Of a DNA stretch of 64,000 nt, positions 1-64,000 are shown piece by piece. Source of the stretch: Kiloniella majae. Lineage in GTDB: Bacteria > Pseudomonadota > Alphaproteobacteria > Kiloniellales > Kiloniellaceae. The translations under genes and the position numbers were made by a program. How positions within the stretch are numbered: the stretch's first letter is position 1; every line of letters starts with the position of its first letter. The DNA lies in assembly GCF_002118315.1 (NCBI RefSeq), contig NZ_MTSZ01000001.1:558001-622000 (forward strand). The letters are read 5' to 3'. A model generated the notes under the pieces. It made no database searches. It was given only the letters and a program-made list of their open reading frames with translations, and had not been told where the DNA came from.

Positions 1-65
1 GTGTCAAAAGATTTTTTCCTCATACTACCAGATTATGCCAATCAGTGTTATCAATTTTTCCGGAG

Positions 66-947
66 CTAATGCGTGCCATTTTGCGACGCGAAGTAAAAAT
101 ACTTCTTATAGTCCGGCACAATGTGCGCCAGATTGGGGTTGGGAATTGACAAGATTTTCCGATGAAGCAGACCAACCTGGTCAATACTGCTTTTATATTC
201 TGCTTCCCAAAGCTTTACTAAAGAACCGTCATCATAAGCCCGAACCAATCCGGTCATGATGCGTCCTGCCTGTGCTTCATTGCCCCGTGTCGTATAGAAA
301 AACTTTGGAAAGGGGTAATAGAGAATAAGCCCTTCATCGTAGGACAGGTTTTCAATGTGCTTGTTGGTTCTCCATTCATTGAGAAATTCGTTAATTCCCC
401 GGGGAAAGAGATCTACCCGATTATTCGCAACCATCTGGAACATCCCGTGATAATCACTGGCTTCTGCAACCTGAAATCCCGCGTTCTTGAGAATTTCACT
501 GTCGCTCCAGCCAAGCCCCTGAACCATCCGGAATTTTTTCAAATCCTCAAGCGACGATACGGACCGAAGCCTCTTTTTGGTTTCTTCTGATGTAAAAAAC
601 ACCCGATAGCCCAGAATACCCAAATCAATCGGAAAAGGCACAGGGACCAAGTTTTCCAGACGTTTTGGTGTGACCGCATTGGCCACAAAATAGTTTTCGT
701 AGAGACCTGTTTCCACTTCCCACATCGCACGTTTGGTGTTCGATCCCATACGTGATTTCACGAGGGTAAAATCCCCGTAGTCTTCACGGGTTTTTTCCAA
801 CGCCAGTTCCAAAAGTTTTTGTTGATAGTCATAGCGGTGGTCATTGGGGGTTTCCGGTCCCCGTGCCGTAAAAACTGTCTGCGCAGAAACACTGCTCACC
901 CATCCTATAAAGAACGTATAGACAAGAATTGTAATAAAAGACCGCAT
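66..947 (-). CDS. Periplasmic solute-binding protein, SBP_bac_3-like, without transporter
   Basis: Predicted exported protein of about 293 residues. The first 23 residues form a signal peptide (MRSF, a hydrophobic stretch, then SVSAQ). The rest reads like the type-3 periplasmic binding fold used for amino acids and other small polar solutes. I chose the ATG at 945-947, which follows an AGAAGAG ribosome site; a longer frame upstream has no exported N-terminus. No ABC permease or ATPase lies nearby, so it may serve a distant transporter or act as a sensory binding protein. The ligand cannot be read from the sequence. An AraC-type gene lies upstream on the same strand. Confidence 0.7.
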   Translation of the reverse strand: MRSFITILVYTFFIGWVSSVSAQTVFTARGPETPNDHRYDYQQKLLELALEKTREDYGDFTLVKSRMGSNTKRAMWEVETGLYENYFVANAVTPKRLENLVPVPFPIDLGILGYRVFFTSEETKKRLRSVSSLEDLKKFRMVQGLGWSDSEILKNAGFQVAEASDYHGMFQMVANNRVDLFPRGINEFLNEWRTNKHIENLSYDEGLILYYPFPKFFYTTRGNEAQAGRIMTGLVRAYDDGSLVKLWEAEYKSSIDQVGLLHRKILSIPNPNLAHIVPDYKKYFYFASQNGTH

Positions 948-1073
948 ATAAACTCTTCTAAAGCCAACAGGCCTCAAATCCGGACCAATACAGATCAGTA
1001 CACCTGTGCCAAACAGATCAATTGAATAAACAAAACACACAAAAACCTTAGGGTTGATAGTGTAAATAAAGAC

Positions 1074-1964
1074 TTAAACTATTTCGCTCGGAGACTGATT
1101 AAATAATCGCTTGAATTCACGGCTAAACTGGCTTGGGCTATTATATCCCACTGCATAAGAAGCATCCCCTATCGAAGTTCCAGACAATATCAATCTACGC
1201 GCTTTATGCAGTCGAAAATTCTGAATAAATTGTAATGGGGTCATTGTCGTCGCTTCTTTGAATTTCGTATAAAGCGACGAGGCCGACATCCCGGCAAGTG
1301 CGGATAATGTTTCTATCGTGATAGTCTTGTTATAATTGTTTTCAATATAATGCACCAAGGGCGCTATCTTATGGGCATAAATATCCTGTGCAACACAGTT
1401 ACGTAACAACTGCCCTCGTGGTCCGCGCAGGATCTCGTAATAGAGTTCATATATAATCACTGGTGACAAGATTTTGGCTGCAACGGGATCATCCAATGTT
1501 TCCAGTAATCGTAAGACAACAGCGTTTAACCCCGGCGTCATCGGGGACGACAGCGAGATATCCAGATTATTGGCAGTATCCCTAGAACATTTTCTTTCTG
1601 CTCCATCTCCATCCATTTCGGCAACAAGCTTGCTCGCCAGGCTCTGATCAATATCTATTTGGATCGCCAAAAACGGTTCTTCAACACTAAGATCATAGGC
1701 ATCGGATTCAATTGGAAGTGAGACTGAATTAATCAAATAATTTTCAGGATTATAGTCATTGAATTTATCCTGATTGCCAATTCCCCCATAGTACATCCGT
1801 TTTCGCCCCTGTACCACGATACAAATACAAGGCCCGTACATATAAGGTCGTCTGCGAAAGCTCTCTTCATGGCGATAAAGTTTTATCAACGGAACTAACG
1901 TAAGGTTTTCACCTTCCATTGGCGCTAATCTATTCACAATATCAAGCAAAATGTCGTGGCTCAA
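1074..1964 (-). CDS. AraC family transcriptional regulator
   Basis: A 296-residue regulator. The N-terminal two thirds resemble the AraC-type ligand-binding cupin (a CICIVVQGRKRM-like strand near residue 47). The C-terminal 100 residues carry two helix-turn-helix motifs: TIETLSALAGMSASSLYTKF, then the family signature around GDASYAVGYNSPSQFSREFKR. Its length is normal for cupin-type AraC proteins. It sits upstream of the solute-binding gene on the same strand and divergently from the VOC gene at 2148, either of which could be its target. The inducer is unknown. Confidence 0.9.
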   Translation of the reverse strand: MSHDILLDIVNRLAPMEGENLTLVPLIKLYRHEESFRRRPYMYGPCICIVVQGRKRMYYGGIGNQDKFNDYNPENYLINSVSLPIESDAYDLSVEEPFLAIQIDIDQSLASKLVAEMDGDGAERKCSRDTANNLDISLSSPMTPGLNAVVLRLLETLDDPVAAKILSPVIIYELYYEILRGPRGQLLRNCVAQDIYAHKIAPLVHYIENNYNKTITIETLSALAGMSASSLYTKFKEATTMTPLQFIQNFRLHKARRLILSGTSIGDASYAVGYNSPSQFSREFKRLFNQSPSEIV

Positions 1965-2147
1965 ACTACATCACCTACCGTAAGAAACATCATCATAGGA
2001 TTATGACTGGATACACTCAAAAAATATATACGCTTGCTATTATTTTGGAGAATTAGGCAAGTAATACACGAGATCGATATAACGGCGCCTCATCATTACT
2101 GATTATAGTTTCTTCACAATATTTACAAACTATAGCAGGAACATGAA

Positions 2148-2600
2148 ATGCCTTTTAAATCGACAACTCTCCCCAATAAGTCCAGTCCCTTTTCCTCTCT
2201 CAAGGCAGATCATTTAGCACTTCGCGTTCCGGATTTTGATGCTGCACAAACATGGTTGTGTGAAAAGCTGGACTTTAGAGTTCTTCATCAATGGCCCTTA
2301 GGAGATCTGAAACTTGCTTATTTGGCCCCAGCAGTTGACGATCATTTTCTCATCGAACTCATTGGCGGTGATTTGAGCTTTCCAAAACAAAAACATAATG
2401 ATCTTGGGGCAAGTCTTAACGAAGGCGGAAGCCATCACATCTGCTTTGCGGTGAAAAACCTGAAAGAAACACTGCAAGAGTTAAAATCACGTGGTGTTAC
2501 GATTATTGCAGAGCCGTTCTTCGTCGAAGATATAAAGAGACAACTCGCCTTTTTCACAGATCCCTGGAACAATCTCTACGAACTATCGCAAGAAATTTAA
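2148..2600 (+). CDS. VOC (glyoxalase/dioxygenase superfamily) protein
   Basis: A 150-residue, single-domain vicinal-oxygen-chelate protein. It opens its fold at DHLALRVPDFDAAQTWL (about residue 20) and ends with the second beta-alpha-beta unit around GGSHHICFAVKNL and FFTDPWNNLYEL. The metal-ligand type residues H and E are present (the H of DHLALRV; FLIELIGG; SHHICF; LYEL). The ATG at 2148 has an AGGA box 7 bases upstream. The fold covers glyoxalases, fosfomycin-type thiol transferases and ring dioxygenases, so the substrate is open. It ends in a strong hairpin shared with the convergent gene. Confidence 0.8.
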   Translation: MPFKSTTLPNKSSPFSSLKADHLALRVPDFDAAQTWLCEKLDFRVLHQWPLGDLKLAYLAPAVDDHFLIELIGGDLSFPKQKHNDLGASLNEGGSHHICFAVKNLKETLQELKSRGVTIIAEPFFVEDIKRQLAFFTDPWNNLYELSQEI

Positions 2601-2624
2601 GATCAAAATAATTCGTGAATATAA

Positions 2625-2654
2625 GTAAGGCTTTGTTACGCAACAAAGCCTTAC
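2625..2654. terminator. Hairpin between convergent genes, probable two-way terminator
   Basis: A 13-bp perfect stem (GTAAGGCTTTGTT / AACAAAGCCTTAC) closes a 4-base loop. It lies between the VOC gene and the convergent MRJP-like gene. No long T-run follows on either strand, so termination efficiency is uncertain, but position and stem strength fit a shared terminator. Confidence 0.6.
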
Positions 2655-2670
2655 AGTTAAACAGTTATGT

Positions 2671-3699
2671 CTAACGACCGGTTGTACCTTTAGCCAAAGC
2701 CTTCACCCTGACCAATTTGTATTCACCACTTCCGGCTTCGATACCGTTGTTCAATGCTGCGGTTCTATCCAACTGGTTTACCGTTGCATAAACATATTCA
2801 TCAGGACCAAAAGCCATCCCGTCAGGCCAACTTTGATTTTCCGGCAAATGGGACAATACTTTGTAACTGCTGTTATTCGTCACACCGATCGCACTCTCTT
2901 CAATATCGGTGATATAAACATTGCCCGCAGTGTCCACAGTAATGCCATCTGAAAACGGTTTGGGGCCATAAAATTCTATACTATTCCCAACATTTTCTGC
3001 GTTTCCGTCAAAGCTCTCAGCCGGTACTCGGTATAGCTTTCGACCATGCATCGCCCCGAAATAAACCCATTGATAATCAGGGTCAATTGTTATTGGATTT
3101 AAAGCAAATCCCCCTTCTTTTTCGGGCATAAGTGCCTGATGGCTCTCTGCAACGCGACGGGCTTTTCCTGTTTCAAGATCAACCGAAACAAATGCGGGGA
3201 TCGCTGCACTTTTAAGATCACCCTGCGTCATATCAGCGATAATGATGCGGTTCCTTTTCTGATCCAGCGCAAAGTCCTGTAAGAAGCTTGTTGGCTGTAA
3301 AACTCCATCAGGGATTTGGATTTCTTTGACCAAACTATTGCTCTTTGTATCCCACCCAAGAATGTTTTTACTCCCCAAGTCAAGTATCCAGGCAACACCT
3401 GTATCATCGGTCCGAACCGACAAAGGCGCCTTGAGCTTTGAAGTGTCACCAACGGCAATTTCTTCGGTGGGAAAAGCTTTTTTCTTCCCTGATTTTGTCA
3501 CCTCGACCAACTTTGTTGATGGATGGATCAATGGGTGAATGGTCACAAGAATACGACCATCTGGTGTGATAGATGGATTGCCTGGACGAATATCAAAACT
3601 GGCAACGGTTTCCGTCACCTCCTCGGCAAGGGATGATGTGATGTTCAAGGCTGAAATAGCTGTCGAGCAGGCGAGCATTGCAATTAAAATAGATTTCAT
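2671..3699 (-). CDS. Secreted MRJP/yellow-family beta-propeller protein
   Basis: A 342-residue protein with a clear signal peptide (first about 25 residues, ending SSLAEE). The mature part reads like the bacterial major-royal-jelly/yellow family related to SMP-30/gluconolactonase propellers: repeated strand motifs such as AWILDLGSKNILGWD, NRIIIADM, DGITVDTAGNVYITDI and WPDGMAFGPDEYVYATVNQL. Bacterial members are mostly uncharacterised and an enzyme activity should not be assumed. It lies 26 bases downstream of the AhpD-like gene with its own GGAG site, so the two probably form an operon facing away from a LysR gene. Confidence 0.75.
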   Translation of the reverse strand: MKSILIAMLACSTAISALNITSSLAEEVTETVASFDIRPGNPSITPDGRILVTIHPLIHPSTKLVEVTKSGKKKAFPTEEIAVGDTSKLKAPLSVRTDDTGVAWILDLGSKNILGWDTKSNSLVKEIQIPDGVLQPTSFLQDFALDQKRNRIIIADMTQGDLKSAAIPAFVSVDLETGKARRVAESHQALMPEKEGGFALNPITIDPDYQWVYFGAMHGRKLYRVPAESFDGNAENVGNSIEFYGPKPFSDGITVDTAGNVYITDIEESAIGVTNNSSYKVLSHLPENQSWPDGMAFGPDEYVYATVNQLDRTAALNNGIEAGSGEYKLVRVKALAKGTTGR

Positions 3700-3725
3700 C
3701 TTTTTACTCCGGATATATAGGGGAA

Positions 3726-4274
3726 CTAAGCTTTTGGTTCTGAAATTTTCACGGGCGGAAAATCAACATCAGTTTGAGCGACCAGATTGACGTAGTTTGT
3801 AAAGGTGTTAGCTGTGATGACGGCAATCACATCAACAATATGTGCATCCTCAAAACCTGCATTTTTAAAAGCTTTTACTGCAAAATCAGTAACGGCCCCA
3901 CGGTCATTCAATACAGCCATTGTAAAATCAATTACAGCCTGTGTTCTTGGTGTACTGGAACGCTGAATCCTGTTCAAAATAACTTCGGTTTCATCAACGC
4001 CCGATGCTTGTGCAATTGCGGTATGAGCAGCAGAGCAGTACGGGCATCCGTGGAAAGATGCCTGACACAAAGCAATTGCCTCACGCTCTTCAACAGTCAG
4101 GTTGGATTCCGCTAGTGCACTATTGAATTGACTAAAAGCCGAGGCCGTTTTGGGGGAATTTGCGATGGTTGCAAAAAAATTGGGAATCTTCCCTATTTTC
4201 CCCATAATTGCATCCAGAAAGAACTTAGCCTCCTCAGATGCATTCACATTTTCAAGCACTTGAACTCTTGGCAT
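3726..4274 (-). CDS. AhpD-like carboxymuconolactone decarboxylase family protein
   Basis: A 182-residue protein with the AhpD active-site pattern: C77-P-Y-C80 with H84, preceded by the helix VEEREAIALCQASFHG. In characterised AhpD proteins the CxxC pair is a redox dithiol in peroxide defence; other family members act as decarboxylases or as poorly known peroxidase-related enzymes. The ATG has a GGAG site 9 bases upstream. It is the first gene of a two-gene unit with the exported MRJP-like protein and is divergent from the LysR gene at 4393, its likely regulator. Confidence 0.85.
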   Translation of the reverse strand: MPRVQVLENVNASEEAKFFLDAIMGKIGKIPNFFATIANSPKTASAFSQFNSALAESNLTVEEREAIALCQASFHGCPYCSAAHTAIAQASGVDETEVILNRIQRSSTPRTQAVIDFTMAVLNDRGAVTDFAVKAFKNAGFEDAHIVDVIAVITANTFTNYVNLVAQTDVDFPPVKISEPKA

Positions 4275-4392
4275 AACTTACTCCAGTATATTTAAAACGC
4301 ATTGGTCATTTTTTACTGGCTGTTATGTATATTTTTTTGCTTTAATTTATAATATTGATAATTCTGTAAAGACTATTTGGATTAAAAGAATA

Positions 4393-5289
4393 ATGAGTTT
4401 TGACATAAAATCACTGGAGCTGTTTGTTCGAATAGCCGCTTTAAATGCGATTGGTCGCGCAGGTGAAGAGTTTGATTTATCAGCAACGGCAACGACGCAA
4501 AGAATTCAGATGTTGGAATCAAATATCGGGAGCAAGCTATTAAACAGAACGACCCGTGCTGTTTCTTTAACAAGCGATGGTGAAATTTTTCTGGCCCATG
4601 CCAAACAAATACTAGAAGCCGTTGAGGCTGCACATTCAGCTATGTCCTCTTCAACAGAAAATGTATCCGGTGAATTACGGGTAACAACGTCAGCTTCTTT
4701 TGGGCGAAACCAAATTATCCCCTACGTTGCCGAGTTCCTGGAACAACACCCGAAACTGTCTCTCAAGCTTAGCCTAAGCGATACAACAGAAGATATTATT
4801 GAAAGGGGTTTTGATTTGGCAATCAGAGTTGGGTCGCTAAAATCTTCCAGTCTGATTGCCCGCAAATTAGCCAATAATCCACGTGTTCTTGTTGCGTCAC
4901 CCACATACTTACAAAAGCATGGCATCCCCGAAACGCCACAGGATTTAACAGGTCACAACTGTATCGTTCTTGGCGAAACCCACAACTGGACATTAATCGA
5001 CAAGAATAAAACCGCTCATGAAATCCAGGTCAGCGGTAATTTTTCAACAAATCTCGGCGATTCCATTACAGATGTCATTTCTGACGGCGTCGGAATTGGT
5101 TTAAAATCTCTCTGGGATGTTTCAACGCAAATTAAAACGGGAATTCTTCTTCCTATTCTGGATGAATATACAATTGGCCCGGACTGGCAGATTTGGGCAG
5201 TTCGCCCACCAAGTCGCCTCATGCCAGCCCGCGTCCAAGCATTTCTGGATTTTTTCGAGAAAAAATTCCAAACCCAATGCTATCTCTAA
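4393..5289 (+). CDS. LysR family transcriptional regulator
   Basis: A 298-residue LysR regulator. The N-terminal winged helix-turn-helix covers residues 1-60 (FDIKSLELFVRIAALNAIGRAGEEFDLSAT, then NRTTRAVSLTSDG). The periplasmic-binding-like effector domain follows, with the usual GELRVTTSASFGR entry strand. It belongs to the CrgA/DsdC-like subgroup by overall look. Divergent from the AhpD/MRJP-like pair across 118 AT-rich bases, the standard arrangement for a LysR gene and its target. The effector is unknown. Confidence 0.92.
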   Translation: MSFDIKSLELFVRIAALNAIGRAGEEFDLSATATTQRIQMLESNIGSKLLNRTTRAVSLTSDGEIFLAHAKQILEAVEAAHSAMSSSTENVSGELRVTTSASFGRNQIIPYVAEFLEQHPKLSLKLSLSDTTEDIIERGFDLAIRVGSLKSSSLIARKLANNPRVLVASPTYLQKHGIPETPQDLTGHNCIVLGETHNWTLIDKNKTAHEIQVSGNFSTNLGDSITDVISDGVGIGLKSLWDVSTQIKTGILLPILDEYTIGPDWQIWAVRPPSRLMPARVQAFLDFFEKKFQTQCYL

Positions 5290-5365
5290 ACTGTTATTTC
5301 AAAACTGGCACTTATAGAACCCGGTGCAAAAAAGCCGCCAACACAGGCTGTTTTCTTGGCCGAAT

Positions 5366-6601
5366 TTATTTCAGTTTCGATTTAATCGTCAGGAAAATAT
5401 CGGTATCAGAACGCGGAACTTCTGGTTTTTCACCGCGATCCACAGCCTTCCAATAATCCCATGGCAACCCACCGGTTCCAACTTCGTAATCATAACCGTC
5501 CCATTCGTCTTCGCGGAATGAATAAAAGGCCCAGTGTGTATCGTTCTCATCAAAGACATCAATGACATCACCTAGATATTGCGCACAGCCCTTGTTACGG
5601 CGCATGCATCCAAACTCTGCTGCCACCAGTCTGTTTGGGGCAATCTTGTGCTGTTCGGTCCATTTATAGAACGGCGCAAGATAAGCCCTTATTTTATCCC
5701 TGTTCCAATTCACATCCTTTCCGGCAAACGGCACAATACCCGGATATACAAAATTCTTTTTGTTTTTAAAATTACCGTTCGATGTGAAATCAAACGGTTC
5801 ATACATGTGAAATGCATAGAGAATATTGTGATCAGGCAAAGGCCCGGGCCAATAGGTAAAAGCCGTGGGTTGTGCATACCAGCCAGCATCAACCATGATC
5901 ATTGTTTTCGGGTCAACGCTTCTGATTGTTTTGATAATCCCGCTATAAAACGCATACAGATCTGCGGGAGTGTTTTTATGTGTTTCATACCATGGCATAA
6001 AACGCTCTACATTACCGGGAACATCGTGTTCAGCAAGTCCGGTCCCAAGCTCTGGCGCGGGTTCATTTATAATGTTGTAAGCAGCAACAGCGGGATGATT
6101 TTTCAACTGTGTTACCAAATCAAACCAATAGCGGTTCGCTTGATCCGCAAATGCAGGATCGCGCCACAGTCTGCTATCATATTTAAAACCGTTATTCTGT
6201 CTGTAACGTGCGCCGGGAAGTGTGAGAGGTGATAGCACGACTTTGAGATTATGCTCATCCGCCCAATCCAGAACCTTTTCCAACTTGGCAAAGTCTTCTT
6301 CAACAAGCCCTTGATAATTATCAGCATCTCCCACAAGAAAATCCCGGTGTTTGCTTTCCCATTTATCAAAAGCCAGCCTGACCCATGACACCCCCAAATC
6401 GCTGGCATCTTCAAACCAGGCTTCTGTCTGTTGTTTGTTGAATGCATTTGCGCCTGTCCGTGTCTGATCCCAAAAGGAAGCATCATTTTGGTCACTATCA
6501 TTCTGGCCAAGAGCACTCAAAGGCATAAAATTTATACACACACTCAAAATCACCGCCAAAATCGCCACCAAAACTGGCGCACGGGTCAACACGTACTTCA
6601 T
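5366..6601 (-). CDS. Secreted glycoside hydrolase family 5 (cellulase-like)
   Basis: A 411-residue exported glycosidase with an N-terminal signal or anchor segment (residues 6-32). The GH5 hallmarks are visible: the acid/base motif NIINEPAP with E180, and the nucleophile strand RLVAAEFGC with E329. These are the two glutamates of a retaining (alpha/beta)8 clan-A enzyme. Also typical are the early GVSWVRLAFDKWE strand and the HMYEPFDF strand. The substrate could be a beta-glucan, mannan or cellulose; no carbohydrate-binding module is present. It stands alone, convergent with the upstream LysR gene. Confidence 0.85.
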   Translation of the reverse strand: MKYVLTRAPVLVAILAVILSVCINFMPLSALGQNDSDQNDASFWDQTRTGANAFNKQQTEAWFEDASDLGVSWVRLAFDKWESKHRDFLVGDADNYQGLVEEDFAKLEKVLDWADEHNLKVVLSPLTLPGARYRQNNGFKYDSRLWRDPAFADQANRYWFDLVTQLKNHPAVAAYNIINEPAPELGTGLAEHDVPGNVERFMPWYETHKNTPADLYAFYSGIIKTIRSVDPKTMIMVDAGWYAQPTAFTYWPGPLPDHNILYAFHMYEPFDFTSNGNFKNKKNFVYPGIVPFAGKDVNWNRDKIRAYLAPFYKWTEQHKIAPNRLVAAEFGCMRRNKGCAQYLGDVIDVFDENDTHWAFYSFREDEWDGYDYEVGTGGLPWDYWKAVDRGEKPEVPRSDTDIFLTIKSKLK

Positions 6602-6780
6602 TAATTAAACCTATCAAATTATAATTTTATGTGGATTCAGGTGTAATTTATTACACTTAATCAGGGATTAAGCATATTAGAGAATACCAGCATAAATAAA
6701 TCAAGCCGTGTTATATTTTATACAAAATCACTGCTTGAACGACGCTCCTCCCAAACAGTTACTTGAGATTATCCAGAATC

Positions 6781-6814
6781 AAAAAAAGAGAGTTGGCCAC
6801 CCCCAACTCTCTTT
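6781..6814 (-). terminator. Rho-independent terminator of the OYE-type gene
   Basis: A 12-bp perfect stem (AAAGAGAGTTGG / CCAACTCTCTTT, 6785-6796 with 6803-6814) and a 6-base loop. On the minus strand it is followed by a T-run (6781-6787 as A on the plus strand). It lies 27 bases beyond the stop of the flavin oxidoreductase gene. Confidence 0.85.
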
Positions 6815-6840
6815 CAGATCAAACAAATAATTTTATGATT

Positions 6841-7917
6841 TTAGGCCTGAACAAATCCATCCCAACCAGACATATAGGTGATGAATTTTTCACCCAAACC
6901 TTCTTGTTTAAGATGATCGGCCTTCACTGGAAGCGATATCGGAACGAAATTGGCATCCTTTGCCAACTGCTCGGGGAAATCATGATGTAAAATAGCACCC
7001 CGGCCAATCAGAACAAAATCAGCACCGGCATCCAGACAATATTCTACATCCGCCTGTCTCATGATTTTACCAGCAACGCCCAGCTTTACAGTCCCCCGGT
7101 CAAGTTCGGTGAAGTACGAGATCAGTGAACGTCCTTTATAGGCTTCATCCTCGGGTTCCTTGCGCACATCCCACAATGACATATCAAGGAAATCAATATC
7201 ACCCGCAGCAAAGACACCTTTGGCAACTTGAATAACATCGCCAAGATCCATATCAAAGCGTTCTGGTGACAGGCGCAGACTAACATTGAAATCGTCACCA
7301 CATCGCTGTCGGATGCCCTTGATGATTTCCCGAATAGGCCGCATCCGGTTTTCCAGACAGCCCCCAAACTGATCATCGCGTTGATTGATTTTCGGGCTTA
7401 GGAATTGAGCCAGAATATACCCGTGTGCGCCATGGATTTCGACCCCGTCAAAGCCTGCTTTTTCAGACCGTTCAGCGGCGGCGATAAAATCTTCGATCAA
7501 CTGTTCAACTTCGGCAGTACTTAGTGCTCGTGCACCATATTCCTCATTATTCGAAGGACAAACAGGATCTGCACCGATCAAATTGGACGGCGATCTCATG
7601 CCAGCGTGATGCAGCTGAACAATGGCAAGACTGCCCTCAGCTTTGATTGTCTTAGCCAGACGGGTCAAGCCCGGAAGATGATCATCGGAAAAAACACCCA
7701 ACTGCCCCGGAAATCCCTGTCCAATAGCCTGAACATGGGCTGCACAGGTCATAGTCAGACCAAAGCCGCCTTTGGCACGCATCGTCAACCAGTGGAACTC
7801 GTCATCAGAAAGCGTCCCATCCTCGTGGCTTTGCATATTGGTCAGCGGTGCCAGCATAAATCTGTTTTTCATCGCCGGGCCGCGGGTAAAAGAAAGAGGC
7901 TCAAAAAGCTTTTGCAT
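6841..7917 (-). CDS. NADH:flavin oxidoreductase, Old Yellow Enzyme family
   Basis: A 358-residue FMN-dependent TIM barrel of the OYE family. Visible family motifs are the N-terminal KNRFMLAPLTN, VQLHHAGMRSP, the substrate/FMN strand GFDGVEIHGAHGYILAQFLSP, and the phosphate-binding end (CLDAGADFVLIGRGAILH). Such enzymes reduce activated alkenes, nitroesters or enones with NAD(P)H. I start at the ATG 7915-7917; a TTG two codons earlier is the only in-frame alternative nearby. It is monocistronic with its own terminator. It follows the DJ-1 gene on the same strand but is separated by a hairpin. Confidence 0.9.
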   Translation of the reverse strand: MQKLFEPLSFTRGPAMKNRFMLAPLTNMQSHEDGTLSDDEFHWLTMRAKGGFGLTMTCAAHVQAIGQGFPGQLGVFSDDHLPGLTRLAKTIKAEGSLAIVQLHHAGMRSPSNLIGADPVCPSNNEEYGARALSTAEVEQLIEDFIAAAERSEKAGFDGVEIHGAHGYILAQFLSPKINQRDDQFGGCLENRMRPIREIIKGIRQRCGDDFNVSLRLSPERFDMDLGDVIQVAKGVFAAGDIDFLDMSLWDVRKEPEDEAYKGRSLISYFTELDRGTVKLGVAGKIMRQADVEYCLDAGADFVLIGRGAILHHDFPEQLAKDANFVPISLPVKADHLKQEGLGEKFITYMSGWDGFVQA

Positions 7918-8001
7918 GATCAAATTCTTACTAATGTTAAAGAAATACTGGCTGGATGTTAAAAAAAGTACTGGTCACATATAGTGCCGATACAGAATTC
8001 T

Positions 8002-8047
8002 TGAAGGGGCAGGTGGACATCTGTTTCTGTCACCTCCTACCCCTTCA
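8002..8047 (-). terminator. Terminator-like hairpin after the DJ-1/PfpI gene
   Basis: A 15-bp near-perfect stem (TGAAGGGGCAGGTGG against CCTCCTACCCCTTCA, two mismatches) with a 16-base loop, 22 bases beyond the stop at 8070. No obvious T-run follows, so it could instead protect the 3' end of the transcript. Confidence 0.5.
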
Positions 8048-8069
8048 GATATTCTAGCGCTTTAAAGTC

Positions 8070-8750
8070 CTATGCCTTTAGCACGTCAAGCAGCAGGCGT
8101 GCGGCGGAATCAGACGATCCCGGGTTTTGTCCAGTGATAATGTGACCGTCACGAATAGAAAAATCAGCCCAATCATCCGCAGAACGGAACACTGCCCCCA
8201 CTTTTGCCAGCTCTTGCTCGACCGAAAACGGAACAATCTCTGTCGCGCCAACGGCTGCTTCCTCGCTATCTGTAAAACCGGTGATTTCCCGTCCGTCCAC
8301 AAGCGATTTATTTTCTGCAGTCGTTGCTTTAATCAACGCTGTCACACCATGACAGACGGTACCAATAGGCTTTTGATCCGCATCGAAAGCCCGTAATAAA
8401 GCCAGGGAGTGCTCGTCGTCTGTCAAGTCATAGAGCGGTCCGTGCCCACCCGGATAAAACACGGCATCAAATCCATCAGCCTTGATAGAACTCAAAAGCT
8501 TAGTATTTGCCAATAAATCCTGTGCTTCGCTGTCATCATTGAAGCGGCGGGTATCATCACTTTGGAAATCATCACCCAGACTTGCTGGGTCAACAGGCGG
8601 TTGACCACCCGCAGGTGAAGCCAAGGTGATATCAGCCCCTGCTTCTTTGAAACGGTAATAGGGGGCCGCAAATTCTTCTAACCAAAGTCCGGTTTTTCTG
8701 CCGCTTGTCCCAAAATCTTCGTGAGAAGTAACAATCATCAATATATTCAT
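8070..8750 (-). CDS. DJ-1/PfpI family (class I glutamine amidotransferase-like) protein
   Basis: A 226-residue protein with the DJ-1/PfpI fold: MNILMIVTSH start strand, the conserved FYPGGHGPLYDL loop, and the nucleophile elbow GTVCHGVTAL with its cysteine. Relatives act as Hsp31-like glyoxalases III or deglycases, or as stress proteins of unclear activity. I start at ATG 8748-8750, which has an AAGGAC site; the longer frame lacks one. It is divergent from a LysR gene, with a perfect palindrome between them that is probably the shared operator. Confidence 0.88.
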   Translation of the reverse strand: MNILMIVTSHEDFGTSGRKTGLWLEEFAAPYYRFKEAGADITLASPAGGQPPVDPASLGDDFQSDDTRRFNDDSEAQDLLANTKLLSSIKADGFDAVFYPGGHGPLYDLTDDEHSLALLRAFDADQKPIGTVCHGVTALIKATTAENKSLVDGREITGFTDSEEAAVGATEIVPFSVEQELAKVGAVFRSADDWADFSIRDGHIITGQNPGSSDSAARLLLDVLKA

Positions 8751-8851
8751 GTCCAAGTCCTTATGTTGTCTTACATAAACACAATTATCGCTGCGTCTGA
8801 ACAAAAGATAATTCGTTACCAATAAAAAGATAATAGACTAAGAAGAATACA

Positions 8852-8876
8852 TATTGTCTAATTTAATTAGACAATA
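8852..8876. promoter_or_regulatory. Perfect 25-bp palindrome, probable LysR operator
   Basis: Arms TATTGTCTAATT and AATTAGACAATA flank a single central T, giving 12 fully complementary base pairs. It lies in the divergent promoter region between the DJ-1/PfpI gene (start 8750) and the LysR gene (start 8952). A degenerate half-site (AATAGACTA) lies about 25 bases to the left. Its location and symmetry fit a binding site for the adjacent LysR protein; direct evidence is lacking. Confidence 0.75.
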
Positions 8877-8951
8877 AAATCATAAAAGAACGCGAACTGA
8901 AACCATATCACTTGTTTCAGTAACCACTGGTCAGGATAAAGGATCAAATTA

Positions 8952-9863
8952 ATGGACGATCTACGCGGCATGATAACCTTTGCACGTGTCGTCGAAAGCG
9001 GCAGCTTTGCCGCTGCCGCACGTAAACTCGACATAGGACGCGCCGCCGTTAGCCACCAGATTAAACTGCTAGAAGAACGTCTTGGCGCCAGATTGTTACA
9101 CCGGAGCACCCGAAGCCTTAGCCTGACCAGCGCCGGACAGGACTATTATCAAAGCTGTAAAGTAATCAGCGAAGAAGCCGAAGCCGCAACACGCAGGATC
9201 CAAAGCCTGAGTGACCAGCCAGTCGGCCGTATCTCCCTGACCTGCTCAACCAACTTTGGCCTCAAGCGTATTGTTCCTTTGCTCAGCCAGTTTCGTTTGA
9301 CCTATCCGGGTATTGAGCTGGACGTAGAACTGACAGACGATATTACCAATCTAATCGAAGGGGGCTATGACATTGCCATCAGATCTGGCCCTTTGGATGA
9401 TTCAGATATGATGTCGAAAAAAATATGCAGTACTGTCCGCCGTATCTGTGCGGCACCAGCTTACTTTGCAACCAGGTCAAAACCATCCGTTCCCGAAGAT
9501 TTGGCTTTGCATGATTGGGTGACCTACAGCAGGCATTCGGGCCTTTTATCTCTGACAAAAGATGGTCAACACAGCAAAGTCCGCATTCAAGGCCCGGTAC
9601 ACACAAACAATGCCGGTGCGCGTCTCGAATTTATATTGGGCGGCCACGGTCTGGGGGTATTGCCCGAACACGACATCAATGACCAATCCAAAGGTAGCCT
9701 TGAAATACTCTTACCGGATTACAGCATCCCCACGCTTGACCTCTTCGCCGTTTACCCACGCGGGGCCGCATCCAGCCTCAAAGTTCGCATGCTGATCGAC
9801 TATCTGGCAGAACAACTTTCTATAAAGAGGAAGAACTCAATGGTAGGCAATAGTGATAAATAA
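8952..9863 (+). CDS. LysR family transcriptional regulator
   Basis: A 303-residue LysR protein. The winged helix-turn-helix is at residues 1-60 (GMITFARVVESGSFAAAARKLDIGRAAVSHQIKLLE, LLHRSTRSLSLTSAG), followed by the effector domain from about residue 90 (GRISLTCSTNFGLKRIVPLL). The ATG has an AAGGA site. It is divergent from the DJ-1/PfpI gene, with a 25-bp palindrome roughly midway, so it most likely controls that gene and itself. Effector unknown; a redox or electrophile signal would suit the neighbour but is inference. Confidence 0.93.
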   Translation: MDDLRGMITFARVVESGSFAAAARKLDIGRAAVSHQIKLLEERLGARLLHRSTRSLSLTSAGQDYYQSCKVISEEAEAATRRIQSLSDQPVGRISLTCSTNFGLKRIVPLLSQFRLTYPGIELDVELTDDITNLIEGGYDIAIRSGPLDDSDMMSKKICSTVRRICAAPAYFATRSKPSVPEDLALHDWVTYSRHSGLLSLTKDGQHSKVRIQGPVHTNNAGARLEFILGGHGLGVLPEHDINDQSKGSLEILLPDYSIPTLDLFAVYPRGAASSLKVRMLIDYLAEQLSIKRKNSMVGNSDK

Positions 9864-9873
9864 AAGTTCCTGA

Positions 9874-10908
9874 CTATGATGAGGTTTTCTTTGAAGTCTT
9901 TACCGCTTTTTTGTGGAGATTTGCCACTTTGATAAATGGTAAAAAATAAAGAGCCAGGATGCTTTTGTATTCACTCACATATGTTTTAGAGATACCAAAA
10001 TGCACGTCTTTATTTGTTTCCGGTAGATGGTAGGTTTTGAAAACAACATCCCAGATCGGAAAAATAAAGGCAAAATTTTTGTCAATATGGTCAGGGTGAC
10101 AGCTATGATGAATATGATGGTGGGCCGGGGATGCAAAAGCCATTGACCAATTGCCTGGCCACCTCAGCCAGATATGAGAGTGACGAAGGTTATAGCCCAG
10201 CATATTAAAAGCAAATGACAACAAGGGAACCCCGAGGATTTGTGGCATTGTTGGCAAATATCCGAATAAAAGATATACACCCCCCAGAAAAAGTCCGTAG
10301 GCCGTTCCAGTTCCAGCCATGTAGAAGATATTATCAACGGGATGTTCACGGTAATTAGAAATAGGATGCATCACTTCCAGACTGTGATGGACTTTGTGAA
10401 ATTCCCATAAAAAGGGTATTTTATGCTGTAGATAGTGCATGCCAAATGATATAAAATCAATAAAGGCAATGAGCAAAAACATATATACTGTTGAAAACAG
10501 AATATGTCCCAGGTCGCTCTCCAGAAATGTAATACTTTCAGGTATTGCCCCAGTTTCACCTGTCAGTAAGTTGAACATAAAAGCCATAACTTCGGCAAGA
10601 AACACACCATAAATCATTAACCTGACGACCTGATGAAAGAAAAAATATCTGATATCAAGCCAAGCCGAAGGATTTTCCCAAATTTCTCTCGGAAACAGAA
10701 AATTTAAAAAGGATTTTGTAAAAAGTGTGTTTTTAGCGTCAGCCTGATTACTGCTTCGGTATACGAAATACGCTAAAAATAACGACGACACCAAATACAA
10801 CCAAAAAATACGCTGTCCGGGAGCAAAGGGATATTGTAAGACCCCAACTAAAAGCCCCAGTAGTGTTAAAACAATTTCATTTAAAATATTTAATATCGAA
10901 TCAAACAC
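9874..10908 (-). CDS. Sterol desaturase / fatty acid hydroxylase family membrane protein
   Basis: A 344-residue polytopic membrane protein of the di-iron hydroxylase superfamily. The histidine clusters are present: HYLQHKIPFLWEFHKVHHS (HxxxH and HxxHH), then PAHHHIHHSCHPDHIDKNFA near the C-terminus. At least four hydrophobic segments precede or surround them. Such enzymes hydroxylate or desaturate sterols, fatty acids or carotenoids at the membrane face using O2. It is convergent with the LysR gene, 10 bases apart. A second, distinct member lies at 38824. Confidence 0.85.
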   Translation of the reverse strand: MFDSILNILNEIVLTLLGLLVGVLQYPFAPGQRIFWLYLVSSLFLAYFVYRSSNQADAKNTLFTKSFLNFLFPREIWENPSAWLDIRYFFFHQVVRLMIYGVFLAEVMAFMFNLLTGETGAIPESITFLESDLGHILFSTVYMFLLIAFIDFISFGMHYLQHKIPFLWEFHKVHHSLEVMHPISNYREHPVDNIFYMAGTGTAYGLFLGGVYLLFGYLPTMPQILGVPLLSFAFNMLGYNLRHSHIWLRWPGNWSMAFASPAHHHIHHSCHPDHIDKNFAFIFPIWDVVFKTYHLPETNKDVHFGISKTYVSEYKSILALYFLPFIKVANLHKKAVKTSKKTSS

Positions 10909-11115
10909 TTAAATACCCTGGATAAATGCCGCTATTCCACAAAACAATAGATTTAACTTTTACCTAGATCCTGTTTGCAAGTTTGTTGTTGCGGCAAAAT
11001 ACCATCTGATGACTGAATGATCAGTTAAAGCGTATCATCTTTCTCGTGTTATCAGCTTTCATTAGAAAACAATAAACAATTGGGTGAAAATATCTATTAA
11101 TTTTATTTCGTTAAT
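10909..11115. other. Intergenic stretch, no gene seen
   Basis: AT-rich spacer carrying the promoter region of the sterol-desaturase-family gene. I find no convincing frame, RNA gene or large repeat. The right end merges into the terminator of the next minus-strand gene. Confidence 0.5.
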
Positions 11116-11178
11116 AAAAACAAGACGGAACTGTCCCCCCACAGCCGATAATGGTTCAGCTGATGACAGTTCCGCCTT
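11116..11178 (-). terminator. Terminator of the small exported-protein gene
   Basis: A 14-bp stem (11122-11135 with 11165-11178; one pair becomes G-U in the minus-strand RNA). The loop contains a second short CAGC/GCTG stem. On the minus strand it is followed by five T. It lies about 90 bases beyond the stop at 11269. Confidence 0.75.
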
Positions 11179-11268
11179 CCCCCCTCAATAATCCGGTTAT
11201 TTAACCTTATCAAAAGAGGATAATATCCGTGCAATACAGTTTTCTCACCTATGCCCCGTATAAAGCGA

Positions 11269-11676
11269 TCAAGACTTACAGGTATCTGCGTCAATGGTGA
11301 TTTCAGTCAGCTCCTCGCCCACAGCATCTGCATAGATATACACATAAGAAGCGCCCCCCTTATAGAGCGTGGTAAAAGGCTCCTTGTCACACATCGTCGC
11401 CTTCAAAGTCTTTTTGATTTCTGAGTTAAAGACGTCCAGATCAGTATCATCTTTATTGACATTAACCTTGTAATTATAAACCAGCGCTGATCCCTCGTTA
11501 GTTACGGCTTCCAGAGTTGTCAGTTCATCAACTTGCAGCGGCAAGTTCTTGTTCATCTCCGCGGCCATCGCTTTTTGTGCTTTTTCAGCTTTACCAGTTT
11601 CAAACATTGCATTCATTGCAAAATATCCGAAAACGCCACCGACACAAATTACGGCAAAAATCATGATTTTTTTCAT
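11269..11676 (-). CDS. Small exported or membrane-anchored protein of unknown function
   Basis: A 135-residue protein with one N-terminal hydrophobic segment (residues 4-22) and a soluble periplasmic remainder of about 110 residues. It has only two downstream cysteines (in TMCDKEPF and DADTCKS), which could form a disulfide. I do not recognise a named family. The ATG has an AAAGAGAA site and the gene has its own terminator. It stands alone, 630 bases from the molybdenum hydroxylase operon on the other strand. Confidence 0.7.
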   Translation of the reverse strand: MKKIMIFAVICVGGVFGYFAMNAMFETGKAEKAQKAMAAEMNKNLPLQVDELTTLEAVTNEGSALVYNYKVNVNKDDTDLDVFNSEIKKTLKATMCDKEPFTTLYKGGASYVYIYADAVGEELTEITIDADTCKS

Positions 11677-12310
11677 AATATTTCTCTTTAATTATCTCTT
11701 ATGATAACCAAAACTCTCACATCACAGGTGCAAAAAACGGTATTAACGCTTCAACGACATACTCAATAAACAAATGCCTGCGTAATAATTAAGGTTATTT
11801 CCGAGCGAATAATGAAATCTATTAACGGTGATGCCATCCCCCATTTAGGGTATCTCAAGAAAGATACTTGACTTTAACAATATTCAAGAAAGGAAAATAC
11901 CATCTTGAAGAGCCAAAAAACGGTTCCTATATCCCCCCTAGATATCCTAAGATACTTTCAGCAAGTATAAATCTATTACAGGCCTTAGATATAAACCTAA
12001 TTAAAGGTGTAACCAGCGAGACAGAAGCCTAACCCCACCCGGTGAACAGAGTGTAAAGCACCGTAATTGATGCTTTTATTGAACACCTCAATTATTAAAA
12101 CCTGTGAAAATCATAAAGAAATATTGATTTTCAGAATTAAACAGAGCAATCTGACAAAGAAACCGTAAAAAATAAAGAACAGAGCGTTTTTGACAGCTCG
12201 TGTTTTCTTTGCAAACTGTGACATGACCACCTAGAAACAAATAAACATAATAAAAAACACATCAGCCAAAGCTGACACACCAGAGATGATACAGATGGAT
12301 CTAAATACAC
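11677..12310. other. 634-base non-coding region upstream of the Mo-hydroxylase operon
   Basis: AT-rich and without a credible gene in any frame. It holds the divergent promoter regions of the exported-protein gene and the molybdenum hydroxylase operon. One small inverted repeat is visible: TTCAAGA at 11883-11889 with TCTTGAA at 11903-11909, 13 bases apart. A long leader or a small RNA is possible but I cannot show one. Confidence 0.5.
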
Positions 12311-13192
12311 ATGCGTTATGAATCCCCTCAAACCGTAGAAGCCGCCGCTGCCCTGTTGGCAGGTGAAGAAGGGCTGGCCCGCGTCTTGGCGGGTGGCACC
12401 GACCTTTTGGTACAAATGCGTTCAGGCATGGTAGAGCCTGATCTGATTGTTGACGTAAAAAATATCCCGAGCATGACATCAATTGTCGAAGAAAATGGTG
12501 GCTATCGTATCGGTGCAGCCGTTCCCTCAGCAGAAATGAATGAGCACAAAGGCCTCTGCGCTCTCTGGCCCGGCGTTATGGAAGGTGCAGATCTGATCGG
12601 ATCGACACAAGTCCAAGGCCGCGCCACCATGATCGGAAATCTGTGTAACTGTGGTCCCGCTGCGGATAGTGTTCCAGGAATGGTTGCCGCCAATGCAATT
12701 GCAACTATTGTCGGCCCCAATGGTCGCCGCGATGTTCCCGTAATTGATATTCCTGTCGCACCGGGGAAATCCACCCTCACCAAGGGCGAACTGGTCGAAA
12801 GCGTTTTCCTGCCTGCCCGTCCAAAACGTGCTGGCGATGCCTATCTGCGCTTTATTCCGCGCACGGAAATGGACATCGCGGTTGTCGGTGTCGGGGTCAG
12901 TCTGGAACTGGATGGCGACGGTGTTTGCACCCATGCCCGTGTTGGCCTCGGTGCGGTTGCCATCAAGGTTCTGTTGGTCGAAGACGCAGCCAAAGCCCTG
13001 ATCGGAACAAAAGTTGATGACGCCGCGCTGGAAAAAGTGGCTGCGGCCACATCTGCCGCCTGTAAGCCGATCGACGACAAGCGCGGTACCATTGAATTTC
13101 GCACCAAGGTCGCCGGCGTTCTGGCAACCCGCGCCGCAAAGATTGCTCTTGAGAGAGCCAATGCAAGAGCCTCTAACGGGGGAGAGAAATAA
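12311..13192 (+). CDS. Molybdenum hydroxylase, FAD-binding (medium, CoxM-type) subunit
   Basis: A 293-residue FAD subunit of the xanthine dehydrogenase/CO dehydrogenase family. It starts MRYESPQTVEAAAALL and has the FAD motif ARVLAGGTDLLVQMR and the second FAD loop QGRATMIGNLCNCGPAADSVPGM (cf. TIGGN..N.SPAADS). It passes electrons from the Fe-S subunit to FAD and onward to a soluble or membrane acceptor. First gene of a tight operon: two bases separate it from the 2Fe-2S subunit. The operon looks GC-richer than its flanks. Confidence 0.93.
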   Translation: MRYESPQTVEAAAALLAGEEGLARVLAGGTDLLVQMRSGMVEPDLIVDVKNIPSMTSIVEENGGYRIGAAVPSAEMNEHKGLCALWPGVMEGADLIGSTQVQGRATMIGNLCNCGPAADSVPGMVAANAIATIVGPNGRRDVPVIDIPVAPGKSTLTKGELVESVFLPARPKRAGDAYLRFIPRTEMDIAVVGVGVSLELDGDGVCTHARVGLGAVAIKVLLVEDAAKALIGTKVDDAALEKVAAATSAACKPIDDKRGTIEFRTKVAGVLATRAAKIALERANARASNGGEK

Positions 13193-13194
13193 TC

Positions 13195-13671
13195 ATGTCC
13201 GGTATTCATGTTTCCACCAAAATCAATGGCGATGCCGTTGAATATGTCTGTGACGTCGAAGAAACCCTTCTCGATGTTCTCCGTGACAAGCTCGGCATGA
13301 CCGGCTCCAAAGAAGGCTGTGCCTCTGGCGATTGTGGTGCCTGCTCTGTTACTGTTGATGGTCGTCTGACCTGTTCCTGCCTGATGCTGGGCGCAGAGGC
13401 ACAGGGCCGTGAAATCGGTACTATCGAAGGTATCGCCAAGGGTACAGAGCTACACCCCGTACAGCAAAAAATTCTCGACAATGCCGCCTTGCAATGCGGC
13501 GTTTGCACACCAGGTTTTGTTGTTGCGGCCAAGGCCCTTTTGGAAAAGAAACCCGATCCGACCGAGACCGAAGTTCGCTACTGGCTCGCCGGGAACCTGT
13601 GCCGCTGCACAGGTTATGACAAGATCATTCGCGCGGTCATGGACGCCGCCGCAGAAATGAGAGGGAATTGA
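13195..13671 (+). CDS. Molybdenum hydroxylase, [2Fe-2S] (small, CoxS-type) subunit
   Basis: A 158-residue two-cluster iron-sulfur protein. The plant-ferredoxin-type cluster is bound by EGCASGDCGACSV plus a downstream cysteine in TCSC (about residues 41-63). The second cluster lies in the C-terminal helical domain, CGVCTPGF and LCRCTGYDKI. This is the complete ligand set for the family. It shuttles electrons from the molybdenum centre to FAD. One base separates it from the large subunit. Confidence 0.96.
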   Translation: MSGIHVSTKINGDAVEYVCDVEETLLDVLRDKLGMTGSKEGCASGDCGACSVTVDGRLTCSCLMLGAEAQGREIGTIEGIAKGTELHPVQQKILDNAALQCGVCTPGFVVAAKALLEKKPDPTETEVRYWLAGNLCRCTGYDKIIRAVMDAAAEMRGN

Positions 13672-13672
13672 T

Positions 13673-15988
13673 ATGGCTCGCAATCCTGATGCAGATAACG
13701 CACCTGTAAAAAAAGAGATCGAAAGCCCGACATCAAAATATGATGCTGAAAAAGCATCTTCCTTTAAGGTTGTCGGCTCTCGCCCTGCGCGCCCCGACGG
13801 GATGGACAAGGTAACGGGCCGTGCACGCTTTGGCGCCGATATGGTTATGCCCGGTCAATTGGTTGGCCTGATCCTGCGCAGTCCGCACCCGCATGCTGTC
13901 ATCAAAAGTATCGACAGTTCAGAAGCAGAAGCACTTTCCGGCGTCAAAGCCGTTGTCACCCGCGATGACTTTGCCCCGAACGACGACCATGCCGATGTTC
14001 TCTACAACATTATGGCGCGCGAAAAGGCCCTTTACGAAGGCCATGCCGTCGCGGCGGTAGCGGCAACCAGCCGTCCCGTTGCCCGCAAGGCGCTCAAGCT
14101 CATCAAAATCGACTATGACATCCTGCCCCACGTCACAGATGTGGACGAGGCAATGTCGCCGAATGCGCCCGTGCTTCACGACGACATCATCACGAAAGGT
14201 GTTAACCCGGCCCCCACAAAACCATCAAACGTCGTAGCCCGGAGCGAATTCGGTCACGGCGATATCGACGCTGGTTTTGCCCAGGCCGACGAAATCATCG
14301 AACGCAGCTTTAAAACTGCGGCTACTCATCAGGGGTACATTGAACCACATGCTTGTGTCGCCAACGTTGGCGCAGATGGCATGAGCGAGCTGTGGTGCTG
14401 TACCCAGGGTCACTTCCACGTTCGTCAGGTCTGTGCATCGTTGCTGGGTATTGATGTATCCCGTCTGCGGGTCACGGCTTCTGAAATCGGCGGTGGCTTT
14501 GGGGGTAAGACAACGGTCTTTATTGAACCCGTCGCCCTTGCCCTTTCCCGCAAGGCTGGTCGCCCTGTGAAAATCGCCATGACGCGGGACGAGGTGTTCA
14601 AAGCTTCGGGCCCAACCGCAAGTTCCAGTATGAACGTGAAAATCGGCGTCACCAAAGACGGTCGGATTACAGCCGGATATGGTGAATTCCGCTATCAGGG
14701 CGGTGCCTTTGCCGGTGCCCCGGCTGATTTCGGGGCAATGTCGGCTTTTGCCTGTTATGCGCTGGATAACGTTAAGACCGAAGCTTACGACGTGGTTACC
14801 AATCGCCCTAAAGGCGCGGCCTATCGTGCCCCCGGTGCCCCCATGTCCGTCTATGCAGTCGAAAGTGTGGTCGATGAACTGGCCGCGCGTATCGGCATGG
14901 ACCCCATTGATCTTCGCCTGAAGAACGCTGCCAAGGAAGGCGCTAGGAGCTCTTACGGGCCAAAATTCGGATCTTGCGGTCTTGTTGAAACGCTCGAAGC
15001 AGCCAAGGCCCATCCACACTATAGCGCCTCTCTTGGTCCCAATCAGGGTCGCGGTATAGCCAGTGGTTTCTGGTTCAACTTCGGCGGTGAAACCTGTTCC
15101 AATCTGAACATCAATGCCGACGGTACCGTGACTATTGCAGTAGGCACCCCCGATATCGGGGGATCTCGTGCTTCCATGTGTATCATGGCCGCCGAAGAAC
15201 TTGGCATTCCTTACGATAAGGTACGTGCCATCGTGGCTGACACCTCTGCCCTTGGGTACAATGACACAACCGAAGGCAGTCGCGTGACTTTCTCTAGCGG
15301 TATGGCAGTGATCAAGGCATCACAACAAGCCGTTACCGAAATGTGCAAACGTGCCGCCATGATGTGGGATATCCCCGCTGAAGCCGTCACATGGGAAGAT
15401 GGTTGCGCCAAACCATCCGGCCCCAATGCTGGGGACTTTGAACCGCTTTCCCTCGCTGAAATCGCAGCAACCGCTGGCAAAACGGGTGGCCCCATTGCCG
15501 GGCATCACGAATACAATGCTGATGGTGCTGGCGTCAGCTTTGGTACCCACATTGTGGATACAGAGGTTGATCCCGAAACCGGCAAGGTGGATATCATCCG
15601 CTATACCGTAATTCAGGATGCGGGCAAAGCAATTCATCCGGACTATGTCGAGGGACAGTTCCAGGGCGGTGCCGCACAGGGTATTGGCTGGGCACTCAAC
15701 GAAGAATATATCTATGGCGATGATGGCAAGCTGCAAAACGCTGGATTCCTTGATTATCGTATGCCCGTCGCATCCGATCTGCCTATGATCGACACAGTAA
15801 TTGTCGAAGTTCCCAACCCCGGTCACCCCTATGGCGTGCGCGGTGTTGGTGAAACCGGGATCGTGCCGCCACTGGCCGCCATTGCCAATGGTGTCTCTGC
15901 CGCCGCTGGTGTGCGTATGACAGAACTACCGATGTCACCCCCACGGGTGCTCAAGGCAATTGACGACGCAAAAGTGGCTGCAGAATAG
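13673..15988 (+). CDS. Molybdenum hydroxylase, molybdopterin-binding large subunit
   Basis: A 771-residue catalytic subunit of the xanthine dehydrogenase family. Visible are the FGADMVMPGQLVGLILRSPHPHA entry, GGFGGK (Moco contact), the AYRAPGAP loop, and the C-terminal GVRGVGETGIVPPLAAIANG with the glutamate that acts as catalytic base. The AYRAPGAP loop is not the AYRCSFR loop of form-I CO dehydrogenase, so this is not a true CoxL. Substrates in the wider family are purines, aldehydes, N-heterocycles or aromatic acyl-CoA; the specific one cannot be told. The cytosol is likely because no twin-arginine signal is visible. Confidence 0.94.
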   Translation: MARNPDADNAPVKKEIESPTSKYDAEKASSFKVVGSRPARPDGMDKVTGRARFGADMVMPGQLVGLILRSPHPHAVIKSIDSSEAEALSGVKAVVTRDDFAPNDDHADVLYNIMAREKALYEGHAVAAVAATSRPVARKALKLIKIDYDILPHVTDVDEAMSPNAPVLHDDIITKGVNPAPTKPSNVVARSEFGHGDIDAGFAQADEIIERSFKTAATHQGYIEPHACVANVGADGMSELWCCTQGHFHVRQVCASLLGIDVSRLRVTASEIGGGFGGKTTVFIEPVALALSRKAGRPVKIAMTRDEVFKASGPTASSSMNVKIGVTKDGRITAGYGEFRYQGGAFAGAPADFGAMSAFACYALDNVKTEAYDVVTNRPKGAAYRAPGAPMSVYAVESVVDELAARIGMDPIDLRLKNAAKEGARSSYGPKFGSCGLVETLEAAKAHPHYSASLGPNQGRGIASGFWFNFGGETCSNLNINADGTVTIAVGTPDIGGSRASMCIMAAEELGIPYDKVRAIVADTSALGYNDTTEGSRVTFSSGMAVIKASQQAVTEMCKRAAMMWDIPAEAVTWEDGCAKPSGPNAGDFEPLSLAEIAATAGKTGGPIAGHHEYNADGAGVSFGTHIVDTEVDPETGKVDIIRYTVIQDAGKAIHPDYVEGQFQGGAAQGIGWALNEEYIYGDDGKLQNAGFLDYRMPVASDLPMIDTVIVEVPNPGHPYGVRGVGETGIVPPLAAIANGVSAAAGVRMTELPMSPPRVLKAIDDAKVAAE

Positions 15989-16022
15989 GGTCCATTGGCC
16001 TTCAAGTCAGTTGACGTAAAAG

Positions 16023-16059
16023 ACCAAGCGGCCCTTTATCTGCAAAAGGGTTGCTTGGT
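16023..16059 (+). repeat. Intercistronic hairpin between large subunit and MoaD-like gene
   Basis: ACCAAGC-GG-CCCTTT pairs with AAAGGG-TT-GCTTGGT. In RNA the central GG/UU positions make wobble pairs, so the stem is continuous at 15 bp with a 7-base loop. No T-run follows. It probably sets the stoichiometry or stability of the transcript between the two genes rather than ending it completely. Confidence 0.6.
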
Positions 16060-16090
16060 ACTCTAAAGGCTTAAAATTTAGGTTTATACT

Positions 16091-16336
16091 ATGGTTCAAG
16101 TCACCCTTTCTGGCACAATCCAACAGGCTGCTGGCGGTATTTCTTCGCTTGAAATAGAAGCAAAAAATATCCGACAGTTGCTGAACGGTGTGGAAAAGCA
16201 GTGCCCTGACCTAAAACCCGAACTGGAAAAAGGCATCGCCGTAGCCATCAACGGCACCATCTACCGCGACGACTGGTTCCAACCCATCCCTGAAGACAGC
16301 GAAGTTTTTCTTATTCCAAGGCTGGCGGGTGGATGA
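16091..16336 (+). CDS. MoaD/ThiS-like beta-grasp sulfur carrier protein
   Basis: An 81-residue ubiquitin-like protein with the C-terminal Gly-Gly (RLAGG) that is adenylated and thiocarboxylated in MoaD and ThiS. The preceding strand EDSEVFLIPRLAGG matches the family. It lies 102 bases after the molybdenum hydroxylase large subunit on the same strand, pointing to a role in supplying molybdopterin or sulfur for that enzyme. No MoaE or adenylating enzyme lies nearby, so it must use partners encoded elsewhere. Confidence 0.85.
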   Translation: MVQVTLSGTIQQAAGGISSLEIEAKNIRQLLNGVEKQCPDLKPELEKGIAVAINGTIYRDDWFQPIPEDSEVFLIPRLAGG

Positions 16337-16572
16337 TTAATCCGGAAACTTTCTTGTAAACTAAACCACCTTGCAAAGGCTTTTATCGTATATTCTAGTT
16401 CGGGGCGTTATTATTAACTTCACTTATTCTCCACCTCCTCATACAAGTATCAGGCCTCATCAAAATCACCCGAAATAATTAAGCAATAAAAGACTTTTAA
16501 TTATGAGAAGATCAACGTAAAAAAAATTGAATTTCCCCTTTGCGTTACAACCACTTTTTTTACAGGAACATC

Positions 16573-16941
16573 ATGAAAAAATATCTATTACTGTCCTTTA
16601 CCTTGCTAATGATGGGGTGCAAAAGCGCTTCTTTACAACCTCATATTGGATCAGGACCAATTGTTTTAGGAAATGAAGTACAAGAAGCTTTTGATAAGTA
16701 TTTAAAAACAAATTCAGCTGTGTTCGCGGTTTCTGAAGATGGACGTAGCAGTTACGGATATTATTATTGCCCGGCAAATTATCGTTGTCTTGGCAACAAC
16801 CTAAAATCCGTTAGGCCCGCGATTGAAAGCTGTGAAAAAAATTCTTACGGGCAGCCCTGTAAAGTCTATGCCATTGGACGCAGCATTGTCTGGAAGGCCA
16901 CCAAGAACACAGAAGACAAACTCACAGAAGAAGCGAAATAA
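16573..16941 (+). CDS. Small lipoprotein of unknown function
   Basis: A 122-residue predicted lipoprotein. The signal has a KK start, a hydrophobic core and a lipobox-like LMMGC at residues 12-16. The ATG at 16573 has an AGGA site; a longer frame upstream lacks a usable start context. The mature part is polar and contains four cysteines (YYCPANYRCL, ESCEKNSYGQPC) in pairs that could form disulfides. I do not recognise the family. It is convergent with the P450 gene. Confidence 0.75.
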   Translation: MKKYLLLSFTLLMMGCKSASLQPHIGSGPIVLGNEVQEAFDKYLKTNSAVFAVSEDGRSSYGYYYCPANYRCLGNNLKSVRPAIESCEKNSYGQPCKVYAIGRSIVWKATKNTEDKLTEEAK

Positions 16942-16987
16942 CCCTTTAGCAACTTCCGCGAAAATTTTCTATCAGAAAAACTTTATT

Positions 16988-18349
16988 CTAAGACCAACTG
17001 ACATGGTAATCTTCCGGAAATGGTCCTTCGCGGTCGGGGAAAAGCGGGTTGATGTAGCTGATTTTACTCTCGCTGGTCAGGTCGCTTTGCAGGACAACTT
17101 CGCGGACCATCGCCGGGATCATTTCCATGCCAACGTATTTACCCAAACATTGGTGCGGGCCAAAGCCCAGCGCAAAGTTATGGTAAAAATTTCGATCGGG
17201 ATTAAAGCTATCCGGATCCTCATAGGCATAGGTGTCAAACATGGCTGAATGTATCAACAGACGAACGATTGTTCCGGCCTTGATTTCTGTTTCGTGGTTC
17301 GTACCTTTGGCCATTGTATAGTCACTGGCGGCTTGACGAAAAATATCTGGTCGTATTGGCCTGAAACGTAACGCTTCCCAAACCATAGCATCAAAAGCCG
17401 CTACATCACTACCTTGCGCTTTATCTTTTGCCTGCTTCAAGATGGTAGGATGTTCAATGAAATATTCAACCACCTGCGCCACGGCCTGAGACGTTGTTTC
17501 GATCGCCCCGATCAACAGGCCCCCCGCATTGGTGCCCACGCGGGTCAGCGGAAAATCAACCTGCTTCGCAAACTTCGTCCGGATCATGCGCATGACCATC
17601 GTGTCTGATCGTTTCGGTGAACCCATACCCAAAACACGATAGATCAGCTTCTGGATTGGGTTGAGGATCATATAAAACACACCCATAACTTTAACGCGAA
17701 TAATCTTGCGCAACATCAAAACCGCAATATAGGCAACCAGTTCTTTTGATGCTTCGTCGTGATATTCTACGATACGCTTGTGTTCCTGATCAGAAAGCAT
17801 ATCAAAGGGCTGATTATTAAAGGCATCATACTGGTTCCAATAGGACCAACGGATCAATTTTTCCCGGTCGATCCCATCCAGACCAAAGTATTCCTGTACC
17901 AATCTGACCGGCACCATGCGGCAATAGTCATTGACCAGCTCGATACCGCCATCAGCATCATCCAGGATTTCCCGAGAGAATTCGGTGATCATTTTCCGAA
18001 CACGCGGCAGATCGTTTCGGTTCAATAGCCCCTGCATCAATGACTTTTCCCGATAGTGCAACGCATCGTCATCATGCGCCATCAGGTATCCATCATCCGG
18101 CCCGGTCACACTCATTTTGACCTTGTACAAATCAACGGTGAATATCTTGGGCATCTGTAACATATCCCGCACATCGGTAAACTTGGCAACCAACGTACAT
18201 TCCGGTGTTTGCAGGACGGGGCGTTCTTCTCGAAGCTGCTTGAAGAAGGGTAAAGGCTCTGTTCTCATCCAGCCCTGAACCAAAGGATATTTTTTATCTT
18301 CCGGCGCTGCATCATATTCTTTCAGATAATCTTTTCCAGCGGTATCCAT
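16988..18349 (-). CDS. Cytochrome P450
   Basis: A 453-residue soluble P450. All core motifs are visible: the I-helix oxygen-activation segment GGLLIGAIETTSQAV, the K-helix ExxR in EALRFRP, and the haem-thiolate loop FGPHQCLGKYVG with Cys401. It has no N-terminal membrane anchor. Substrate unknown. Its start has a GGGGAG site. It is downstream of, and same strand as, the membrane di-haem protein gene (82 bases), so the two are likely co-transcribed. No ferredoxin or ferredoxin reductase is adjacent to supply electrons. Confidence 0.93.
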   Translation of the reverse strand: MDTAGKDYLKEYDAAPEDKKYPLVQGWMRTEPLPFFKQLREERPVLQTPECTLVAKFTDVRDMLQMPKIFTVDLYKVKMSVTGPDDGYLMAHDDDALHYREKSLMQGLLNRNDLPRVRKMITEFSREILDDADGGIELVNDYCRMVPVRLVQEYFGLDGIDREKLIRWSYWNQYDAFNNQPFDMLSDQEHKRIVEYHDEASKELVAYIAVLMLRKIIRVKVMGVFYMILNPIQKLIYRVLGMGSPKRSDTMVMRMIRTKFAKQVDFPLTRVGTNAGGLLIGAIETTSQAVAQVVEYFIEHPTILKQAKDKAQGSDVAAFDAMVWEALRFRPIRPDIFRQAASDYTMAKGTNHETEIKAGTIVRLLIHSAMFDTYAYEDPDSFNPDRNFYHNFALGFGPHQCLGKYVGMEMIPAMVREVVLQSDLTSESKISYINPLFPDREGPFPEDYHVSWS

Positions 18350-18431
18350 ATAACTCGCTCCCCTTCAGCTGCTGCCCTGCTAATGATCACTAGATTACAG
18401 TTCTCAATACCCTCAACGTCCCTAATAATCC

Positions 18432-20714
18432 TCATAGGGATTTCAGATACTCAACCAGATCCCAGCGATCTTGATCGGAAAATTCGCAAGCACCATATTC
18501 ATGGCCAATATTCTTATTGCCCCTGATTGTGGTATCAAACCTGAAACCATTATAGCCCTCGGTCAAAAAGCCGACCTTTATTGGATCAAATTCACGCGCC
18601 CCAACCATAAAGGAATTCGTCCGGACGGCTGTAGTGGTACAGCCCCGATCATTGCCATATTTGTCCTGAAGCGACTTGGGCAAAAGCAACTCATAAAGGC
18701 TCGGCACAGACCCGTTGTGCAAATATGGCGCCGTGGCCCAAATACCGTTCAATGGCCGAGCACGATAAGATTTCAGGCTGTTATAGGGTTGCGCCGTGTT
18801 ATCTGGAATATACTCACCGGCCTTCAGACTGGCTTTCACAGGGTTATCGAACAGTGTCATGACAAGAGCATAAATCCATTCAACAAAGCGTCTCGGCCAC
18901 CATTTATCCGGATCAGGTGTCGTTACTGTGCCTCTGGTCGCTGCGGTTAATATTTGCGCAACCGGGGCTCTCCCCCGCTCAACAACCTTGCCAATACCAA
19001 CATCCTGATAGGTGTCTTTAAAATTACCAGAATTCCCAAGATAGCTCGAACTGTTCTCTGCCATAGCATTATCGGTTGTTTCAGGGTGATTGATGCCAAC
19101 CATATTACTCACAACTTTTCGATCCCAGTCATCGCGGACAATAACCTCGTGACAGGATTGGCATTTATCAGCATACAGCACCCGTCCCCGGGAAATTTTC
19201 TCCGCATCAAGCCTGATATCACCTTCCGCACACTTTCGTTCGTCGACGGGACTGTCGACAACACCCGTTGGCAAGTAGTATTCGCTCGTTTTTCCGGAAC
19301 GACAGAAAGGCCATCGGGGTGATTCCAACGTTACAAGATGGCTTTCCAGACGCTGGAGATTAAAAAGATCAATGGACGATTTAAAATTGATAACTTTGCC
19401 TTTGGTCGCTTGACCACTGATAAAAGCTGGCAGACTGAACTTGGAAAACTCAGCCCAGAACCCCGTTTGCTCATGCCAGTCCAGGGTCGCAAAAACACCC
19501 GTTACTTCACCCGCATTACGCCCCAACGGACCAATAGCAGCATTACTTGCCAATCCGTTCCACTGAACGTAATCCGCACGCGTTATATCCCACAAAAAGG
19601 GGTAGCTAACGGGTGCATTTGCCGGATTGAAAATTTTATCCCGGACACGTAGCAAATCACGAATACCCAAATTGGGATACCCCGGTTTGTCAGATTGCAG
19701 GTTGACCAGAATTTTCCAGAATTCATCATCGTTCAGGATTGTTTCCCCCCGAACATCAGCTAGAACTTTATCAACCTCGGCATCGGTCAGTACACGCTGT
19801 TGAATACCGTTTCGCTTGACGGTAACCAGTTTAAGCGTCGTTTCTACCTGCTCATGATTAATTGCATGCTGTAAAACACGGTTGAAAATTCGGCCAAAGG
19901 CATCCAGACGTGCATAGCCATATCGTACTCGTTTATTTTCATAAGTACTTCGATTAACAACATTATAGAGCGATCTGACATTGACCCATTTTTCAAGATC
20001 CGCTTCGACTTCTTCTTGGGATGAATAGTCATTATCCATCGCCAATACACGCTCAACAAATCGATCCAGTCTCGGGTTTTCCTGATCCGGATTGCGTTGG
20101 GTTTCCTTTAGTGCCGTTGTCAAAGATGTTAAAAAACCTACCATATCTGCCATGGCTGGGCCGCCATCAATTCGCAAGGCACGCCCTTGATAGTTCACCT
20201 GTCCGGTATGACAGGCTGCGCAGGTATAACCGACATAGTCCCTTCCCTGATAAACGTCCTTAACAAATCCAACGGGCAGAGCATCCGGATTAAAAAGAGT
20301 ATCTTTTTGGGGTAAATACCGAAAGTAATCAACATTCTCATCGCACAGAAACCACGGGCCTGTCTCCCCGTTCCGCGCGCATTCAAAAGGCTGCTCCCCT
20401 TCCGGCTGTTCCAGGGCCAACAAAAAGTCGTAGGGCAAAAGATTAGACCCCTGCGTGGTATTATAAAACCAGAGGCTATCTTGCCGTTTCCATCCCTGAG
20501 CCAGATATTCGGGCGTGGTGTAACTTTCGCCAAGCGTCGCTTGCTTGACAGCAAGAGCTCCCCGGTTTTCATCCCTGTCCAGATTTTGGTATATTTTTGT
20601 CCCGACTATCCCGATAAAAGGAAGTCCGACAATGACAAAAAGAAGCCCGAAAACAAACCACTTCGGTTTTTGAGATATGAACAACGCGATGTAGTACAAC
20701 AGCCGACTTATCAT
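18432..20714 (-). CDS. Membrane-anchored di-haem c-type cytochrome, RoxA/peroxidase-like
   Basis: A 760-residue exported protein with an N-terminal membrane segment (about residues 16-40) and two c-haem sites, CAACH at 165-169 and CQSCH at 518-522. The motif WFYNTTQGSNLLPYDFLLALEQ, the length and the haem spacing resemble the di-haem cytochrome c peroxidase-like group that includes rubber oxygenase RoxA. In RoxA such proteins cleave polyisoprene with O2; other members have unknown substrates, possibly unsaturated lipids. I start at ATG 20712-20714 after a GGGAGAG site. The P450 downstream probably belongs to the same unit. Confidence 0.75.
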   Translation of the reverse strand: MISRLLYYIALFISQKPKWFVFGLLFVIVGLPFIGIVGTKIYQNLDRDENRGALAVKQATLGESYTTPEYLAQGWKRQDSLWFYNTTQGSNLLPYDFLLALEQPEGEQPFECARNGETGPWFLCDENVDYFRYLPQKDTLFNPDALPVGFVKDVYQGRDYVGYTCAACHTGQVNYQGRALRIDGGPAMADMVGFLTSLTTALKETQRNPDQENPRLDRFVERVLAMDNDYSSQEEVEADLEKWVNVRSLYNVVNRSTYENKRVRYGYARLDAFGRIFNRVLQHAINHEQVETTLKLVTVKRNGIQQRVLTDAEVDKVLADVRGETILNDDEFWKILVNLQSDKPGYPNLGIRDLLRVRDKIFNPANAPVSYPFLWDITRADYVQWNGLASNAAIGPLGRNAGEVTGVFATLDWHEQTGFWAEFSKFSLPAFISGQATKGKVINFKSSIDLFNLQRLESHLVTLESPRWPFCRSGKTSEYYLPTGVVDSPVDERKCAEGDIRLDAEKISRGRVLYADKCQSCHEVIVRDDWDRKVVSNMVGINHPETTDNAMAENSSSYLGNSGNFKDTYQDVGIGKVVERGRAPVAQILTAATRGTVTTPDPDKWWPRRFVEWIYALVMTLFDNPVKASLKAGEYIPDNTAQPYNSLKSYRARPLNGIWATAPYLHNGSVPSLYELLLPKSLQDKYGNDRGCTTTAVRTNSFMVGAREFDPIKVGFLTEGYNGFRFDTTIRGNKNIGHEYGACEFSDQDRWDLVEYLKSL

Positions 20715-20932
20715 AATGCTCTCCCGAACCAATAAATTGACTTTTTGGGAATTAATTATACCTATGATAGTTAAAAAAGGAAGCAATAACACTTAAACAG
20801 ATAAAAAGGGTCCAGAATTTAGATACTAAAGCACGGCACACGAACTCATTAACTTAGAGTTTATGTATAATCTTCGGGCCTTTATAAAATTCTACTGCTA
20901 ATTATTCTCTACAAAATAAGCACCAGACAGAA

Positions 20933-21835
20933 TTAATCCCCATCTACACGCCTATTATTCTGCACAACAAGATCCCAAAAAGCCTCCGCAACAGGACCAA
21001 AGGGATGACCTTGGCTACGAGAAATATAGGCTTCGATCTCAACAGGACCGAAATCTGGTGAACTCAGAGCGATTAAATCGCCTGAGGCCAGCTCATCGCC
21101 GATCATATGCCTGGGAACACGCCCCCATCCCAGACCGGACAGAATGATCTGCTTTTTGGTTAGAAAGTCATTCACCCGCCAGGGTACACTGGTTTCCAGA
21201 ACACCGTATTTACGCTCGTCACGGTTACGACTTCGATCTGCCACCACAATCTGTGTCGTCCCGTCCATATCCTCGACGGTAAGTTCAGCTGCATTCTTTG
21301 TCTGATCCGAACAACCTGACACCACCGGGATCAAGCTTACGGGGCAAAGCTTTTCATAGCGGGTCATCTCTATTTTATCGAACAGCTCTCCGCCCGCGAC
21401 CAAAGCAATATCTGCTTCCTTGTCTTCCAGAATTTCCAGCGGCGCATTGAAGTTCTCGACAAACAAAGTCAGACGCGTTGCGGGATATTGATCACGAATA
21501 ATACGCAACGCATCAAGAACGTGCTGAATGTCAAAAACTTCCGAGACAACAATACGCAATTCAGCCTCAATTCCCTGCGCATAGTGCTGGGCCAAATCAC
21601 TCAATCCCTTGGCTTGAGAAAGAACAGTGCGGGCTTTTTGCACCAGAACTTTACCATGATCTGTCAGGGTCGGGCGATAACCGTCACGTTCAAAAATTTC
21701 AACGCGAAGTTCTTCTTCCAGGTTGCGGATTGCAATAGAGATCGCAGATTGGCTTTTATGTAAGGCTTCTGATGCAGCGCGAAAGCCGCCATGATCAACA
21801 ACACTACAAAGTGCCCGTAACTGATCCAGGGTCAT
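20933..21835 (-). CDS. LysR family transcriptional regulator
   Basis: A 300-residue LysR protein starting MTLDQLRALCSVVDHGGFRAASEALHKSQSAISIAIRNLEEEL, a textbook winged helix-turn-helix. The effector domain starts around residue 90. The ATG at 21833-21835 is preferred to the TTG two codons earlier. It is divergent from the cytochrome b561/YceI pair, with an inverted repeat in the 90-base gap, so it likely regulates that pair. Confidence 0.93.
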   Translation of the reverse strand: MTLDQLRALCSVVDHGGFRAASEALHKSQSAISIAIRNLEEELRVEIFERDGYRPTLTDHGKVLVQKARTVLSQAKGLSDLAQHYAQGIEAELRIVVSEVFDIQHVLDALRIIRDQYPATRLTLFVENFNAPLEILEDKEADIALVAGGELFDKIEMTRYEKLCPVSLIPVVSGCSDQTKNAAELTVEDMDGTTQIVVADRSRNRDERKYGVLETSVPWRVNDFLTKKQIILSGLGWGRVPRHMIGDELASGDLIALSSPDFGPVEIEAYISRSQGHPFGPVAEAFWDLVVQNNRRVDGD

Positions 21836-21845
21836 CAACAAACTC

Positions 21846-21894
21846 GATTTAAAAAATATATCAATTCAATCTAATATTTATACTTTTTTAAATC
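21846..21894. promoter_or_regulatory. Inverted repeat between LysR and cytochrome b561 genes
   Basis: GATTTAAAAAA at 21846-21856 is perfectly complementary to TTTTTTAAATC at 21884-21894, 27 bases apart. It lies in the divergent promoter. The AT-rich arms weaken the case, but position fits a LysR recognition plus activation site. Confidence 0.5.
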
Positions 21895-21925
21895 ATGTTT
21901 CATCCGATATTTCAAGTGTAAGACA

Positions 21926-22618
21926 ATGAATGGTTTCAATGCTCAACAACAGAACAATGAAATCACCAAACGCCAAGAGATGGAAGAAATGTTCAACACG
22001 CTTGAAAGTTATGGCTGGGTCGCCCGATTATTACACTGGAGCATAGCCGTGGCCGCAACAGGGCTTTTCGGCTTGGGCCTCTATATGGTTGAGCTAAGCT
22101 ATTACGACCCCGCCTACAAAACTTATCCTGGCCTGCATAAGTCCATTGGCATTTTGGTGGCTATACTCATGGTTTGTCGGTTGATCTGGCGACTGGCTAA
22201 TTTTGTACCCTTGCCGCTTTCAAACTCGACAGCGAAAAAACAAAGGCTGGAACACAGAGCAGCTTCACTGGTTCATTTTCTGCTCTATGCTCTCCCTTTT
22301 GCCCTCTTTCTATCCGGGTATCTAATCTCGACAGCTGATGGTCGCCCAATATTTGTCTTTGATGTCATCAAAGTTCCAGCACTTTTCCCCCCAAGCAAGG
22401 GACTGGAAGATACCGCCGGATTAATTCACGAAATCATCGCATGGTCACTGGCGGGCTTTGTCATCCTGCATGCCCTTGCCGCGTTGAAACACCACTTTAT
22501 CAATAAAGATCGCACCCTAAAACGCATGCTTTGGGAGGCAACAAATCCGTCCCCCCAGGGAACCGCGCTCGGAAGTCACGGTAAATCAGCGACGGTAAAT
22601 CAAATCAAGAAACGTTAA
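21926..22618 (+). CDS. Cytochrome b561 family membrane protein
   Basis: A 230-residue, four-helix di-haem b-type cytochrome. Helix 1 starts near WVARLLHWSIAVAATGLFGLGLY, helix 2 has LHKSIGILVAILMVCRLIWR, helix 3 has LVHFLLYALPFALFLSGYL and helix 4 has IHEIIAWSLAGFVILHALAALKHH; the paired histidines that bind haem are present. In bacteria this family passes electrons from the quinol pool, often to periplasmic partners. An in-frame ATG at residue 19 is an alternative start. It pairs with the YceI gene 82 bases downstream, a common genomic couple. Confidence 0.9.
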   Translation: MNGFNAQQQNNEITKRQEMEEMFNTLESYGWVARLLHWSIAVAATGLFGLGLYMVELSYYDPAYKTYPGLHKSIGILVAILMVCRLIWRLANFVPLPLSNSTAKKQRLEHRAASLVHFLLYALPFALFLSGYLISTADGRPIFVFDVIKVPALFPPSKGLEDTAGLIHEIIAWSLAGFVILHALAALKHHFINKDRTLKRMLWEATNPSPQGTALGSHGKSATVNQIKKR

Positions 22619-22700
22619 ACATGCGCTCGGCCTATTAATCAGGTGCAGTTTTTCTTCACGTCAAACCCTTTATTCAATCATCTAAAACAGGAAAATACTG

Positions 22701-23309
22701 ATGTTTAAATCCAAAATTAAATCTACCCTCATTGCCTCTCTGCTGGCTTTTGGTGTTTCTGGTGGCCTCATCGTAAACGCGACCACGGCACAGGCCGAAA
22801 CTTATCAACTGGATACCCAGGGTGCCCATGCATCAATCCAGTTTAAAATCAGCCACCTTGGTTATTCATGGATCCTGGCACGCTTTAACAAGTTTGATGG
22901 TCAGTTCGAATTTGACGCCAACAAGCCCGAAGCCTCTTCCATTTCCATTACCGTCGACACCGCAAGCCTTGATTCCAATCATGCAGAGCGTGATAAACAC
23001 CTGCGTAGTGCTGATTTTCTGGACGTTTCCAAATTTCCGACAGCCACCTTTGTTAGCACCGGCCTGAAACCCGTGAGCGAGAAAAAAGCCATCCTGAGCG
23101 GTGATCTGACCATCAAAGGCATTACCAAACCAATCACAATGGATGTGAACTGGATTGGCGGCGGTGACGACCCATGGGGCTATGTACGTCAAGGCTTTGA
23201 AGGCTCTGTGGTTATTCCTGTTGGTGATTACGGCATGATGGACATGGGCCCAAGCGCACAGGAAGTCGAAATCCTTGTCTTCTTCGAAGGCGTCCGCCCG
23301 AAGGGCTAA
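22701..23309 (+). CDS. YceI family periplasmic lipid-binding protein
   Basis: A 202-residue protein with a signal peptide (about 32 residues, ending AQAET) and the YceI lipocalin-like domain: DTQGAHASIQFKISHLGYSWILARF, SSISITVDTASLDSN, RDKHLRSADFLDVSKFPTATF and the conserved GDLTIKGITKPITMDV. Family members bind polyisoprenoid lipids in a barrel. Co-location with cytochrome b561 is recurrent in proteobacteria and suggests a quinone- or isoprenoid-linked redox job. A strong terminator follows. Confidence 0.95.
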   Translation: MFKSKIKSTLIASLLAFGVSGGLIVNATTAQAETYQLDTQGAHASIQFKISHLGYSWILARFNKFDGQFEFDANKPEASSISITVDTASLDSNHAERDKHLRSADFLDVSKFPTATFVSTGLKPVSEKKAILSGDLTIKGITKPITMDVNWIGGGDDPWGYVRQGFEGSVVIPVGDYGMMDMGPSAQEVEILVFFEGVRPKG

Positions 23310-23348
23310 AACACTTCGTTGGTACTCAACAAGGTACGCACGAATCAT

Positions 23349-23376
23349 AAAAGAGGAAGCCATCGCTTCCTCTTTT
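23349..23376 (+). terminator. Rho-independent terminator after the YceI gene
   Basis: A 12-bp perfect stem (AAAAGAGGAAGC / GCTTCCTCTTTT) with a 4-base loop CATC, starting 40 bases after the stop. The A-rich left and T-rich right flanks make it potentially active in both directions. Confidence 0.9.
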
Positions 23377-23489
23377 CTATTTTCAGATCAGCTTTTAATT
23401 TTTGAATGAAATCAAAAACCTAAATCAAATTTCAGCGCCTGATTTCATTCCAAAAATTCCGCTATTTATTATCAAAATATGAAAGAAAC

Positions 23490-23540
23490 TTGACAATCTA
23501 AATTGGTCTGACCATTATTTAAACCCAAATGGTCAGACCA
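23490..23540 (+). promoter_or_regulatory. GntR-gene promoter with two FadR-type operators
   Basis: A -35 box TTGACA (23490-23495) and a -10-like CATTAT (23513-23518) are 17 bases apart. TGGTCTGACCA at 23504-23514 lies between them and TGGTCAGACCA at 23530-23540 lies just past the expected transcription start. Both fit the TnGTnnnACnA consensus known for FadR-subfamily GntR repressors. The layout implies tight autorepression of the downstream operon. Confidence 0.85.
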
Positions 23541-23558
23541 ATTTTAATGGAGCGGATT

Positions 23559-24278
23559 TTGTCCCCTAGCGTTACCCCCCATACAGAACAAGATCCCAAA
23601 ATATCGCGGACCCATGACGCCCGGATACTGGATGATCTGGCCCAGCTAATCGCAGACGAGCACATAAAACCGGGGGATAAGCTACCGCCTGAGCGAACAC
23701 TGACAGCCCGCTTAGGTGTTGGCCGCTCGACCATACGCGAAGCTCTCACACGGTGGGAAGCCCTCGGCATGGTCGAGCGGCGTCAAGGCAGCGGTACGTA
23801 CTTGATCACGCCTATTGAACCCACCTCTCCCCATGTTCCTATTGCTCTAAAAGTCGAGGCTGAAAGCCTGATCAGAACCATCGAAGTTCGTAAGGTTCTT
23901 GAGTGCGAAGCAATCGCCCTTGCCGCAGTCAATCGAACCGAAAAACAAATGGACGAAATTCGAAACTGTTGGCAAACCCTGAAAGATGCCCACGAAAAAT
24001 TCGGCCCATCCCATGACGAAGACGTCGAATTCCACAGCGCCATAATGCGGGCCAGTGGCAACCCACTCTTCAATCAGATTGTTAACCAATTACAAGAAGC
24101 AATGCGGGTAGTTTACACCCGAAAACCACTCGGCAATGAACATATCGGGGACACGTCTTTCCCTCTTCATTACGACCTGTTGCTTGCGTTGGAAGCCAAA
24201 GATCCCGACGCAGCGCGCGAGACAATCAAGGATATTATTGAGATCACTGAAAACGAAGTCAGAGAGTTTTTGAAATGA
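23559..24278 (+). CDS. GntR family regulator, FadR subfamily (FCD domain)
   Basis: About 240 residues. The winged helix-turn-helix is near the N-terminus (DKLPPERTLTARLGVGRSTIREALTRWEALGMVERRQGSGTYL); the all-helical FCD ligand domain follows, with metal-ligand type residues in DVEFHSAIMRASGNPLF and HYDLLLALEAKDPDAA. I prefer the TTG at 23559, which has GGAG six bases upstream; the ATGs at 23529 and 23547 lie inside or right after an operator and lack a ribosome site. Its last codons overlap the PLP gene by ATGA. It probably represses the operon that follows. Confidence 0.85.
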   Translation: MSPSVTPHTEQDPKISRTHDARILDDLAQLIADEHIKPGDKLPPERTLTARLGVGRSTIREALTRWEALGMVERRQGSGTYLITPIEPTSPHVPIALKVEAESLIRTIEVRKVLECEAIALAAVNRTEKQMDEIRNCWQTLKDAHEKFGPSHDEDVEFHSAIMRASGNPLFNQIVNQLQEAMRVVYTRKPLGNEHIGDTSFPLHYDLLLALEAKDPDAARETIKDIIEITENEVREFLK

Positions 24279-25534
24279 ACGAGAAAATCAATCAAAACTC
24301 TTTGGCTAAACCCACGGTAAGTGAAAACGATTTACCTGATCACCACGCTTTGGCTGGCAAGCATTCACCTGAAAACTCTGCGGATTTTATGCCTGACACG
24401 TTGTTAGCACATGATCCCGCATGGGCCGATAACGCAATGGTTCCCCCTATCGTCCAAAGCAGCCTTTTTACCTTTAAAAACTACAATGAAATGGTTGCTC
24501 GTTTCAAAGGTGAAAGTGACAGCAATATCTATTCGCGCATATCAAACCCGACCGTCAGGGCGTTTGAAGAGAAAATGGCCCTGATGGAAAAGGGGGACGA
24601 GGCTTTGGCTTTCGCCAGTGGGATGGCCGCAATTTCAGCCGCCGTCCTTGCCCACGTTCAGACTGGCGACCGTATTTTGTGTGTGCGCCATGTTTACCCC
24701 GATGCCTATCGCTTGTTTCAAGGTTTCATGCCCCGTTACGGGGTTCATACCGATTATGTTGACGGCACTGATTTAGCAGCAATCGAGGCCAAGTTGTCAG
24801 GTGCAAAGATCTTGTATCTGGAAAACCCGACAACCATGACCTTTGAAACACAGGATTTGGCCGCAATCGCCAAACTGGCCAAGGCCTATGGCGTCATAAC
24901 GATTATAGATAATTCCTACGCAACCCCGATCAACCAGACGCCCTTGACCCATGGTATTGATATTGTTGTTCATTCCGCATCAAAATATATCTCAGGTCAC
25001 AGCGATACTGTTGCCGGGGTACTGGTCGCCAATTCAAAAATCATAGAACATATTCGTAGTGTGGTCGTGCCCTATATGGGCGGCAAACTCGGCCCCTTTG
25101 AAGCCTGGTTACTTTTGCGAGGCATGCGTACCCTTTCGATCCGCATGGCCAGACATGCGCAAAGTGCCCAGATTTTAATCGATGATCTAAAATCACACCC
25201 CGCGATCACCAAAGTACTAACCGCGAACTATGAACAAAGTGCCAGCCTCAAAGCCACGTCTGGCCTATTTTCCATAGATCTGGACCCACAGATTAATATT
25301 CCTCGTTTTGTCGATAACCTGAAACTGTTTCATCTGGGCGTTAGCTGGGGCGGGCACGAAAGCCTCGTCATCCCCGCAAAGGCATCTTTGGAACAGGCAG
25401 GCACACATACGTCAATGCGAGATTTCGGTATCCCCGAGACCATGGTTCGTTTGAACATTGGTCTCGAGGATGTGCAAGACCTGAAAGCAGATCTTCACTC
25501 TGCTCTCAAACTGGCGGACGAGAGAAAATTGTAA
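24275..25534 (+). CDS. PLP-dependent Cys/Met metabolism enzyme (gamma-lyase/synthase family)
   Basis: A 419-residue fold-type I PLP enzyme of the cystathionine gamma-synthase / methionine gamma-lyase family. Visible: the YSRISNPTVRAFEEKMALMEKG motif, the cofactor loop FASGMAAISA, the aspartate DNSYATP, and the Schiff-base lysine K237 in HSASKYISGHSD. Family members eliminate or exchange gamma-substituents of homoserine derivatives or methionine. An extended N-terminus of about 45 residues precedes the core. It is translationally coupled to the GntR repressor and followed by an ABC importer, so its substrate is probably imported. Confidence 0.9.
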   Translation: MNEKINQNSLAKPTVSENDLPDHHALAGKHSPENSADFMPDTLLAHDPAWADNAMVPPIVQSSLFTFKNYNEMVARFKGESDSNIYSRISNPTVRAFEEKMALMEKGDEALAFASGMAAISAAVLAHVQTGDRILCVRHVYPDAYRLFQGFMPRYGVHTDYVDGTDLAAIEAKLSGAKILYLENPTTMTFETQDLAAIAKLAKAYGVITIIDNSYATPINQTPLTHGIDIVVHSASKYISGHSDTVAGVLVANSKIIEHIRSVVVPYMGGKLGPFEAWLLLRGMRTLSIRMARHAQSAQILIDDLKSHPAITKVLTANYEQSASLKATSGLFSIDLDPQINIPRFVDNLKLFHLGVSWGGHESLVIPAKASLEQAGTHTSMRDFGIPETMVRLNIGLEDVQDLKADLHSALKLADERKL

Positions 25535-25573
25535 GAACCCCGCCACCGTCGCCTTAACAACAGGGAGTCTAAT

Positions 25574-26839
25574 ATGAAAAAAATAATAAATGCAATGGTT
25601 CTGGGCGTTACCGTGTTATCTGGTTCGGCCTATGCTGATACCACCTTGAACCTTGTCGAAGTTATCACAAGTCCAAAACGGACAGAGCTTCTCAAACAAC
25701 AGGTTGCGGCCTTTGAAGCTGCGAACCCCGGCACAACAGTTGAAATAACGTCTCTTCCTTGGGGGCAAGCCTTTGAAAAGCTGGCAACGATGGTCAGTTC
25801 TGGTCAGGCACCAGATGTTGTTGAAATGCCCGATAAATGGATGGGTGTTTATGGCAACGCCAATCAATTGGAAAACTTGGAAAGTTATTACAAAGACTGG
25901 GATCACGCCGCGACATTATCAGACAAAGCACAAAACATGGGGCGTCTTGTTGGTGGTGATCTTTATCAGATCCCTTATGGTTTTTACCTGCGCGCGATGT
26001 TCTACAACAAAACACTTTTTAAACAAGCTGGCATAGAACAGACACCTCATACAATTGAAGAATTCAAAGAAGCAGCCCGTAAAGTATCCGAGCTTGATGG
26101 CAAATACGGCTATTGCTTGCGGGGCAGCAAAGGCGGCCACGGCGGCTGGTTGATGTTCTCTTCCATTATGAACGGTTCTGCAGATTTCTTTGACAGCAAC
26201 GGAAAAAGCACCATCGACAGCGAAGGCTCTAAACAAGGTCTTTCCCTGCTAGTTGATATCTATAAAAACGGCTGGGCCCCGAAAGACAGTGTGAACTGGG
26301 GTTTCAATGAAATTGTCGCAGGTTTCTATTCCAACACCTGTGCCATGCTTGATCAGGATCCCGATGCTCTTATTGCCATCGCGGATAAAATGTCCTCGGA
26401 GGAATTTGGCGTTATCCCAATGCCTGTTGGTCCCAGTGGCAAGTCCTACCCCGTTATCGGTTTTGCTGGCTGGTCCATGTTCTCTAGCTCGGAAAACAAG
26501 GATCAATCCTGGAAGCTTATTTCCCATCTGACCAAGCCGGAAAGCAATGTTGACTGGGCACAGTTTGTCGGCGTCATTCCTGTGCACAAAGGGGCCGAGC
26601 AAGATCAGCACTTTTCAAGCGAACAGTTTGCCGGTTGGTTTGAAGAGCTGAACAAACCTGAATATGAACCACTGGTCTTCCCCCATCATCTGAAACAGTT
26701 TGGTTACTTTGCTGACGTCAAACTGATCGAAGGCGGTCAGGAACTGTTGCTCGGCACCCGCTCTGTCGACGAAGTCGCCGCAGAATGGAGTGAATACCTG
26801 ACTGAAGCACAGACTGAATGGTTGGAAAACAAGAAATAA
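25574..26839 (+). CDS. ABC transporter substrate-binding protein, family 1 (sugar type)
   Basis: A 421-residue periplasmic binding protein with a signal peptide (residues 1-21, ending SAYAD). The mature part has the family-1 signatures TLNLVEVITSPKRTELLKQQVAAFEAANPGTTVEI, DVVEMPDKWM and YGFYLRAMFYNKTLFKQAGI. It belongs to the group that usually binds sugars, oligosaccharides or glycerol-3-phosphate. It lies 39 bases after the PLP enzyme. The start of the next gene overlaps its stop (TAATG). The unusual neighbour makes a non-sugar ligand possible. Confidence 0.93.
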   Translation: MKKIINAMVLGVTVLSGSAYADTTLNLVEVITSPKRTELLKQQVAAFEAANPGTTVEITSLPWGQAFEKLATMVSSGQAPDVVEMPDKWMGVYGNANQLENLESYYKDWDHAATLSDKAQNMGRLVGGDLYQIPYGFYLRAMFYNKTLFKQAGIEQTPHTIEEFKEAARKVSELDGKYGYCLRGSKGGHGGWLMFSSIMNGSADFFDSNGKSTIDSEGSKQGLSLLVDIYKNGWAPKDSVNWGFNEIVAGFYSNTCAMLDQDPDALIAIADKMSSEEFGVIPMPVGPSGKSYPVIGFAGWSMFSSSENKDQSWKLISHLTKPESNVDWAQFVGVIPVHKGAEQDQHFSSEQFAGWFEELNKPEYEPLVFPHHLKQFGYFADVKLIEGGQELLLGTRSVDEVAAEWSEYLTEAQTEWLENKK

Positions 26840-27801
26840 TGTCCAGCTCCGCTTCTACATCAGGCCCGGTGATCTCATCGGGCCTGACACCCCCACCAAC
26901 TACGCATAGAAAAAGATCCTTCAAACGTCTGGCGGAGCCCTATTTCTATCTTAGTCCAGCCCTTATGCTCTTGGCGCTGGTGATGATCCTGCCGCTTGTG
27001 GTTGGTCTTTCCTATGCCTATCAAAATATCGAACTGCTGAATCCCTTTGATCGCGGCTGGGTTGGCTTCAAACACTTCATCGCGCTGGAAAGTGATCGCG
27101 TTTTCTGGTTAGCGTTGAAAAATACCTTTGTCTGGACTTTCGGATCACTTGGGTTGCAATTCATTTTTGGCCTTGGTCTGGCACTGTTACTTAATCAGGC
27201 ATTCTATGGACGCAAGTTGATCCAGGCACTGGTACTTCTGCCATGGGCGGTACCAACGTTCCTTTCCGGTTTGAACTGGGCATGGCTGTTCAACCCGGTT
27301 ATCAGCCCAATCCCACATTGGCTGGCCGCTCTCGGCATTCTGAACGAACCCTATAACATTCTTGCCGATCCTGAATTGGCAATCATCGGACCTATCGTTG
27401 CAAACGTCTGGTTTGGTATTCCCTTTTTTGCCATTACCCTTATGGCGGGGCTTCAATCTATCCCAAAAGACCTGTACGAGGCCGCCGTCATTGATGGCGC
27501 AACGCTGTGGCAGCAATTCACACGTATAACCCTGCCCCTGCTTGCCCCCATTATTGCCATTACCCTTTTGCTCAGGACCGTATGGATTGCCAATTTTGCC
27601 GATCTTATTGTGGTCATGACAAATGGCGGCCCCGCAAATTCCAGCCAGACCATAGCCTCTTATATTTTCTCAACAGCCTACAAGAAACTGGATTTTGGCT
27701 ATGCCTCTGCTGTTGCAACGGTATTGCTTTTACTGCTGATCATCTATGCCGCACTTCTGTTTGGTATGCGGAAAAAGCTTCTGGAAAATTCAGGTAACTA
27801 G
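26839..27801 (+). CDS. ABC transporter permease, sugar type (first)
   Basis: About 320 residues with six predicted helices. The EAA loop that docks to the ATPase is clear: IPKDLYEAAVIDGATLWQQFTRITLPLLAP. The start at ATG 26839 shares one base with the stop of the binding-protein gene; a longer in-frame start at 26818 would overlap that gene. It follows the MalF/UgpA-type order (binding protein, permease, permease, ATPase). Confidence 0.93.
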   Translation: MSSSASTSGPVISSGLTPPPTTHRKRSFKRLAEPYFYLSPALMLLALVMILPLVVGLSYAYQNIELLNPFDRGWVGFKHFIALESDRVFWLALKNTFVWTFGSLGLQFIFGLGLALLLNQAFYGRKLIQALVLLPWAVPTFLSGLNWAWLFNPVISPIPHWLAALGILNEPYNILADPELAIIGPIVANVWFGIPFFAITLMAGLQSIPKDLYEAAVIDGATLWQQFTRITLPLLAPIIAITLLLRTVWIANFADLIVVMTNGGPANSSQTIASYIFSTAYKKLDFGYASAVATVLLLLLIIYAALLFGMRKKLLENSGN

Positions 27802-27812
27802 GAACCGGGTAC

Positions 27813-28655
27813 ATGACTGCTTACACAATCAACAGAAGACTTTGGTCAACCGGACGTTATCTGGCCCTGTCACTATACGTCCTCTTTGCCCTCTTCCCGC
27901 TTTTTTGGTTGTTCAGAGTTTCGATATCACCAACAAAACTGCTCTACACCGAGGGTACATCCTTGTGGCCGTCAATGGTTACAATTGAAAACTATCTGAT
28001 TGTCTTGCAAGACACATCCTTTCCGACCTATTTCCTCAATAGCGTCACGGTTTCCTTGGGAACAGCCCTGTGCACAACCTTGATTGCCTCTGCAGCAGGA
28101 TACGCCTTTTCCCGTTTCAAGTTCAAAGGCAAAGCTATTATCGCCTTTTTGCTTTTGCTCACCCAGATGTTTCCGCTGGTGATGGTCATCGCCCCGATCT
28201 ATCGCCTGATGCAGCCCTTGGGGCTGACCGATAGCCTGACAGGATTGATTGTCGTATACACTGCTTTTAATACGCCTTTTGCGACCTTCCTGATGCAGTC
28301 ATTTTTTGATGCTGTTCCCAAAGATCTTGAAGATGCCGCCATGATTGATGGCTGTACCCGTTTCCAGGCATTGATCAGGATCGTTTTACCCCTGACCCTG
28401 CCCGGTATGATGGCAACCCTCGGCTTTATCTTTACCGCTGCGTGGAGCGAATTGCTCTTTGCCCTGATGCTGATCAATAGCGAAAGCCAGGTTACCTTCC
28501 CTGTCGGGTTGCTCAATTTTATCTCAAAGTTCTCTGTGGACTGGGGACAAATGATGGCCGCTGGCTTTCTGGCCCTTATACCAGCCTGTATTTTCTTTGC
28601 TCTCATTCAAAAATACCTCGTCACAGGCATGACTGCCGGCGCAGTCAAAGGTTAA
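27813..28655 (+). CDS. ABC transporter permease, sugar type (second)
   Basis: A 280-residue MalG/UgpE-type permease. Six hydrophobic helices are visible and the EAA loop VPKDLEDAAMIDGCTRFQALIRIVLPLTLPG is intact. Eleven bases separate it from the first permease, and 23 bases with an AGGAG site from the ATPase. Together with its partner it forms the membrane channel of a class-I importer. Confidence 0.94.
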   Translation: MTAYTINRRLWSTGRYLALSLYVLFALFPLFWLFRVSISPTKLLYTEGTSLWPSMVTIENYLIVLQDTSFPTYFLNSVTVSLGTALCTTLIASAAGYAFSRFKFKGKAIIAFLLLLTQMFPLVMVIAPIYRLMQPLGLTDSLTGLIVVYTAFNTPFATFLMQSFFDAVPKDLEDAAMIDGCTRFQALIRIVLPLTLPGMMATLGFIFTAAWSELLFALMLINSESQVTFPVGLLNFISKFSVDWGQMMAAGFLALIPACIFFALIQKYLVTGMTAGAVKG

Positions 28656-28678
28656 AACATTTAACAGGAGTACCGATA

Positions 28679-29758
28679 ATGTCGGCAGTTACATTAAATA
28701 ACTTTAGCAAGTCCTATGGCAAAATGTCTGTCTTGTCCGGTATTGATCTGACCATTAACAGCGGCGAGTTCATTGCTTTGGTCGGGCCATCGGGCTGTGG
28801 TAAATCCACCCTGTTACGGATGATCGCCGGATTGGAAGAAATTACAGGCGGCAATATAGAAATCGGGGATAGAACAGTTACCGACCTTGCCCCAAAAGAT
28901 CGTAACATAGCCATGGTCTTTCAATCTTACGCGCTCTACCCACACCTGAGCGTACGCTCAAACATGGGCTTTAGCCTAAAGCTCAGAAAGGTTGCCACTG
29001 AAAAGATCACGTCTGCGATCAATAGTGCATCGACAATGCTTGGTCTGGATCAGCTTCTTGAACGCCTTCCAAAAGCATTGTCCGGTGGGCAACGCCAGCG
29101 TGTTGCCATGGGGCGGGCAATCGTCCGACGTCCCGATGTGTTTTTGTTTGACGAGCCCCTGTCTAATCTGGATGCAAAACTTCGGGTGCAAATGCGCTCG
29201 GAAATCAAAAGCCTTCATCAGGATATAAAAACCACGTCGATCTACGTTACTCATGATCAGATCGAAGCCATGACCATGGCCGATCGCATTGTTGTTATGA
29301 ACAAAGGTAATATAGAACAGGCGGGCGCCCCGCTAGATATCTATGACAGGCCAGAAAGTAAATTTGTTGCCGGGTTCATCGGCTCCCCCGCCATGAATTT
29401 TTTCACCGCAGAATACAAACCGAATGGTTCGGATGGTTTCATTAATATCAACGATGAGTGCACCATCCCCCTTCCCAAGCTCAGGACCTTACAACAAGGA
29501 ACTGTAGAATGCGGCATCAGGCCGGAACACCTGAGCCTGTCAAAAGAAAAGAAAACGGGTCATAGCATAAAGGTCACCGTTGATGTGGTCGAGCCAACAG
29601 GCTTGGCAACGATCGTGTATCTAAGCTTTGGCGATCAGAAAATATGTTTTTATACCAGCGATCGCCCTGATATAGGACCGGGAGATACAGTCTATCTTCA
29701 GCTTTCGGAAAACAAGTTGCATCTATTCGATGTAAATACCGGCAAAAGACTGAATTAA
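28679..29758 (+). CDS. ABC transporter ATP-binding protein, MalK/UgpC type
   Basis: A 359-residue ATPase with all motifs in order: Walker A GPSGCGKST, Q-loop VFQSYALYPH, signature LSGGQRQR, Walker B DVFLFDEPLSNLD, and switch histidine YVTHD. The extra C-terminal domain (GCIRPEHLS-like strand GIRPEHLSLS) is the regulatory OB fold of the MalK group. It completes a full importer (binding protein, two permeases, ATPase). Confidence 0.96.
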   Translation: MSAVTLNNFSKSYGKMSVLSGIDLTINSGEFIALVGPSGCGKSTLLRMIAGLEEITGGNIEIGDRTVTDLAPKDRNIAMVFQSYALYPHLSVRSNMGFSLKLRKVATEKITSAINSASTMLGLDQLLERLPKALSGGQRQRVAMGRAIVRRPDVFLFDEPLSNLDAKLRVQMRSEIKSLHQDIKTTSIYVTHDQIEAMTMADRIVVMNKGNIEQAGAPLDIYDRPESKFVAGFIGSPAMNFFTAEYKPNGSDGFININDECTIPLPKLRTLQQGTVECGIRPEHLSLSKEKKTGHSIKVTVDVVEPTGLATIVYLSFGDQKICFYTSDRPDIGPGDTVYLQLSENKLHLFDVNTGKRLN

Positions 29759-29766
29759 CCTTCCTT

Positions 29767-29792
29767 TACCCAGTTAAGGTACCCAGTTGAGG
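29767..29792 (+). repeat. Tandem 13-base direct repeat before the nitronate-monooxygenase-like gene
   Basis: TACCCAGTTAAGG is followed directly by TACCCAGTTGAGG, 12 of 13 bases identical. It lies just after the ATPase stop. It could be a binding site or a chance slip duplication. Confidence 0.4.
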
Positions 29793-29880
29793 TTGTGCTT
29801 GAATTATTTTTTGCACAGTTTCTTTTCTTTCACTACCGTAGCTTTGACAATATTGGAAACCAGATGCAGAAGCGATAGAA

Positions 29881-30885
29881 ATGGCCTCGCAACCTAACAC
29901 ACGTCCAAAGATCAGAACCCGGTTGACCGACTTACTTGGCATTGAACACCCCATTCTTTGTGGCGGGTTGATGCATTTGGCTGATGCGAACTATGTTGCG
30001 GCTGTGGTAAATGCCGGGACCATGGGGTTTATTTCTGCATTGACCTTTCCCGACCCCAAACAGCTTCAGGACGAAATCCAGAAATGCCGGGATCTCTCCG
30101 GCGGTAAATCCTTCGGGGTAAACCTCTATATATCTCCCCGACAGGACGCCAATGACCGACTGGAAAAACTGCTGACAGTGGTACGGGATGAAAACGTTGC
30201 GGTGGTCGAAACGGCTGGCGGCAATCCCGGCCCTATCATCCCCTTCATGAAAGAAGCCGGGATCAAAGTCATTCATAAAGTTCCGGCCGTTCGCTTTGCC
30301 CTTTCTGCTGAACGTGCAGGTGTCGATGCAATCAGTCTGGTCGGGGCTGAGTGTGGTGGGCACCCCGGCTACATGATGGTCGGGTCAATGGTTCAAGCTG
30401 CTGACGGGCCGCAAAAACTATCTGTTCCCGTCATTCTCGGCGGTGGCATTGGTCACGGCAGTCAGCTAACAGCGGCCCTTGCCATGGGATGCGACGGCAT
30501 TCTGATGGGGACCCGGATGCTGGTTTCCAGTGAGCTCCAAGCCCACAAAGACTATAAACAGCGCGTAGCCGAAGGCACCGGATTGGACAGCATCGTGGTT
30601 CAAAGCAAATTGAAGAACCACCACCGGGTTCTGGATAATCAAACAGCACAGGCAGTCCTCGCGCTGGAAAATCAGGGCAAGGAAACTTACGAAGATTACA
30701 CGCATCTGCTCAATGGCAAGCTCGCAAAAGAAGCCTACACATCCGGCAATACGGATCAGGGATTACTCGATTACGGACAAAGTGCCTGTTTTGCCAATGC
30801 CATTGAGTCCGTAGAGACAATTATCACCCAATTTATGGATGAAGCATTCACTGCCAAGGGCCGGATATTAAAGCTAGATTTTTAG
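29881..30885 (+). CDS. Nitronate monooxygenase-like (2-nitropropane dioxygenase family) flavoprotein
   Basis: A 334-residue FMN TIM barrel. Typical parts are the GIEHPILCGGLMHLADANYVAAVVNAGTMGFIS start, VDAISLVGAECGGHPG, and the phosphate-binding PVILGGGIGHGSQLTAALAMGCDGILMGTRML. Members oxidise nitronates, but many act on other substrates such as enoyl-ACP. A 122-base gap with a tandem repeat separates it from the ABC operon, so co-transcription is likely but not certain. The start has only a weak ribosome site. Confidence 0.85.
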   Translation: MASQPNTRPKIRTRLTDLLGIEHPILCGGLMHLADANYVAAVVNAGTMGFISALTFPDPKQLQDEIQKCRDLSGGKSFGVNLYISPRQDANDRLEKLLTVVRDENVAVVETAGGNPGPIIPFMKEAGIKVIHKVPAVRFALSAERAGVDAISLVGAECGGHPGYMMVGSMVQAADGPQKLSVPVILGGGIGHGSQLTAALAMGCDGILMGTRMLVSSELQAHKDYKQRVAEGTGLDSIVVQSKLKNHHRVLDNQTAQAVLALENQGKETYEDYTHLLNGKLAKEAYTSGNTDQGLLDYGQSACFANAIESVETIITQFMDEAFTAKGRILKLDF

Positions 30886-30903
30886 GGTTTCGAGATAAAG
30901 AAC

Positions 30904-31065
30904 TCAATCCCGCTTGATCATAGGTTGGTAAAAATAGGGAAAACCTTCATCATCTCTATTGATAATCAAACTACCGCACACGTCCCATCCCTCATTGAGC
31001 AAGGAAGTCACTTTTTCATTGAGATCTTCGCGACTGTGTTCCAGAACCAGTTCATATTTCTTCAT
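30904..31065 (-). CDS. DUF1737-like small protein
   Basis: A 53-residue protein starting MKKYELVLEHSREDLNEKV and ending FYQPMIKRD. The pattern of an opening beta strand, a helix with paired acidic residues, then EGWDVCGSLII and a final FYQPMIKR strand resembles the DUF1737 family. Function unknown. A weak AAAGGGAT site lies about 15 bases upstream. It occupies the gap between two larger genes and reads as a genuine small gene. Confidence 0.75.
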   Translation of the reverse strand: MKKYELVLEHSREDLNEKVTSLLNEGWDVCGSLIINRDDEGFPYFYQPMIKRD

Positions 31066-31186
31066 CTGAAATCCATATCCCTTTTCGGTATTGGTTTTAT
31101 CTGACCTTTGTTAAGCATGCACCAGAAAGATTAAAAGGTTCTGAAAATTTGCAATTAACAGGTTTCAGGCATTGACTTGATATGCC

Positions 31187-31963
31187 CTAACTTTGTGGAA
31201 TAATCATATCCTGTTGAATAATTGCGTTGAGCTTCTTTAACAGATCTGGAGACAGACTGTTTTTACCCAACATGATATGCACAGGTCCCAACTCCACCTT
31301 GACGTTTTCATGGGGAATAACAACACCTTCCAGGCCATCGGCCTTAATCCGCGCTTTACCTGTTTCCTTATCAACAAGAAACCCATCTACACGATCACTG
31401 ATCAACATCTGGAAATTTTCACCACCTATCGCCTGAAAAACCCGGTCTTTAAATTTCGGATTTTCCATCAGCGTCAAATATTCTTCACCGTAATAGGCAT
31501 TCCGTGAGACACCCAGCCTAAAGGATGAGCCGATAATATCTTTCAAACTCGTAAAATGGTCAAAGTCGTGCTGGTTGGCCAGCATGAAAAGCCAGACGGT
31601 TTCATTTCGATACGGCGCACTAAAGTTGGCGTATTTACGGCGCTCTTCTGTATTGGACATGCCCAAAAGTACGTCCAAACGTCCCTCTTCCAACGCTTTC
31701 AATAAACGTGCCCACGGCTTGGAGACATATTTCAGATCACAACCCAAAGCGCCGAGATATTTTTCCGCAGCGCTGATATCAACCCCTACAGGTTGAGTAT
31801 CGTCACCGTTTTTGCCGACCATCTGATAGGGGGGCCAGTCAATCCACCCCACTGTAAGCTCTCCACAAGCCTCTTCGGCCTGTACAGACGACGCAAAAGT
31901 CAAGATTAAACCAGCTAAAACACCAGCAAAACCTCTTGCACCCAGCTTCTGCCCCCAAATCAT
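31187..31963 (-). CDS. Periplasmic solute-binding protein, SBP_bac_3 type
   Basis: A 258-residue exported binding protein: signal peptide to about residue 30 (ASSVQAEE), then GELTVGWIDWPPYQMVG, a conserved opening strand, and DVLLGMSNTEERRKYANFSAPYRNETVWLFM, the hinge region typical of the amino-acid-binding family. I start at ATG 31961-31963 after an AAGGGG site. No transporter genes are adjacent. Together with the next gene and the one at 66 it makes three lone binding proteins in this window. Confidence 0.85.
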   Translation of the reverse strand: MIWGQKLGARGFAGVLAGLILTFASSVQAEEACGELTVGWIDWPPYQMVGKNGDDTQPVGVDISAAEKYLGALGCDLKYVSKPWARLLKALEEGRLDVLLGMSNTEERRKYANFSAPYRNETVWLFMLANQHDFDHFTSLKDIIGSSFRLGVSRNAYYGEEYLTLMENPKFKDRVFQAIGGENFQMLISDRVDGFLVDKETGKARIKADGLEGVVIPHENVKVELGPVHIMLGKNSLSPDLLKKLNAIIQQDMIIPQS

Positions 31964-32205
31964 TTCACACCCCTTTTCCAAAGAAATTCGGCTATTCCTT
32001 TGAATACGTTACATTTTACAAGCATTAACAGTGATATTGCGCCCGGCAATACCTTGTGATCAAGTGTTTATGTTTTAGAGAAGTAGTTTTAAGAAGCAGT
32101 TAACCGAAGTGTCTCTTTTTATTAAAAAATTATGTAAATAAAACTATATCAATACTGTGATTTCAAAATCCCAGAGTTCAAGTTATACAACTCAAACTCT
32201 GGAGC

Positions 32206-33117
32206 TCAAATTCTGGAACATCGACCAGGTATCGCCTCTGTACCCTCATATTGCACCTTACTGTCTTTCACTTCAGGCTCACTCGCATGCGGCAATGAGT
32301 TTTTTTGCCGCTGATCCAGCAAAGAAGATACCAGATGGTATTTCGCCATTATGGCAACCCATTCAGCATCTCGTTTCATAGAAACCACAACATCATTCAA
32401 AAACTTTTTAAGTCTTGGCATATAGCCATTAATCAATATCTGACGGGCAAAGATACTCTGTTTTCTTTCCCCCAGATGGATCTGATCCTCAAGACCAATT
32501 TCTTTGATCAAATATCTGGCAGAAGACTGAGATAAGATCCCCACATCGACACGATGATGAGAAACCAAACGAAGTAAAGCACGCTCATCCGGTACATTTG
32601 TGCGTTTCAATCGCCCCCTGCGCACACCTTCATCCACGCCTCTATAACGATACCCCAAAAGCCCACCGATCAGCTTGTCATCCAAGCTAGAGAGATCACT
32701 GACTTCGACGGGATTATTGCTGGCAGAGATAAACACATTCTCATCGTTCATAAGGGGATCAGTCCAACGATAGCGGTATGAATAGGGCCCCTGAAACTCT
32801 TGGGTAGAAGCCCAGGGAACAATAACTTTCCGGCCAAGTTCCAGTTCTCTTTCCAGACGCTTTTTCGGCAAGTGTGTGAGGACAAAATGATAGCGTCCCA
32901 CTCCCTTACGGTTTAAATACGTTACGAGATCATAACTCAGGCCTCGTTGGGGACCGATAACAAAGGGCGGTGTTTTGTGATAATTATAAACGTTGACAGT
33001 TGTTACTCTTGCCTCTGTTGATAGAGCATTTAACGGCCACAGAGAACCAACTGCAAGAACAACAGAAAAGGCTACAAACACTTGATAAAAGAACAACGCA
33101 CGCACAAGGTATAACAT
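32206..33117 (-). CDS. Periplasmic solute-binding-like protein
   Basis: About 303 residues. The N-terminal hydrophobic segment (MLYLVRALFFYQVFVAFSVVLA) is a signal or anchor. The mature part has the binding-protein look (VNVYNYHKTPPFVIGPQRGLSYDLVTYLNRKG, HHRVDVGILSQSSARYLI) but is more divergent than its neighbour. I chose ATG 33115-33117, preceded by AGGT, over the GTG at 33126. It is 240 bases from the neighbouring binding protein, same strand, and may be a sensor rather than an importer part. Confidence 0.7.
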   Translation of the reverse strand: MLYLVRALFFYQVFVAFSVVLAVGSLWPLNALSTEARVTTVNVYNYHKTPPFVIGPQRGLSYDLVTYLNRKGVGRYHFVLTHLPKKRLERELELGRKVIVPWASTQEFQGPYSYRYRWTDPLMNDENVFISASNNPVEVSDLSSLDDKLIGGLLGYRYRGVDEGVRRGRLKRTNVPDERALLRLVSHHRVDVGILSQSSARYLIKEIGLEDQIHLGERKQSIFARQILINGYMPRLKKFLNDVVVSMKRDAEWVAIMAKYHLVSSLLDQRQKNSLPHASEPEVKDSKVQYEGTEAIPGRCSRI

Positions 33118-33759
33118 AACGAACACCTATCGCTTGTTTACCCCCCATTTCCGCATGCAACCACTTAGTTATACCATGCAAGACATCAAGCCTGAACCCG
33201 CAAAACATGTAAATTATTGTTTTCACGCTTAGCAAAAGTTGCAAAAAAATTCATAAACCTTCCGGCTACTCTACATACCTCGATCGAGTAACTGTTTTGC
33301 TCAGCTCAAACAGTTACTTAAAACAACCCACAAAACATAACTAAAAAATTATCTTTATTTATGTGCCAGAATAACAATTCGTCACTATTCACGATCAATT
33401 CACGCAGGCAAAGAAAATATCCCTTGGGAAGACTCCGCCCATCATCAGGTCAATCAAATGCCTATAGCTCTCAATATATACTCTTCACGTATAGACACAG
33501 CGTGTACAAGAACACCATAGAGATCACAGTCAGAAACCCAGGCATTCTGCCAAATATCACGATATTATGAACGTAAAACAGATTTTACCTTTTCTTATTC
33601 ATGGCCCGAAAGGTATAAGCTGCCACTCAAACAAGCAGAATTAAGCAAAGGCAAAATGCTTTATTCACACATTTCATGGCAGAATAATATTGCACGATTA
33701 CATGTGAAATAGCGCCGTGACGAAATCATGTTTAGTACGAACACTGGATAAGAGCTAGC
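33118..33759. other. About 640 bases without a convincing gene
   Basis: AT-rich. It contains the promoter of the minus-strand binding protein and the leader of the PAS_5 gene. One striking feature is a perfect 11-bp inverted repeat at 33287-33318. A 69-codon frame at 33361 has no ribosome site and no family look, so I leave it out. Confidence 0.5.
33287..33318. repeat. Perfect 11-bp inverted repeat in the gap
   Basis: AGTAACTGTTT at 33287-33297 pairs with AAACAGTTACT at 33308-33318 across 10 bases. No T-run follows on either side, so an operator or RNA structure is more likely than a terminator. It is about 170 bases upstream of the minus-strand binding-protein start. Confidence 0.6.
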
Positions 33760-34212
33760 GTGGCAGAAATACGCCGAGATCTGGAAGAAAGCATTAATCA
33801 TCCCGCCATCAAAAGGTTCCTTGAGCTTTGTGATAAGGCAAGCGGTGACCGTGCGATGTCCTTACCCCTGATCCAAAGCCGACCTTTTGTCAGCTACTGG
33901 CCAACGCTCATCCTTAATCGCTGGCACGAAGATAAAAAAGATTTCCTCTATAGCTTTTGGGGATCAAAATTATCCGCTGTCTATGGAATGGATCTAACGG
34001 GAAAATATATTCTTCGCGGAGAATTCAAAGAGACCGAGACTATATTCTGGACGGCCCATAAAGATGTCATTACCGACCTCAAACCAGTTTACCTGAACAC
34101 CAGCATTCACTGGCTCGATAAAGAGCACAAGACATTTAACGCCGTGATTATTCCCATGGAACGCGACGGAAAAATAACCGAGACTATCGCCTACGTCGCC
34201 TTTGATGGGTGA
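33760..34212 (+). CDS. PAS_5 (PF07310-like) domain protein
   Basis: A 150-residue single-domain PAS protein of the alphaproteobacterial PAS_5 group. It shares the group pattern seen in four other genes of this window: a helix with HPAIKRFLELCDK, the SLPLIQSRPFVSYWPTLILNRW linker, LYSFWGSKLSAVYGMDLTGKYI, and the final MERDGKITETIAYVAFDG strand. There is no attached output domain, so it must signal by partner proteins or bind a small ligand. The start is GTG at 33760. Confidence 0.75.
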   Translation: MAEIRRDLEESINHPAIKRFLELCDKASGDRAMSLPLIQSRPFVSYWPTLILNRWHEDKKDFLYSFWGSKLSAVYGMDLTGKYILRGEFKETETIFWTAHKDVITDLKPVYLNTSIHWLDKEHKTFNAVIIPMERDGKITETIAYVAFDG

Positions 34213-34295
34213 GCTATTTTTCGTGAATTATATAAATCACCACAAGGCATAACGACATACGGTTCAAAGGTTGGAGAAAATCAAAATTCCCGACT

Positions 34296-35180
34296 TTAAT
34301 AATACTCGCTATACATCTGACAGCTTGATGAAATGCAGGCTTTGAGGGCCGCTGTCGTTGCCTCGTTTGCAATGCCATCTACGGCGCCAGAATAGTATCC
34401 CTTTTCGCTGAGCCAGTTTTGATCGCTCTCGATGCGTTCCTGCCCACCGACTTCCTGTGCTTTCAAATAGGCTTTAAGAGCTTCTTCCCACTGTCCATCT
34501 TCCACATAGGCAGCAGCCAGTGTATCCCATATTTCATAGTCATCTGGGTCGAGTTCCACAGCCCTTTTTGCAAAGCCAATGGCCTCTTTGCCATTTCGTG
34601 CAGCCTGGTCCGGATTGATAGCAAGAAGCCACGCCAGTGAATTCAATGCGTAGGAATCCTTGGGATTAAGGCGGACCGCAGCTCTGTAATCCAGAATGGC
34701 CATATCAAGTTGATCTCGATCAGAAAAAATACCGGCCCGATAATAGTAAGCATCTGCATTGCGCGGATCCCTGAAAATTACCGAATTATAATCTTCCAAA
34801 GCCAGATCATAGTTATCAAGATCACTATAGGCGGATGCTCTTTCAAGGTAATTGGATACCCGCTTGGGGTCATAAGAAATTGCCTGCGTCAAATCCGCAA
34901 CCGCAGCCTCATACTGCCCGTCCTCAATCTGCGCTAGCGCCCGCAGCCGATAGACAATCCCATACCCTTTGTCCGGCAAATCACCGGAATGGATAAGCCA
35001 ACTACAAGCCTCAACCCGCAATGCCGCCGAAGCATCCGGATTATTGCAATGTTTGGATTGCGTTTGAAAACTCTGCGCAAAACCCAGATGAGGCCAGAGA
35101 ATAAAGTAAGACAATACAAAAGCGCACCAGGTTGGTTGCCAGAAAATCCGCCCCATTAGCTGCTTAAACAACCGCATCAT
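34296..35180 (-). CDS. Exported TPR protein with a peptidoglycan-binding-like C-terminus
   Basis: A 294-residue protein with an N-terminal signal or membrane segment (residues 12-35). Residues about 60-235 hold at least four tetratricopeptide repeats of the A-x-x-D-Y-x-x-A-I type (e.g. YDLALEDYNSVIFRDPRNADAYYYRA, YALNSLAWLLAINPD, EIWDTLAAAYVEDGQWEEAL). The last 45 residues, QNWLSEKGYYSGAVDGIANEATTAALKA, match the short peptidoglycan-binding repeat. This suggests a periplasmic scaffold tethered to the cell wall. Two ATGs start the frame after a GGAG box. Confidence 0.8.
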   Translation of the reverse strand: MMRLFKQLMGRIFWQPTWCAFVLSYFILWPHLGFAQSFQTQSKHCNNPDASAALRVEACSWLIHSGDLPDKGYGIVYRLRALAQIEDGQYEAAVADLTQAISYDPKRVSNYLERASAYSDLDNYDLALEDYNSVIFRDPRNADAYYYRAGIFSDRDQLDMAILDYRAAVRLNPKDSYALNSLAWLLAINPDQAARNGKEAIGFAKRAVELDPDDYEIWDTLAAAYVEDGQWEEALKAYLKAQEVGGQERIESDQNWLSEKGYYSGAVDGIANEATTAALKACISSSCQMYSEYY

Positions 35181-35231
35181 TTTTCGCTTTTCTCCATATT
35201 ACCTGTTTGAGCTATTATTAAAGACGCCAGC

Positions 35232-36401
35232 TTACAGTGGTTCAGTTCCCTTGTTTAACAAGGATATAAATTGATCATACATAAAGACTTTGTTTCGATC
35301 TTTCCCTGTAATCTCCTTAACAATTCCCAAATCCTCCAAAGCTTTCAGGCTTCTTAGAACAGTAGGCAACGAAACTTCTAGCGCTGTCTTAATTTTGCGT
35401 GTTGTCGTAACAGGATGGCTTTGCAGATAATAATGAATGGCCAGTACAGCAGCCGTCGATTTCCCTGAATTGTGAATGGTATCTTTATCCTGAGCAAACA
35501 GAGCGACAATTGCCTGCGCTGTTTCTGATGCCTGCTCTGCCGTTTCAATAACTCCGGTTAAAAAGAATTCAATCCATCTTTCCCAATCACCAGTTTCCCG
35601 CACTAACTGTAATAGTTCATAATAACGCTGGCGATGGGTTTTAAGATACAAGCTCAAATATAGAAGTGGCTGCCTTAAAACACCTTCGTGACACAGAATA
35701 AATGTGATTAACAGCCGCCCTAACCGTCCGTTCCCGTCCAGAAAGGGGTGTATGGTTTCAAATTGAACATGAGCCAACGCAGCTTTTACAAGAGCTGGTA
35801 ACTTGACCGCCGGGTCATGCAAAAAAGTCTCAAACGTGTTTAAGTTGTCCATCAAATATTCCGGTGGTGGGGGCACAAAAGTTGCCGTACCGGGGCTGAC
35901 ACCGCCAAGCCAGTTTTGTGATGAACGGAACTCTCCCGGTTGTTTGTTTCCGCCGCGAGCATTATTCATCAGCTTTTCGTGGATTTCCTTAATCAAGCGA
36001 AGAGAAAGCGGAAAATCTTTCATTCTCTCCAGGCCATAATTCATTGCAGCGACATAACAGGAAACTTCTGTTACATCATCAATAGGTGCACCGGGGGCTT
36101 CCTCTGATTCAAACAGAAGCAAATCAGACAGCGAAGATTGCGTTCCCTCAATCTGAGAAGATAAAACAGCTTCTTTTCTGATATACATATACAAAAAAAG
36201 CGATGCATCAGGCAGCACGAGGCTCATACCATCCAAACGTCCCATCGCCGTACTGGCCTGATCTAGTAAAGGAAATAAATTAGTCATATCCAGCGGCGGC
36301 ACTGGCGGCAGAGGTTTAGGGACATAAGCATGATAATTTTCCCCGGCCACAGCCGATCCCTTAACGAAGTGACCAACTCTGGATTTTTTGTCCATCCGCA
36401 T
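35232..36401 (-). CDS. Fic family protein with C-terminal winged helix
   Basis: A 389-residue Fic enzyme. The active-site loop HPFLDGNGRLGR starts at His218; the N-terminal inhibitory helix SSQIEG (E85) marks a class II, self-inhibited Fic. The C-terminal third (ALEVSLPTVLRSLKALEDLGIVKEITG) is a winged helix-turn-helix. Fic enzymes transfer AMP to protein hydroxyls, or remove it. The DNA-binding end plus operator repeats just upstream point to autoregulation. The target protein is unknown; no antitoxin is adjacent. Confidence 0.93.
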   Translation of the reverse strand: MRMDKKSRVGHFVKGSAVAGENYHAYVPKPLPPVPPLDMTNLFPLLDQASTAMGRLDGMSLVLPDASLFLYMYIRKEAVLSSQIEGTQSSLSDLLLFESEEAPGAPIDDVTEVSCYVAAMNYGLERMKDFPLSLRLIKEIHEKLMNNARGGNKQPGEFRSSQNWLGGVSPGTATFVPPPPEYLMDNLNTFETFLHDPAVKLPALVKAALAHVQFETIHPFLDGNGRLGRLLITFILCHEGVLRQPLLYLSLYLKTHRQRYYELLQLVRETGDWERWIEFFLTGVIETAEQASETAQAIVALFAQDKDTIHNSGKSTAAVLAIHYYLQSHPVTTTRKIKTALEVSLPTVLRSLKALEDLGIVKEITGKDRNKVFMYDQFISLLNKGTEPL

Positions 36402-36427
36402 ACCTAACTAAAATTTTCAGCCATTTT

Positions 36428-36522
36428 TGTGAGTTGTTGAATGTAACTAACATCAATGAGAGCTACAAGCCCACAACTAACAAAATACGGCTTTTTTGTT
36501 AGTTGTTTAAATTTAACTAACA
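36428..36522 (-). promoter_or_regulatory. Operator-like repeats upstream of the Fic gene
   Basis: TGTTAGTT (36497-36504) pairs with AACTAACA (36515-36522) across 10 bases. A second, imperfect copy TGTGAGTT (36428-36435) with AACTAACA (36445-36452) has a 9-base spacer, and a lone AACTAACA half-site lies at 36475-36482. The pairs lie 27-121 bases upstream of the Fic start. The encoded winged helix is the obvious binding candidate. Confidence 0.7.
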
Positions 36523-36642
36523 CAGATGATAGCAGAAATAAATCAGCGCAAGAATAAGCGCCAACTTGCTAGTAACTGGACCTTTGTTCTGAGCCCCCAT
36601 ACTATAAGAAGGCAACCATACATAATAACAAAAGGCAGAGGT

Positions 36643-36918
36643 ATGACACAGGCAACAAACGAACTTCTAATCTCATTAACCACACTCATTCTCGCAGGTT
36701 CTGTTATTGTCGTTCTGATTATCGGGCATCTTAATCGTAAAAGCGGCAAAGACGGGGAAACCCGGGGGATTGGCTGGCAGTTTATCCGCTACACTGTGCT
36801 GAGTATTGCCTTGCCGATTGTTGCTATCCTTGCGCTCAACGGCGCGTTGGAAGGCGAAGCAGCCACTATTATTGCCGGGGCGCTGGGCTATGCTTTTGGC
36901 AAAAAGGATGATAGCTAA
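36643..36918 (+). CDS. Small two-helix membrane protein of unknown function
   Basis: A 91-residue protein with two hydrophobic helices (residues about 8-27 and 49-65, the second continuing into an alanine/glycine-rich stretch) and a charged loop NRKSGKDGETRG. I start at ATG 36643, which follows GGCAGAGG; the longer frame from 36526 runs through promoter-like DNA. The C-terminal GALGYAFGKKDD end recalls phage holin-like and other small membrane proteins, but I cannot assign a family. Confidence 0.6.
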   Translation: MTQATNELLISLTTLILAGSVIVVLIIGHLNRKSGKDGETRGIGWQFIRYTVLSIALPIVAILALNGALEGEAATIIAGALGYAFGKKDDS

Positions 36919-37011
36919 GGTACGCGTACCCTTGATTTATAATTGATTTTACAGCTTATTTTCTATTCCCTGCCATCAACTATACAGCTTTCATCCCGAG
37001 AACATCTTTTC

Positions 37012-37908
37012 ATGACAAAAACAAATAGCCTCGCTGGCGCAGCGTTTAAACAAACTGAAATAGAGGACTGGGAACGTGCTGCTTCTGACTGGCACAGATG
37101 GATGCCCGTGGTGAACGATTTCCTGAGCGTCGCTACAGAAATCATGCTGGATCAAGCAGGCGTAGAAACAGGACACCACGTTCTGGATATTGCCGCTGGT
37201 GATGGCAGTCAGTCACTTATAGCCGCAAAGCTGGTTGGTGAAACAGGGTCCGTTCTTGCCACGGATATTTCGCCCGCCTTTATCAAAATTTCTAAGGAAA
37301 TCGCACAGGCAAGGGATGTCAAGAACATCGCTACCGAAGTAATGGACGCAGAAAACCTTGCCCTGATAGATAACAGCTTTGATGCCGTCATTTCACGTCT
37401 GGGTATGATGTTCCTGCCCGATCCTCTCAGGGGTTTACAGGAAATCCATCGCGTCCTGAAACCATCAGGGTCCTTTGCCGCCGTTGTCTTTACCACAGCT
37501 GATAAAAGCCCGTTCTTTACGATACCGCCACAAGTTATCCGGGATCGATTAAACCTGCCAAACCCATCAGATATGTCACCCGCCCCAAAAACACATCAGC
37601 CCGGCCCCTTCGCTCTGGGCACGCCGGATTTATTTGCAGATCTCTTTTCTCAGGCCGGGTTTATCAATATCGAACAGGAAATCATAGAAGCTCCTTTGCG
37701 ATTTAAAACGACAGAAGATTTTGTCCAATGGCGCCGTGATATTGCCGTCTCCCTACAAAGGATGTTGGCAGGACAAGATACAGAAATACAGGAAAAGATA
37801 TGGCAAGACGTGACCGAAGCCATGCGCCAATTTGAGGCCAATGACGGTTTTGAGACCCCTAGTGAACTCCTGATCTGTTCGGGGCAAAAGCCATCTGTCC
37901 AGAAATGA
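37012..37908 (+). CDS. Class I SAM-dependent methyltransferase
   Basis: A 298-residue methyltransferase. The SAM-binding motif I is VLDIAAGDGSQSLIAAKL, then VLATDISPAFI and AENLALIDNSFDAVISRLGMMFLPDP, the motif II/III set of the UbiE/type 11 group. The trailing helices carry LQEIHRVLKPSGSFAAVVF. The substrate is unknown. I start at ATG 37012; the frame upstream of it is not conserved in character. A strong terminator follows at the stop codon. Confidence 0.85.
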   Translation: MTKTNSLAGAAFKQTEIEDWERAASDWHRWMPVVNDFLSVATEIMLDQAGVETGHHVLDIAAGDGSQSLIAAKLVGETGSVLATDISPAFIKISKEIAQARDVKNIATEVMDAENLALIDNSFDAVISRLGMMFLPDPLRGLQEIHRVLKPSGSFAAVVFTTADKSPFFTIPPQVIRDRLNLPNPSDMSPAPKTHQPGPFALGTPDLFADLFSQAGFINIEQEIIEAPLRFKTTEDFVQWRRDIAVSLQRMLAGQDTEIQEKIWQDVTEAMRQFEANDGFETPSELLICSGQKPSVQK

Positions 37909-37909
37909 A

Positions 37910-37938
37910 AAACCCCCGCGCCTTTAAGCCGGGGGTTT
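37910..37938 (+). terminator. Rho-independent terminator after the methyltransferase gene
   Basis: AAACCCCC (37910-37917) pairs with GGGGGTTT (37931-37938). The stem starts two bases after the stop codon and is followed by a TCTTTA run. Confidence 0.85.
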
Positions 37939-38048
37939 CTTTAACGCCTGTCCTTTTGGATAAGCGTTTGCGTATTCATACAGTTTATAGAACGTGTTCT
38001 AGCAACACCGCTCTCACCGTATTACTACAGCATTTTTTACTGTATTCT

Positions 38049-38234
38049 TTACTGTGGAATAATGTCACGTACGAGGCGTGGATCCAGATTGTTCAGGATC
38101 TTGGCAACACGGCGTTCCTGACGTTTTGCTTTATGAGCAACAATCGCGTCTGAAACAGCGGTTTTAACAAGAGCAACGATGCCTTCTTTAAAGAAAGAGA
38201 CGGGTTGTGCAACATTTACTGACACATGTGCCAT
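38049..38234 (-). CDS. DUF1127-like small protein
   Basis: A 61-residue basic protein starting MAHVSVNVAQPVSFFKEG and ending VAKILNNLDPRLVRDIIPQ. The C-terminal leucine/arginine pattern (LxxLDxRLxRDI) resembles DUF1127, a family of short, often abundant proteins linked in some alphaproteobacteria to RNA metabolism and stress. The ATG has an AGGA box 8 bases upstream, better than the ATG at 38280. Confidence 0.6.
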   Translation of the reverse strand: MAHVSVNVAQPVSFFKEGIVALVKTAVSDAIVAHKAKRQERRVAKILNNLDPRLVRDIIPQ

Positions 38235-38823
38235 AGTCTTAATCCTAATCAAGGGCCCGGTTCCGCAAATCCCGACAGCCAAGTTGTTTTTACTGAATCC
38301 TAGGTACGCTCAGTTAATCAAATCGACAATTGAAATTTCTTCATTCTGGCTATGCGTTTTGAGCATGGAACACCCCTTTAAAGCCCCTATTGATAAGGGT
38401 TTTGTCGCGTTTAAGATAAATGAGTGTCGCAAGTAAAGTTTATGGCCAAATTGCCATATTTCCCCGTGTTTCTTTTTGCAATAAAAATTTTCTGTTCCGG
38501 CCTTATTTGACGTCGTAATTAGCATAAAAATGACGTGATTTTTACACTCTGTATTTATAGCATCACGGCTCCAAATATTTTGAGCCATTTCTAAAAACAT
38601 AAACACACCGAGTCTTCTCAAGAACATCCCTGTTCGAGAGTTTAACCAAGGAGGCTTCGCTCCCGCCTCACTGGGCATTTCGACATGGAGTAAGAAGCCA
38701 CATAGAGTAGAAAATCTATTTATGTCAGCCCCTTTTTTAGAGTACCATCACGATAATTGTAGATTTACGCCACTTGATATATACAAAGCGGAATCAAAAC
38801 TTAAGATTAAGTAGTGGGGACAA
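38235..38823. other. About 590 bases without a convincing gene
   Basis: Both strands have open frames (a minus frame 38310-38678 and a plus frame 38179-38436) but neither has a ribosome site or a family look. A GAGGC/GCCTC hairpin with a 9-base loop lies near 38652. The region holds the promoters of the DUF1127-like and sterol-desaturase-family genes. Confidence 0.45.
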
Positions 38824-39774
38824 ATGGCGATTGAAAATGCAACAGCCAACGAGGGCTTGGGAAGAAAAATACTATCAAGAACAGCATGGCCTGTGCTTCT
38901 TGTCTTTTGCATTTGTACTACAGCTTATGGATTTGCCATTGATCGTCCGGTGATCGTCTTTAACCTGACCTATCTGGCCTTGGCAATTGCGCTCTTTTTG
39001 CTGGAACGCAAAATGCCCTTCGAGCAGACGTGGTTGGAAAACGATGGACAGACCTTTGCCAATATCGCCCATACCCTGACAAGTAAAGGGCTTGTCCAAG
39101 GCTTGGTGACCTTTAGTGGTGTCATTGGCATTACCGCCTATATTACGCCGATGCAGGGCGAAGGTTATGGTATCTGGCCACGCGACTGGCCGCTGGCTAT
39201 TCAGGTGATCATGACGCTTGTTGCCGCTGAATTCGGTCTCTATTGGGCGCACAGAATTTCCCATGAGTGGAAACCGCTTTGGAAATTCCATGCCATCCAC
39301 CATTCCGTCACAAGACTGTGGATCGTCAACACCGGACGTTTCCACTTTATTGATTCCCTGCTGTCCATTATACTGGGCATCAGTATTCCTCTCGCCCTGG
39401 GCGCACCGTTAGAAGCAATCACGTGGCTATCCGCCATAACCGCCTATATCGGTATGTTGACACATTGTAACGTGGACATGCGCTTTGGCCTGCTTTCCAT
39501 GGTCTTCAACACCCCCGGTCTGCACCGCTGGCACCACAGTAAAAAGATTATCGAAGGGAACAGAAACTACGGCGAAAATCTGATGGTTTGGGACATGGTT
39601 TTTGGCACGTGGATCAATCCTGATCGCCGCCCCCCAGCCAAAATTGGCATAACAGAAGAAATGCCCGCAAGCTTCCCGGCCCAGCTGGTCTGGCCCTTCA
39701 AAGAGATCAAGGAACTGGATCAAGAAGGCTGGACCACCCTGATCTCGGAAGAAAATACAAAGCCCAAAATTTAA
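38824..39774 (+). CDS. Sterol desaturase / fatty acid hydroxylase family membrane protein
   Basis: A 316-residue membrane di-iron hydroxylase. The three histidine clusters are HRISH (near residue 142), HAIHHS (near 157) and HRWHHSK (near 238). Four or more hydrophobic helices are visible around them. It is only distantly alike to the member at 9874 (different loop around the last cluster), so it probably has a different lipid substrate. It precedes the two-component pair but is separated from it by 174 bases. Confidence 0.88.
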   Translation: MAIENATANEGLGRKILSRTAWPVLLVFCICTTAYGFAIDRPVIVFNLTYLALAIALFLLERKMPFEQTWLENDGQTFANIAHTLTSKGLVQGLVTFSGVIGITAYITPMQGEGYGIWPRDWPLAIQVIMTLVAAEFGLYWAHRISHEWKPLWKFHAIHHSVTRLWIVNTGRFHFIDSLLSIILGISIPLALGAPLEAITWLSAITAYIGMLTHCNVDMRFGLLSMVFNTPGLHRWHHSKKIIEGNRNYGENLMVWDMVFGTWINPDRRPPAKIGITEEMPASFPAQLVWPFKEIKELDQEGWTTLISEENTKPKI

Positions 39775-39948
39775 GCCAGAAACAGATATTCAGAAGCAGA
39801 TAGAAAAAGTCAGAATATCAATATTGAGTCATCAACCTCAGGAATATTAATCTCGTAAAAGAAAAATAAAGCCTGATCGGATTAAATAGGGTATGTTTAA
39901 ATTCCAGGAATAATCACTTTTATTACAAACAGGTAGCAGTTCCTCTAT

Positions 39949-40632
39949 ATGCGCATTCTCTACGTAGAAGATGATCAGGAAGTCCTGAACTATATCAGCA
40001 ACGGCCTCAAGCAAGAGGGGCATAATCTGGATACCGCAGACAACGGCAAAGACGGGCTGTTTCTGGCGACGACTGAAAATTATGACGTCATTATCGTTGA
40101 TCGTATGCTACCGGAACTGGATGGCCTGACCATTATCAGAACATTGCGTGGTACTGATAATCACACCCCAGTTTTAATCCTCAGCGCACTTGGCGAAGTC
40201 GATGACCGGGTGAAGGGACTTAGATCCGGTGGCGACGACTATCTGGTAAAGCCCTTTGCCTTTGCCGAACTGCTTGCCAGAATAGAGGTCTTAGGCAAAC
40301 GTAATGGCCCCCAGGGAAACCAGCAAGAAACGCGTTTAACCGCACAGGATCTTGAGGTGGATTTACTCTCTCGCAAGGTCAAGCGTGGCGGAGAGGCCAT
40401 AGAACTGCAATCCCGTGAATTTCGACTGCTGGAATATTTGCTAAAGCACAAGGGGCAGGTTGTAACCCGGACCATGTTGCTGGAAAACGTATGGGATTAC
40501 CATTTTGACCCGCAGACAAATGTGATCGACGTGCATATCAGCCGCCTTAGAGGTAAGGTCGATAAGGATTTTGATGTTTCACTGATAAAGACAATACGTG
40601 GTGCCGGATATATCATCGAAGACAACCCATAG
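39949..40632 (+). CDS. OmpR family response regulator
   Basis: A 227-residue response regulator. Receiver: acidic pair E7/D8/D9, phospho-acceptor D51 in VIIVDRMLPELDG, and the K in YLVKPF. The C-terminal OmpR/PhoB winged helix holds LEVDLLSRKVKRGGEAIELQSREFRLLEYLLKHKGQVVTRTMLLENVW. It overlaps the histidine kinase gene by 35 bases, so the two are translationally coupled. Target genes unknown; the lipid-modification operon 130 bases past the kinase is a candidate. Confidence 0.96.
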   Translation: MRILYVEDDQEVLNYISNGLKQEGHNLDTADNGKDGLFLATTENYDVIIVDRMLPELDGLTIIRTLRGTDNHTPVLILSALGEVDDRVKGLRSGGDDYLVKPFAFAELLARIEVLGKRNGPQGNQQETRLTAQDLEVDLLSRKVKRGGEAIELQSREFRLLEYLLKHKGQVVTRTMLLENVWDYHFDPQTNVIDVHISRLRGKVDKDFDVSLIKTIRGAGYIIEDNP

Positions 40633-41971
40633 ATCTTACGCCCGCAGCTCAAGCTTTCAGATGGCCGTTCTGTTTCTCATGCTCTGTGGGACAGCGGTTA
40701 TCATACTCGGTTATTTCAGCTACTATTTTACCCGTGGGCATTTTGTCCATGGCACCGAAGCCATCATCGACACCGACTTGAGTTACGTATCTCAGTGGCA
40801 AGACCCTATCCGTATTGCCAGCGCTTTGGACAGGCCTGATCGGGTTTACCTGCTCCTGTCACCGGATGGAAAAAAGATTGTCGGAAACCTTGATGAGTTG
40901 CCAGAAACAGTTTCTCTTCTTGCCGAAGGAACTCTGACTTTTTCGATACCGGTCGCTTCTGAGGCCAACAGTCCGGACACCGAAAAGGATTATGCCGCAA
41001 AGATATATACCTATCCCAATAAAAACCGTTTGCTGATAGGTGTCGACATCACACCCGTAACAAGTGATTACAAACTGATGCAATGGCTGAGCTTCCTCAG
41101 CATCGGCTTTATGGTTCTTGTTATCATCACCAGCTATCTGATCAGCCGTTTTGTCGCGACCAACACCAACCGTATTGCTCTTACGGCAAAACAGATTATA
41201 GAAACCGGGGATCTTTCTCAGCGCATAGAACTAACATCCCGCTGGGATGATCTTAGCTATATGGCAGGGGTTATCAACGATCTTCTCGATCGCATCCAAC
41301 TGCTGATGCGGGGGATCAGGCAGGTATCGGATAACATTGCCCATGACCTGCGGACTCCGTTAACCCGCCTGCACCACAATCTGGAAGACCTGCGCTCGCA
41401 AGATCATATCGCTCAAAACCAACAAGCTTATGAAACTGTCGATAAACTGGTCAATGAAACAGATCAGATGCAGCGCACGTTTAATGCTCTCTTGCGCATA
41501 TCCCGAATTGAATCAGGCAAACAACATTCCGCTTTCGAACCGCTTGAACTGGGTGAGTTACTCCAAGATGTCATTGAGCTCTATGAGCCTCTCCTTGAAG
41601 AGAAATCCATCACACTGAAGAAGGATTTCGAAACTCTTGTCTTACAGGGTGACAGGAACCTGTTATTTCAGGCTTTTGGCAACCTGATGGATAACGCGGT
41701 TAAGTTCACCCCGACCGGGGGCAGGATCGACCTCGGCCTTCACAAACAGGGAACAGAGACCGTCTTTGTCATTGAAGATAATGGCCCCGGCGTTCCCTCG
41801 ACAGATCTGGAAAAAATATTCGAACGCTTCTACCGCGCAGAAAGCAGCAGACATACCCCCGGCAGTGGGTTGGGTCTTAGCCTCGTCGGGGCTGTTACTG
41901 ATTTACATAAGGGACATATATCAGCAGAAAACGGTGAAAAAGGCCTGCGCCTAACCATCCGCTTTTCATGA
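40598..41971 (+). CDS. HAMP-domain sensor histidine kinase
   Basis: A 457-residue membrane kinase with two transmembrane helices (about 22-44 and 163-184) framing a small periplasmic sensor domain, a HAMP linker, the H-box DNIAHDLRTPLTRLHHN with H249, N-box LMDNAVKFTP and G-boxes EDNGPGVP and GSGLGLSLV. The GTG at 40598 overlaps the regulator gene and keeps the conserved SSSFQMAVLFLM segment before helix 1. It pairs with the OmpR regulator; the signal is unknown. Confidence 0.94.
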   Translation: MVPDISSKTTHRSYARSSSFQMAVLFLMLCGTAVIILGYFSYYFTRGHFVHGTEAIIDTDLSYVSQWQDPIRIASALDRPDRVYLLLSPDGKKIVGNLDELPETVSLLAEGTLTFSIPVASEANSPDTEKDYAAKIYTYPNKNRLLIGVDITPVTSDYKLMQWLSFLSIGFMVLVIITSYLISRFVATNTNRIALTAKQIIETGDLSQRIELTSRWDDLSYMAGVINDLLDRIQLLMRGIRQVSDNIAHDLRTPLTRLHHNLEDLRSQDHIAQNQQAYETVDKLVNETDQMQRTFNALLRISRIESGKQHSAFEPLELGELLQDVIELYEPLLEEKSITLKKDFETLVLQGDRNLLFQAFGNLMDNAVKFTPTGGRIDLGLHKQGTETVFVIEDNGPGVPSTDLEKIFERFYRAESSRHTPGSGLGLSLVGAVTDLHKGHISAENGEKGLRLTIRFS

Positions 41972-42102
41972 AATCAAACACACCCATCAAGAAATCCACT
42001 ATCAGTTAAACCAGCAAAGGATAAAACAAACCATTTCGTTCATTACCATTTTGTAATGTTCAGGACAGAAAGAGGTAAGACGGGATAGCTGATTGTAATC
42101 AT

Positions 42103-43350
42103 ATGAAAATAGCAATCATTGGCTCAGGTATTTCCGGTCTGGGAGCAGCATATTTGTTGCATCCCCATCATAACATTACCGTTTATGAAAAAGGGAACTA
42201 TCTGGGGGGACATAGCCGTACGATCGACATCTCTCCCAAAGGGACGCGAACTCCTGTGGATACGGGATTCATAGTTTTCAACCACAAAAATTATTATCAC
42301 CTGACCCGTCTGTTCAAGCACCTGAATGTGCCGACAATAGAAAGCGATATGTCTTTTGGTGCCTCTATTCAGGACGGCTGGCTGGAATATGGTAGCAAAG
42401 GTATGTTCGCGCAAAGGCGAAACCTGTTGCGGCCCAGATACTGGAAAATGATTTGGGATATTCTGAGCTTTAATAAAAAAGCCCTGCCCTATCTAGAAAA
42501 GAATAAAGATGCTTCATTGGAACAGTGCCTGAATGATCTTAATCTTGGCGATTGGTTCAAACGTTATTACCTACAAGCCATGGGTGCTGCCATCTGGAGT
42601 TGCTCAGTCGAAACCATTCTCAAATTCCCTGCCCGCACCTTTATTCGCTTCTTCGACAATCATGGCCTCTTAAGTGTTAATCAACATCCCCAGTGGTATA
42701 CGGTAAAGGGCGGAAGCCGGGAATACGTACAGCGCTTAAGTACCAGCTTCTCAGATCATATAAGACTGAATTGTGGTGTCGTCTCTGTCAAAAGAGAAAA
42801 GGGAAAGGTTCAGGTATTGGACGATCAGGGCACGAATGAAATCTATGATCAGGTTGTTTTTGCCTGCCACGCCGACCAAGCCCTCAAAATGTTGCACAAC
42901 CCGACCGAAGACGAACAACGTATTCTTGGAAACTTCACCTATCAAAAAAATACGGTTGTTGTTCATGGGGACACCAGCTTTATGCCACGTAAAAAAGGGT
43001 CATGGGCAAGCTGGGTTTATCTGTCCGAACAACAGGACGATCAAAGCGAAAGTGTTTCCCTCAGTTACTGGATGAACAATCTTCAAGACATTGATCACGA
43101 TAATCCCGTCATCATTACGCTAAACCCCGGTAGACGCCCTGCCGGTCATCTTGTTTATGATGAGAATGAATTCGAGCACCCCGTTTTTACAAAAGAAGCT
43201 GTCGACGCCCAGGAACAGATCAGCACTATTCAGGGTGAAAACAATCTATGGTTCTGTGGAGCCTATCAACAATATGGATTTCACGAAGATGGGCTGGCAA
43301 GTGCCGTCAGGGTTGCGCAACAGATTGGAGTATCAATTCCATGGGAATAG
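42103..43350 (+). CDS. FAD-dependent oxidoreductase of the CFA/DUF1365 lipid operon
   Basis: A 415-residue flavoprotein. The N-terminal GxGxxG motif (IIGSGISGLGAAYLL) and YEKGNYLGGHSRTI begin the FAD-binding amine-oxidase-like fold; the C-terminal GLASAVRVAQQIG closes the FAD site. It resembles the protein usually found beside DUF1365 and cyclopropane-fatty-acid-synthase genes. In Rhodobacter sphaeroides genes of this kind take part in furan fatty acid formation. First gene of a seven-gene unit; overlaps the next by 10 bases. Confidence 0.88.
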   Translation: MKIAIIGSGISGLGAAYLLHPHHNITVYEKGNYLGGHSRTIDISPKGTRTPVDTGFIVFNHKNYYHLTRLFKHLNVPTIESDMSFGASIQDGWLEYGSKGMFAQRRNLLRPRYWKMIWDILSFNKKALPYLEKNKDASLEQCLNDLNLGDWFKRYYLQAMGAAIWSCSVETILKFPARTFIRFFDNHGLLSVNQHPQWYTVKGGSREYVQRLSTSFSDHIRLNCGVVSVKREKGKVQVLDDQGTNEIYDQVVFACHADQALKMLHNPTEDEQRILGNFTYQKNTVVVHGDTSFMPRKKGSWASWVYLSEQQDDQSESVSLSYWMNNLQDIDHDNPVIITLNPGRRPAGHLVYDENEFEHPVFTKEAVDAQEQISTIQGENNLWFCGAYQQYGFHEDGLASAVRVAQQIGVSIPWE

Positions 43351-44165
43351 CGCCCAAACGCCTTCCGAAACTTTTAAATGCCAAAGTTTTTCACAAGCGC
43401 TTTTCTCCAAAGGTGAACAACTTTACCTATGGCATCTATTACTATTGCCTACCGCTTTCACAACTCTCCCCCACGAGTACCAATCTGGAATTTCCTATAA
43501 ATAAAAAAGGATTGGTGAGTTTCTATGAAAAAGATCATGGAAAAAAAGATGGCAGTTGCCTGAGATCGTGGGCCAGAGAATTACTTGAACGATTTGGAGT
43601 AACACAAGCTGATGGTGAAATCATGCTTGTAGCTATGCCGCGTATTCTTGGATATGTCTTCAATCCCGTAAGTTTCTGGCTTTGCCTTGATCAGGATGAA
43701 AAGCTTCGCGCCGTTATTTGCGAGGTAAACAATACATTTGGTGAAACCCACTGCTATCTATGCAAACACGAAGATGGCCGCCCCATTGAAGCAAACGACA
43801 CGCTACAGACAAAAAAGCTGTTTCATGTATCTCCTTTTATAGAACGCGAAGGGCATTACGAATTCCGCTTCAATTTCAAAGTAAACCACTTTGCCGTCTG
43901 TATTGACCTTTTCAATGCCAGTGGAGAAAAAACCTTGGCAACGTCCCTGTGCGGCAAGTTATCCCCCCTGACAAAAGCGGCTGTAACCAAGGCCTTCTGG
44001 CAACACCCGCTGGTTACCTTCAAGGCTATTTATCTTATCCACTGGCAAGCAATCAAACTGATCGTAAAAGGTATAAAACACCTGACGAAACCCGACCAAA
44101 AGTCAGAAAAATTCAGTGTAACCAATAACCTTACTAAAAGTTCCAGTAACCTTACTAAAAGTTAA
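43341..44165 (+). CDS. DUF1365 family protein
   Basis: A 274-residue member of DUF1365. The start is ATG 43341, inside the previous gene's last codons (ATGGGAATAG). Family-typical stretches are KVFHKRFSPKVNNFTYGIYYY, PRILGYVFNPVSFWLCLD, NNTFGETHCYLCK and FHVSPFIEREGHYEFRF. Function is unproven; the family always lies with CFA-type synthases and FAD oxidoreductases. The C-terminus carries a tandem duplication (NLTKS twice) coded by a 21-base repeat, probably a recent slip. Confidence 0.9.
   Translation: MGIAPKRLPKLLNAKVFHKRFSPKVNNFTYGIYYYCLPLSQLSPTSTNLEFPINKKGLVSFYEKDHGKKDGSCLRSWARELLERFGVTQADGEIMLVAMPRILGYVFNPVSFWLCLDQDEKLRAVICEVNNTFGETHCYLCKHEDGRPIEANDTLQTKKLFHVSPFIEREGHYEFRFNFKVNHFAVCIDLFNASGEKTLATSLCGKLSPLTKAAVTKAFWQHPLVTFKAIYLIHWQAIKLIVKGIKHLTKPDQKSEKFSVTNNLTKSSSNLTKS
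44126..44163 (+). repeat. 21-base tandem repeat at the 3' end of the DUF1365 gene
   Basis: A 17-base identical run (44126-44142 and 44147-44163, unit TAACCTTACTAAAAGTT with a 4-base spacer) encodes NLTKSSSNLTKS. The period of 21 keeps the frame. Variation in copy number would only change tail length. Confidence 0.7.
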
Positions 44166-44279
44166 TGTACACGTAATGTAGGGGTTATTTTCACCCCCGT
44201 ATTCTGTAACCATCACAAAAGAAAAACCGTTTTAAGCGACCCAAAACAATTAACGAAACCCAACGAGGCCTGATAAAAA

Positions 44280-45440
44280 ATGTTTGGACTAAAAGCATCA
44301 TCACAACTGTTCAAAAGTCTAGATAGTCTCCAATATGGTTCTCTCGCCCTAACAACGCCAGATGGTCAAGTTCGTATTTTCGAAGGCAAACAACCCGGTA
44401 TCAAGGCCAAGATGGAAATGCATGACTGGCGTGTGGTCACAAATCTGGCTGCACGCGGTGATGTCGGCTTTGCCGAAGATTATCGCCAAGGACACTGGGA
44501 AACAAATAACCTGCCCAACCTCATCGCTTTGGGACTACAAAACGATCAGGCATTCAGACGCTTTGTTTTTGGCAGCCGTATCTTTCAAACCTTTTCCCGC
44601 CTGACCTACCTCTTTCGTTTAAATACCCTGCAGGGCAGCAAAAGAAACATCCATGCCCACTATGACCTAGGGAATGATTTTTATAAGCTTTGGCTTGATC
44701 CCACCATGACCTATTCTTCTGGTTTGTACCTGAACGAAACAGATGATTTGGAACAGGCGCAAAACAACAAATATGATCGACTGTTAAACAAACTGGATCG
44801 AAAATCCGGATCACTTCTGGAAATTGGTTGTGGTTGGGGCGGTTTTGCAGAACGGGCCGCCAACCAGGGCGATTTCGACATAAAGGGCATCACCTTGTCG
44901 AACGAGCAACATCACTATGCTAGCTCTCGTTTGGGTGCGCGCGCCAAAATCGCCCTTGAAGATTACAGACATCAACAAGACAAATTTGACCATATCGTTT
45001 CCATTGAAATGTTTGAAGCAGTCGGTGAACGCTACTGGTCCACCTATTTTGACAAAGTCAAATCATTGCTGAGCAAAGACGGCAAAGCAATGATACAGAC
45101 GATCACAATCGACGACAGCCGTTTTGAAAAGTACCGTCGCGGCGGTGATGTTATCCGCAGCTATATATTCCCTGGCGGCATGCTCCCCAGTCCCAGCAAG
45201 TTTAGACAAGAAGCAGCCAAATCAGGGCTTGTTGTCAACGAAGAGTTCCACTTTGGTCAGGATTACGCCCGTACACTCGAAGAATGGTTACATCGCTTTG
45301 ACAGCCAGCGAAACAACATCAAAGCACAAGGCTTTGATGACAGTTTCATTCGCCTGTGGCGGTTTTATCTGGCGGCCTGTATTGCAGGTTTTTCAACCGG
45401 ACGCACCAGCGTCATGCACGCAGAGTTGCGCCATGCGTAA
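44280..45440 (+). CDS. Cyclopropane-fatty-acyl-phospholipid synthase family methyltransferase
   Basis: A 386-residue SAM-dependent lipid methyltransferase. Visible: HYDLGNDFYKLWLDPTMTYSSG (conserved in CFA synthases), the SAM motif LEIGCGWGGFAERAA, EMFEAVGERYW, IRSYIFPGGMLPS and the C-terminal FGQDYARTLEEWLHRF. It adds a methylene or methyl to the double bond of membrane acyl chains. Whether it makes cyclopropane or methylated unsaturated acids (the first step to furan acids in R. sphaeroides) cannot be told. It is 114 bases after DUF1365; it overlaps the next gene by 8 bases. Confidence 0.93.
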   Translation: MFGLKASSQLFKSLDSLQYGSLALTTPDGQVRIFEGKQPGIKAKMEMHDWRVVTNLAARGDVGFAEDYRQGHWETNNLPNLIALGLQNDQAFRRFVFGSRIFQTFSRLTYLFRLNTLQGSKRNIHAHYDLGNDFYKLWLDPTMTYSSGLYLNETDDLEQAQNNKYDRLLNKLDRKSGSLLEIGCGWGGFAERAANQGDFDIKGITLSNEQHHYASSRLGARAKIALEDYRHQQDKFDHIVSIEMFEAVGERYWSTYFDKVKSLLSKDGKAMIQTITIDDSRFEKYRRGGDVIRSYIFPGGMLPSPSKFRQEAAKSGLVVNEEFHFGQDYARTLEEWLHRFDSQRNNIKAQGFDDSFIRLWRFYLAACIAGFSTGRTSVMHAELRHA

Positions 45441-46005
45441 AAGATATATTGCACCACGCTTCCTGTCGCGTCATTTGTCACTTGCCATATGCTTGACTTT
45501 GTCTCTGGTTTTAGCAAGCCATATTGCAATGTCCTCACCAGCCGCAGGCAATGATCTCGTCGCCCAGCATGTTCCCTCTGCTCAGGCCGTTGGCAAAGGT
45601 CGGCTGTCTATCTTGTTCTGGGATGTTTATGACGCTGAATTACTGGCCCCCAATGGTCAATGGAGTGCAGAAAAACCTTTTGCGCTGAGCTTGACCTATC
45701 TGAGGGACATTGATGGTCGAGACATTGCCGACAAGTCCGCAGAAGAAATTCGCAGCCTTGGGTTTGACGACGAAGTCAAGCTTGCGGCCTGGCATAACCA
45801 GATGCTCAACATCTTTCCGGATGTCAAAGAAGGCACCAACCTGACCGGGATCTATGCGGGAAATGGTGAAAGCATTTTCTTTCATAAAAACAAAGAGATT
45901 GGCCGGATAAGCGACCCAGATTTCGGGCATTATTTTTTTGATATCTGGCTCAATACAAAAACCAGTGCCCCGCAATTACGAGCAAAGCTTTTGGGGCAAT
46001 CATGA
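45433..46005 (+). CDS. Chalcone isomerase-like exported protein
   Basis: A 190-residue protein with an N-terminal signal (MRKRY, a hydrophobic run to about residue 36, then AAGNDL). The mature domain resembles the chalcone-isomerase-like fold: GRLSILFWDVYDAELLAP and FALSLTYLRDIDGRDIADKSAEEIRSLG, ending DPDFGHYFFDIWLNTKTS. In bacteria this family is not tied to flavonoids and may bind fatty acids. It starts in the overlap with the CFA-type gene and its stop overlaps the MFS start by ATGA. Confidence 0.8.
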   Translation: MRKRYIAPRFLSRHLSLAICLTLSLVLASHIAMSSPAAGNDLVAQHVPSAQAVGKGRLSILFWDVYDAELLAPNGQWSAEKPFALSLTYLRDIDGRDIADKSAEEIRSLGFDDEVKLAAWHNQMLNIFPDVKEGTNLTGIYAGNGESIFFHKNKEIGRISDPDFGHYFFDIWLNTKTSAPQLRAKLLGQS

Positions 46006-47318
46006 CCGATAACAATACCATCTCGAGAAAAAGCCTGTTCCAATATAGCTTTCTGGCAATTCCGCTGGCCTTTGCCGGATTGCCACTCTATATCCACGTG
46101 CCGGATTTTTATGCCACAACAATGGGGCTTTCTTTATCCGGGATTGGTATTGTCATTATTCTTGTACGGGTTTTTGACGCTGTTCAAGACCCCTTGATCG
46201 GTGTCTTTTCCGATCTCTACAACGACAAGCGACCTTTAATCATATTCATCGCCAGCCTTCTTATGGCGCTTGGATTTTTCATGCTCTTTCATCCTCAAAA
46301 AAGCATGGGGCTAGCAGGTTTGGCAATAAGTCTGGTTCTCGCGACAACCGCCTATAGTATTATGATCATCAACCTTAATGCTTTGGGCAGTACCTGGAGC
46401 CAGAACGGGGTTCAAAAAAACCGTATTACTTCATGGCGGGAAGCTTTTGGATTGATCGGTCTGATTATTGCCGCAGTTCTTCCGGGAATTATCACCTTTA
46501 ATGAATATTCCTATGTGTTGATCCTCTTTCTTGTTCTCGGGTTTTCGGTTTTTATAATCTGGAATAAAGAGCACAAAAAGTATGATGCCCTTGTAAACTT
46601 GCGGAACAGAAACAACAAAGAATCAATCAACCTGAACGAATTGCTTCTGCCATCCAACAAATGGTTCTTCGGGATTTATTTTATCAGCACGTTGGCCTCT
46701 GCTATTCCCGCGGTTCTCATGGTTTTCTTCACACGGGATCTGTTGGGAGCAGAACAGTACACAGGTGCTTTTCTGCTGGTCTATTTTCTGTCCGGTGCTT
46801 GCGGTATGTCGGTTTGGTTGACCATCGCCAAACGATCCTCAAAGCTTTTTTCCTGGGCAATTGCCATGCTGCTTGCCGCCACAACTTTTGTCTGGGCCTT
46901 TTTCTTACAACCCGATGATATCTGGCAATTTGCAGTAATCTGCATTCTTTCCGGAATTGCCCTTGGCGGTGAACTATCACTTCCTCCTGCAATTCTGTCA
47001 GAACTAATCGACGCACAGGATAAAACGCGAAATACATCCTTTCTGTTTTCCATCCTTGCTTTCCTGTCTAAAACGGCGCTGGCCCTGGGCAGTGGTATTG
47101 CCTTCCTGATATTGGGAGCGACATCTTTTTCACCAGCAACACAAAATGATAGCGAGGCACTTTTGGCCCTCAGTTTCACCTATGCACTGGCCCCCTGCAT
47201 CATCAAAGTATGTGCAGCTTTGGGGCTTCTTTCGTGGATTCGAAAATTAAAACAAAGGGAAGATCATGCGTATTCTTCTGGTTCTAACTCTTCTTTTGGG
47301 GGGCAGCATGATGCTTAG
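46002..47318 (+). CDS. MFS transporter, GPH (melibiose carrier-like) family
   Basis: A 438-residue transporter with 12 predicted helices. The cytoplasmic motif VRVFDAVQDPLIGVFSDLYNDKR is characteristic of the glycoside-pentoside-hexuronide group. The start overlaps the previous gene by four bases. In lipid-modification operons of this type an MFS protein is common and may move a lipid or its precursor rather than a sugar; this is inference. Its last 53 bases also encode the start of the DUF3833 lipoprotein in another frame. Confidence 0.85.
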   Translation: MTDNNTISRKSLFQYSFLAIPLAFAGLPLYIHVPDFYATTMGLSLSGIGIVIILVRVFDAVQDPLIGVFSDLYNDKRPLIIFIASLLMALGFFMLFHPQKSMGLAGLAISLVLATTAYSIMIINLNALGSTWSQNGVQKNRITSWREAFGLIGLIIAAVLPGIITFNEYSYVLILFLVLGFSVFIIWNKEHKKYDALVNLRNRNNKESINLNELLLPSNKWFFGIYFISTLASAIPAVLMVFFTRDLLGAEQYTGAFLLVYFLSGACGMSVWLTIAKRSSKLFSWAIAMLLAATTFVWAFFLQPDDIWQFAVICILSGIALGGELSLPPAILSELIDAQDKTRNTSFLFSILAFLSKTALALGSGIAFLILGATSFSPATQNDSEALLALSFTYALAPCIIKVCAALGLLSWIRKLKQREDHAYSSGSNSSFGGQHDA

Positions 47319-47805
47319 CGGTTGTTCCGGTCCTTCACTCAAACACTATGAAAATTCCGAACCGACAATGGATTTACAGGAATACTTTACCGGTCCAATC
47401 AAGGCTTGGGGACTGGTACAAAACCGTAAAGGTGAAGTGGTCAGACGCTTTGATGTGGTTATGCACGGATCCTGGGATGGTGATACAGGTACATTGGAAG
47501 AAACCTTTGCCTATTACGACGGCGAAACACAGGACAGAACCTGGACCATTAAACGCCTGGCATCAGGTCGTTACGAAGGGACAGCCGCCGATATCCTGGG
47601 TAAAGCCGATGGTCAGGTTACCGGTAGTGCCATGCGCTGGGCCTATCAAATGGATCTGCCCGTTGGTGACACGACCTACAAAATCACCTTTGACGACTGG
47701 ATGTTTCGAATGAATGACGGCATTCTCATCAATCGGTCCTATCTCAAGAAATTTGGGTTTACGGTTGGCGAACTGACACTCTTCATGCAAAAGCAGGACG
47801 GATGA
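47266..47805 (+). CDS. DUF3833 family lipoprotein
   Basis: A 179-residue lipoprotein: a hydrophobic signal then a lipobox LSGC at about residues 17-20. The mature domain fits DUF3833 (TMDLQEYFTGPIKAWGLVQNRKGEVVRRFDVVMHGSWDGDTGTLEETFAYYDGE). The start lies inside the MFS gene with an AGGGAAG site, giving a 53-base overlap. The stop overlaps the SDR start by four bases. Members of this family recur in the same lipid operon of other bacteria. Confidence 0.88.
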   Translation: MRILLVLTLLLGGSMMLSGCSGPSLKHYENSEPTMDLQEYFTGPIKAWGLVQNRKGEVVRRFDVVMHGSWDGDTGTLEETFAYYDGETQDRTWTIKRLASGRYEGTAADILGKADGQVTGSAMRWAYQMDLPVGDTTYKITFDDWMFRMNDGILINRSYLKKFGFTVGELTLFMQKQDG

Positions 47806-48554
47806 TTAAAAGCTTCAAAGGGGCACATATCTGGATTTTAGGGGCCAGTAGCGGCATAGGACTGGCGCTGGCCCGCGAGCTTTCAGATGCGGGGGCTATT
47901 CTTGCCCTCTCGTCTCGCCGCCGCCCGGAACTGAACGACATTAACGAAGCCTTGGGTGGGCAGCATCTTGTTGTCCCCTGTGATGTCAGTGATGCCGCTT
48001 CCATAGAAGAAGCTTGTAACAAGATCACAAAACACTTCCCCAGGATTGATAGCGCAATCTACATGGCGGGCTATTATAACCCGACCAAATTTGAAGACAT
48101 TGAAATCCAAGAGGTGCGGAAAACCATTGATGTAAATCTAACCGGTGCTTTTGTTTTCAGCACGCATATCCTGAAAGTTCTACGCAAACAGGACAAAGGA
48201 CAAATAGCCCTTTGCGCCAGTGTCGCTGGTTATAGAGGACTGCCCAACGGTCAACCCTACAGCGCGACCAAAGCCGCTATCATCAACATGGCTGAAAGCC
48301 TACGCATAGAGAACAAAAACCCCGCCATCGACATAAAAGTCATCAATCCCGGCTTTGTCCGAACCCCCATGACGGATAAAAATCCGTTCAAAATGCCGAT
48401 GATTATAGAACCTGAAAACGCAGCCAAAGCCATTGCTTCTGGCCTGCAAAGCCGAGCTTTTGAAATTCACTTCCCCAAAAAATTCACTTATTTCCTCAAG
48501 CTTCTTAGAATACTACCGAGCTGGATTTATTTTAGACTGATGAAAGATCAATAA
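47802..48554 (+). CDS. Short-chain dehydrogenase/reductase
   Basis: A 250-residue SDR. Cofactor motif GASSGIGLALARE (TGxxxGIG type), the catalytic YSATKAA (Tyr-x-x-x-Lys), and the serine in CASVAGYRG are all present. Last gene of the lipid operon; translation is coupled to the DUF3833 gene by ATGA. It could reduce or oxidise an acyl or isoprenoid carbonyl. The cofactor is NAD(P)H by family. Confidence 0.92.
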   Translation: MIKSFKGAHIWILGASSGIGLALARELSDAGAILALSSRRRPELNDINEALGGQHLVVPCDVSDAASIEEACNKITKHFPRIDSAIYMAGYYNPTKFEDIEIQEVRKTIDVNLTGAFVFSTHILKVLRKQDKGQIALCASVAGYRGLPNGQPYSATKAAIINMAESLRIENKNPAIDIKVINPGFVRTPMTDKNPFKMPMIIEPENAAKAIASGLQSRAFEIHFPKKFTYFLKLLRILPSWIYFRLMKDQ

Positions 48555-48657
48555 CACGCGTTATCATAAGCTTTGCTGGCGCATAATTTATTTGGACAAG
48601 CTATTTTATTTAGCTAAGTCTTGTATTCCCATAGCCCCTGCAGTTGAGTACAGTCCG

Positions 48658-49161
48658 CTAATCTTTAAAGTCAGATACCCCGGCACCGATATCCATAAAA
48701 TCGCGGCGCATAACCGTTATGTTTTCCAACCTGGCATTATCGGGTATCTGCTCGTCTGTATCCGGTTTAATCTCATTACTCTGACACAAAACGATAGGGT
48801 TCGGGCTCATGTCGTTTTCCAATGGTAACATGAAAACTTCCAAAAACATGCGTCGTCCCGAAGACATCCCATGGTTTGAAACAACCCGCATACCGCAAGG
48901 CTGTTCAACCACAGAAAAGAATGACTGACTGGCCTTTACCTTGCGTTCATCAGCAACATAATCCAGATAGTTTTGCCCGGTAGGGTCAAAACCCATACGC
49001 TCACGCACTGCCGTTCCCGCAAGGCGAAATCGAATAAAATCCTTATTTACCATCTCATAGATAATCAGGCTGGGTAAAATCTGGGGCACTTTTTCTGGAA
49101 AAAAACTACTCCGCAGAGGCAAAACACCCTCACGAGGCAAACTTTGCCAGTAGTCCAACAA
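48658..49161 (-). CDS. PAS_5 domain protein with atypical start
   Basis: About 167-178 residues of PAS_5 type: LLDYWQSLPREGVLPLRSSF, FIRFRLAGTAVRERMGFDPTGQNYLDYVADE and FMLPLENDMSPNPIVLCQSN. The family helix continues upstream as ELFHPRSQALLDYW, but an in-frame TGA at 49198-49200 leaves no ATG. Candidates are the TTG at 49161 or an ATT at 49192-49194 that has GGAG eight bases upstream. I list the shortest TTG form. It is convergent with the SDR gene. Confidence 0.7.
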   Translation of the reverse strand: MLDYWQSLPREGVLPLRSSFFPEKVPQILPSLIIYEMVNKDFIRFRLAGTAVRERMGFDPTGQNYLDYVADERKVKASQSFFSVVEQPCGMRVVSNHGMSSGRRMFLEVFMLPLENDMSPNPIVLCQSNEIKPDTDEQIPDNARLENITVMRRDFMDIGAGVSDFKD

Positions 49162-49433
49162 CGCCTGACTACGGGGATGAAAAAGTTCAATAATTGCTCA
49201 AACTCCACACTGTCACACAAACAGTTTGATTGTACTATTTCATATAATAGCATTCATTCTTGAGGAAAAAGGTAAAAATTCAACGAATATACAAACTTTT
49301 ATTTCAATCCTTTAGGAAAGCACCTTACTAATTCCTCAGAAAATTTCACTTCAATAACACATTGTAAACAAAAGAATTTTCGCATAATATTCTATAATAA
49401 ATTATCCGATCCTGCTTCTAAAATGAGAAATCA

Positions 49434-49985
49434 ATGCCTGTTTACCTAATTCGCCATGGCCAGTCAGAATTCAATGCAACAGCCCGTGACGGAATTGACC
49501 CTCTCATCTATGACGCCCCCTTGACGCCCTTGGGTCAATCACAGGCAGACCGGGCACGAGAAATGATTGCAGATCTCAACATTCAGCATGTTATTTGCTC
49601 TCCCCTTACCCGCGCAGTTCAGACGGCATTACGTATTTTCAAAGAAGATGTGCCAATAACCATCGAGGCCGGACACAGGGAAATGGTCTGTAACAGCTGT
49701 GATGTTGGCCGCCACCCTGATACGCTATCCCGTGACTTTCCAAATCTCTGCTTCGAACACCTTGATGATCACTGGTGGCATAAAGGTCCGGAAAACGAAC
49801 ACGGTGTTCCCCATGAGCCAGAAGATATTTTCAACAAACGTATAGAAGACTTTGCCGCACGTCTGAAAAACACGACTGTGCCCCCACTGGCAACGCGTCC
49901 ACTCGCTATTGTCGGGCATGGGTTGTTCTTTCAGGGCCTGGTCGGACGCCTGATGGATAACTGCGAAATCATAAGATACAAATAG
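49434..49985 (+). CDS. Histidine phosphatase superfamily protein
   Basis: A 183-residue phosphoglycerate-mutase-like protein. The phosphohistidine motif LIRHGQSEFNA is at residues 4-14, the second arginine in CSPLTRAVQTA, and the second histidine in IVGHGLFFQGL. It lacks the extra segments of true glycolytic mutases, so a small phosphatase role is more likely. The conserved CNSCDVGRHPDTL loop recalls a subgroup of uncertain substrate. Monocistronic. Confidence 0.88.
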   Translation: MPVYLIRHGQSEFNATARDGIDPLIYDAPLTPLGQSQADRAREMIADLNIQHVICSPLTRAVQTALRIFKEDVPITIEAGHREMVCNSCDVGRHPDTLSRDFPNLCFEHLDDHWWHKGPENEHGVPHEPEDIFNKRIEDFAARLKNTTVPPLATRPLAIVGHGLFFQGLVGRLMDNCEIIRYK

Positions 49986-50150
49986 TCATGGTAAGGCACT
50001 CAGCCAATCCAGCGCCGAATACCAATCTCTCCCATAAATCCAACATCCGGATAAATAGCTCCGTACAAGCACCTAGTTGATAAATACTTCGGGGCAACTT
50101 GGTTGAGGAAAAGTTTGTCCAGAGATTATCTTTCCCGTAAAAACATTCGA

Positions 50151-51131
50151 CTATTGTTTTAACTGCGATAGCGTCGTGATTTCGGCCTTAAAACTCTCCG
50201 CAATTGCCATCAACCAATCCCGAAATGTCTCAACATGTGATAACCCGGTCTTTGCTTTTTCAGTTACAAGGTAATGCGCCCCAATGGGTAGGGCCTCACA
50301 GGCAACAGCTGGCACCAGACTTCCCAACTTCAATTCATTTGAAACATACGCCAGATTAGCAAGGGCTATACCATGCCCCGCCACCGCCGCCTGAATAGCA
50401 GTATCGTCATGTTCAAACTTAAGGGCACGATCCAGCGCAAGTTCGACATCTCCCGATTTGACGGCCCAACTGCGCCAATCTCTCCCTGTGGGTTCGTTAA
50501 AAATCACACGATGATCCTTTAAGTCCTGCAGTAACAACGCTTTCCCACTACTCACTCTTTCTGTTTTACCATTCTTTACAAGTTGCTCTTCCAGATACCC
50601 CGGCAGATATCCCGGTGCGCAAACTGGTAACAACCATTCAGTCATAATCAGCTCGCTGTTTTCAGGTACCCTGCTTGCCTTGTCTGCCGGATCGCCCAAC
50701 TGATAGATAATCGACGCATCAAATCGGCGACTTTGTGCGGTTCCAGGGTAAGTAACGGTTTGCAGACTGATCGGAATATTGGGGTACAAGGCCTCAAACC
50801 CCGATAATCGTGGCATCAACCAACGAATGGCAAAGGACGTTGTTACCGAAAGGGTAAAATTGGACACACCGCCCAGTATTTCATCCGTTACCTGCGCAAT
50901 TTGAAACAATGCCTGATCTGTCACATCATAGAGCTTGCGTCCCTCGTCACTTAATTGGACGCCACGGTGTAATCGCAGGAACAAGGTACATCCCAAATAT
51001 TCTTCCAGTAACTTGATTTGCCGACTGATGGCACCTTCGGTGACACAAAGTTCACGGGCAGCTTCCTTGAAACTTAAGTGAGAAGCCGCTGCGGTAAAGT
51101 GCCTTATGGCAGTCATCGGGGGTAATTTCAT
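50151..51131 (-). CDS. LysR family transcriptional regulator, GcvA-like
   Basis: About 326 residues. Winged helix-turn-helix from MKLPPMTAIRHFTAAASHLSFKEAARELCVTEGAISRQIKLLEEYLG, which is typical of the GcvA/AmpR-like group. I start at ATG 51129-51131 with an AGAGG site; the longer form adds only ten charged residues. It is divergent from the class-V aminotransferase gene across 160 bases, its probable target. Confidence 0.92.
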   Translation of the reverse strand: MKLPPMTAIRHFTAAASHLSFKEAARELCVTEGAISRQIKLLEEYLGCTLFLRLHRGVQLSDEGRKLYDVTDQALFQIAQVTDEILGGVSNFTLSVTTSFAIRWLMPRLSGFEALYPNIPISLQTVTYPGTAQSRRFDASIIYQLGDPADKASRVPENSELIMTEWLLPVCAPGYLPGYLEEQLVKNGKTERVSSGKALLLQDLKDHRVIFNEPTGRDWRSWAVKSGDVELALDRALKFEHDDTAIQAAVAGHGIALANLAYVSNELKLGSLVPAVACEALPIGAHYLVTEKAKTGLSHVETFRDWLMAIAESFKAEITTLSQLKQ

Positions 51132-51291
51132 TGCAGCCTCTTTGCCCTTACCTATCTTCATTCATAAACTCAATTAAGCAGACAACTTGATTTTTTGTAA
51201 AGCCATACTGATTTTAAATCGTTTGAGAAGATACCAGTATTTCGTATTCTTTTTTGCAGAACAAATACCTTTTTCAGAGAAAGTAAATGAA

Positions 51292-52485
51292 ATGCCCAAA
51301 GATATTAAAAGTGATCTGGAAAGAATTTTTGCTGATACTCCCGGAAAAAAAAGCTGTATTCACCTGAATAATTGTGGATCATCCCTAATGCCTAAAAGTG
51401 TTCTACAAAGTCAGGTTGATCATCTTGAACTAGAAGCAGCGATCGGTGGATATGAAGCTGCAAACAAAAAACATGATGCCATTGAAGCCGTTTATGATTC
51501 TGTCGCTCGCTTGATAAATTGTCACAGAGACGAAGTTGCCGTTGTCGAAAACGCAACAGTGGGCTGGGCCATGGCCTTTTATGCTATTCCCTTTCAGGCT
51601 GGCGACCGTATTCTGACCGTCGAAGCGGAATATGCCTCTAACTACGTGGCCTATCTGCAAATTGCCAAAGAGAAAAATGTATTCGTCGAAGTAATCCCCA
51701 GCGATGAAAATGGCGTCATTTCTCTTGAAACATTGGAAGAAATGATTGACGACCGCGTCCGGGTTATTTCTGTCACCCACGTTCCAACAAATTCCGGTCT
51801 GGTGAACCCCGTCGAAGAAATCGGCATAATTGCCCGTAAACATAACATTCTCTACGTCGTTGATGCCTGCCAATCTGCAGGGCAAATGCCGCTGGATGTC
51901 GAAAAAATTCAATGCGATGTTCTCTCTGCCACCGCCCGCAAATTTTTACGTGGCCCCCGTGGCGTCGGTTTTGTTTATGTCAGATCATCTGTCATTGAAC
52001 ATCTACACCCGCCCATGATTGATTTGCTTTCGGCCACCTGGGTCAGCGAGAACGAGTATGTGTTAAGATCTGACGCACGGCGGTTCGAAAACTGGGAAAA
52101 CAACTATGCGGCCAAACTGGGCATGGGGGCTTGCATCGACTATGCACTTGAAATCGGGCTGGAAAACATTCAAGCCAGAATAAACGAACTGGCAAACTAT
52201 CTACGGGATAACTTACGGGCCATCGACGGTGTAAATCTGCATACCCTGTGCCCCAAGCAATGTGGTATTGTTACCTTCTCTATTAGCGGCAAAGAGTCTG
52301 CAGATGCTGTACAAACGATCCTGCAAAAGGGCGTGAATGTCAGCACATCATCACCGTCCAGCACATTACTGGATGCCACCAAAAACAATCTGCCTGTTCT
52401 AATCCGTTCGTCCGTGCACTATTACAACGATCATCAGGAACTCGACACGTTTATCAGTATCATCCACGAAATTGCCAAAGAATAA
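51292..52485 (+). CDS. Class V aminotransferase family PLP enzyme
   Basis: A 397-residue fold-type I PLP enzyme. It shows the HLNNCGSSLMPKSV start, VISVTHVPTNSGLVNPVEEIG, VDACQSAGQMPLDVEKIQCDVLSATARKFLRGPRG with the Schiff-base lysine in ARKF, and a C-terminal small domain. Relatives include cysteine desulfurases, isopenicillin-N-epimerase-like and ergothioneine/egtE-like lyases; the exact reaction is open. Start ATG 51292. The divergent LysR gene is its likely regulator. Confidence 0.85.
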   Translation: MPKDIKSDLERIFADTPGKKSCIHLNNCGSSLMPKSVLQSQVDHLELEAAIGGYEAANKKHDAIEAVYDSVARLINCHRDEVAVVENATVGWAMAFYAIPFQAGDRILTVEAEYASNYVAYLQIAKEKNVFVEVIPSDENGVISLETLEEMIDDRVRVISVTHVPTNSGLVNPVEEIGIIARKHNILYVVDACQSAGQMPLDVEKIQCDVLSATARKFLRGPRGVGFVYVRSSVIEHLHPPMIDLLSATWVSENEYVLRSDARRFENWENNYAAKLGMGACIDYALEIGLENIQARINELANYLRDNLRAIDGVNLHTLCPKQCGIVTFSISGKESADAVQTILQKGVNVSTSSPSSTLLDATKNNLPVLIRSSVHYYNDHQELDTFISIIHEIAKE

Positions 52486-52546
52486 TAAACTCAACATATC
52501 AAAGATCAGAGAAAAGGAATTAAAAGAGAAGGCATCAAAAACAAAC

Positions 52547-52646
52547 CCAAGCTGCTATTTTTTCACAATAAATTATGCTTCGCACCAAGAGGCTACGTAA
52601 GATCGATCAGAAAGTTGACCTAAAAATACGACAAATAGCAGCTTGG
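52547..52646. repeat. 14-bp inverted repeat bounding a 72-base segment
   Basis: CCAAGCTGCTATTT (52547-52560) is perfectly complementary to AAATAGCAGCTTGG (52633-52646). The right arm lies at the beginning of the leader of the first PAS_5 gene, and part of it (GCTTGGTC) recurs before the third. It could be a short non-autonomous element or a long-range RNA stem. Confidence 0.65.
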
Positions 52647-52716
52647 TCATATTATGTTTAGAATTTATGACATATCCTGATACCTGCTTGTGAAAATTAC
52701 ACGGTGGTGACACTCC

Positions 52717-53244
52717 ATGTTCATTTCCGCGCAATCGGATTTGTCAGAACTCAAAGAATATCCACGCTTACTTGAGAGCTGGTATTGGTATTCCAGTCTT
52801 TGCGAAAAGCTTGGACACCTTCCCTCACGACAAGATATTAACCCGTTGGATATCAAGTTCGCGCTGGGGTATGAAATGCTGGTCGAAAATGATCGCCAGA
52901 ATAAAAACCCGCGCGTTCGATTGGTTGGCATTGTTGCAGAAGAATTCATGGGCCTGCCTGTCAGTGCTACAGGGAAAACCTATGATACCTTTCTCACGGA
53001 CGAGAGTAGGGTCGCCGCCTGCGGTAAACTTACGGAAGCACTCGATGAAGGAAAGCCTTTGTTCGGAACAACAACATACGTCCGCAAAGATGGACGAACT
53101 CTGGGTTACGCCAGATTAATTTGTCCTCTTCACTCACAAAACAATGAACCGGAAATGGTATTCATCATCTTCCAGGCCTTTACAGAAAACGAAGACCGCG
53201 AAACTGGCGCAAAAAAAGAAGAGGCCATGAAACGCTGGCTTTAA
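52717..53244 (+). CDS. PAS_5 domain protein, tandem copy 1
   Basis: A 175-residue PAS_5 protein, MFISAQSDLSELKEYPRLLESW at the start and KKEEAMKRWL at the end. The core pattern (LPSRQDINPLDIKFALGYEMLVENDRQNKNPRVRLVG) is the PAS_5 entry. It has no output domain. It is nearly gap-free alignable to the two following genes. The ATG is preceded by a conserved GGTGGTGACA leader. The ligand and role are unknown; a sensory or motility link is the usual guess for this group. Confidence 0.85.
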   Translation: MFISAQSDLSELKEYPRLLESWYWYSSLCEKLGHLPSRQDINPLDIKFALGYEMLVENDRQNKNPRVRLVGIVAEEFMGLPVSATGKTYDTFLTDESRVAACGKLTEALDEGKPLFGTTTYVRKDGRTLGYARLICPLHSQNNEPEMVFIIFQAFTENEDRETGAKKEEAMKRWL

Positions 53245-53385
53245 TTCGATCGATTTAAACCACCTATTTCATTATGAGATAAACGGCCGTCTGATCGTAT
53301 TGCGTTTAGAATCGTCATATAATATTTAGAATTTATAACATATCCTGATACCTGATTGTAGAAATTACAGAGTAGGTGACACTAC

Positions 53386-53913
53386 ATGTTCCTTTCCGCG
53401 CAATCGGATTTGTCTGTACTCAAAGAATATCCACGTTTGCTGAAAAGCTGGTATTGGTATTCCGGGCTTTGTGAAAAACTGGGGCGGTTACCTTCCCGCC
53501 GGGATATAGACCCCATAGATGTCAAGTTTGCTCTGGGGTATGAGATGCTGATCGAAACAGATCGCAAGAATATGAATCCAAGGGTAAGACTAATCGGAAC
53601 AATTACCGAGGAATTCACGGGTCTCCCGCACAGTGCAACCGGCAAGACCTACGACGCCTTTCTATCAGACGAGAGCCGTATAAAGGCCTGCAATTATCTT
53701 ATAACAGCACTTGACCAAGGACAGCCCCTTTTTGGCATTGCAAGGTACGCACGAACGAATGGACAGACCTTTAGTTTCGCTAGGATAATATATCCGCTCT
53801 CCCCCCTTGAGAATGAGCCGGAAATGACTTTTGCCATCCTAGAAAAATTTAAGGAGAATGACGACAGAGAAGCGGGCGCCCAAAAAGAAGAATTCATGAA
53901 ACGCTGGCTTTAA
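53386..53913 (+). CDS. PAS_5 domain protein, tandem copy 2
   Basis: A 175-residue paralogue of the neighbour on each side, same length without gaps. It differs most in the C-terminal half (KFKENDDREAGAQ, YARTNGQTFSFARII). A conserved leader with the block TTTAGAATTTATAAC and a GTAGGTGACA site precedes the ATG. It is the most divergent in the ligand-pocket region by eye, so it may sense something different. Confidence 0.85.
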   Translation: MFLSAQSDLSVLKEYPRLLKSWYWYSGLCEKLGRLPSRRDIDPIDVKFALGYEMLIETDRKNMNPRVRLIGTITEEFTGLPHSATGKTYDAFLSDESRIKACNYLITALDQGQPLFGIARYARTNGQTFSFARIIYPLSPLENEPEMTFAILEKFKENDDREAGAQKEEFMKRWL

Positions 53914-54031
53914 TTTAATCGAAAAATCACGCAACTAATTATTTGATAATAAGCCGCTTGGTCATATTCTGTTTAGGATTTATATCTTATCCTGATAGCT
54001 GTTTATAATAATTACATCGTGGTGACAGTAC

Positions 54032-54559
54032 ATGTTCCTTTCTGCGCAATCGGACTTTTCAGAACTAGAAGAATACCCCCGCTTGCTGCAAAGCTGGCAC
54101 TGGTATTCTGAACTTTGTGAGAAACTGGGACGGTTACCTTCCCGCCAGGATATAAATCCCGCCGATATTAAATTTGCCCTAGGCTATGAAATGCTGGTCG
54201 AAAATGACCGCGAAAATAAAAACCCGCGCGTTCGTCTGGTTGGTATTGTTGCAGAAGAATTTATGGACCTGTCTGTCAGTGGTACAGGTAAAACATATGA
54301 CGCTTTTCTAGATGACCCCAGCAGAATTAATGTCTGTGATGAAGTGACTAGAGCACTGGACCAAGGACAACCATTGTTCGGGATAATGACCTGCACCCGC
54401 AAGGATGGGCGCTCTTTTCACTATGCACGCATTATCTGTCCCCTTCAAAAACTGGAAAACGAACCCGAAATGGTCTTCATTACCTTCCAGTCCTTCACAG
54501 AAAACGAAGGTCCCCAATCAGGCACACAAAAAGAAGAAGCCGTGAAGCGTTGGCTATAA
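54032..54559 (+). CDS. PAS_5 domain protein, tandem copy 3
   Basis: A 175-residue paralogue, gap-free with the other two. It shares with copy 1 the segment DIKFALGYEMLVEND and with copy 2 the segment LDQGQPLFGI, so it looks like a mosaic or an intermediate. The leader repeats the TTTAGGATTTAT and GGTGGTGACA blocks. It completes a three-gene tandem array; each gene has its own leader and probably its own promoter. Confidence 0.85.
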   Translation: MFLSAQSDFSELEEYPRLLQSWHWYSELCEKLGRLPSRQDINPADIKFALGYEMLVENDRENKNPRVRLVGIVAEEFMDLSVSGTGKTYDAFLDDPSRINVCDEVTRALDQGQPLFGIMTCTRKDGRSFHYARIICPLQKLENEPEMVFITFQSFTENEGPQSGTQKEEAVKRWL

Positions 54560-54772
54560 AGGTTACTCAGGGGAGTATGTTTACTAAATACCTATTATGA
54601 GTACATGGATACATTTTTCTGAATAACCTTCAAGTTAACTGTCTAAAAGGTTCAACTCGAAATTATATAAAACTCAGAAAATCCAACAAGAAAAACATAT
54701 CGCTATCCCTTCCGCAGAATATAGAAAATCACAAGAACGATGTCTTCTACAGCCTATTTATAGATCCAAACC

Positions 54773-55294
54773 CTAGATTGCTTCCTTTGAAAGCTTGAGT
54801 TTATTTTCGTCTAAAACCCATCTCTTAATAAGCTCTACCATCTGATTGGCAAGTATAGCTTCATCTTCAGCAATTAATTCTGCAATCAACCCCCATGTAT
54901 TTCCTCCTCGACTTGCTTTAATGGTATTAAGGCTTATCTCATATTCTTTTTTTTGGTTATCTTGTCTAGTTAGCACAATTGTGGATGACAGTTTGTTGTC
55001 TCCCCCAAAAAACTTGGGATCTCTGAGATCTGTTACTAGAAGAGATAGCTCCAATGCTACTCCGTCTATCTGATCTGATACTGGAAGGTTTTTAAAAGCT
55101 GTTTTGAGGTGCTCAGTAATCTCTTCTGATTTAATATTGGGTTCTTTTTTTATAATAATCGATTTTACGAAATAATTCTCAGAATCATCTTCAAACAATG
55201 TTGCTGATGGCACAGGCCTGTATTCATTCTTTGCACAAGCAGTAAGTAAAGCTACAGCTATAATTATTCCCGATATTAAAGATAGTTTTTTCAT
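54773..55294 (-). CDS. Lipoprotein of unknown function
   Basis: A 173-residue lipoprotein: signal MKKLSLISGIIIAVALLTAC with the lipobox LTAC at 17-20. The mature part is rich in charged residues, with helix-strand patterns such as SEEITEHLKTAFKNLPVSD and VALELSLLVTDLRDPKFFGGDN, and a C-terminal helix. I do not recognise a family. It has only one cysteine, the lipidated one. Monocistronic, opposite to its neighbours, AT-rich codon use compared with the lipid operon. Confidence 0.8.
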   Translation of the reverse strand: MKKLSLISGIIIAVALLTACAKNEYRPVPSATLFEDDSENYFVKSIIIKKEPNIKSEEITEHLKTAFKNLPVSDQIDGVALELSLLVTDLRDPKFFGGDNKLSSTIVLTRQDNQKKEYEISLNTIKASRGGNTWGLIAELIAEDEAILANQMVELIKRWVLDENKLKLSKEAI

Positions 55295-55525
55295 TAGGCG
55301 CCTTTTAAAATTGAATATTCGATTGATATTGCATATTAAAGTTGATTTTTAAGCAAATCTATTAATTAGATCAAGCCTCTAATAGCATTGACACTAAAAA
55401 ACTATTATCAAAAAATAAGAAACAATCATTATACTTTTTCGCATATTATCATTTGGCAAAAAAGGCGCATATTAGTCACCAAGGGCAACCACTCTTTTAT
55501 GAGTATCACCAAAAGGACTAATTCG

Positions 55526-55702
55526 ATGAAACCCATCGTAACTGCCAAAGATTTTGATTTTACAGCTGCTGATATCGACTTTCATGTTCGTGAAGCACAC
55601 CGCCTGCGCTCTGAAGCTGCAGGTCGCCTGTTGACTGCTATGTTCAAATCTATCAAAGATTTCCTGAGTAGCATGAGCTACCACAAAATGAAACACGCCT
55701 AA
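55526..55702 (+). CDS. Small alpha-helical protein (58 residues), unknown function
   Basis: Starts MKPIVTAKDFDFTAADIDFHVREAHRLRSEAAGRLL and ends SSMSYHKMKHA. The AHRLRSEAAGRLLTAMFKSIKDFL helix resembles small proteins common in alphaproteobacteria, some grouped near DUF1127. The ATG has an AAGGA site 8 bases upstream; a longer frame to 55388 lacks one. The 3' end is followed by two strong hairpins. Length and context make a stress- or RNA-related role plausible but unproven. Confidence 0.7.
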   Translation: MKPIVTAKDFDFTAADIDFHVREAHRLRSEAAGRLLTAMFKSIKDFLSSMSYHKMKHA

Positions 55703-56127
55703 GTCATTGAGCCAGAGCTTCTGTTTCAAAAACTCAGATAGTGCTAACCCCACGGTGTGTTGTTTTCATCCGAAAGGAAACAACACTCATATCATCTGAC
55801 CAAGTTGAATACGAAGATCGGTTGAATACTCAGGTCTAAAAAAAGAGGATGTCATTTCGACATCCTCTTTTTTTGCCCACAACACAGTTACCAAGACACA
55901 GTAATAAGTCTGCTCGATTTTTAAAATCGGGGTTCTCGAGGCCTTAAATCCTTATATTTTAAGGTCTAGAAGCCCAGAATTCTTTAGCGGAAAAATATAA
56001 AAACAATAATAGGTTATCAAGAACATCATTCTTGACCAAAGATGATTATTGCCCCCTGTCGCTAACTTGTTATTCTTTTTCGAAACCAAAGAAGCAGTAA
56101 TCCATTTAGTAAAACGGTTCCTTCCAG
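55703..56127. other. 425-base gap holding two hairpins
   Basis: It contains a 9-bp stem (GTGTTGTTT at 55757-55765 with AAACAACAC at 55778-55786) and a strong terminator at 55838. The rest, up to the acetyltransferase start, is AT-rich promoter DNA without a gene. Confidence 0.55.
55838..55874 (+). terminator. Very strong two-way terminator
   Basis: A 16-bp perfect stem (55838-55853 with 55859-55874), seven A at the left end and seven T at the right end, loop of five bases. It closes the transcript of the 58-residue protein, about 135 bases after its stop, and can also act on the minus strand. Confidence 0.95.
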
Positions 56128-56829
56128 ATGGCACAAACAGCACTCTTTTCAGAACAAGAAGAACGGGAAATAGATCTGTCGACATGGCCTCGGCAAAGCC
56201 AGTACGCCATGTTCAAGGATTTTGCCTCTCCCCATTTCAGCATCACAACACGTATTGATGTCACGGCCATAATGAAGGCAAAACACAGCAATGGCGCTTC
56301 CCCCTTCAATGCGATGCTCTTTTGTATCATGCAGGCATTCAATGCCGTGCCAGAACTCCGGACCCGCTTTCGCGACACAAACGGACAACCTTCGGTTATA
56401 GAACACAACTGGGTTCATCCCTCGGTCACCGTTCCAATTGAAAATGATCGTTTTGCCTTTTGTGAAATTCCCTATACCCCCGGCTGGCAGGCATTTAACG
56501 AAAACTGTCACAGTGCGGTTACAGCAGGAAAAGCGCAAACAGAACTGGATGAAAAAACCGCCAGTACGGATTACTGGATTTTTATGTCCTGCCTTCCCTG
56601 GTTAGACTTTACGGACATGCAACACCCCCTGAAAGGGCCGGATGACTGTATTCCCCGTCTGGCATGGGGGAAATTTGTCCCCCGGAAAAACCTATCCGAT
56701 GCAACAGCATCAAACCAGGAAAGCTGGGATGTTGCAGTTAATCTGACCGCCCATCATGCCCTTGTCGACGGCATACACATGGCACAGTTTTTTCAAAATT
56801 TAGAAGGGAATTGTCGCAATTTTTCATAA
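56128..56829 (+). CDS. CatA-like O-acetyltransferase
   Basis: A 233-residue member of the chloramphenicol acetyltransferase fold. The signature HHALVDGIHMAQFF (HHxxxDG) with the catalytic histidine is near the C-terminus, as in all family members. N-terminal parts NAMLFCIMQAFNAVPELRTRFRD are also typical. It may be a xenobiotic-type acetyltransferase or act on an unknown alcohol; chloramphenicol resistance should not be claimed from sequence alone. Confidence 0.85.
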   Translation: MAQTALFSEQEEREIDLSTWPRQSQYAMFKDFASPHFSITTRIDVTAIMKAKHSNGASPFNAMLFCIMQAFNAVPELRTRFRDTNGQPSVIEHNWVHPSVTVPIENDRFAFCEIPYTPGWQAFNENCHSAVTAGKAQTELDEKTASTDYWIFMSCLPWLDFTDMQHPLKGPDDCIPRLAWGKFVPRKNLSDATASNQESWDVAVNLTAHHALVDGIHMAQFFQNLEGNCRNFS

Positions 56830-56879
56830 CGTTACCTAATTAACAATAATTGAAATCCATTCCTGCCTTAAAGAGAAAA

Positions 56880-57263
56880 ATGATTTTTAATCACGTACAG
56901 ATAAAAGTAAAAGACCTTGAAATCAGTAAAGCCTTTTACGACCGGATAATGTCAGCATTGGGATATGATCAGGTTCTGGATATACCGGATATGGTTATCG
57001 GTTATGGCACCAGTGTTCACGACATGTTTGAAATACGTCAAGCAGACGAAGAGGCCCCCCTATCCCAGGCAGTTCATATATCTTTTAACGCCCGCGACAG
57101 AAAAAGCGTTGATGAGTTTTATCGTATTGCCCTTGAAAATGGCGCAACTTGCAATGGTAAGCCGGGCTTGAGACCTGAATATGAGGAAGGATATTACGCT
57201 GCTTTTATTCTGGACCCCGACGGCCATAATATCGAAGCGGTTTACGCTGAATTACGGGAATAG
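56880..57263 (+). CDS. VOC (glyoxalase superfamily) protein
   Basis: A 127-residue protein starting MIFNHVQIKVKDLEISKAFYDRIMSALGYD, with HISFNARDRKSVDEFYRIALENGATCNGKPG in the middle and AAFILDPDGHNIEAVYAE at the end, the full single-VOC pattern. The metal-ligand type residues H5, H in VHISF and E in IEAV are present. I take the ATG at 56880; the TTG at 56850 is possible. It is 50 bases after the acetyltransferase and may be co-transcribed. Confidence 0.88.
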   Translation: MIFNHVQIKVKDLEISKAFYDRIMSALGYDQVLDIPDMVIGYGTSVHDMFEIRQADEEAPLSQAVHISFNARDRKSVDEFYRIALENGATCNGKPGLRPEYEEGYYAAFILDPDGHNIEAVYAELRE

Positions 57264-57266
57264 ACG

Positions 57267-58274
57267 TTACCCCCGCTGCATTTCCTGTTTGGGGCTGACA
57301 CCATAACGGCGGGTAAATGCCCGCGACAGTGCGGCTGAACTGGAAAAACCGATCCGCCCTGCAATGGCCTTTAGCGGCACGCCCTTGACCAGCTCTGTTC
57401 GCGCCAGGGTTAAACGCCAGTTCGAAAGATACTGCCCGGGCGTAACACCCACCAGTTTACGAAAGGAATTGGCAAAATGGGTCCTGGACATCGCTGATAT
57501 CTCGGCAAGGTCTTCCAGGTTCAGGTTGCGGTCCGGGTTGTCATGCATCGCAATAATTGCCAACGAGATATTCGGATCTGCCAAGCCTGCCAATAACCCG
57601 ACCTCTGTTTGCCCCGCCTCGATCAAATGTCGCAACAGACGTATCACCACGATTTCACAAAGACGATCAATAACAGCACGCCCCCCACAACGCGGGGCAA
57701 TTGCTTCCTCTAACAAAATATCGGTGACAGCCCGTAACGGAGCCGATTGACCAAGCCGCACAATAACCAGATCAGGAAGCGCCAAAGCGATGGGGTTCGC
57801 CTCTCCCCCTGTATCGACGACAGCACACACAAAACCATTTGCACCCTGAGCTTGATCCAAGCTGCTATGTCCGAACGCACCTCGAGAAACAATCTTGAAA
57901 TCATTGGGCACACCACGTGGATAAAACACCAACAAGGGAACATCTGCTTCCATCCCCTCAAACTCTGGGGCAGACGATGAAATCTGTCCTCGCTGAACAA
58001 CAAAAAAGTTGGCCTCCCCAATGGGAAATCCAGCATGCAAAATTTCAGCGCCTCCATCCATCTCGGGCCTTAACTTCGTTAGATTATCATGCCCGAGTAA
58101 ATCCGCGGAGTTTGCGGATTGACTTCCCGTCTCTAACGCTTGTTCCAGCTGAAGATTTTGCCCTTCGATTTCAGATACTGACAGATCACATCCGATGCTC
58201 TGCACACGGGCACGAATGTGAAACCTCTGAATAAGGGACGACAATCGATCAGCTTTTTTAAATGATTTTTCCAA
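57267..58274 (-). CDS. AraC family transcriptional regulator
   Basis: A 335-residue regulator with an N-terminal cupin-like ligand domain (FPIGEANFFVVQRGQISSSAPEF and LLVFYPRGVPNDFKIV). The C-terminal double helix-turn-helix is NLEDLAEISAMSRTHFANSFRKLVGVTPGQYLSNWRLTLARTELVKGVPLKAIAGRIGFSSSAALSRAFTRRYGVSP. The start is probably TTG at 58272-58274. It is divergent from the peroxiredoxin-like gene, the obvious target. Confidence 0.9.
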   Translation of the reverse strand: MEKSFKKADRLSSLIQRFHIRARVQSIGCDLSVSEIEGQNLQLEQALETGSQSANSADLLGHDNLTKLRPEMDGGAEILHAGFPIGEANFFVVQRGQISSSAPEFEGMEADVPLLVFYPRGVPNDFKIVSRGAFGHSSLDQAQGANGFVCAVVDTGGEANPIALALPDLVIVRLGQSAPLRAVTDILLEEAIAPRCGGRAVIDRLCEIVVIRLLRHLIEAGQTEVGLLAGLADPNISLAIIAMHDNPDRNLNLEDLAEISAMSRTHFANSFRKLVGVTPGQYLSNWRLTLARTELVKGVPLKAIAGRIGFSSSAALSRAFTRRYGVSPKQEMQRG

Positions 58275-58426
58275 GACAATCTCTTTTTCAGCACGTCAAT
58301 TTTGTACGATAGATCAATTTTTATGCACAAAAAGAACTCCTGAGTTCACTATATTAGAAATCAAGCGCTGAAGTCCAGCCAAATGATTTACCAGACCATA
58401 TGCCCTTCAGAAAGGTACCCCTTGTA

Positions 58427-58963
58427 ATGCTGATGCCTCGTCAGAAAACCCCGAACCTCTCTTTGCCAACACTCAATGATGGCACTTTTAATCTCAGCAG
58501 TGATGGTGCCGAGCGCTATACACTGGTGACTTTCTACCGTGGCCTTCACTGTCCGATCTGTGCCAACTATCTGAAAGAGCTAGAGCGTCTGACCCCTGAA
58601 TTCGCTGAGCGTGGTGTAAAGACCATTGCCATCAGCTCTGACGGGAAAGAGCGTACAGAAGAAATGGCAGCAAAAATCGACGCCAAGAGCCTGCGTTTTG
58701 CCTATGATCTGCCGCTTTCAGTCGCCAGGGAATGGGGGCTCTATATTTCTACGTCCCGCGGCAAGACGTCTATCGGTATCGAAGAACCTGCTCTCTTTTC
58801 TGAACCTGGTGTCTTCCTCGTCACACCTGAACAGACACTCTACTATGCTTCAGTCCAGACAATGCCGTTTGTCCGCCCTGTATTCAAAGAAATGATTGGC
58901 GCATTGGATTTCGTCATTGCCAACGACTATCCCGGTCGTGGCGAATACACAGGCGAAGTTTAA
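58427..58963 (+). CDS. Peroxiredoxin-like (AhpC/TSA family) protein
   Basis: A 178-residue thioredoxin-fold protein. The active site is FYRGLHCPICANYLKELERL with a CxxC (CPIC), not the single cysteine of classic TSA peroxiredoxins, followed by GVKTIAISSDGKERTEEMA. I take the ATG at 58427, after AAGG; the ATG at 58400 has no ribosome site. Divergent from an AraC gene. The structured 3' end is unusual (see the two features below). Confidence 0.85.
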   Translation: MLMPRQKTPNLSLPTLNDGTFNLSSDGAERYTLVTFYRGLHCPICANYLKELERLTPEFAERGVKTIAISSDGKERTEEMAAKIDAKSLRFAYDLPLSVAREWGLYISTSRGKTSIGIEEPALFSEPGVFLVTPEQTLYYASVQTMPFVRPVFKEMIGALDFVIANDYPGRGEYTGEV

Positions 58964-58998
58964 AATCGAAGTCAGTTAAAGAAAACAGACATATCGAG

Positions 58999-59064
58999 TT
59001 TCTGGAGATAACCCGTATTTTGGCAATGTTGGCGTAGTCAAGATACCTCCTATATCTCCAGAAA
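58999..59064 (+). repeat. 12-bp perfect inverted repeat in the peroxiredoxin 3' region
   Basis: TTTCTGGAGATA (58999-59010) pairs with TATCTCCAGAAA (59053-59064) across 42 bases. Directly followed by the terminator stem, it gives a two-stem structured tail. It resembles a small regulatory RNA more than a plain 3' end. Confidence 0.65.
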
Positions 59065-59066
59065 TG

Positions 59067-59110
59067 AGTCCCCGGCCCACCACACACACAAGCAGGCCGG
59101 GGACTTTTTT
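59067..59110 (+). terminator. Rho-independent terminator after the peroxiredoxin-like gene
   Basis: AGTCCCCGGCC (59067-59077) pairs perfectly with GGCCGGGGACT (59095-59105), loop of 17 bases containing a CA run, and a T-run follows (59105-59110). Confidence 0.95.
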
Positions 59111-59158
59111 ATTGCGAGATTCCAAGCGCTAAAAATATCATTCACTCAGATCTATTAC

Positions 59159-60091
59159 TCAACTGCATTTTACAGGCAGTGCCCATGCAGGATCCTTGTG
59201 CTTATCCCAATAAAGCTGATGCACTTGCCTATATACCAGGCCAAGCTGACCATCACCGACAGCAGCGTTATTTAACCGTGTTACAGGCATAACCCCGCCA
59301 GCGGTGGACGAGATAAAAATTTCATCTGCAGCAATCAACTCATCCCGGGATATTTGAGTTGCTTCACAAGTAATACCTAACTCAGCACAGAGATCAAAAA
59401 CTGTCTGACGAGTGATGCCCAGTAACACGCCACTGTCTGGTGTTGTCACAAAGCCATCTTTGACAGCAAAAACATTAAAACCGGGACCTTCCGCAATATT
59501 ACCCTGATTGTTAATCAACAGTGTCGTTTCTGCCCCTTTTTCATAGGCATCATAAAGCCCCTGAACCAGATCCAGCCAATGATAATTTTTTATCGAGGGA
59601 TCAACTGAGCTTGATGGAATACGAACCCTGTCACTGATCGCAAGGTGTAATCCCCGCTCCATCTGCGTCTTGTTCGCAACAGATCCAAAGGGAATGGCAA
59701 AAGCCATGAAGCGATTTACAGCATTTCGGGGATCGCGACTAAAATCAGGAGAGTTTCCCCGTGTACAAATCAGCTCGACATAAGCATCCTGATGCCCCGA
59801 CAAAGCCACACAATTTTGTAGAATTTCGGTTACCGCCGTCCTGTCATAAGCAATAGACATGTGAAGCTTTTCCAAGCCAGCAAAGAAACGATCCAGATGT
59901 AAATCAAGTCTGAAAAAAGCCCCTTGCCAAACATGGACAACATCATAGGTAGCATCAGAATGCAGGAAGCCATAATCCAGAACAGAAACTTTCGCCTGAT
60001 CCATAGGGACATATTGATCGTCAAGAAAAGCGATACCCATGGGGTAACGATGAGGATCGCGATAGGTTTGCGTTACTTGTGGTAAGGGCAT
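59159..60091 (-). CDS. Class IV aminotransferase (D-amino-acid/branched-chain type)
   Basis: A 310-residue fold-type IV PLP enzyme. It has the opening MGIAFLDDQYVPMDQAKVSVLDYGFLHSDATYDVVHVWQGAFFRLDLHLDRF, the Schiff-base lysine in SSVDPSIKNYHWLD, and TLLINNQGNIAEGPGFNVF near the C-terminus. This pattern fits D-amino-acid transaminase/branched-chain aminotransferase/aminodeoxychorismate lyase; I cannot choose. I start at ATG 60089-60091, with a GGAG site. Confidence 0.88.
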   Translation of the reverse strand: MPLPQVTQTYRDPHRYPMGIAFLDDQYVPMDQAKVSVLDYGFLHSDATYDVVHVWQGAFFRLDLHLDRFFAGLEKLHMSIAYDRTAVTEILQNCVALSGHQDAYVELICTRGNSPDFSRDPRNAVNRFMAFAIPFGSVANKTQMERGLHLAISDRVRIPSSSVDPSIKNYHWLDLVQGLYDAYEKGAETTLLINNQGNIAEGPGFNVFAVKDGFVTTPDSGVLLGITRQTVFDLCAELGITCEATQISRDELIAADEIFISSTAGGVMPVTRLNNAAVGDGQLGLVYRQVHQLYWDKHKDPAWALPVKCS

Positions 60092-60215
60092 CAGATCTCC
60101 AACTTTTGGGAGCATGAAAAATCAGAACTATTCACGAGCTGTTAGCTAACAGCCCTTTTCCCGATGCAGTCAATAAGTTTTCGCGACTAACAGCTCCCAT
60201 CTATCTTTTAACAAC

Positions 60216-60770
60216 CTAATCTATTTCTAGAACCGTGCGAGTGATCACTTCACCATCTTCGTCAAAATCATATTCGTGCTGAAAGCCAAACTTGGAGAGA
60301 ATATGCAAAGACGCAGCATTTTTCTTTTGCGCAAAAGCATGGATCTTCTTCATACCCAGCTTCTCTCTCCCAAAATCAAGTACCGCTCGCGCAGCCTCTG
60401 TGGCCAGGCCACCCCCCCAGAATTCCGGTAACAGGCCATAGGAAAGTTCTATCATTTCACTATCAGGCATATCATCGGTTTCATTCTCTTCCCGTAAGCC
60501 ACATTCACCCATGAATGCTTGACTTTTACGATCAAAAACAGCCCAGAGACCAAAGCCACGGCGCTGCCAGTGATCGGTTATAATTGCGAGCTGAGAATCA
60601 CTTTCCTGACGGGTTTGTGTGCCAATTTTACGGATCGCCATAACCTGATCATTGCCATAAAGTTGGAACAAAATATCACCGTCTTTTGAAGAAAAAGGGC
60701 GCAGGATTAATCGCTCGGTCATAAGGGTGTTGCCGGCAAGGGTTTGAGCAGAGGAGATTTTGGCATGCAT
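60216..60770 (-). CDS. GNAT family N-acetyltransferase
   Basis: About 184 residues of RimJ/RimL-type: TERLILRPFSSKDGDILFQLYGN, LSYGLLPEFWGGGLATEAARAVLDFGREKLGMKKIHAFAQKKNAASLHILSKFGFQHE, the full acetyl-CoA loop and substrate helix of that group. I take the ATG at 60768; the ATG at 60720 would lose only a short leader. Substrate unknown, perhaps a protein N-terminus or small amine. Confidence 0.88.
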   Translation of the reverse strand: MHAKISSAQTLAGNTLMTERLILRPFSSKDGDILFQLYGNDQVMAIRKIGTQTRQESDSQLAIITDHWQRRGFGLWAVFDRKSQAFMGECGLREENETDDMPDSEMIELSYGLLPEFWGGGLATEAARAVLDFGREKLGMKKIHAFAQKKNAASLHILSKFGFQHEYDFDEDGEVITRTVLEID

Positions 60771-60926
60771 GAGAATGAACCTGATGGGAAAAAATTTGAG
60801 AACAAAAGCTAACAGAGAAATCAATAATCCATACGGTCTATTTTAGAGACCATTTGGATTTCTGATAACAACACATGACTTCCTTTATAACCTAACAAAA
60901 GAAAGACGAATCATAGAGAGTTGATT

Positions 60927-61895
60927 TTATTTACTTTTCTCATGGAAGATAAAACCAATAAAATTCATCAACAGTTGTGCTGCCAGTATCTGCGTACTTT
61001 CCGTAGGGTCATAAGCGGGGGCAACCTCAACCAGATCAATCCCGACAACATTCCCCTGTTTGGTCAGCCCCTGTAAAATTTCCAACACATCGTAATAGGC
61101 AAAACCACCATGACTGGGGGTCCCTGTCCCCGGTGCGATAGACGGACAGAACGCATCAATATCAATGGTCACATAATAACGTTTATTTTTCGGTATTCGA
61201 TCAAGAACACCTTCGGTACCAAGCTTGCGTACCTGACGAACGGAGAGAATATCAGATCCCCGAGAACGAGCATCGTCGTAACCTTCTTTAGCTGTAGAAG
61301 ACACATTACGAATACCCAATTGTGTCATGCCGGATACGTAATCTTTTTCAATCGCCCGCCGCATAGGGTTGCCATGCCCATGGGTCACACCATGTCGCTC
61401 ATCTACAAAGTCCAGATGCGCATCAATTTGCACAACATGAATGGAGCCCTTTTCTGCCGCATCATCCGCAAAAGCATTTATACAGGGAATATTAATGGAA
61501 TGGTCACCACCGATGACAACCGGCAACGCACCCGCAGAGAGAACTTTACGAACACCCAGCTCTATGTTGGCATGACTTTTTTCCGTTTGCGTGTGGATAA
61601 TATCCGCATCCCCGATATCCACAATACGGACATCAGATCCTAAGTAGGTCGCTTCATCTTCGTGGTCATAGGCACCCGCATGGCCAAAAGAAAAAAGGGT
61701 CGATGCTTCTCGTACGGCCCGGGGACCAAAACGTGCCCCGGCTCGCCACTGTGTGCCAAAATCAAAAGGTGCGCCCAGAACAGCGACATCTGCATCGATT
61801 TTGTCCCAATCAGCAACATACTCCCGTTTGCCAAAAGTTGAAATTCCAACAAAGGGCAAATCTAACCGCCCTGCTTCGTAACCATGATCTGCCAT
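60927..61895 (-). CDS. speB: Agmatinase / ureohydrolase
   Basis: A 322-residue ureohydrolase. The di-manganese ligands are visible: GGDHS (129-133), DAHLD (158-162), HGHGNPMR (172-179) and DIDAF (245-249) followed by PSIAPGTGTPSHGG. Agmatinase cleaves agmatine to putrescine and urea; guanidinobutyrase is a close alternative. The ATG follows GGAGTAA. It is divergent from a LysR gene across a perfect 16-bp inverted repeat that is likely its operator. Confidence 0.88.
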   Translation of the reverse strand: MADHGYEAGRLDLPFVGISTFGKREYVADWDKIDADVAVLGAPFDFGTQWRAGARFGPRAVREASTLFSFGHAGAYDHEDEATYLGSDVRIVDIGDADIIHTQTEKSHANIELGVRKVLSAGALPVVIGGDHSINIPCINAFADDAAEKGSIHVVQIDAHLDFVDERHGVTHGHGNPMRRAIEKDYVSGMTQLGIRNVSSTAKEGYDDARSRGSDILSVRQVRKLGTEGVLDRIPKNKRYYVTIDIDAFCPSIAPGTGTPSHGGFAYYDVLEILQGLTKQGNVVGIDLVEVAPAYDPTESTQILAAQLLMNFIGFIFHEKSK

Positions 61896-61956
61896 TATTT
61901 ACTCCATCTGCTACCAAGCCTGACAAAGGCCTGTTCACCAAATTGAGCCAGATCTC

Positions 61957-62011
61957 ATTACATTATAAAATATGATTTTAATTATCTTTACATTGTATTT
62001 TATAATGTAAT
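61957..62011. promoter_or_regulatory. Perfect 16-bp inverted repeat, probable LysR operator
   Basis: ATTACATTATAAAATA (61957-61972) is fully complementary to TATTTTATAATGTAAT (61996-62011), separated by 23 bases. It lies 62-116 bases upstream of the agmatinase start and 32-86 bases upstream of the LysR start. This is the expected place for the recognition and activation sites of a LysR regulator. Confidence 0.85.
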
Positions 62012-62042
62012 ATGAAAACTCATTAACGAAGAGAACAAAGCC

Positions 62043-62948
62043 ATGAGCCTCTTTTCAGAAAAACTTCTCCGTACTTTTTGCAAGGTCGTGGAACACGGTG
62101 GATTTTCCGGTGCACAATATGACCTCGGCATAAGCCAACCAGCCATTAGCAATCATATCCGTGATCTGGAAATCATCCTGGGCTATCGCTTGTGTGAACG
62201 GGGACGAAGCGGCTTTCACTTAACGGATAGAGGACAACAAACTTATGAGAGATGCCGAAAAATGCTGATCCAGTTTGAGGACTTCGAAAGTGATCTCCTT
62301 GGATTACGAAACACCTTGAAAGGATCATTACGAATTGGCGTAGTAGATGCACACCTGACAAACCCTGCTCTTCCCATCAGCACAGCAATAAATAATTTTT
62401 TCGACAGAGAAAATGATATCCAGTTTCAGTTTCATGTCGCACCGCCTAATGAACTTGAGCTGGAGCTCATCAACGGTACTCTACACCTTGCCATCGGCCC
62501 TTTTACGCAAAAAATCGAAGGCCTCAGTTATCAGTATTTGTCTTCAGAACATCATTCTCTCTATTGCGGTACGTCACATCCTCTTTTCAACGCCTCTTCC
62601 GATAAGATCACCCCGCAGATAATAGAAGACCATCAACTCTGTCTGCGCAGCTACAATACCCATTCCGGTCTGGAGTTGTTGAAAGGCAAAGGTCAGACCG
62701 CACTGGTTTCCAATATGGAAGCACAGGCCAGCCTGATCCTAAGCGGAAAATTCCTGGGGGCTTTACCCGACCACTATGCAAAGAGATGGGTAGCTCGGGG
62801 AGACCTAAAAGCTCTGAAACATAAAGATTTGAGCTGGACGTCAGACTTTCATCTCGCAACACGACAATCCCCTGCTCAACGAGAAATCATAAAACTTTTT
62901 ACACAGGATTTTTTAAATCTAATCCCCCTAGAAACATCACCCGATTAA
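62043..62948 (+). CDS. LysR family transcriptional regulator
   Basis: A 301-residue LysR protein. Winged helix-turn-helix at residues 1-60 (KLLRTFCKVVEHGGFSGAQYDLGISQPAISNHIRDLEIILG, GRSGFHLTDRGQQ). The effector domain follows (GSLRIGVVDAHLTNPALP). It is divergent from the agmatinase gene with a 16-bp inverted repeat between them; likely activator or repressor of polyamine-related genes. Only one base separates its stop from that of the convergent LysR gene. Confidence 0.93.
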   Translation: MSLFSEKLLRTFCKVVEHGGFSGAQYDLGISQPAISNHIRDLEIILGYRLCERGRSGFHLTDRGQQTYERCRKMLIQFEDFESDLLGLRNTLKGSLRIGVVDAHLTNPALPISTAINNFFDRENDIQFQFHVAPPNELELELINGTLHLAIGPFTQKIEGLSYQYLSSEHHSLYCGTSHPLFNASSDKITPQIIEDHQLCLRSYNTHSGLELLKGKGQTALVSNMEAQASLILSGKFLGALPDHYAKRWVARGDLKALKHKDLSWTSDFHLATRQSPAQREIIKLFTQDFLNLIPLETSPD

Positions 62949-62949
62949 A

Positions 62950-63831
62950 CTATTCTGCGACAATAACTTCGCCATTGCGGAACATTTGAAGCAGAAGATT
63001 AATCCGATGGTCTCCCTTGAACTCTGGCCGATGCACCAACGCAATATTGATCTCTGCATTTCCGCCTTCCAAAGGAAAGACCGCAGCTCTGTTCTCCAAC
63101 TCGAAACTCTCAACGATGGACCGTGGCAAAACAGAAGCACAGAGCCCCGCTTTGATACAGGCGAGAATACCGTCCAGTGTCGAAATCTCCATCATCCTGG
63201 GGGCGGTTAGATTTTGTGCCCGATACCAGTCAATTGCAAAATTGCGATAGCCACAGCCTTCCTGAATCAAAACCATGATTGGCAATTCCAGCGCCTGTTC
63301 CAGTCTGGTTAGGCCTTTTGGCGCAATGTAAACCAATGGCTCGGTAAAAAGCATATGCGTTGTTAAGTTATCCTGATCTGTACTGCGTTTTCGACGATCA
63401 ACCACAACCGCCGCATCCAGACGACATTCATTCACCGCGTTATTGAGAAAGCCTGAGACCCCGGTATCCACAGAGATTTCTGCATCCGGATGAAAACGAC
63501 GGTATTCCGTGATAAAGCGTGGCAACAGATGAGATGCCTGCGTATCCACAAACCCCATTCGGATATGACCGACATCCCCGGGGTTTACCGCTCCCTTTGC
63601 TGCCCGTTCCAAAGTCAGCATGGCATTGGCATACTCCAACAGCTTCTCTGCCTCATGCGTCGGCACCAAACGACGATGTGCCCGCAGGAAAAGCGAAACA
63701 CCCAGCTCGTTTTCCAGCTTTCGAATACGAGCCGTCACATTGGGCTGTACTGTATTCAAACTTTCTGCCGCAGCCGTCACACTGCCCAGATCCATCACCA
63801 GTTTAAATGTACGTAATGCCGATAAGTCCAT
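62950..63831 (-). CDS. LysR family transcriptional regulator
   Basis: About 293 residues. MDLSALRTFKLVMDLGSVTAAAESLNTVQPNVTARIRKLENELGVSLF is a full winged helix-turn-helix; the effector domain starts near IRMGFVDTQASHLLP. I start at ATG 63829-63831; the ATG at 63867 has no ribosome site. It is convergent with the LysR gene upstream. Its promoter and target lie beyond the right edge of this window. Confidence 0.93.
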   Translation of the reverse strand: MDLSALRTFKLVMDLGSVTAAAESLNTVQPNVTARIRKLENELGVSLFLRAHRRLVPTHEAEKLLEYANAMLTLERAAKGAVNPGDVGHIRMGFVDTQASHLLPRFITEYRRFHPDAEISVDTGVSGFLNNAVNECRLDAAVVVDRRKRSTDQDNLTTHMLFTEPLVYIAPKGLTRLEQALELPIMVLIQEGCGYRNFAIDWYRAQNLTAPRMMEISTLDGILACIKAGLCASVLPRSIVESFELENRAAVFPLEGGNAEINIALVHRPEFKGDHRINLLLQMFRNGEVIVAE

Positions 63832-64000
63832 CTTTGCCGATCCCATAAAATCAATAGTTCGCATCATTATTTTTTATTTATTAATAAAAACAAACTATTT
63901 TTTTTGATTTTATTTTTATTGTTAACTTTCTTCTGTTCAGCCTTCGTTAAAAAATCATCCCTGAAAAAGAGATACCAGAAGCTTGAGTCAACACAGAACA

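Follow-up and report, generated by a model that had tools for sequence, protein, structure and literature searches.

A mobile six-gene cassette of Kiloniella majae that may import and epimerise an amino acid with a large polar side chain

Why is an enzyme of the cystathionine gamma-lyase fold family encoded between a GntR/FCD regulator and a complete sugar-type ABC importer, and what might this importer carry? The locus lies in the window, i.e., the whole 64,000-nt stretch of the Kiloniella majae genome that was analysed, where ORF and Pfam family calls give seven genes, all on the plus strand, at 23529-30885. These calls confirm the gene content given in the initial annotation, namely a GntR/FCD regulator, an ATGA-coupled cystathionine gamma-lyase family enzyme, a full MalEFGK-type importer and an NMO-like gene; the right end of the locus that it proposed (30885) also holds, whereas the regulator gene starts at 23529 or 23547 and not at 23559. 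The features of the locus are as follows.

23374..29879, strand not given: inserted segment, from just after the YceI gene to the start of the NMO-like gene; left edge approximate
23490..23518, plus strand: promoter-like site TTGACA-17-CATTAT, 10/12 matches, overlapped by operator-like palindrome 1
23504..23514, strand not given: operator-like palindrome 1, TGGTCTGACCA, from an exact-motif search
23530..23540, strand not given: operator-like palindrome 2, TGGTCAGACCA, 26 bp downstream of palindrome 1
23529..24278, plus strand: FCD-type GntR regulator (GntR and FCD families), start at 23529 or 23547
24275..25534, plus strand: PLP enzyme of the PRK05968/VbsL family with the CGL fold, a predicted epimerase or beta-eliminase, based on NF004627 score, tree and residue signature
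25574..26839, plus strand: CUT1-type solute-binding protein (SBP_bac_1), with DQDPDAL at residues 260-266 in the place of the GPW motif
26818..27801, plus strand: MalF-type permease (BPD_transp_1), alternative start at 26839, where the binding-protein gene ends
27813..28655, plus strand: MalG-type permease (BPD_transp_1), by Pfam family
28679..29758, plus strand: MalK/UgpC-type ATPase (ABC_tran, OB_MalK, TOBE_2), NF008653 496 bits against a cut-off of 432
29881..30885, plus strand: NMO-family flavoprotein, a neighbour outside the cassette, based on gene order, homology breaks and PDB matches

The first six genes (23529-29758) constitute a real cassette, with a linkage far above chance. The enzyme (E <= 1e-130) and the binding protein (E <= 1e-120) are found in the same 6 of 385 alphaproteobacterial genomes and share one cassette in the window genome and in the five others; the ATGA at 24275-24278 joins the stop of the regulator gene to the start of the enzyme gene. 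The order GntR-enzyme-SBP-F-G-K recurs in 50 of the 51 type I loci compared, which do not include the window; the single exception is Rhizobium tumorigenes, where the importer is inverted and the enzyme and importer still lie at most one gene apart. Thus, the regulator-enzyme-importer unit proposed earlier, for which gene-order conservation had been named as one check, is borne out. The cassette accounts for 15 of 20 PRK05968 loci examined from a phylum scan, and enzymes of the PRK05968 subfamily occur on numerous rhizobial plasmids as well as in roseobacters. The copy in R. johnstonii 3841 (RL_RS31585-31610) lies approximately 3 kb from sulfate-transport genes; since the SulT gene there is given as pRL110374 (PMC6421345), the old names of the copy are probably near pRL11036x, a prefix of which no mention was found in the literature searched. 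No paper on the six-gene cassette was found in a search of the titles and abstract openings of listed papers.

Comparison with cassette-free Kiloniella genomes by BLASTN places the homology breaks at about 23374 and 29879, with the left breakpoint at 23373 in one genome (G005), at 23357 in another (G007), and a weak 27-base match reaching 23378 in a third (G004). The NMO-like gene is carried by 8 of 9 Kiloniella genomes and adjoins the left neighbour in three that lack the cassette, and among the 51 other type I loci it occurs only in Kiloniella EL199. Hence it is an older neighbour outside the cassette, and the earlier suggestion that it belongs to the pathway is ruled out by its distribution in Kiloniella, the gene order, the breakpoints and the 51-locus comparison. 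The flavoprotein scores above the Pfam NMO cut-off. Its best PDB matches are 2gjl (PA1024; 213.8 bits) and 6e2a (213.7 bits), which is named nitronate monooxygenase and which we take to be PA1024 as well, whereas other PDB chains of that name (4q4k and others) reach at most 58 bits. Its nearest solved relative is PA1024, described as an NADH:quinone oxidoreductase (PMC10033279). The best explanation of the six remaining genes is a self-contained, horizontally moving cassette for uptake and processing.

Upstream of the regulator gene, the promoter-like site is supported by its position only, as the region holds 10 such sites against a shuffle mean of 10.3. The exact motif TGGTCNGACCA occurs twice in the 4.38-Mb genome, both times at this locus; a reversed control pattern also occurs twice, so that only the shared place of the two palindromes, and the recurrence of both in front of the GntR gene of Kiloniella EL199, are notable. 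In a scan of 32 other cassettes, none had the TGGTCNGACCA pair in its upstream region; L058, L074 and L083 have single looser matches.

The PLP enzyme belongs to Cys_Met_Meta_PP (343.8 bits), and its subfamily is narrower. It exceeds the cut-off of NF004627, the PRK05968 model (533.8 bits against 508), and, among the best 25 of 46 models, falls under the curated cut-offs of the 24 others, including those for methionine gamma-lyase (TIGR01328, 316.4 against 549.7), O-succinylhomoserine sulfhydrylase (TIGR01325, 271.5 against 510), cystathionine beta-lyase (TIGR01324, 239.9 against 365.9) and L-alanine/L-glutamate racemase (NF041088, 347.7 against 629). NF004627 is still titled "hypothetical protein" in NCBIfam, and plasmid records mostly call its members "PLP-dependent transferase". 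In the trees, the enzyme groups on the cystathionine beta-lyase/racemase side, away from the methionine gamma-lyases, cystathionine gamma-synthases and sulfhydrylases and on a separate branch from the genome's own O-succinylhomoserine sulfhydrylase. The outcome that the initial annotation had set against itself, i.e., an ordinary O-succinylhomoserine clade, a known sugar clade and no linkage, did not occur, as the enzyme falls outside that clade and the cassette is conserved.

These placements bear on the chemistry proposed earlier, in which the imported compound, a gamma-substituted or sulfur amino acid of the homoserine, methionine or canavanine type, is broken down by a gamma-lyase. The fold family would suit such a reaction, and a single-sequence search of the PDB with the enzyme ranks methionine gamma-lyases first, above the racemase, which is a counterpoint to an epimerase. 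The family profile instead has L-Ala/L-Glu racemase 9iz5 as its best PDB match (E 1.9e-108). The TIGR01328 and TIGR01325 scores and the tree position argue against a gamma-lyase, as does Asp143, which stands where the methionine gamma-lyase of the same genome has Cys, the residue at position 116 of methionine gamma-lyases. Moreover, the window genome separately encodes a methionine gamma-lyase that exceeds its own cut-off. Canavanine gamma-lyase loci are described as marked by a B3/4 editing gene (PMC10018355), and no such gene appears among the product names within approximately 9 kb in the neighbourhoods examined. Given the cut-offs, trees and active-site residues, and the single-sequence matches notwithstanding, a gamma-lyase acting on sulfur amino acids is not favoured, and we regard the gamma-lyase reading as very improbable.

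The one close relative found to have a described function points elsewhere. Heemstra et al. in 2009 are said to have given the primary report on VbsL, and we know of no activity for any cassette enzyme and, in the PRK05968 family, of none other than that of VbsL. By gene order (rpoI-vbsL-D-A-G-S-O), we identified VbsL in the vicibactin locus of R. etli; its identity to cassette enzymes reaches 59%, and it is nested in their clade, in an 11-row group of VbsL-context and seven cassette enzymes (99/98) within a 56-row clade (99/99). According to PMC12971057, VbsL is the acyl-hydroxyornithine epimerase that serves vicibactin synthesis in Rhizobium. The cassette enzyme thus resembles, in sequence, a known amino-acid epimerase of siderophore synthesis and not a sulfur lyase. 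In the window enzyme, the PLP lysine is Lys237 by alignment, and Lys271 is conserved in 48 of 49 cassette enzymes, with Arg in one. Asp143 is shared by all 59 enzymes of the cassette, VbsL-context and type II groups that were compared and is absent from all 7 outside enzymes. At residue 234, three positions before the PLP lysine, all 51 cassette enzymes have Ser and all 5 VbsL-context enzymes have Ala, a fixed difference by which the cassette reaction could differ from that of VbsL.

A first alternative is a beta-eliminase. The cargo would be a sugar-amino acid conjugate, e.g., O- or S-glycosylated Ser, Thr or Cys, of which the importer binds the sugar; beta-elimination would then expel the sugar as the leaving group, yielding a 2-oxo acid, ammonia and free sugar and making a glycosidase unnecessary. 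The position of the enzyme on the cystathionine beta-lyase side of the trees is consistent with this, as is the equivalent of the lyase Trp340 (W358 in the window enzyme); the lyase Tyr338, by contrast, is replaced by Val in 34 of 34 enzymes, and the nested VbsL is described as an epimerase (PMC12971057). The gene neighbourhoods likewise point both ways. AGE-family epimerase and/or transketolase-like genes directly follow MalK, or stand in succession there, in five roseobacter-type loci, and a class II aldolase gene and a DUF4147 gene lie beside the R. tumorigenes copy; in the 51 type I loci, however, AGE follows MalK in 4, all roseobacter, and is absent from the other 47, and a transketolase/E1-like gene adjoins MalK in 3 (L045, L056 and L073) and is absent from the other 48. 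Sugar genes after MalK in a few roseobacter loci are left unexplained by a plain amino-acid epimerase. A transketolase-like gene also lies approximately 10 kb from the cassette in another genome (G385); in the window genome, the distance between such a gene and the type II enzyme is approximately 9.5 kb, which is weak pathway evidence because 131 of 385 alphaproteobacterial genomes carry such a gene. In addition, a second PRK05968 enzyme of the window genome sits directly before another sugar-type importer, which would suit a conjugate as cargo. The type II module (L040 and L039; divergent in L130) has a binding protein from a different subfamily, in which a GDW motif is retained, and the module is left out of our main claim. 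Overall, we consider beta-elimination possible and rather unlikely.

The importer is of the CUT1 type, with SBP_bac_1, two permeases and a MalK-type ATPase by Pfam, and its carbohydrate-type lineage is a second counterpoint to an amino-acid epimerase. A plain sugar importer carrying an ordinary sugar or sugar acid, with a side task for the PLP enzyme, would agree with these families and with the sugar genes beside some copies; it would explain neither the enzyme and importer standing together in the same order in 50 of 51 loci, and rearranged together in the 51st, nor the conserved acidic motif in the place of GPW, and we consider it improbable. The binding protein reaches 37-41 bits with the three SBP models listed, against cut-offs of 291-700, and R183 and D260-D264 are invariant in 24 of 24 binding proteins aligned. 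These pocket statements combine the alignment with the known roles of MalE residues, a structure model built from two sequences (mean pLDDT 43.6) having been set aside. Because the enzyme falls outside the ordinary clade and the binding protein lacks GPW, the importer could plausibly carry a compound with an amino-acid part, as had been proposed at the outset, perhaps an unusual amino acid and not a plain sugar; the gamma-lyase chemistry proposed with it is not supported, given the cut-offs, the trees and the kinship with VbsL.

Our preferred, still tentative reading is that the mobile cassette imports an amino acid whose side chain is large and polar, and epimerises it or, alternatively, acts on it by beta-elimination. 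The GntR/FCD repressor would probably bind the two palindromes over the promoter and be released by the cargo or its product. The MalEFGK-type importer would take up the amino acid, for which the missing GPW motif and the relatives of the enzyme suggest a large polar side chain. The PRK05968 enzyme, with Lys237 as its PLP lysine, would bind it as an external aldimine and abstract the alpha proton; re-protonation on the opposite face, i.e., epimerisation as by VbsL with acyl-hydroxyornithine, is the most likely next step in view of that kinship, and the product would presumably enter general amino-acid metabolism.

More broadly, though we hold this to be doubtful, the cassette could represent a mobile and widely distributed route for the catabolism of sugar-amino acid conjugates or of polyhydroxylated amino acids. 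Its sugar-type importer would be tightly coupled to a PLP enzyme of the siderophore-epimerase family, and this enzyme would either invert the alpha carbon or release the sugar by beta-elimination, no glycosidase being involved. The analysis offers the PRK05968 subfamily a testable function. Should the imported compound prove to be a conjugate or a D-amino acid exuded by plants or algae, the cassette would point to a nutrient not yet recognised for the rhizobia and roseobacters that carry such enzymes. It is also possible, as the nesting suggests, that the vicibactin epimerase descends from an enzyme of a catabolic cassette, or that descent ran the other way.

Several known systems can be compared with the cassette. 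The importer resembles MalEFGK and UgpBAEC in all four Pfam components and in the MalK OB/TOBE tail; Escherichia coli MalE has NGPWAW where the cassette binding protein has the conserved DQDPDAL, and UgpB is likewise without the GPW motif. In Bacillus subtilis, the Frl system uses a sugar-type importer for glycated amino acids, which are sugar-amino acid conjugates, and works with a kinase and a deglycase; it is not known to use a PLP enzyme. The methionine gamma-lyase of the window genome differs at the position of Asp143, and cystathionine beta-lyase MetC, which is also annotated as an alanine racemase in E. coli, shares the tree side and the Ser339-Trp340 motif and differs in that its Tyr338 and a Pro correspond to Val and Asp143 in the window enzyme. 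The archaeal racemase 9iz5 shares W358, but has Trp at 143 and Val at 271, and is 36% identical to the window enzyme and equally 36% to the genome's own methionine gamma-lyase. VbsL belongs to the same subfamily (660.1 bits with NF004627 for the R. etli enzyme) and has the signature D143/S236/L325/F384 in common with the cassette enzymes; it differs in Ala234 and in its locus, which serves siderophore biosynthesis with an NRPS, an N-hydroxylase and a MATE exporter, whereas the window enzyme stands between a regulator and an importer and not amid the NRPS, N-hydroxylase, acyltransferase and MATE genes of a vicibactin locus.

Seven genes, all on the + strand, occupy positions 23529-30885 of the window, whose genome is of the same genus as Kiloniella sp. 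EL199, its closest named relative:

first gene, +, FCD-type GntR regulator with an ATGA overlap with the next gene
second gene, 24275-25534, +, Cys_Met_Meta_PP enzyme coupled to the regulator through this ATGA
third gene, 25574-26839, +, SBP_bac_1 binding protein
fourth and fifth genes, +, two BPD_transp_1 permeases
sixth gene, +, MalK-type ATPase
seventh gene, +, NMO-family flavoprotein

The initial annotation described these genes correctly, including the full importer; its inclusion of the flavoprotein in the set is not borne out, as this gene is present in one of 51 loci carrying the cassette with a window-like binding protein (type I), namely that of EL199. Relatives of the flavoprotein (73-100% identity) were found in eight of nine Kiloniella genomes, the ninth being 77% complete, and the cassette enzyme at >80% identity in only two. 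Among five fetched relatives (a sixth, from genome G003, was left out), three loci (L144, L145, and L146) retain the window order LysR-cytochrome b561-YceI-flavoprotein, with the last two genes adjacent and no cassette; in L147 two other ORFs separate YceI from the flavoprotein, and in L148 the flavoprotein gene is located elsewhere. By BLASTN, left-flank homology ends near 23373 and right-flank homology begins at 29880. The flavoprotein was thus rejected as a cassette member and is regarded as a bystander. Its top PDB matches are 2gjl (PA1024) and 6e2a, and PA1024 is an NADH:quinone oxidoreductase according to PMC10033279. Two further ORFs, downstream and on the - strand, resemble periplasmic binding proteins by eye: 31187-31981, beside the flavoprotein in five of six Kiloniella loci compared, and 32206-33126, kept only in L146 and EL199.

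The suggested comparison of gene order across alphaproteobacteria revealed a conserved linkage. The enzyme, which belongs to the NCBIfam family PRK05968, was found (E <= 1e-130) in six of 385 evenly sampled alphaproteobacterial genomes, and close relatives of the binding protein (E <= 1e-120) in the identical six. The order GntR-enzyme-SBP-MalF-MalG-MalK on a single strand is kept in 50 of the 51 fetched type I loci (window excluded), a measure of constancy and not of frequency, since these loci were selected by a match to the binding protein or the enzyme. In the 51st, from Rhizobium tumorigenes, the importer is inverted and one gene lies between it and the regulator-enzyme pair; both halves are still present. 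Loci fetched by the enzyme and kept outside this count comprise L039 and L040 (other importer type), L059 and L149 (siderophore loci), and L117, L124, L127, L130, and L131. A phylum scan placed PRK05968 at 27 sites in 24 of 398 genomes; 20 of these sites were fetched, and 15 proved to be the cassette, three (L117, L124, and L127) have siderophore-type genes alongside, L130 has the enzyme opposite a sugar-type importer of another kind (type II), and L131 has no query genes near the enzyme. Binding-protein matches at E <= 1e-40 occur in 196 of 72,556 plasmid records (Rhizobium, 151; Pantoea, 12; Sinorhizobium, 7; Phyllobacterium, 6; Shinella, 5; the rest from roseobacters and others). The six-gene unit is real, conserved, and mobile, and these linkage data are read as a functional pairing of regulator, enzyme, and importer that is passed from one genome to another.

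A second PRK05968 enzyme directly precedes another sugar-type importer in the window's own genome (L040:9873-16098; contig 1, ~28.9-35.1 kb) and at L039:9798-16024; this type II module has a GntR gene at its end, its binding protein retains GDW, and its importer is not close to that of the window. About 2-10 kb from the second module, L039:1852-7594 and L152:15072-19420 carry a transketolase/E1-like gene, an SHMT-family enzyme, a GcvA-like LysR regulator, and a small ORF that is AsnC/Lrp-like by eye.

Two palindromes, TGGTCTGACCA and TGGTCAGACCA, at a distance of 26 bp from each other, overlap a promoter-like sequence and the start of the GntR gene. Exact TGGTCNGACCA occurs in the whole genome at these two sites only; a reversed control pattern likewise occurs twice. 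Both palindromes are present in EL199, and a scan of 32 other cassettes did not find them. We infer that the regulon would consist mainly of the cassette operon.

Among the best 25 of 46 NCBIfam models, the enzyme passes PRK05968 alone (533.8 bits, cut-off 508), a model named "hypothetical protein", and falls below the cut-offs for methionine gamma-lyase (MGL), O-succinylhomoserine sulfhydrylase, cystathionine gamma-synthase (CGS), and beta-lyase; separate proteins of the genome pass the models for methionine gamma-lyase, O-acetylhomoserine and O-succinylhomoserine sulfhydrylase, and cystathionine beta-lyase (CBL). In two maximum-likelihood trees, PRK05968 forms a single clade (97/95 and 99/99) on the side of cystathionine beta-lyase and, in the second tree, also of an archaeal L-Ala/L-Glu racemase. 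Several branches of outside enzymes are long, and the points where they attach may be artefacts. The clade is separate from MGL, CGS, and the sulfhydrylases (100/98 and 100/99), so the enzyme does not fall in the ordinary O-succinyl-homoserine clade considered initially. The top PDB match is racemase 9iz5 for the family profile and methionine gamma-lyase for the single window sequence; the racemase shares 36% identity with the window enzyme, and its identity to cassette enzymes does not exceed 44%.

The second tree, of 63 rows, groups the PRK05968 enzyme of R. etli p42f, along with three others in comparable surroundings, with seven cassette enzymes (99/98). Identity of the R. etli enzyme is 59% to its closest counterparts in the cassettes and 47% to the window enzyme. 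Its locus reads sigma factor, PLP enzyme, MATE, GNAT, MbtH, NRPS, N-monooxygenase, which fits the order rpoI-vbsLDAGSO of the R. leguminosarum vicibactin genes as given in PMC6421345. PMC9855851 names VbsL in the R. etli proteome, and PMC12971057, citing Heemstra et al. 2009, calls it "the characteristic acyl-hydroxyornithine epimerase". Similar VbsL-like enzymes with MATE-type exporters were seen in hydroxamate-siderophore-like loci of alphaproteobacteria (L149:8319-15129, Pseudosulfitobacter p6; L127:3052-10937). Among 59 PRK05968 enzymes (51 from cassettes, window included, five of VbsL context, and three type II), Asp143, Ser236, Leu325, and Phe384 each occur in at least 58 and in none of seven outside enzymes; position 143 is Cys in MGL, Pro in CBL, Gly in CGS, and Trp in the racemase. 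At position 271, Lys is found in 48 of 49 cassette enzymes and Arg in the remaining one; Arg also occurs there in one VbsL-context enzyme. However, residue 234 is Ser in 51/51 cassette enzymes and Ala in 5/5 VbsL-context enzymes, a fixed difference that counts against equating the two. Judged from sequence, the enzyme belongs with VbsL, and the initial name "sulfur lyase" should no longer be used; of the reactions considered, epimerisation ranks as most likely.

Second comes beta-elimination, in which glycosylated serine or cysteine could lose its sugar through the action of the PLP enzyme. This alternative stays alive because sugar-type accessory genes at a minority of loci speak for a sugar-like part in the cargo: 4/51 loci (L044, L045, L056, and L071) have a gene for an AGE-family epimerase downstream, and 3/51 (L045, L056, and L073) have a transketolase/E1-like gene next to MalK, whereas in L061 there is just a distant relative (25%), on the opposite strand. 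The transketolase-like gene by itself is widespread (131/385 genomes). A galactonate-dehydratase-like gene comes next in L061, and L150 has class II aldolase and DUF4147 genes. Amino-acid-type ABC importers were observed close to the cassettes of L054, L042, L058, and L074, and a D-serine-dehydratase-like gene close to that of L042.

The cargo is probably, with moderate confidence, an amino acid whose side chain is large, polar, and perhaps sugar-like. The CUT1-type binding protein has the sugar-binding protein 3uor as its top phmmer match among solved structures (8e-27). Its DQDPDAL motif (260-266) is kept in at least 33 of 34 orthologues, and D260-D264 and R183 are invariant (24/24). The conserved cysteines C181 and C256 possibly form a disulfide, and UgpB has cysteines near both positions. 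No description of a VbsL-type enzyme paired with a sugar-type importer was found in the literature searched; each part of the cassette is from a known family. In alignment with E. coli MalE, DQDPDAL falls on NGPWAW, the loop bearing the sugar-stacking Trp, so that Asp264 stands in place of that Trp; a charged or zwitterionic ligand, and not an oligosaccharide, is therefore the suggested reading. The MalE Trp motif is missing from UgpB as well, whereas binding proteins of type II carry GDW.
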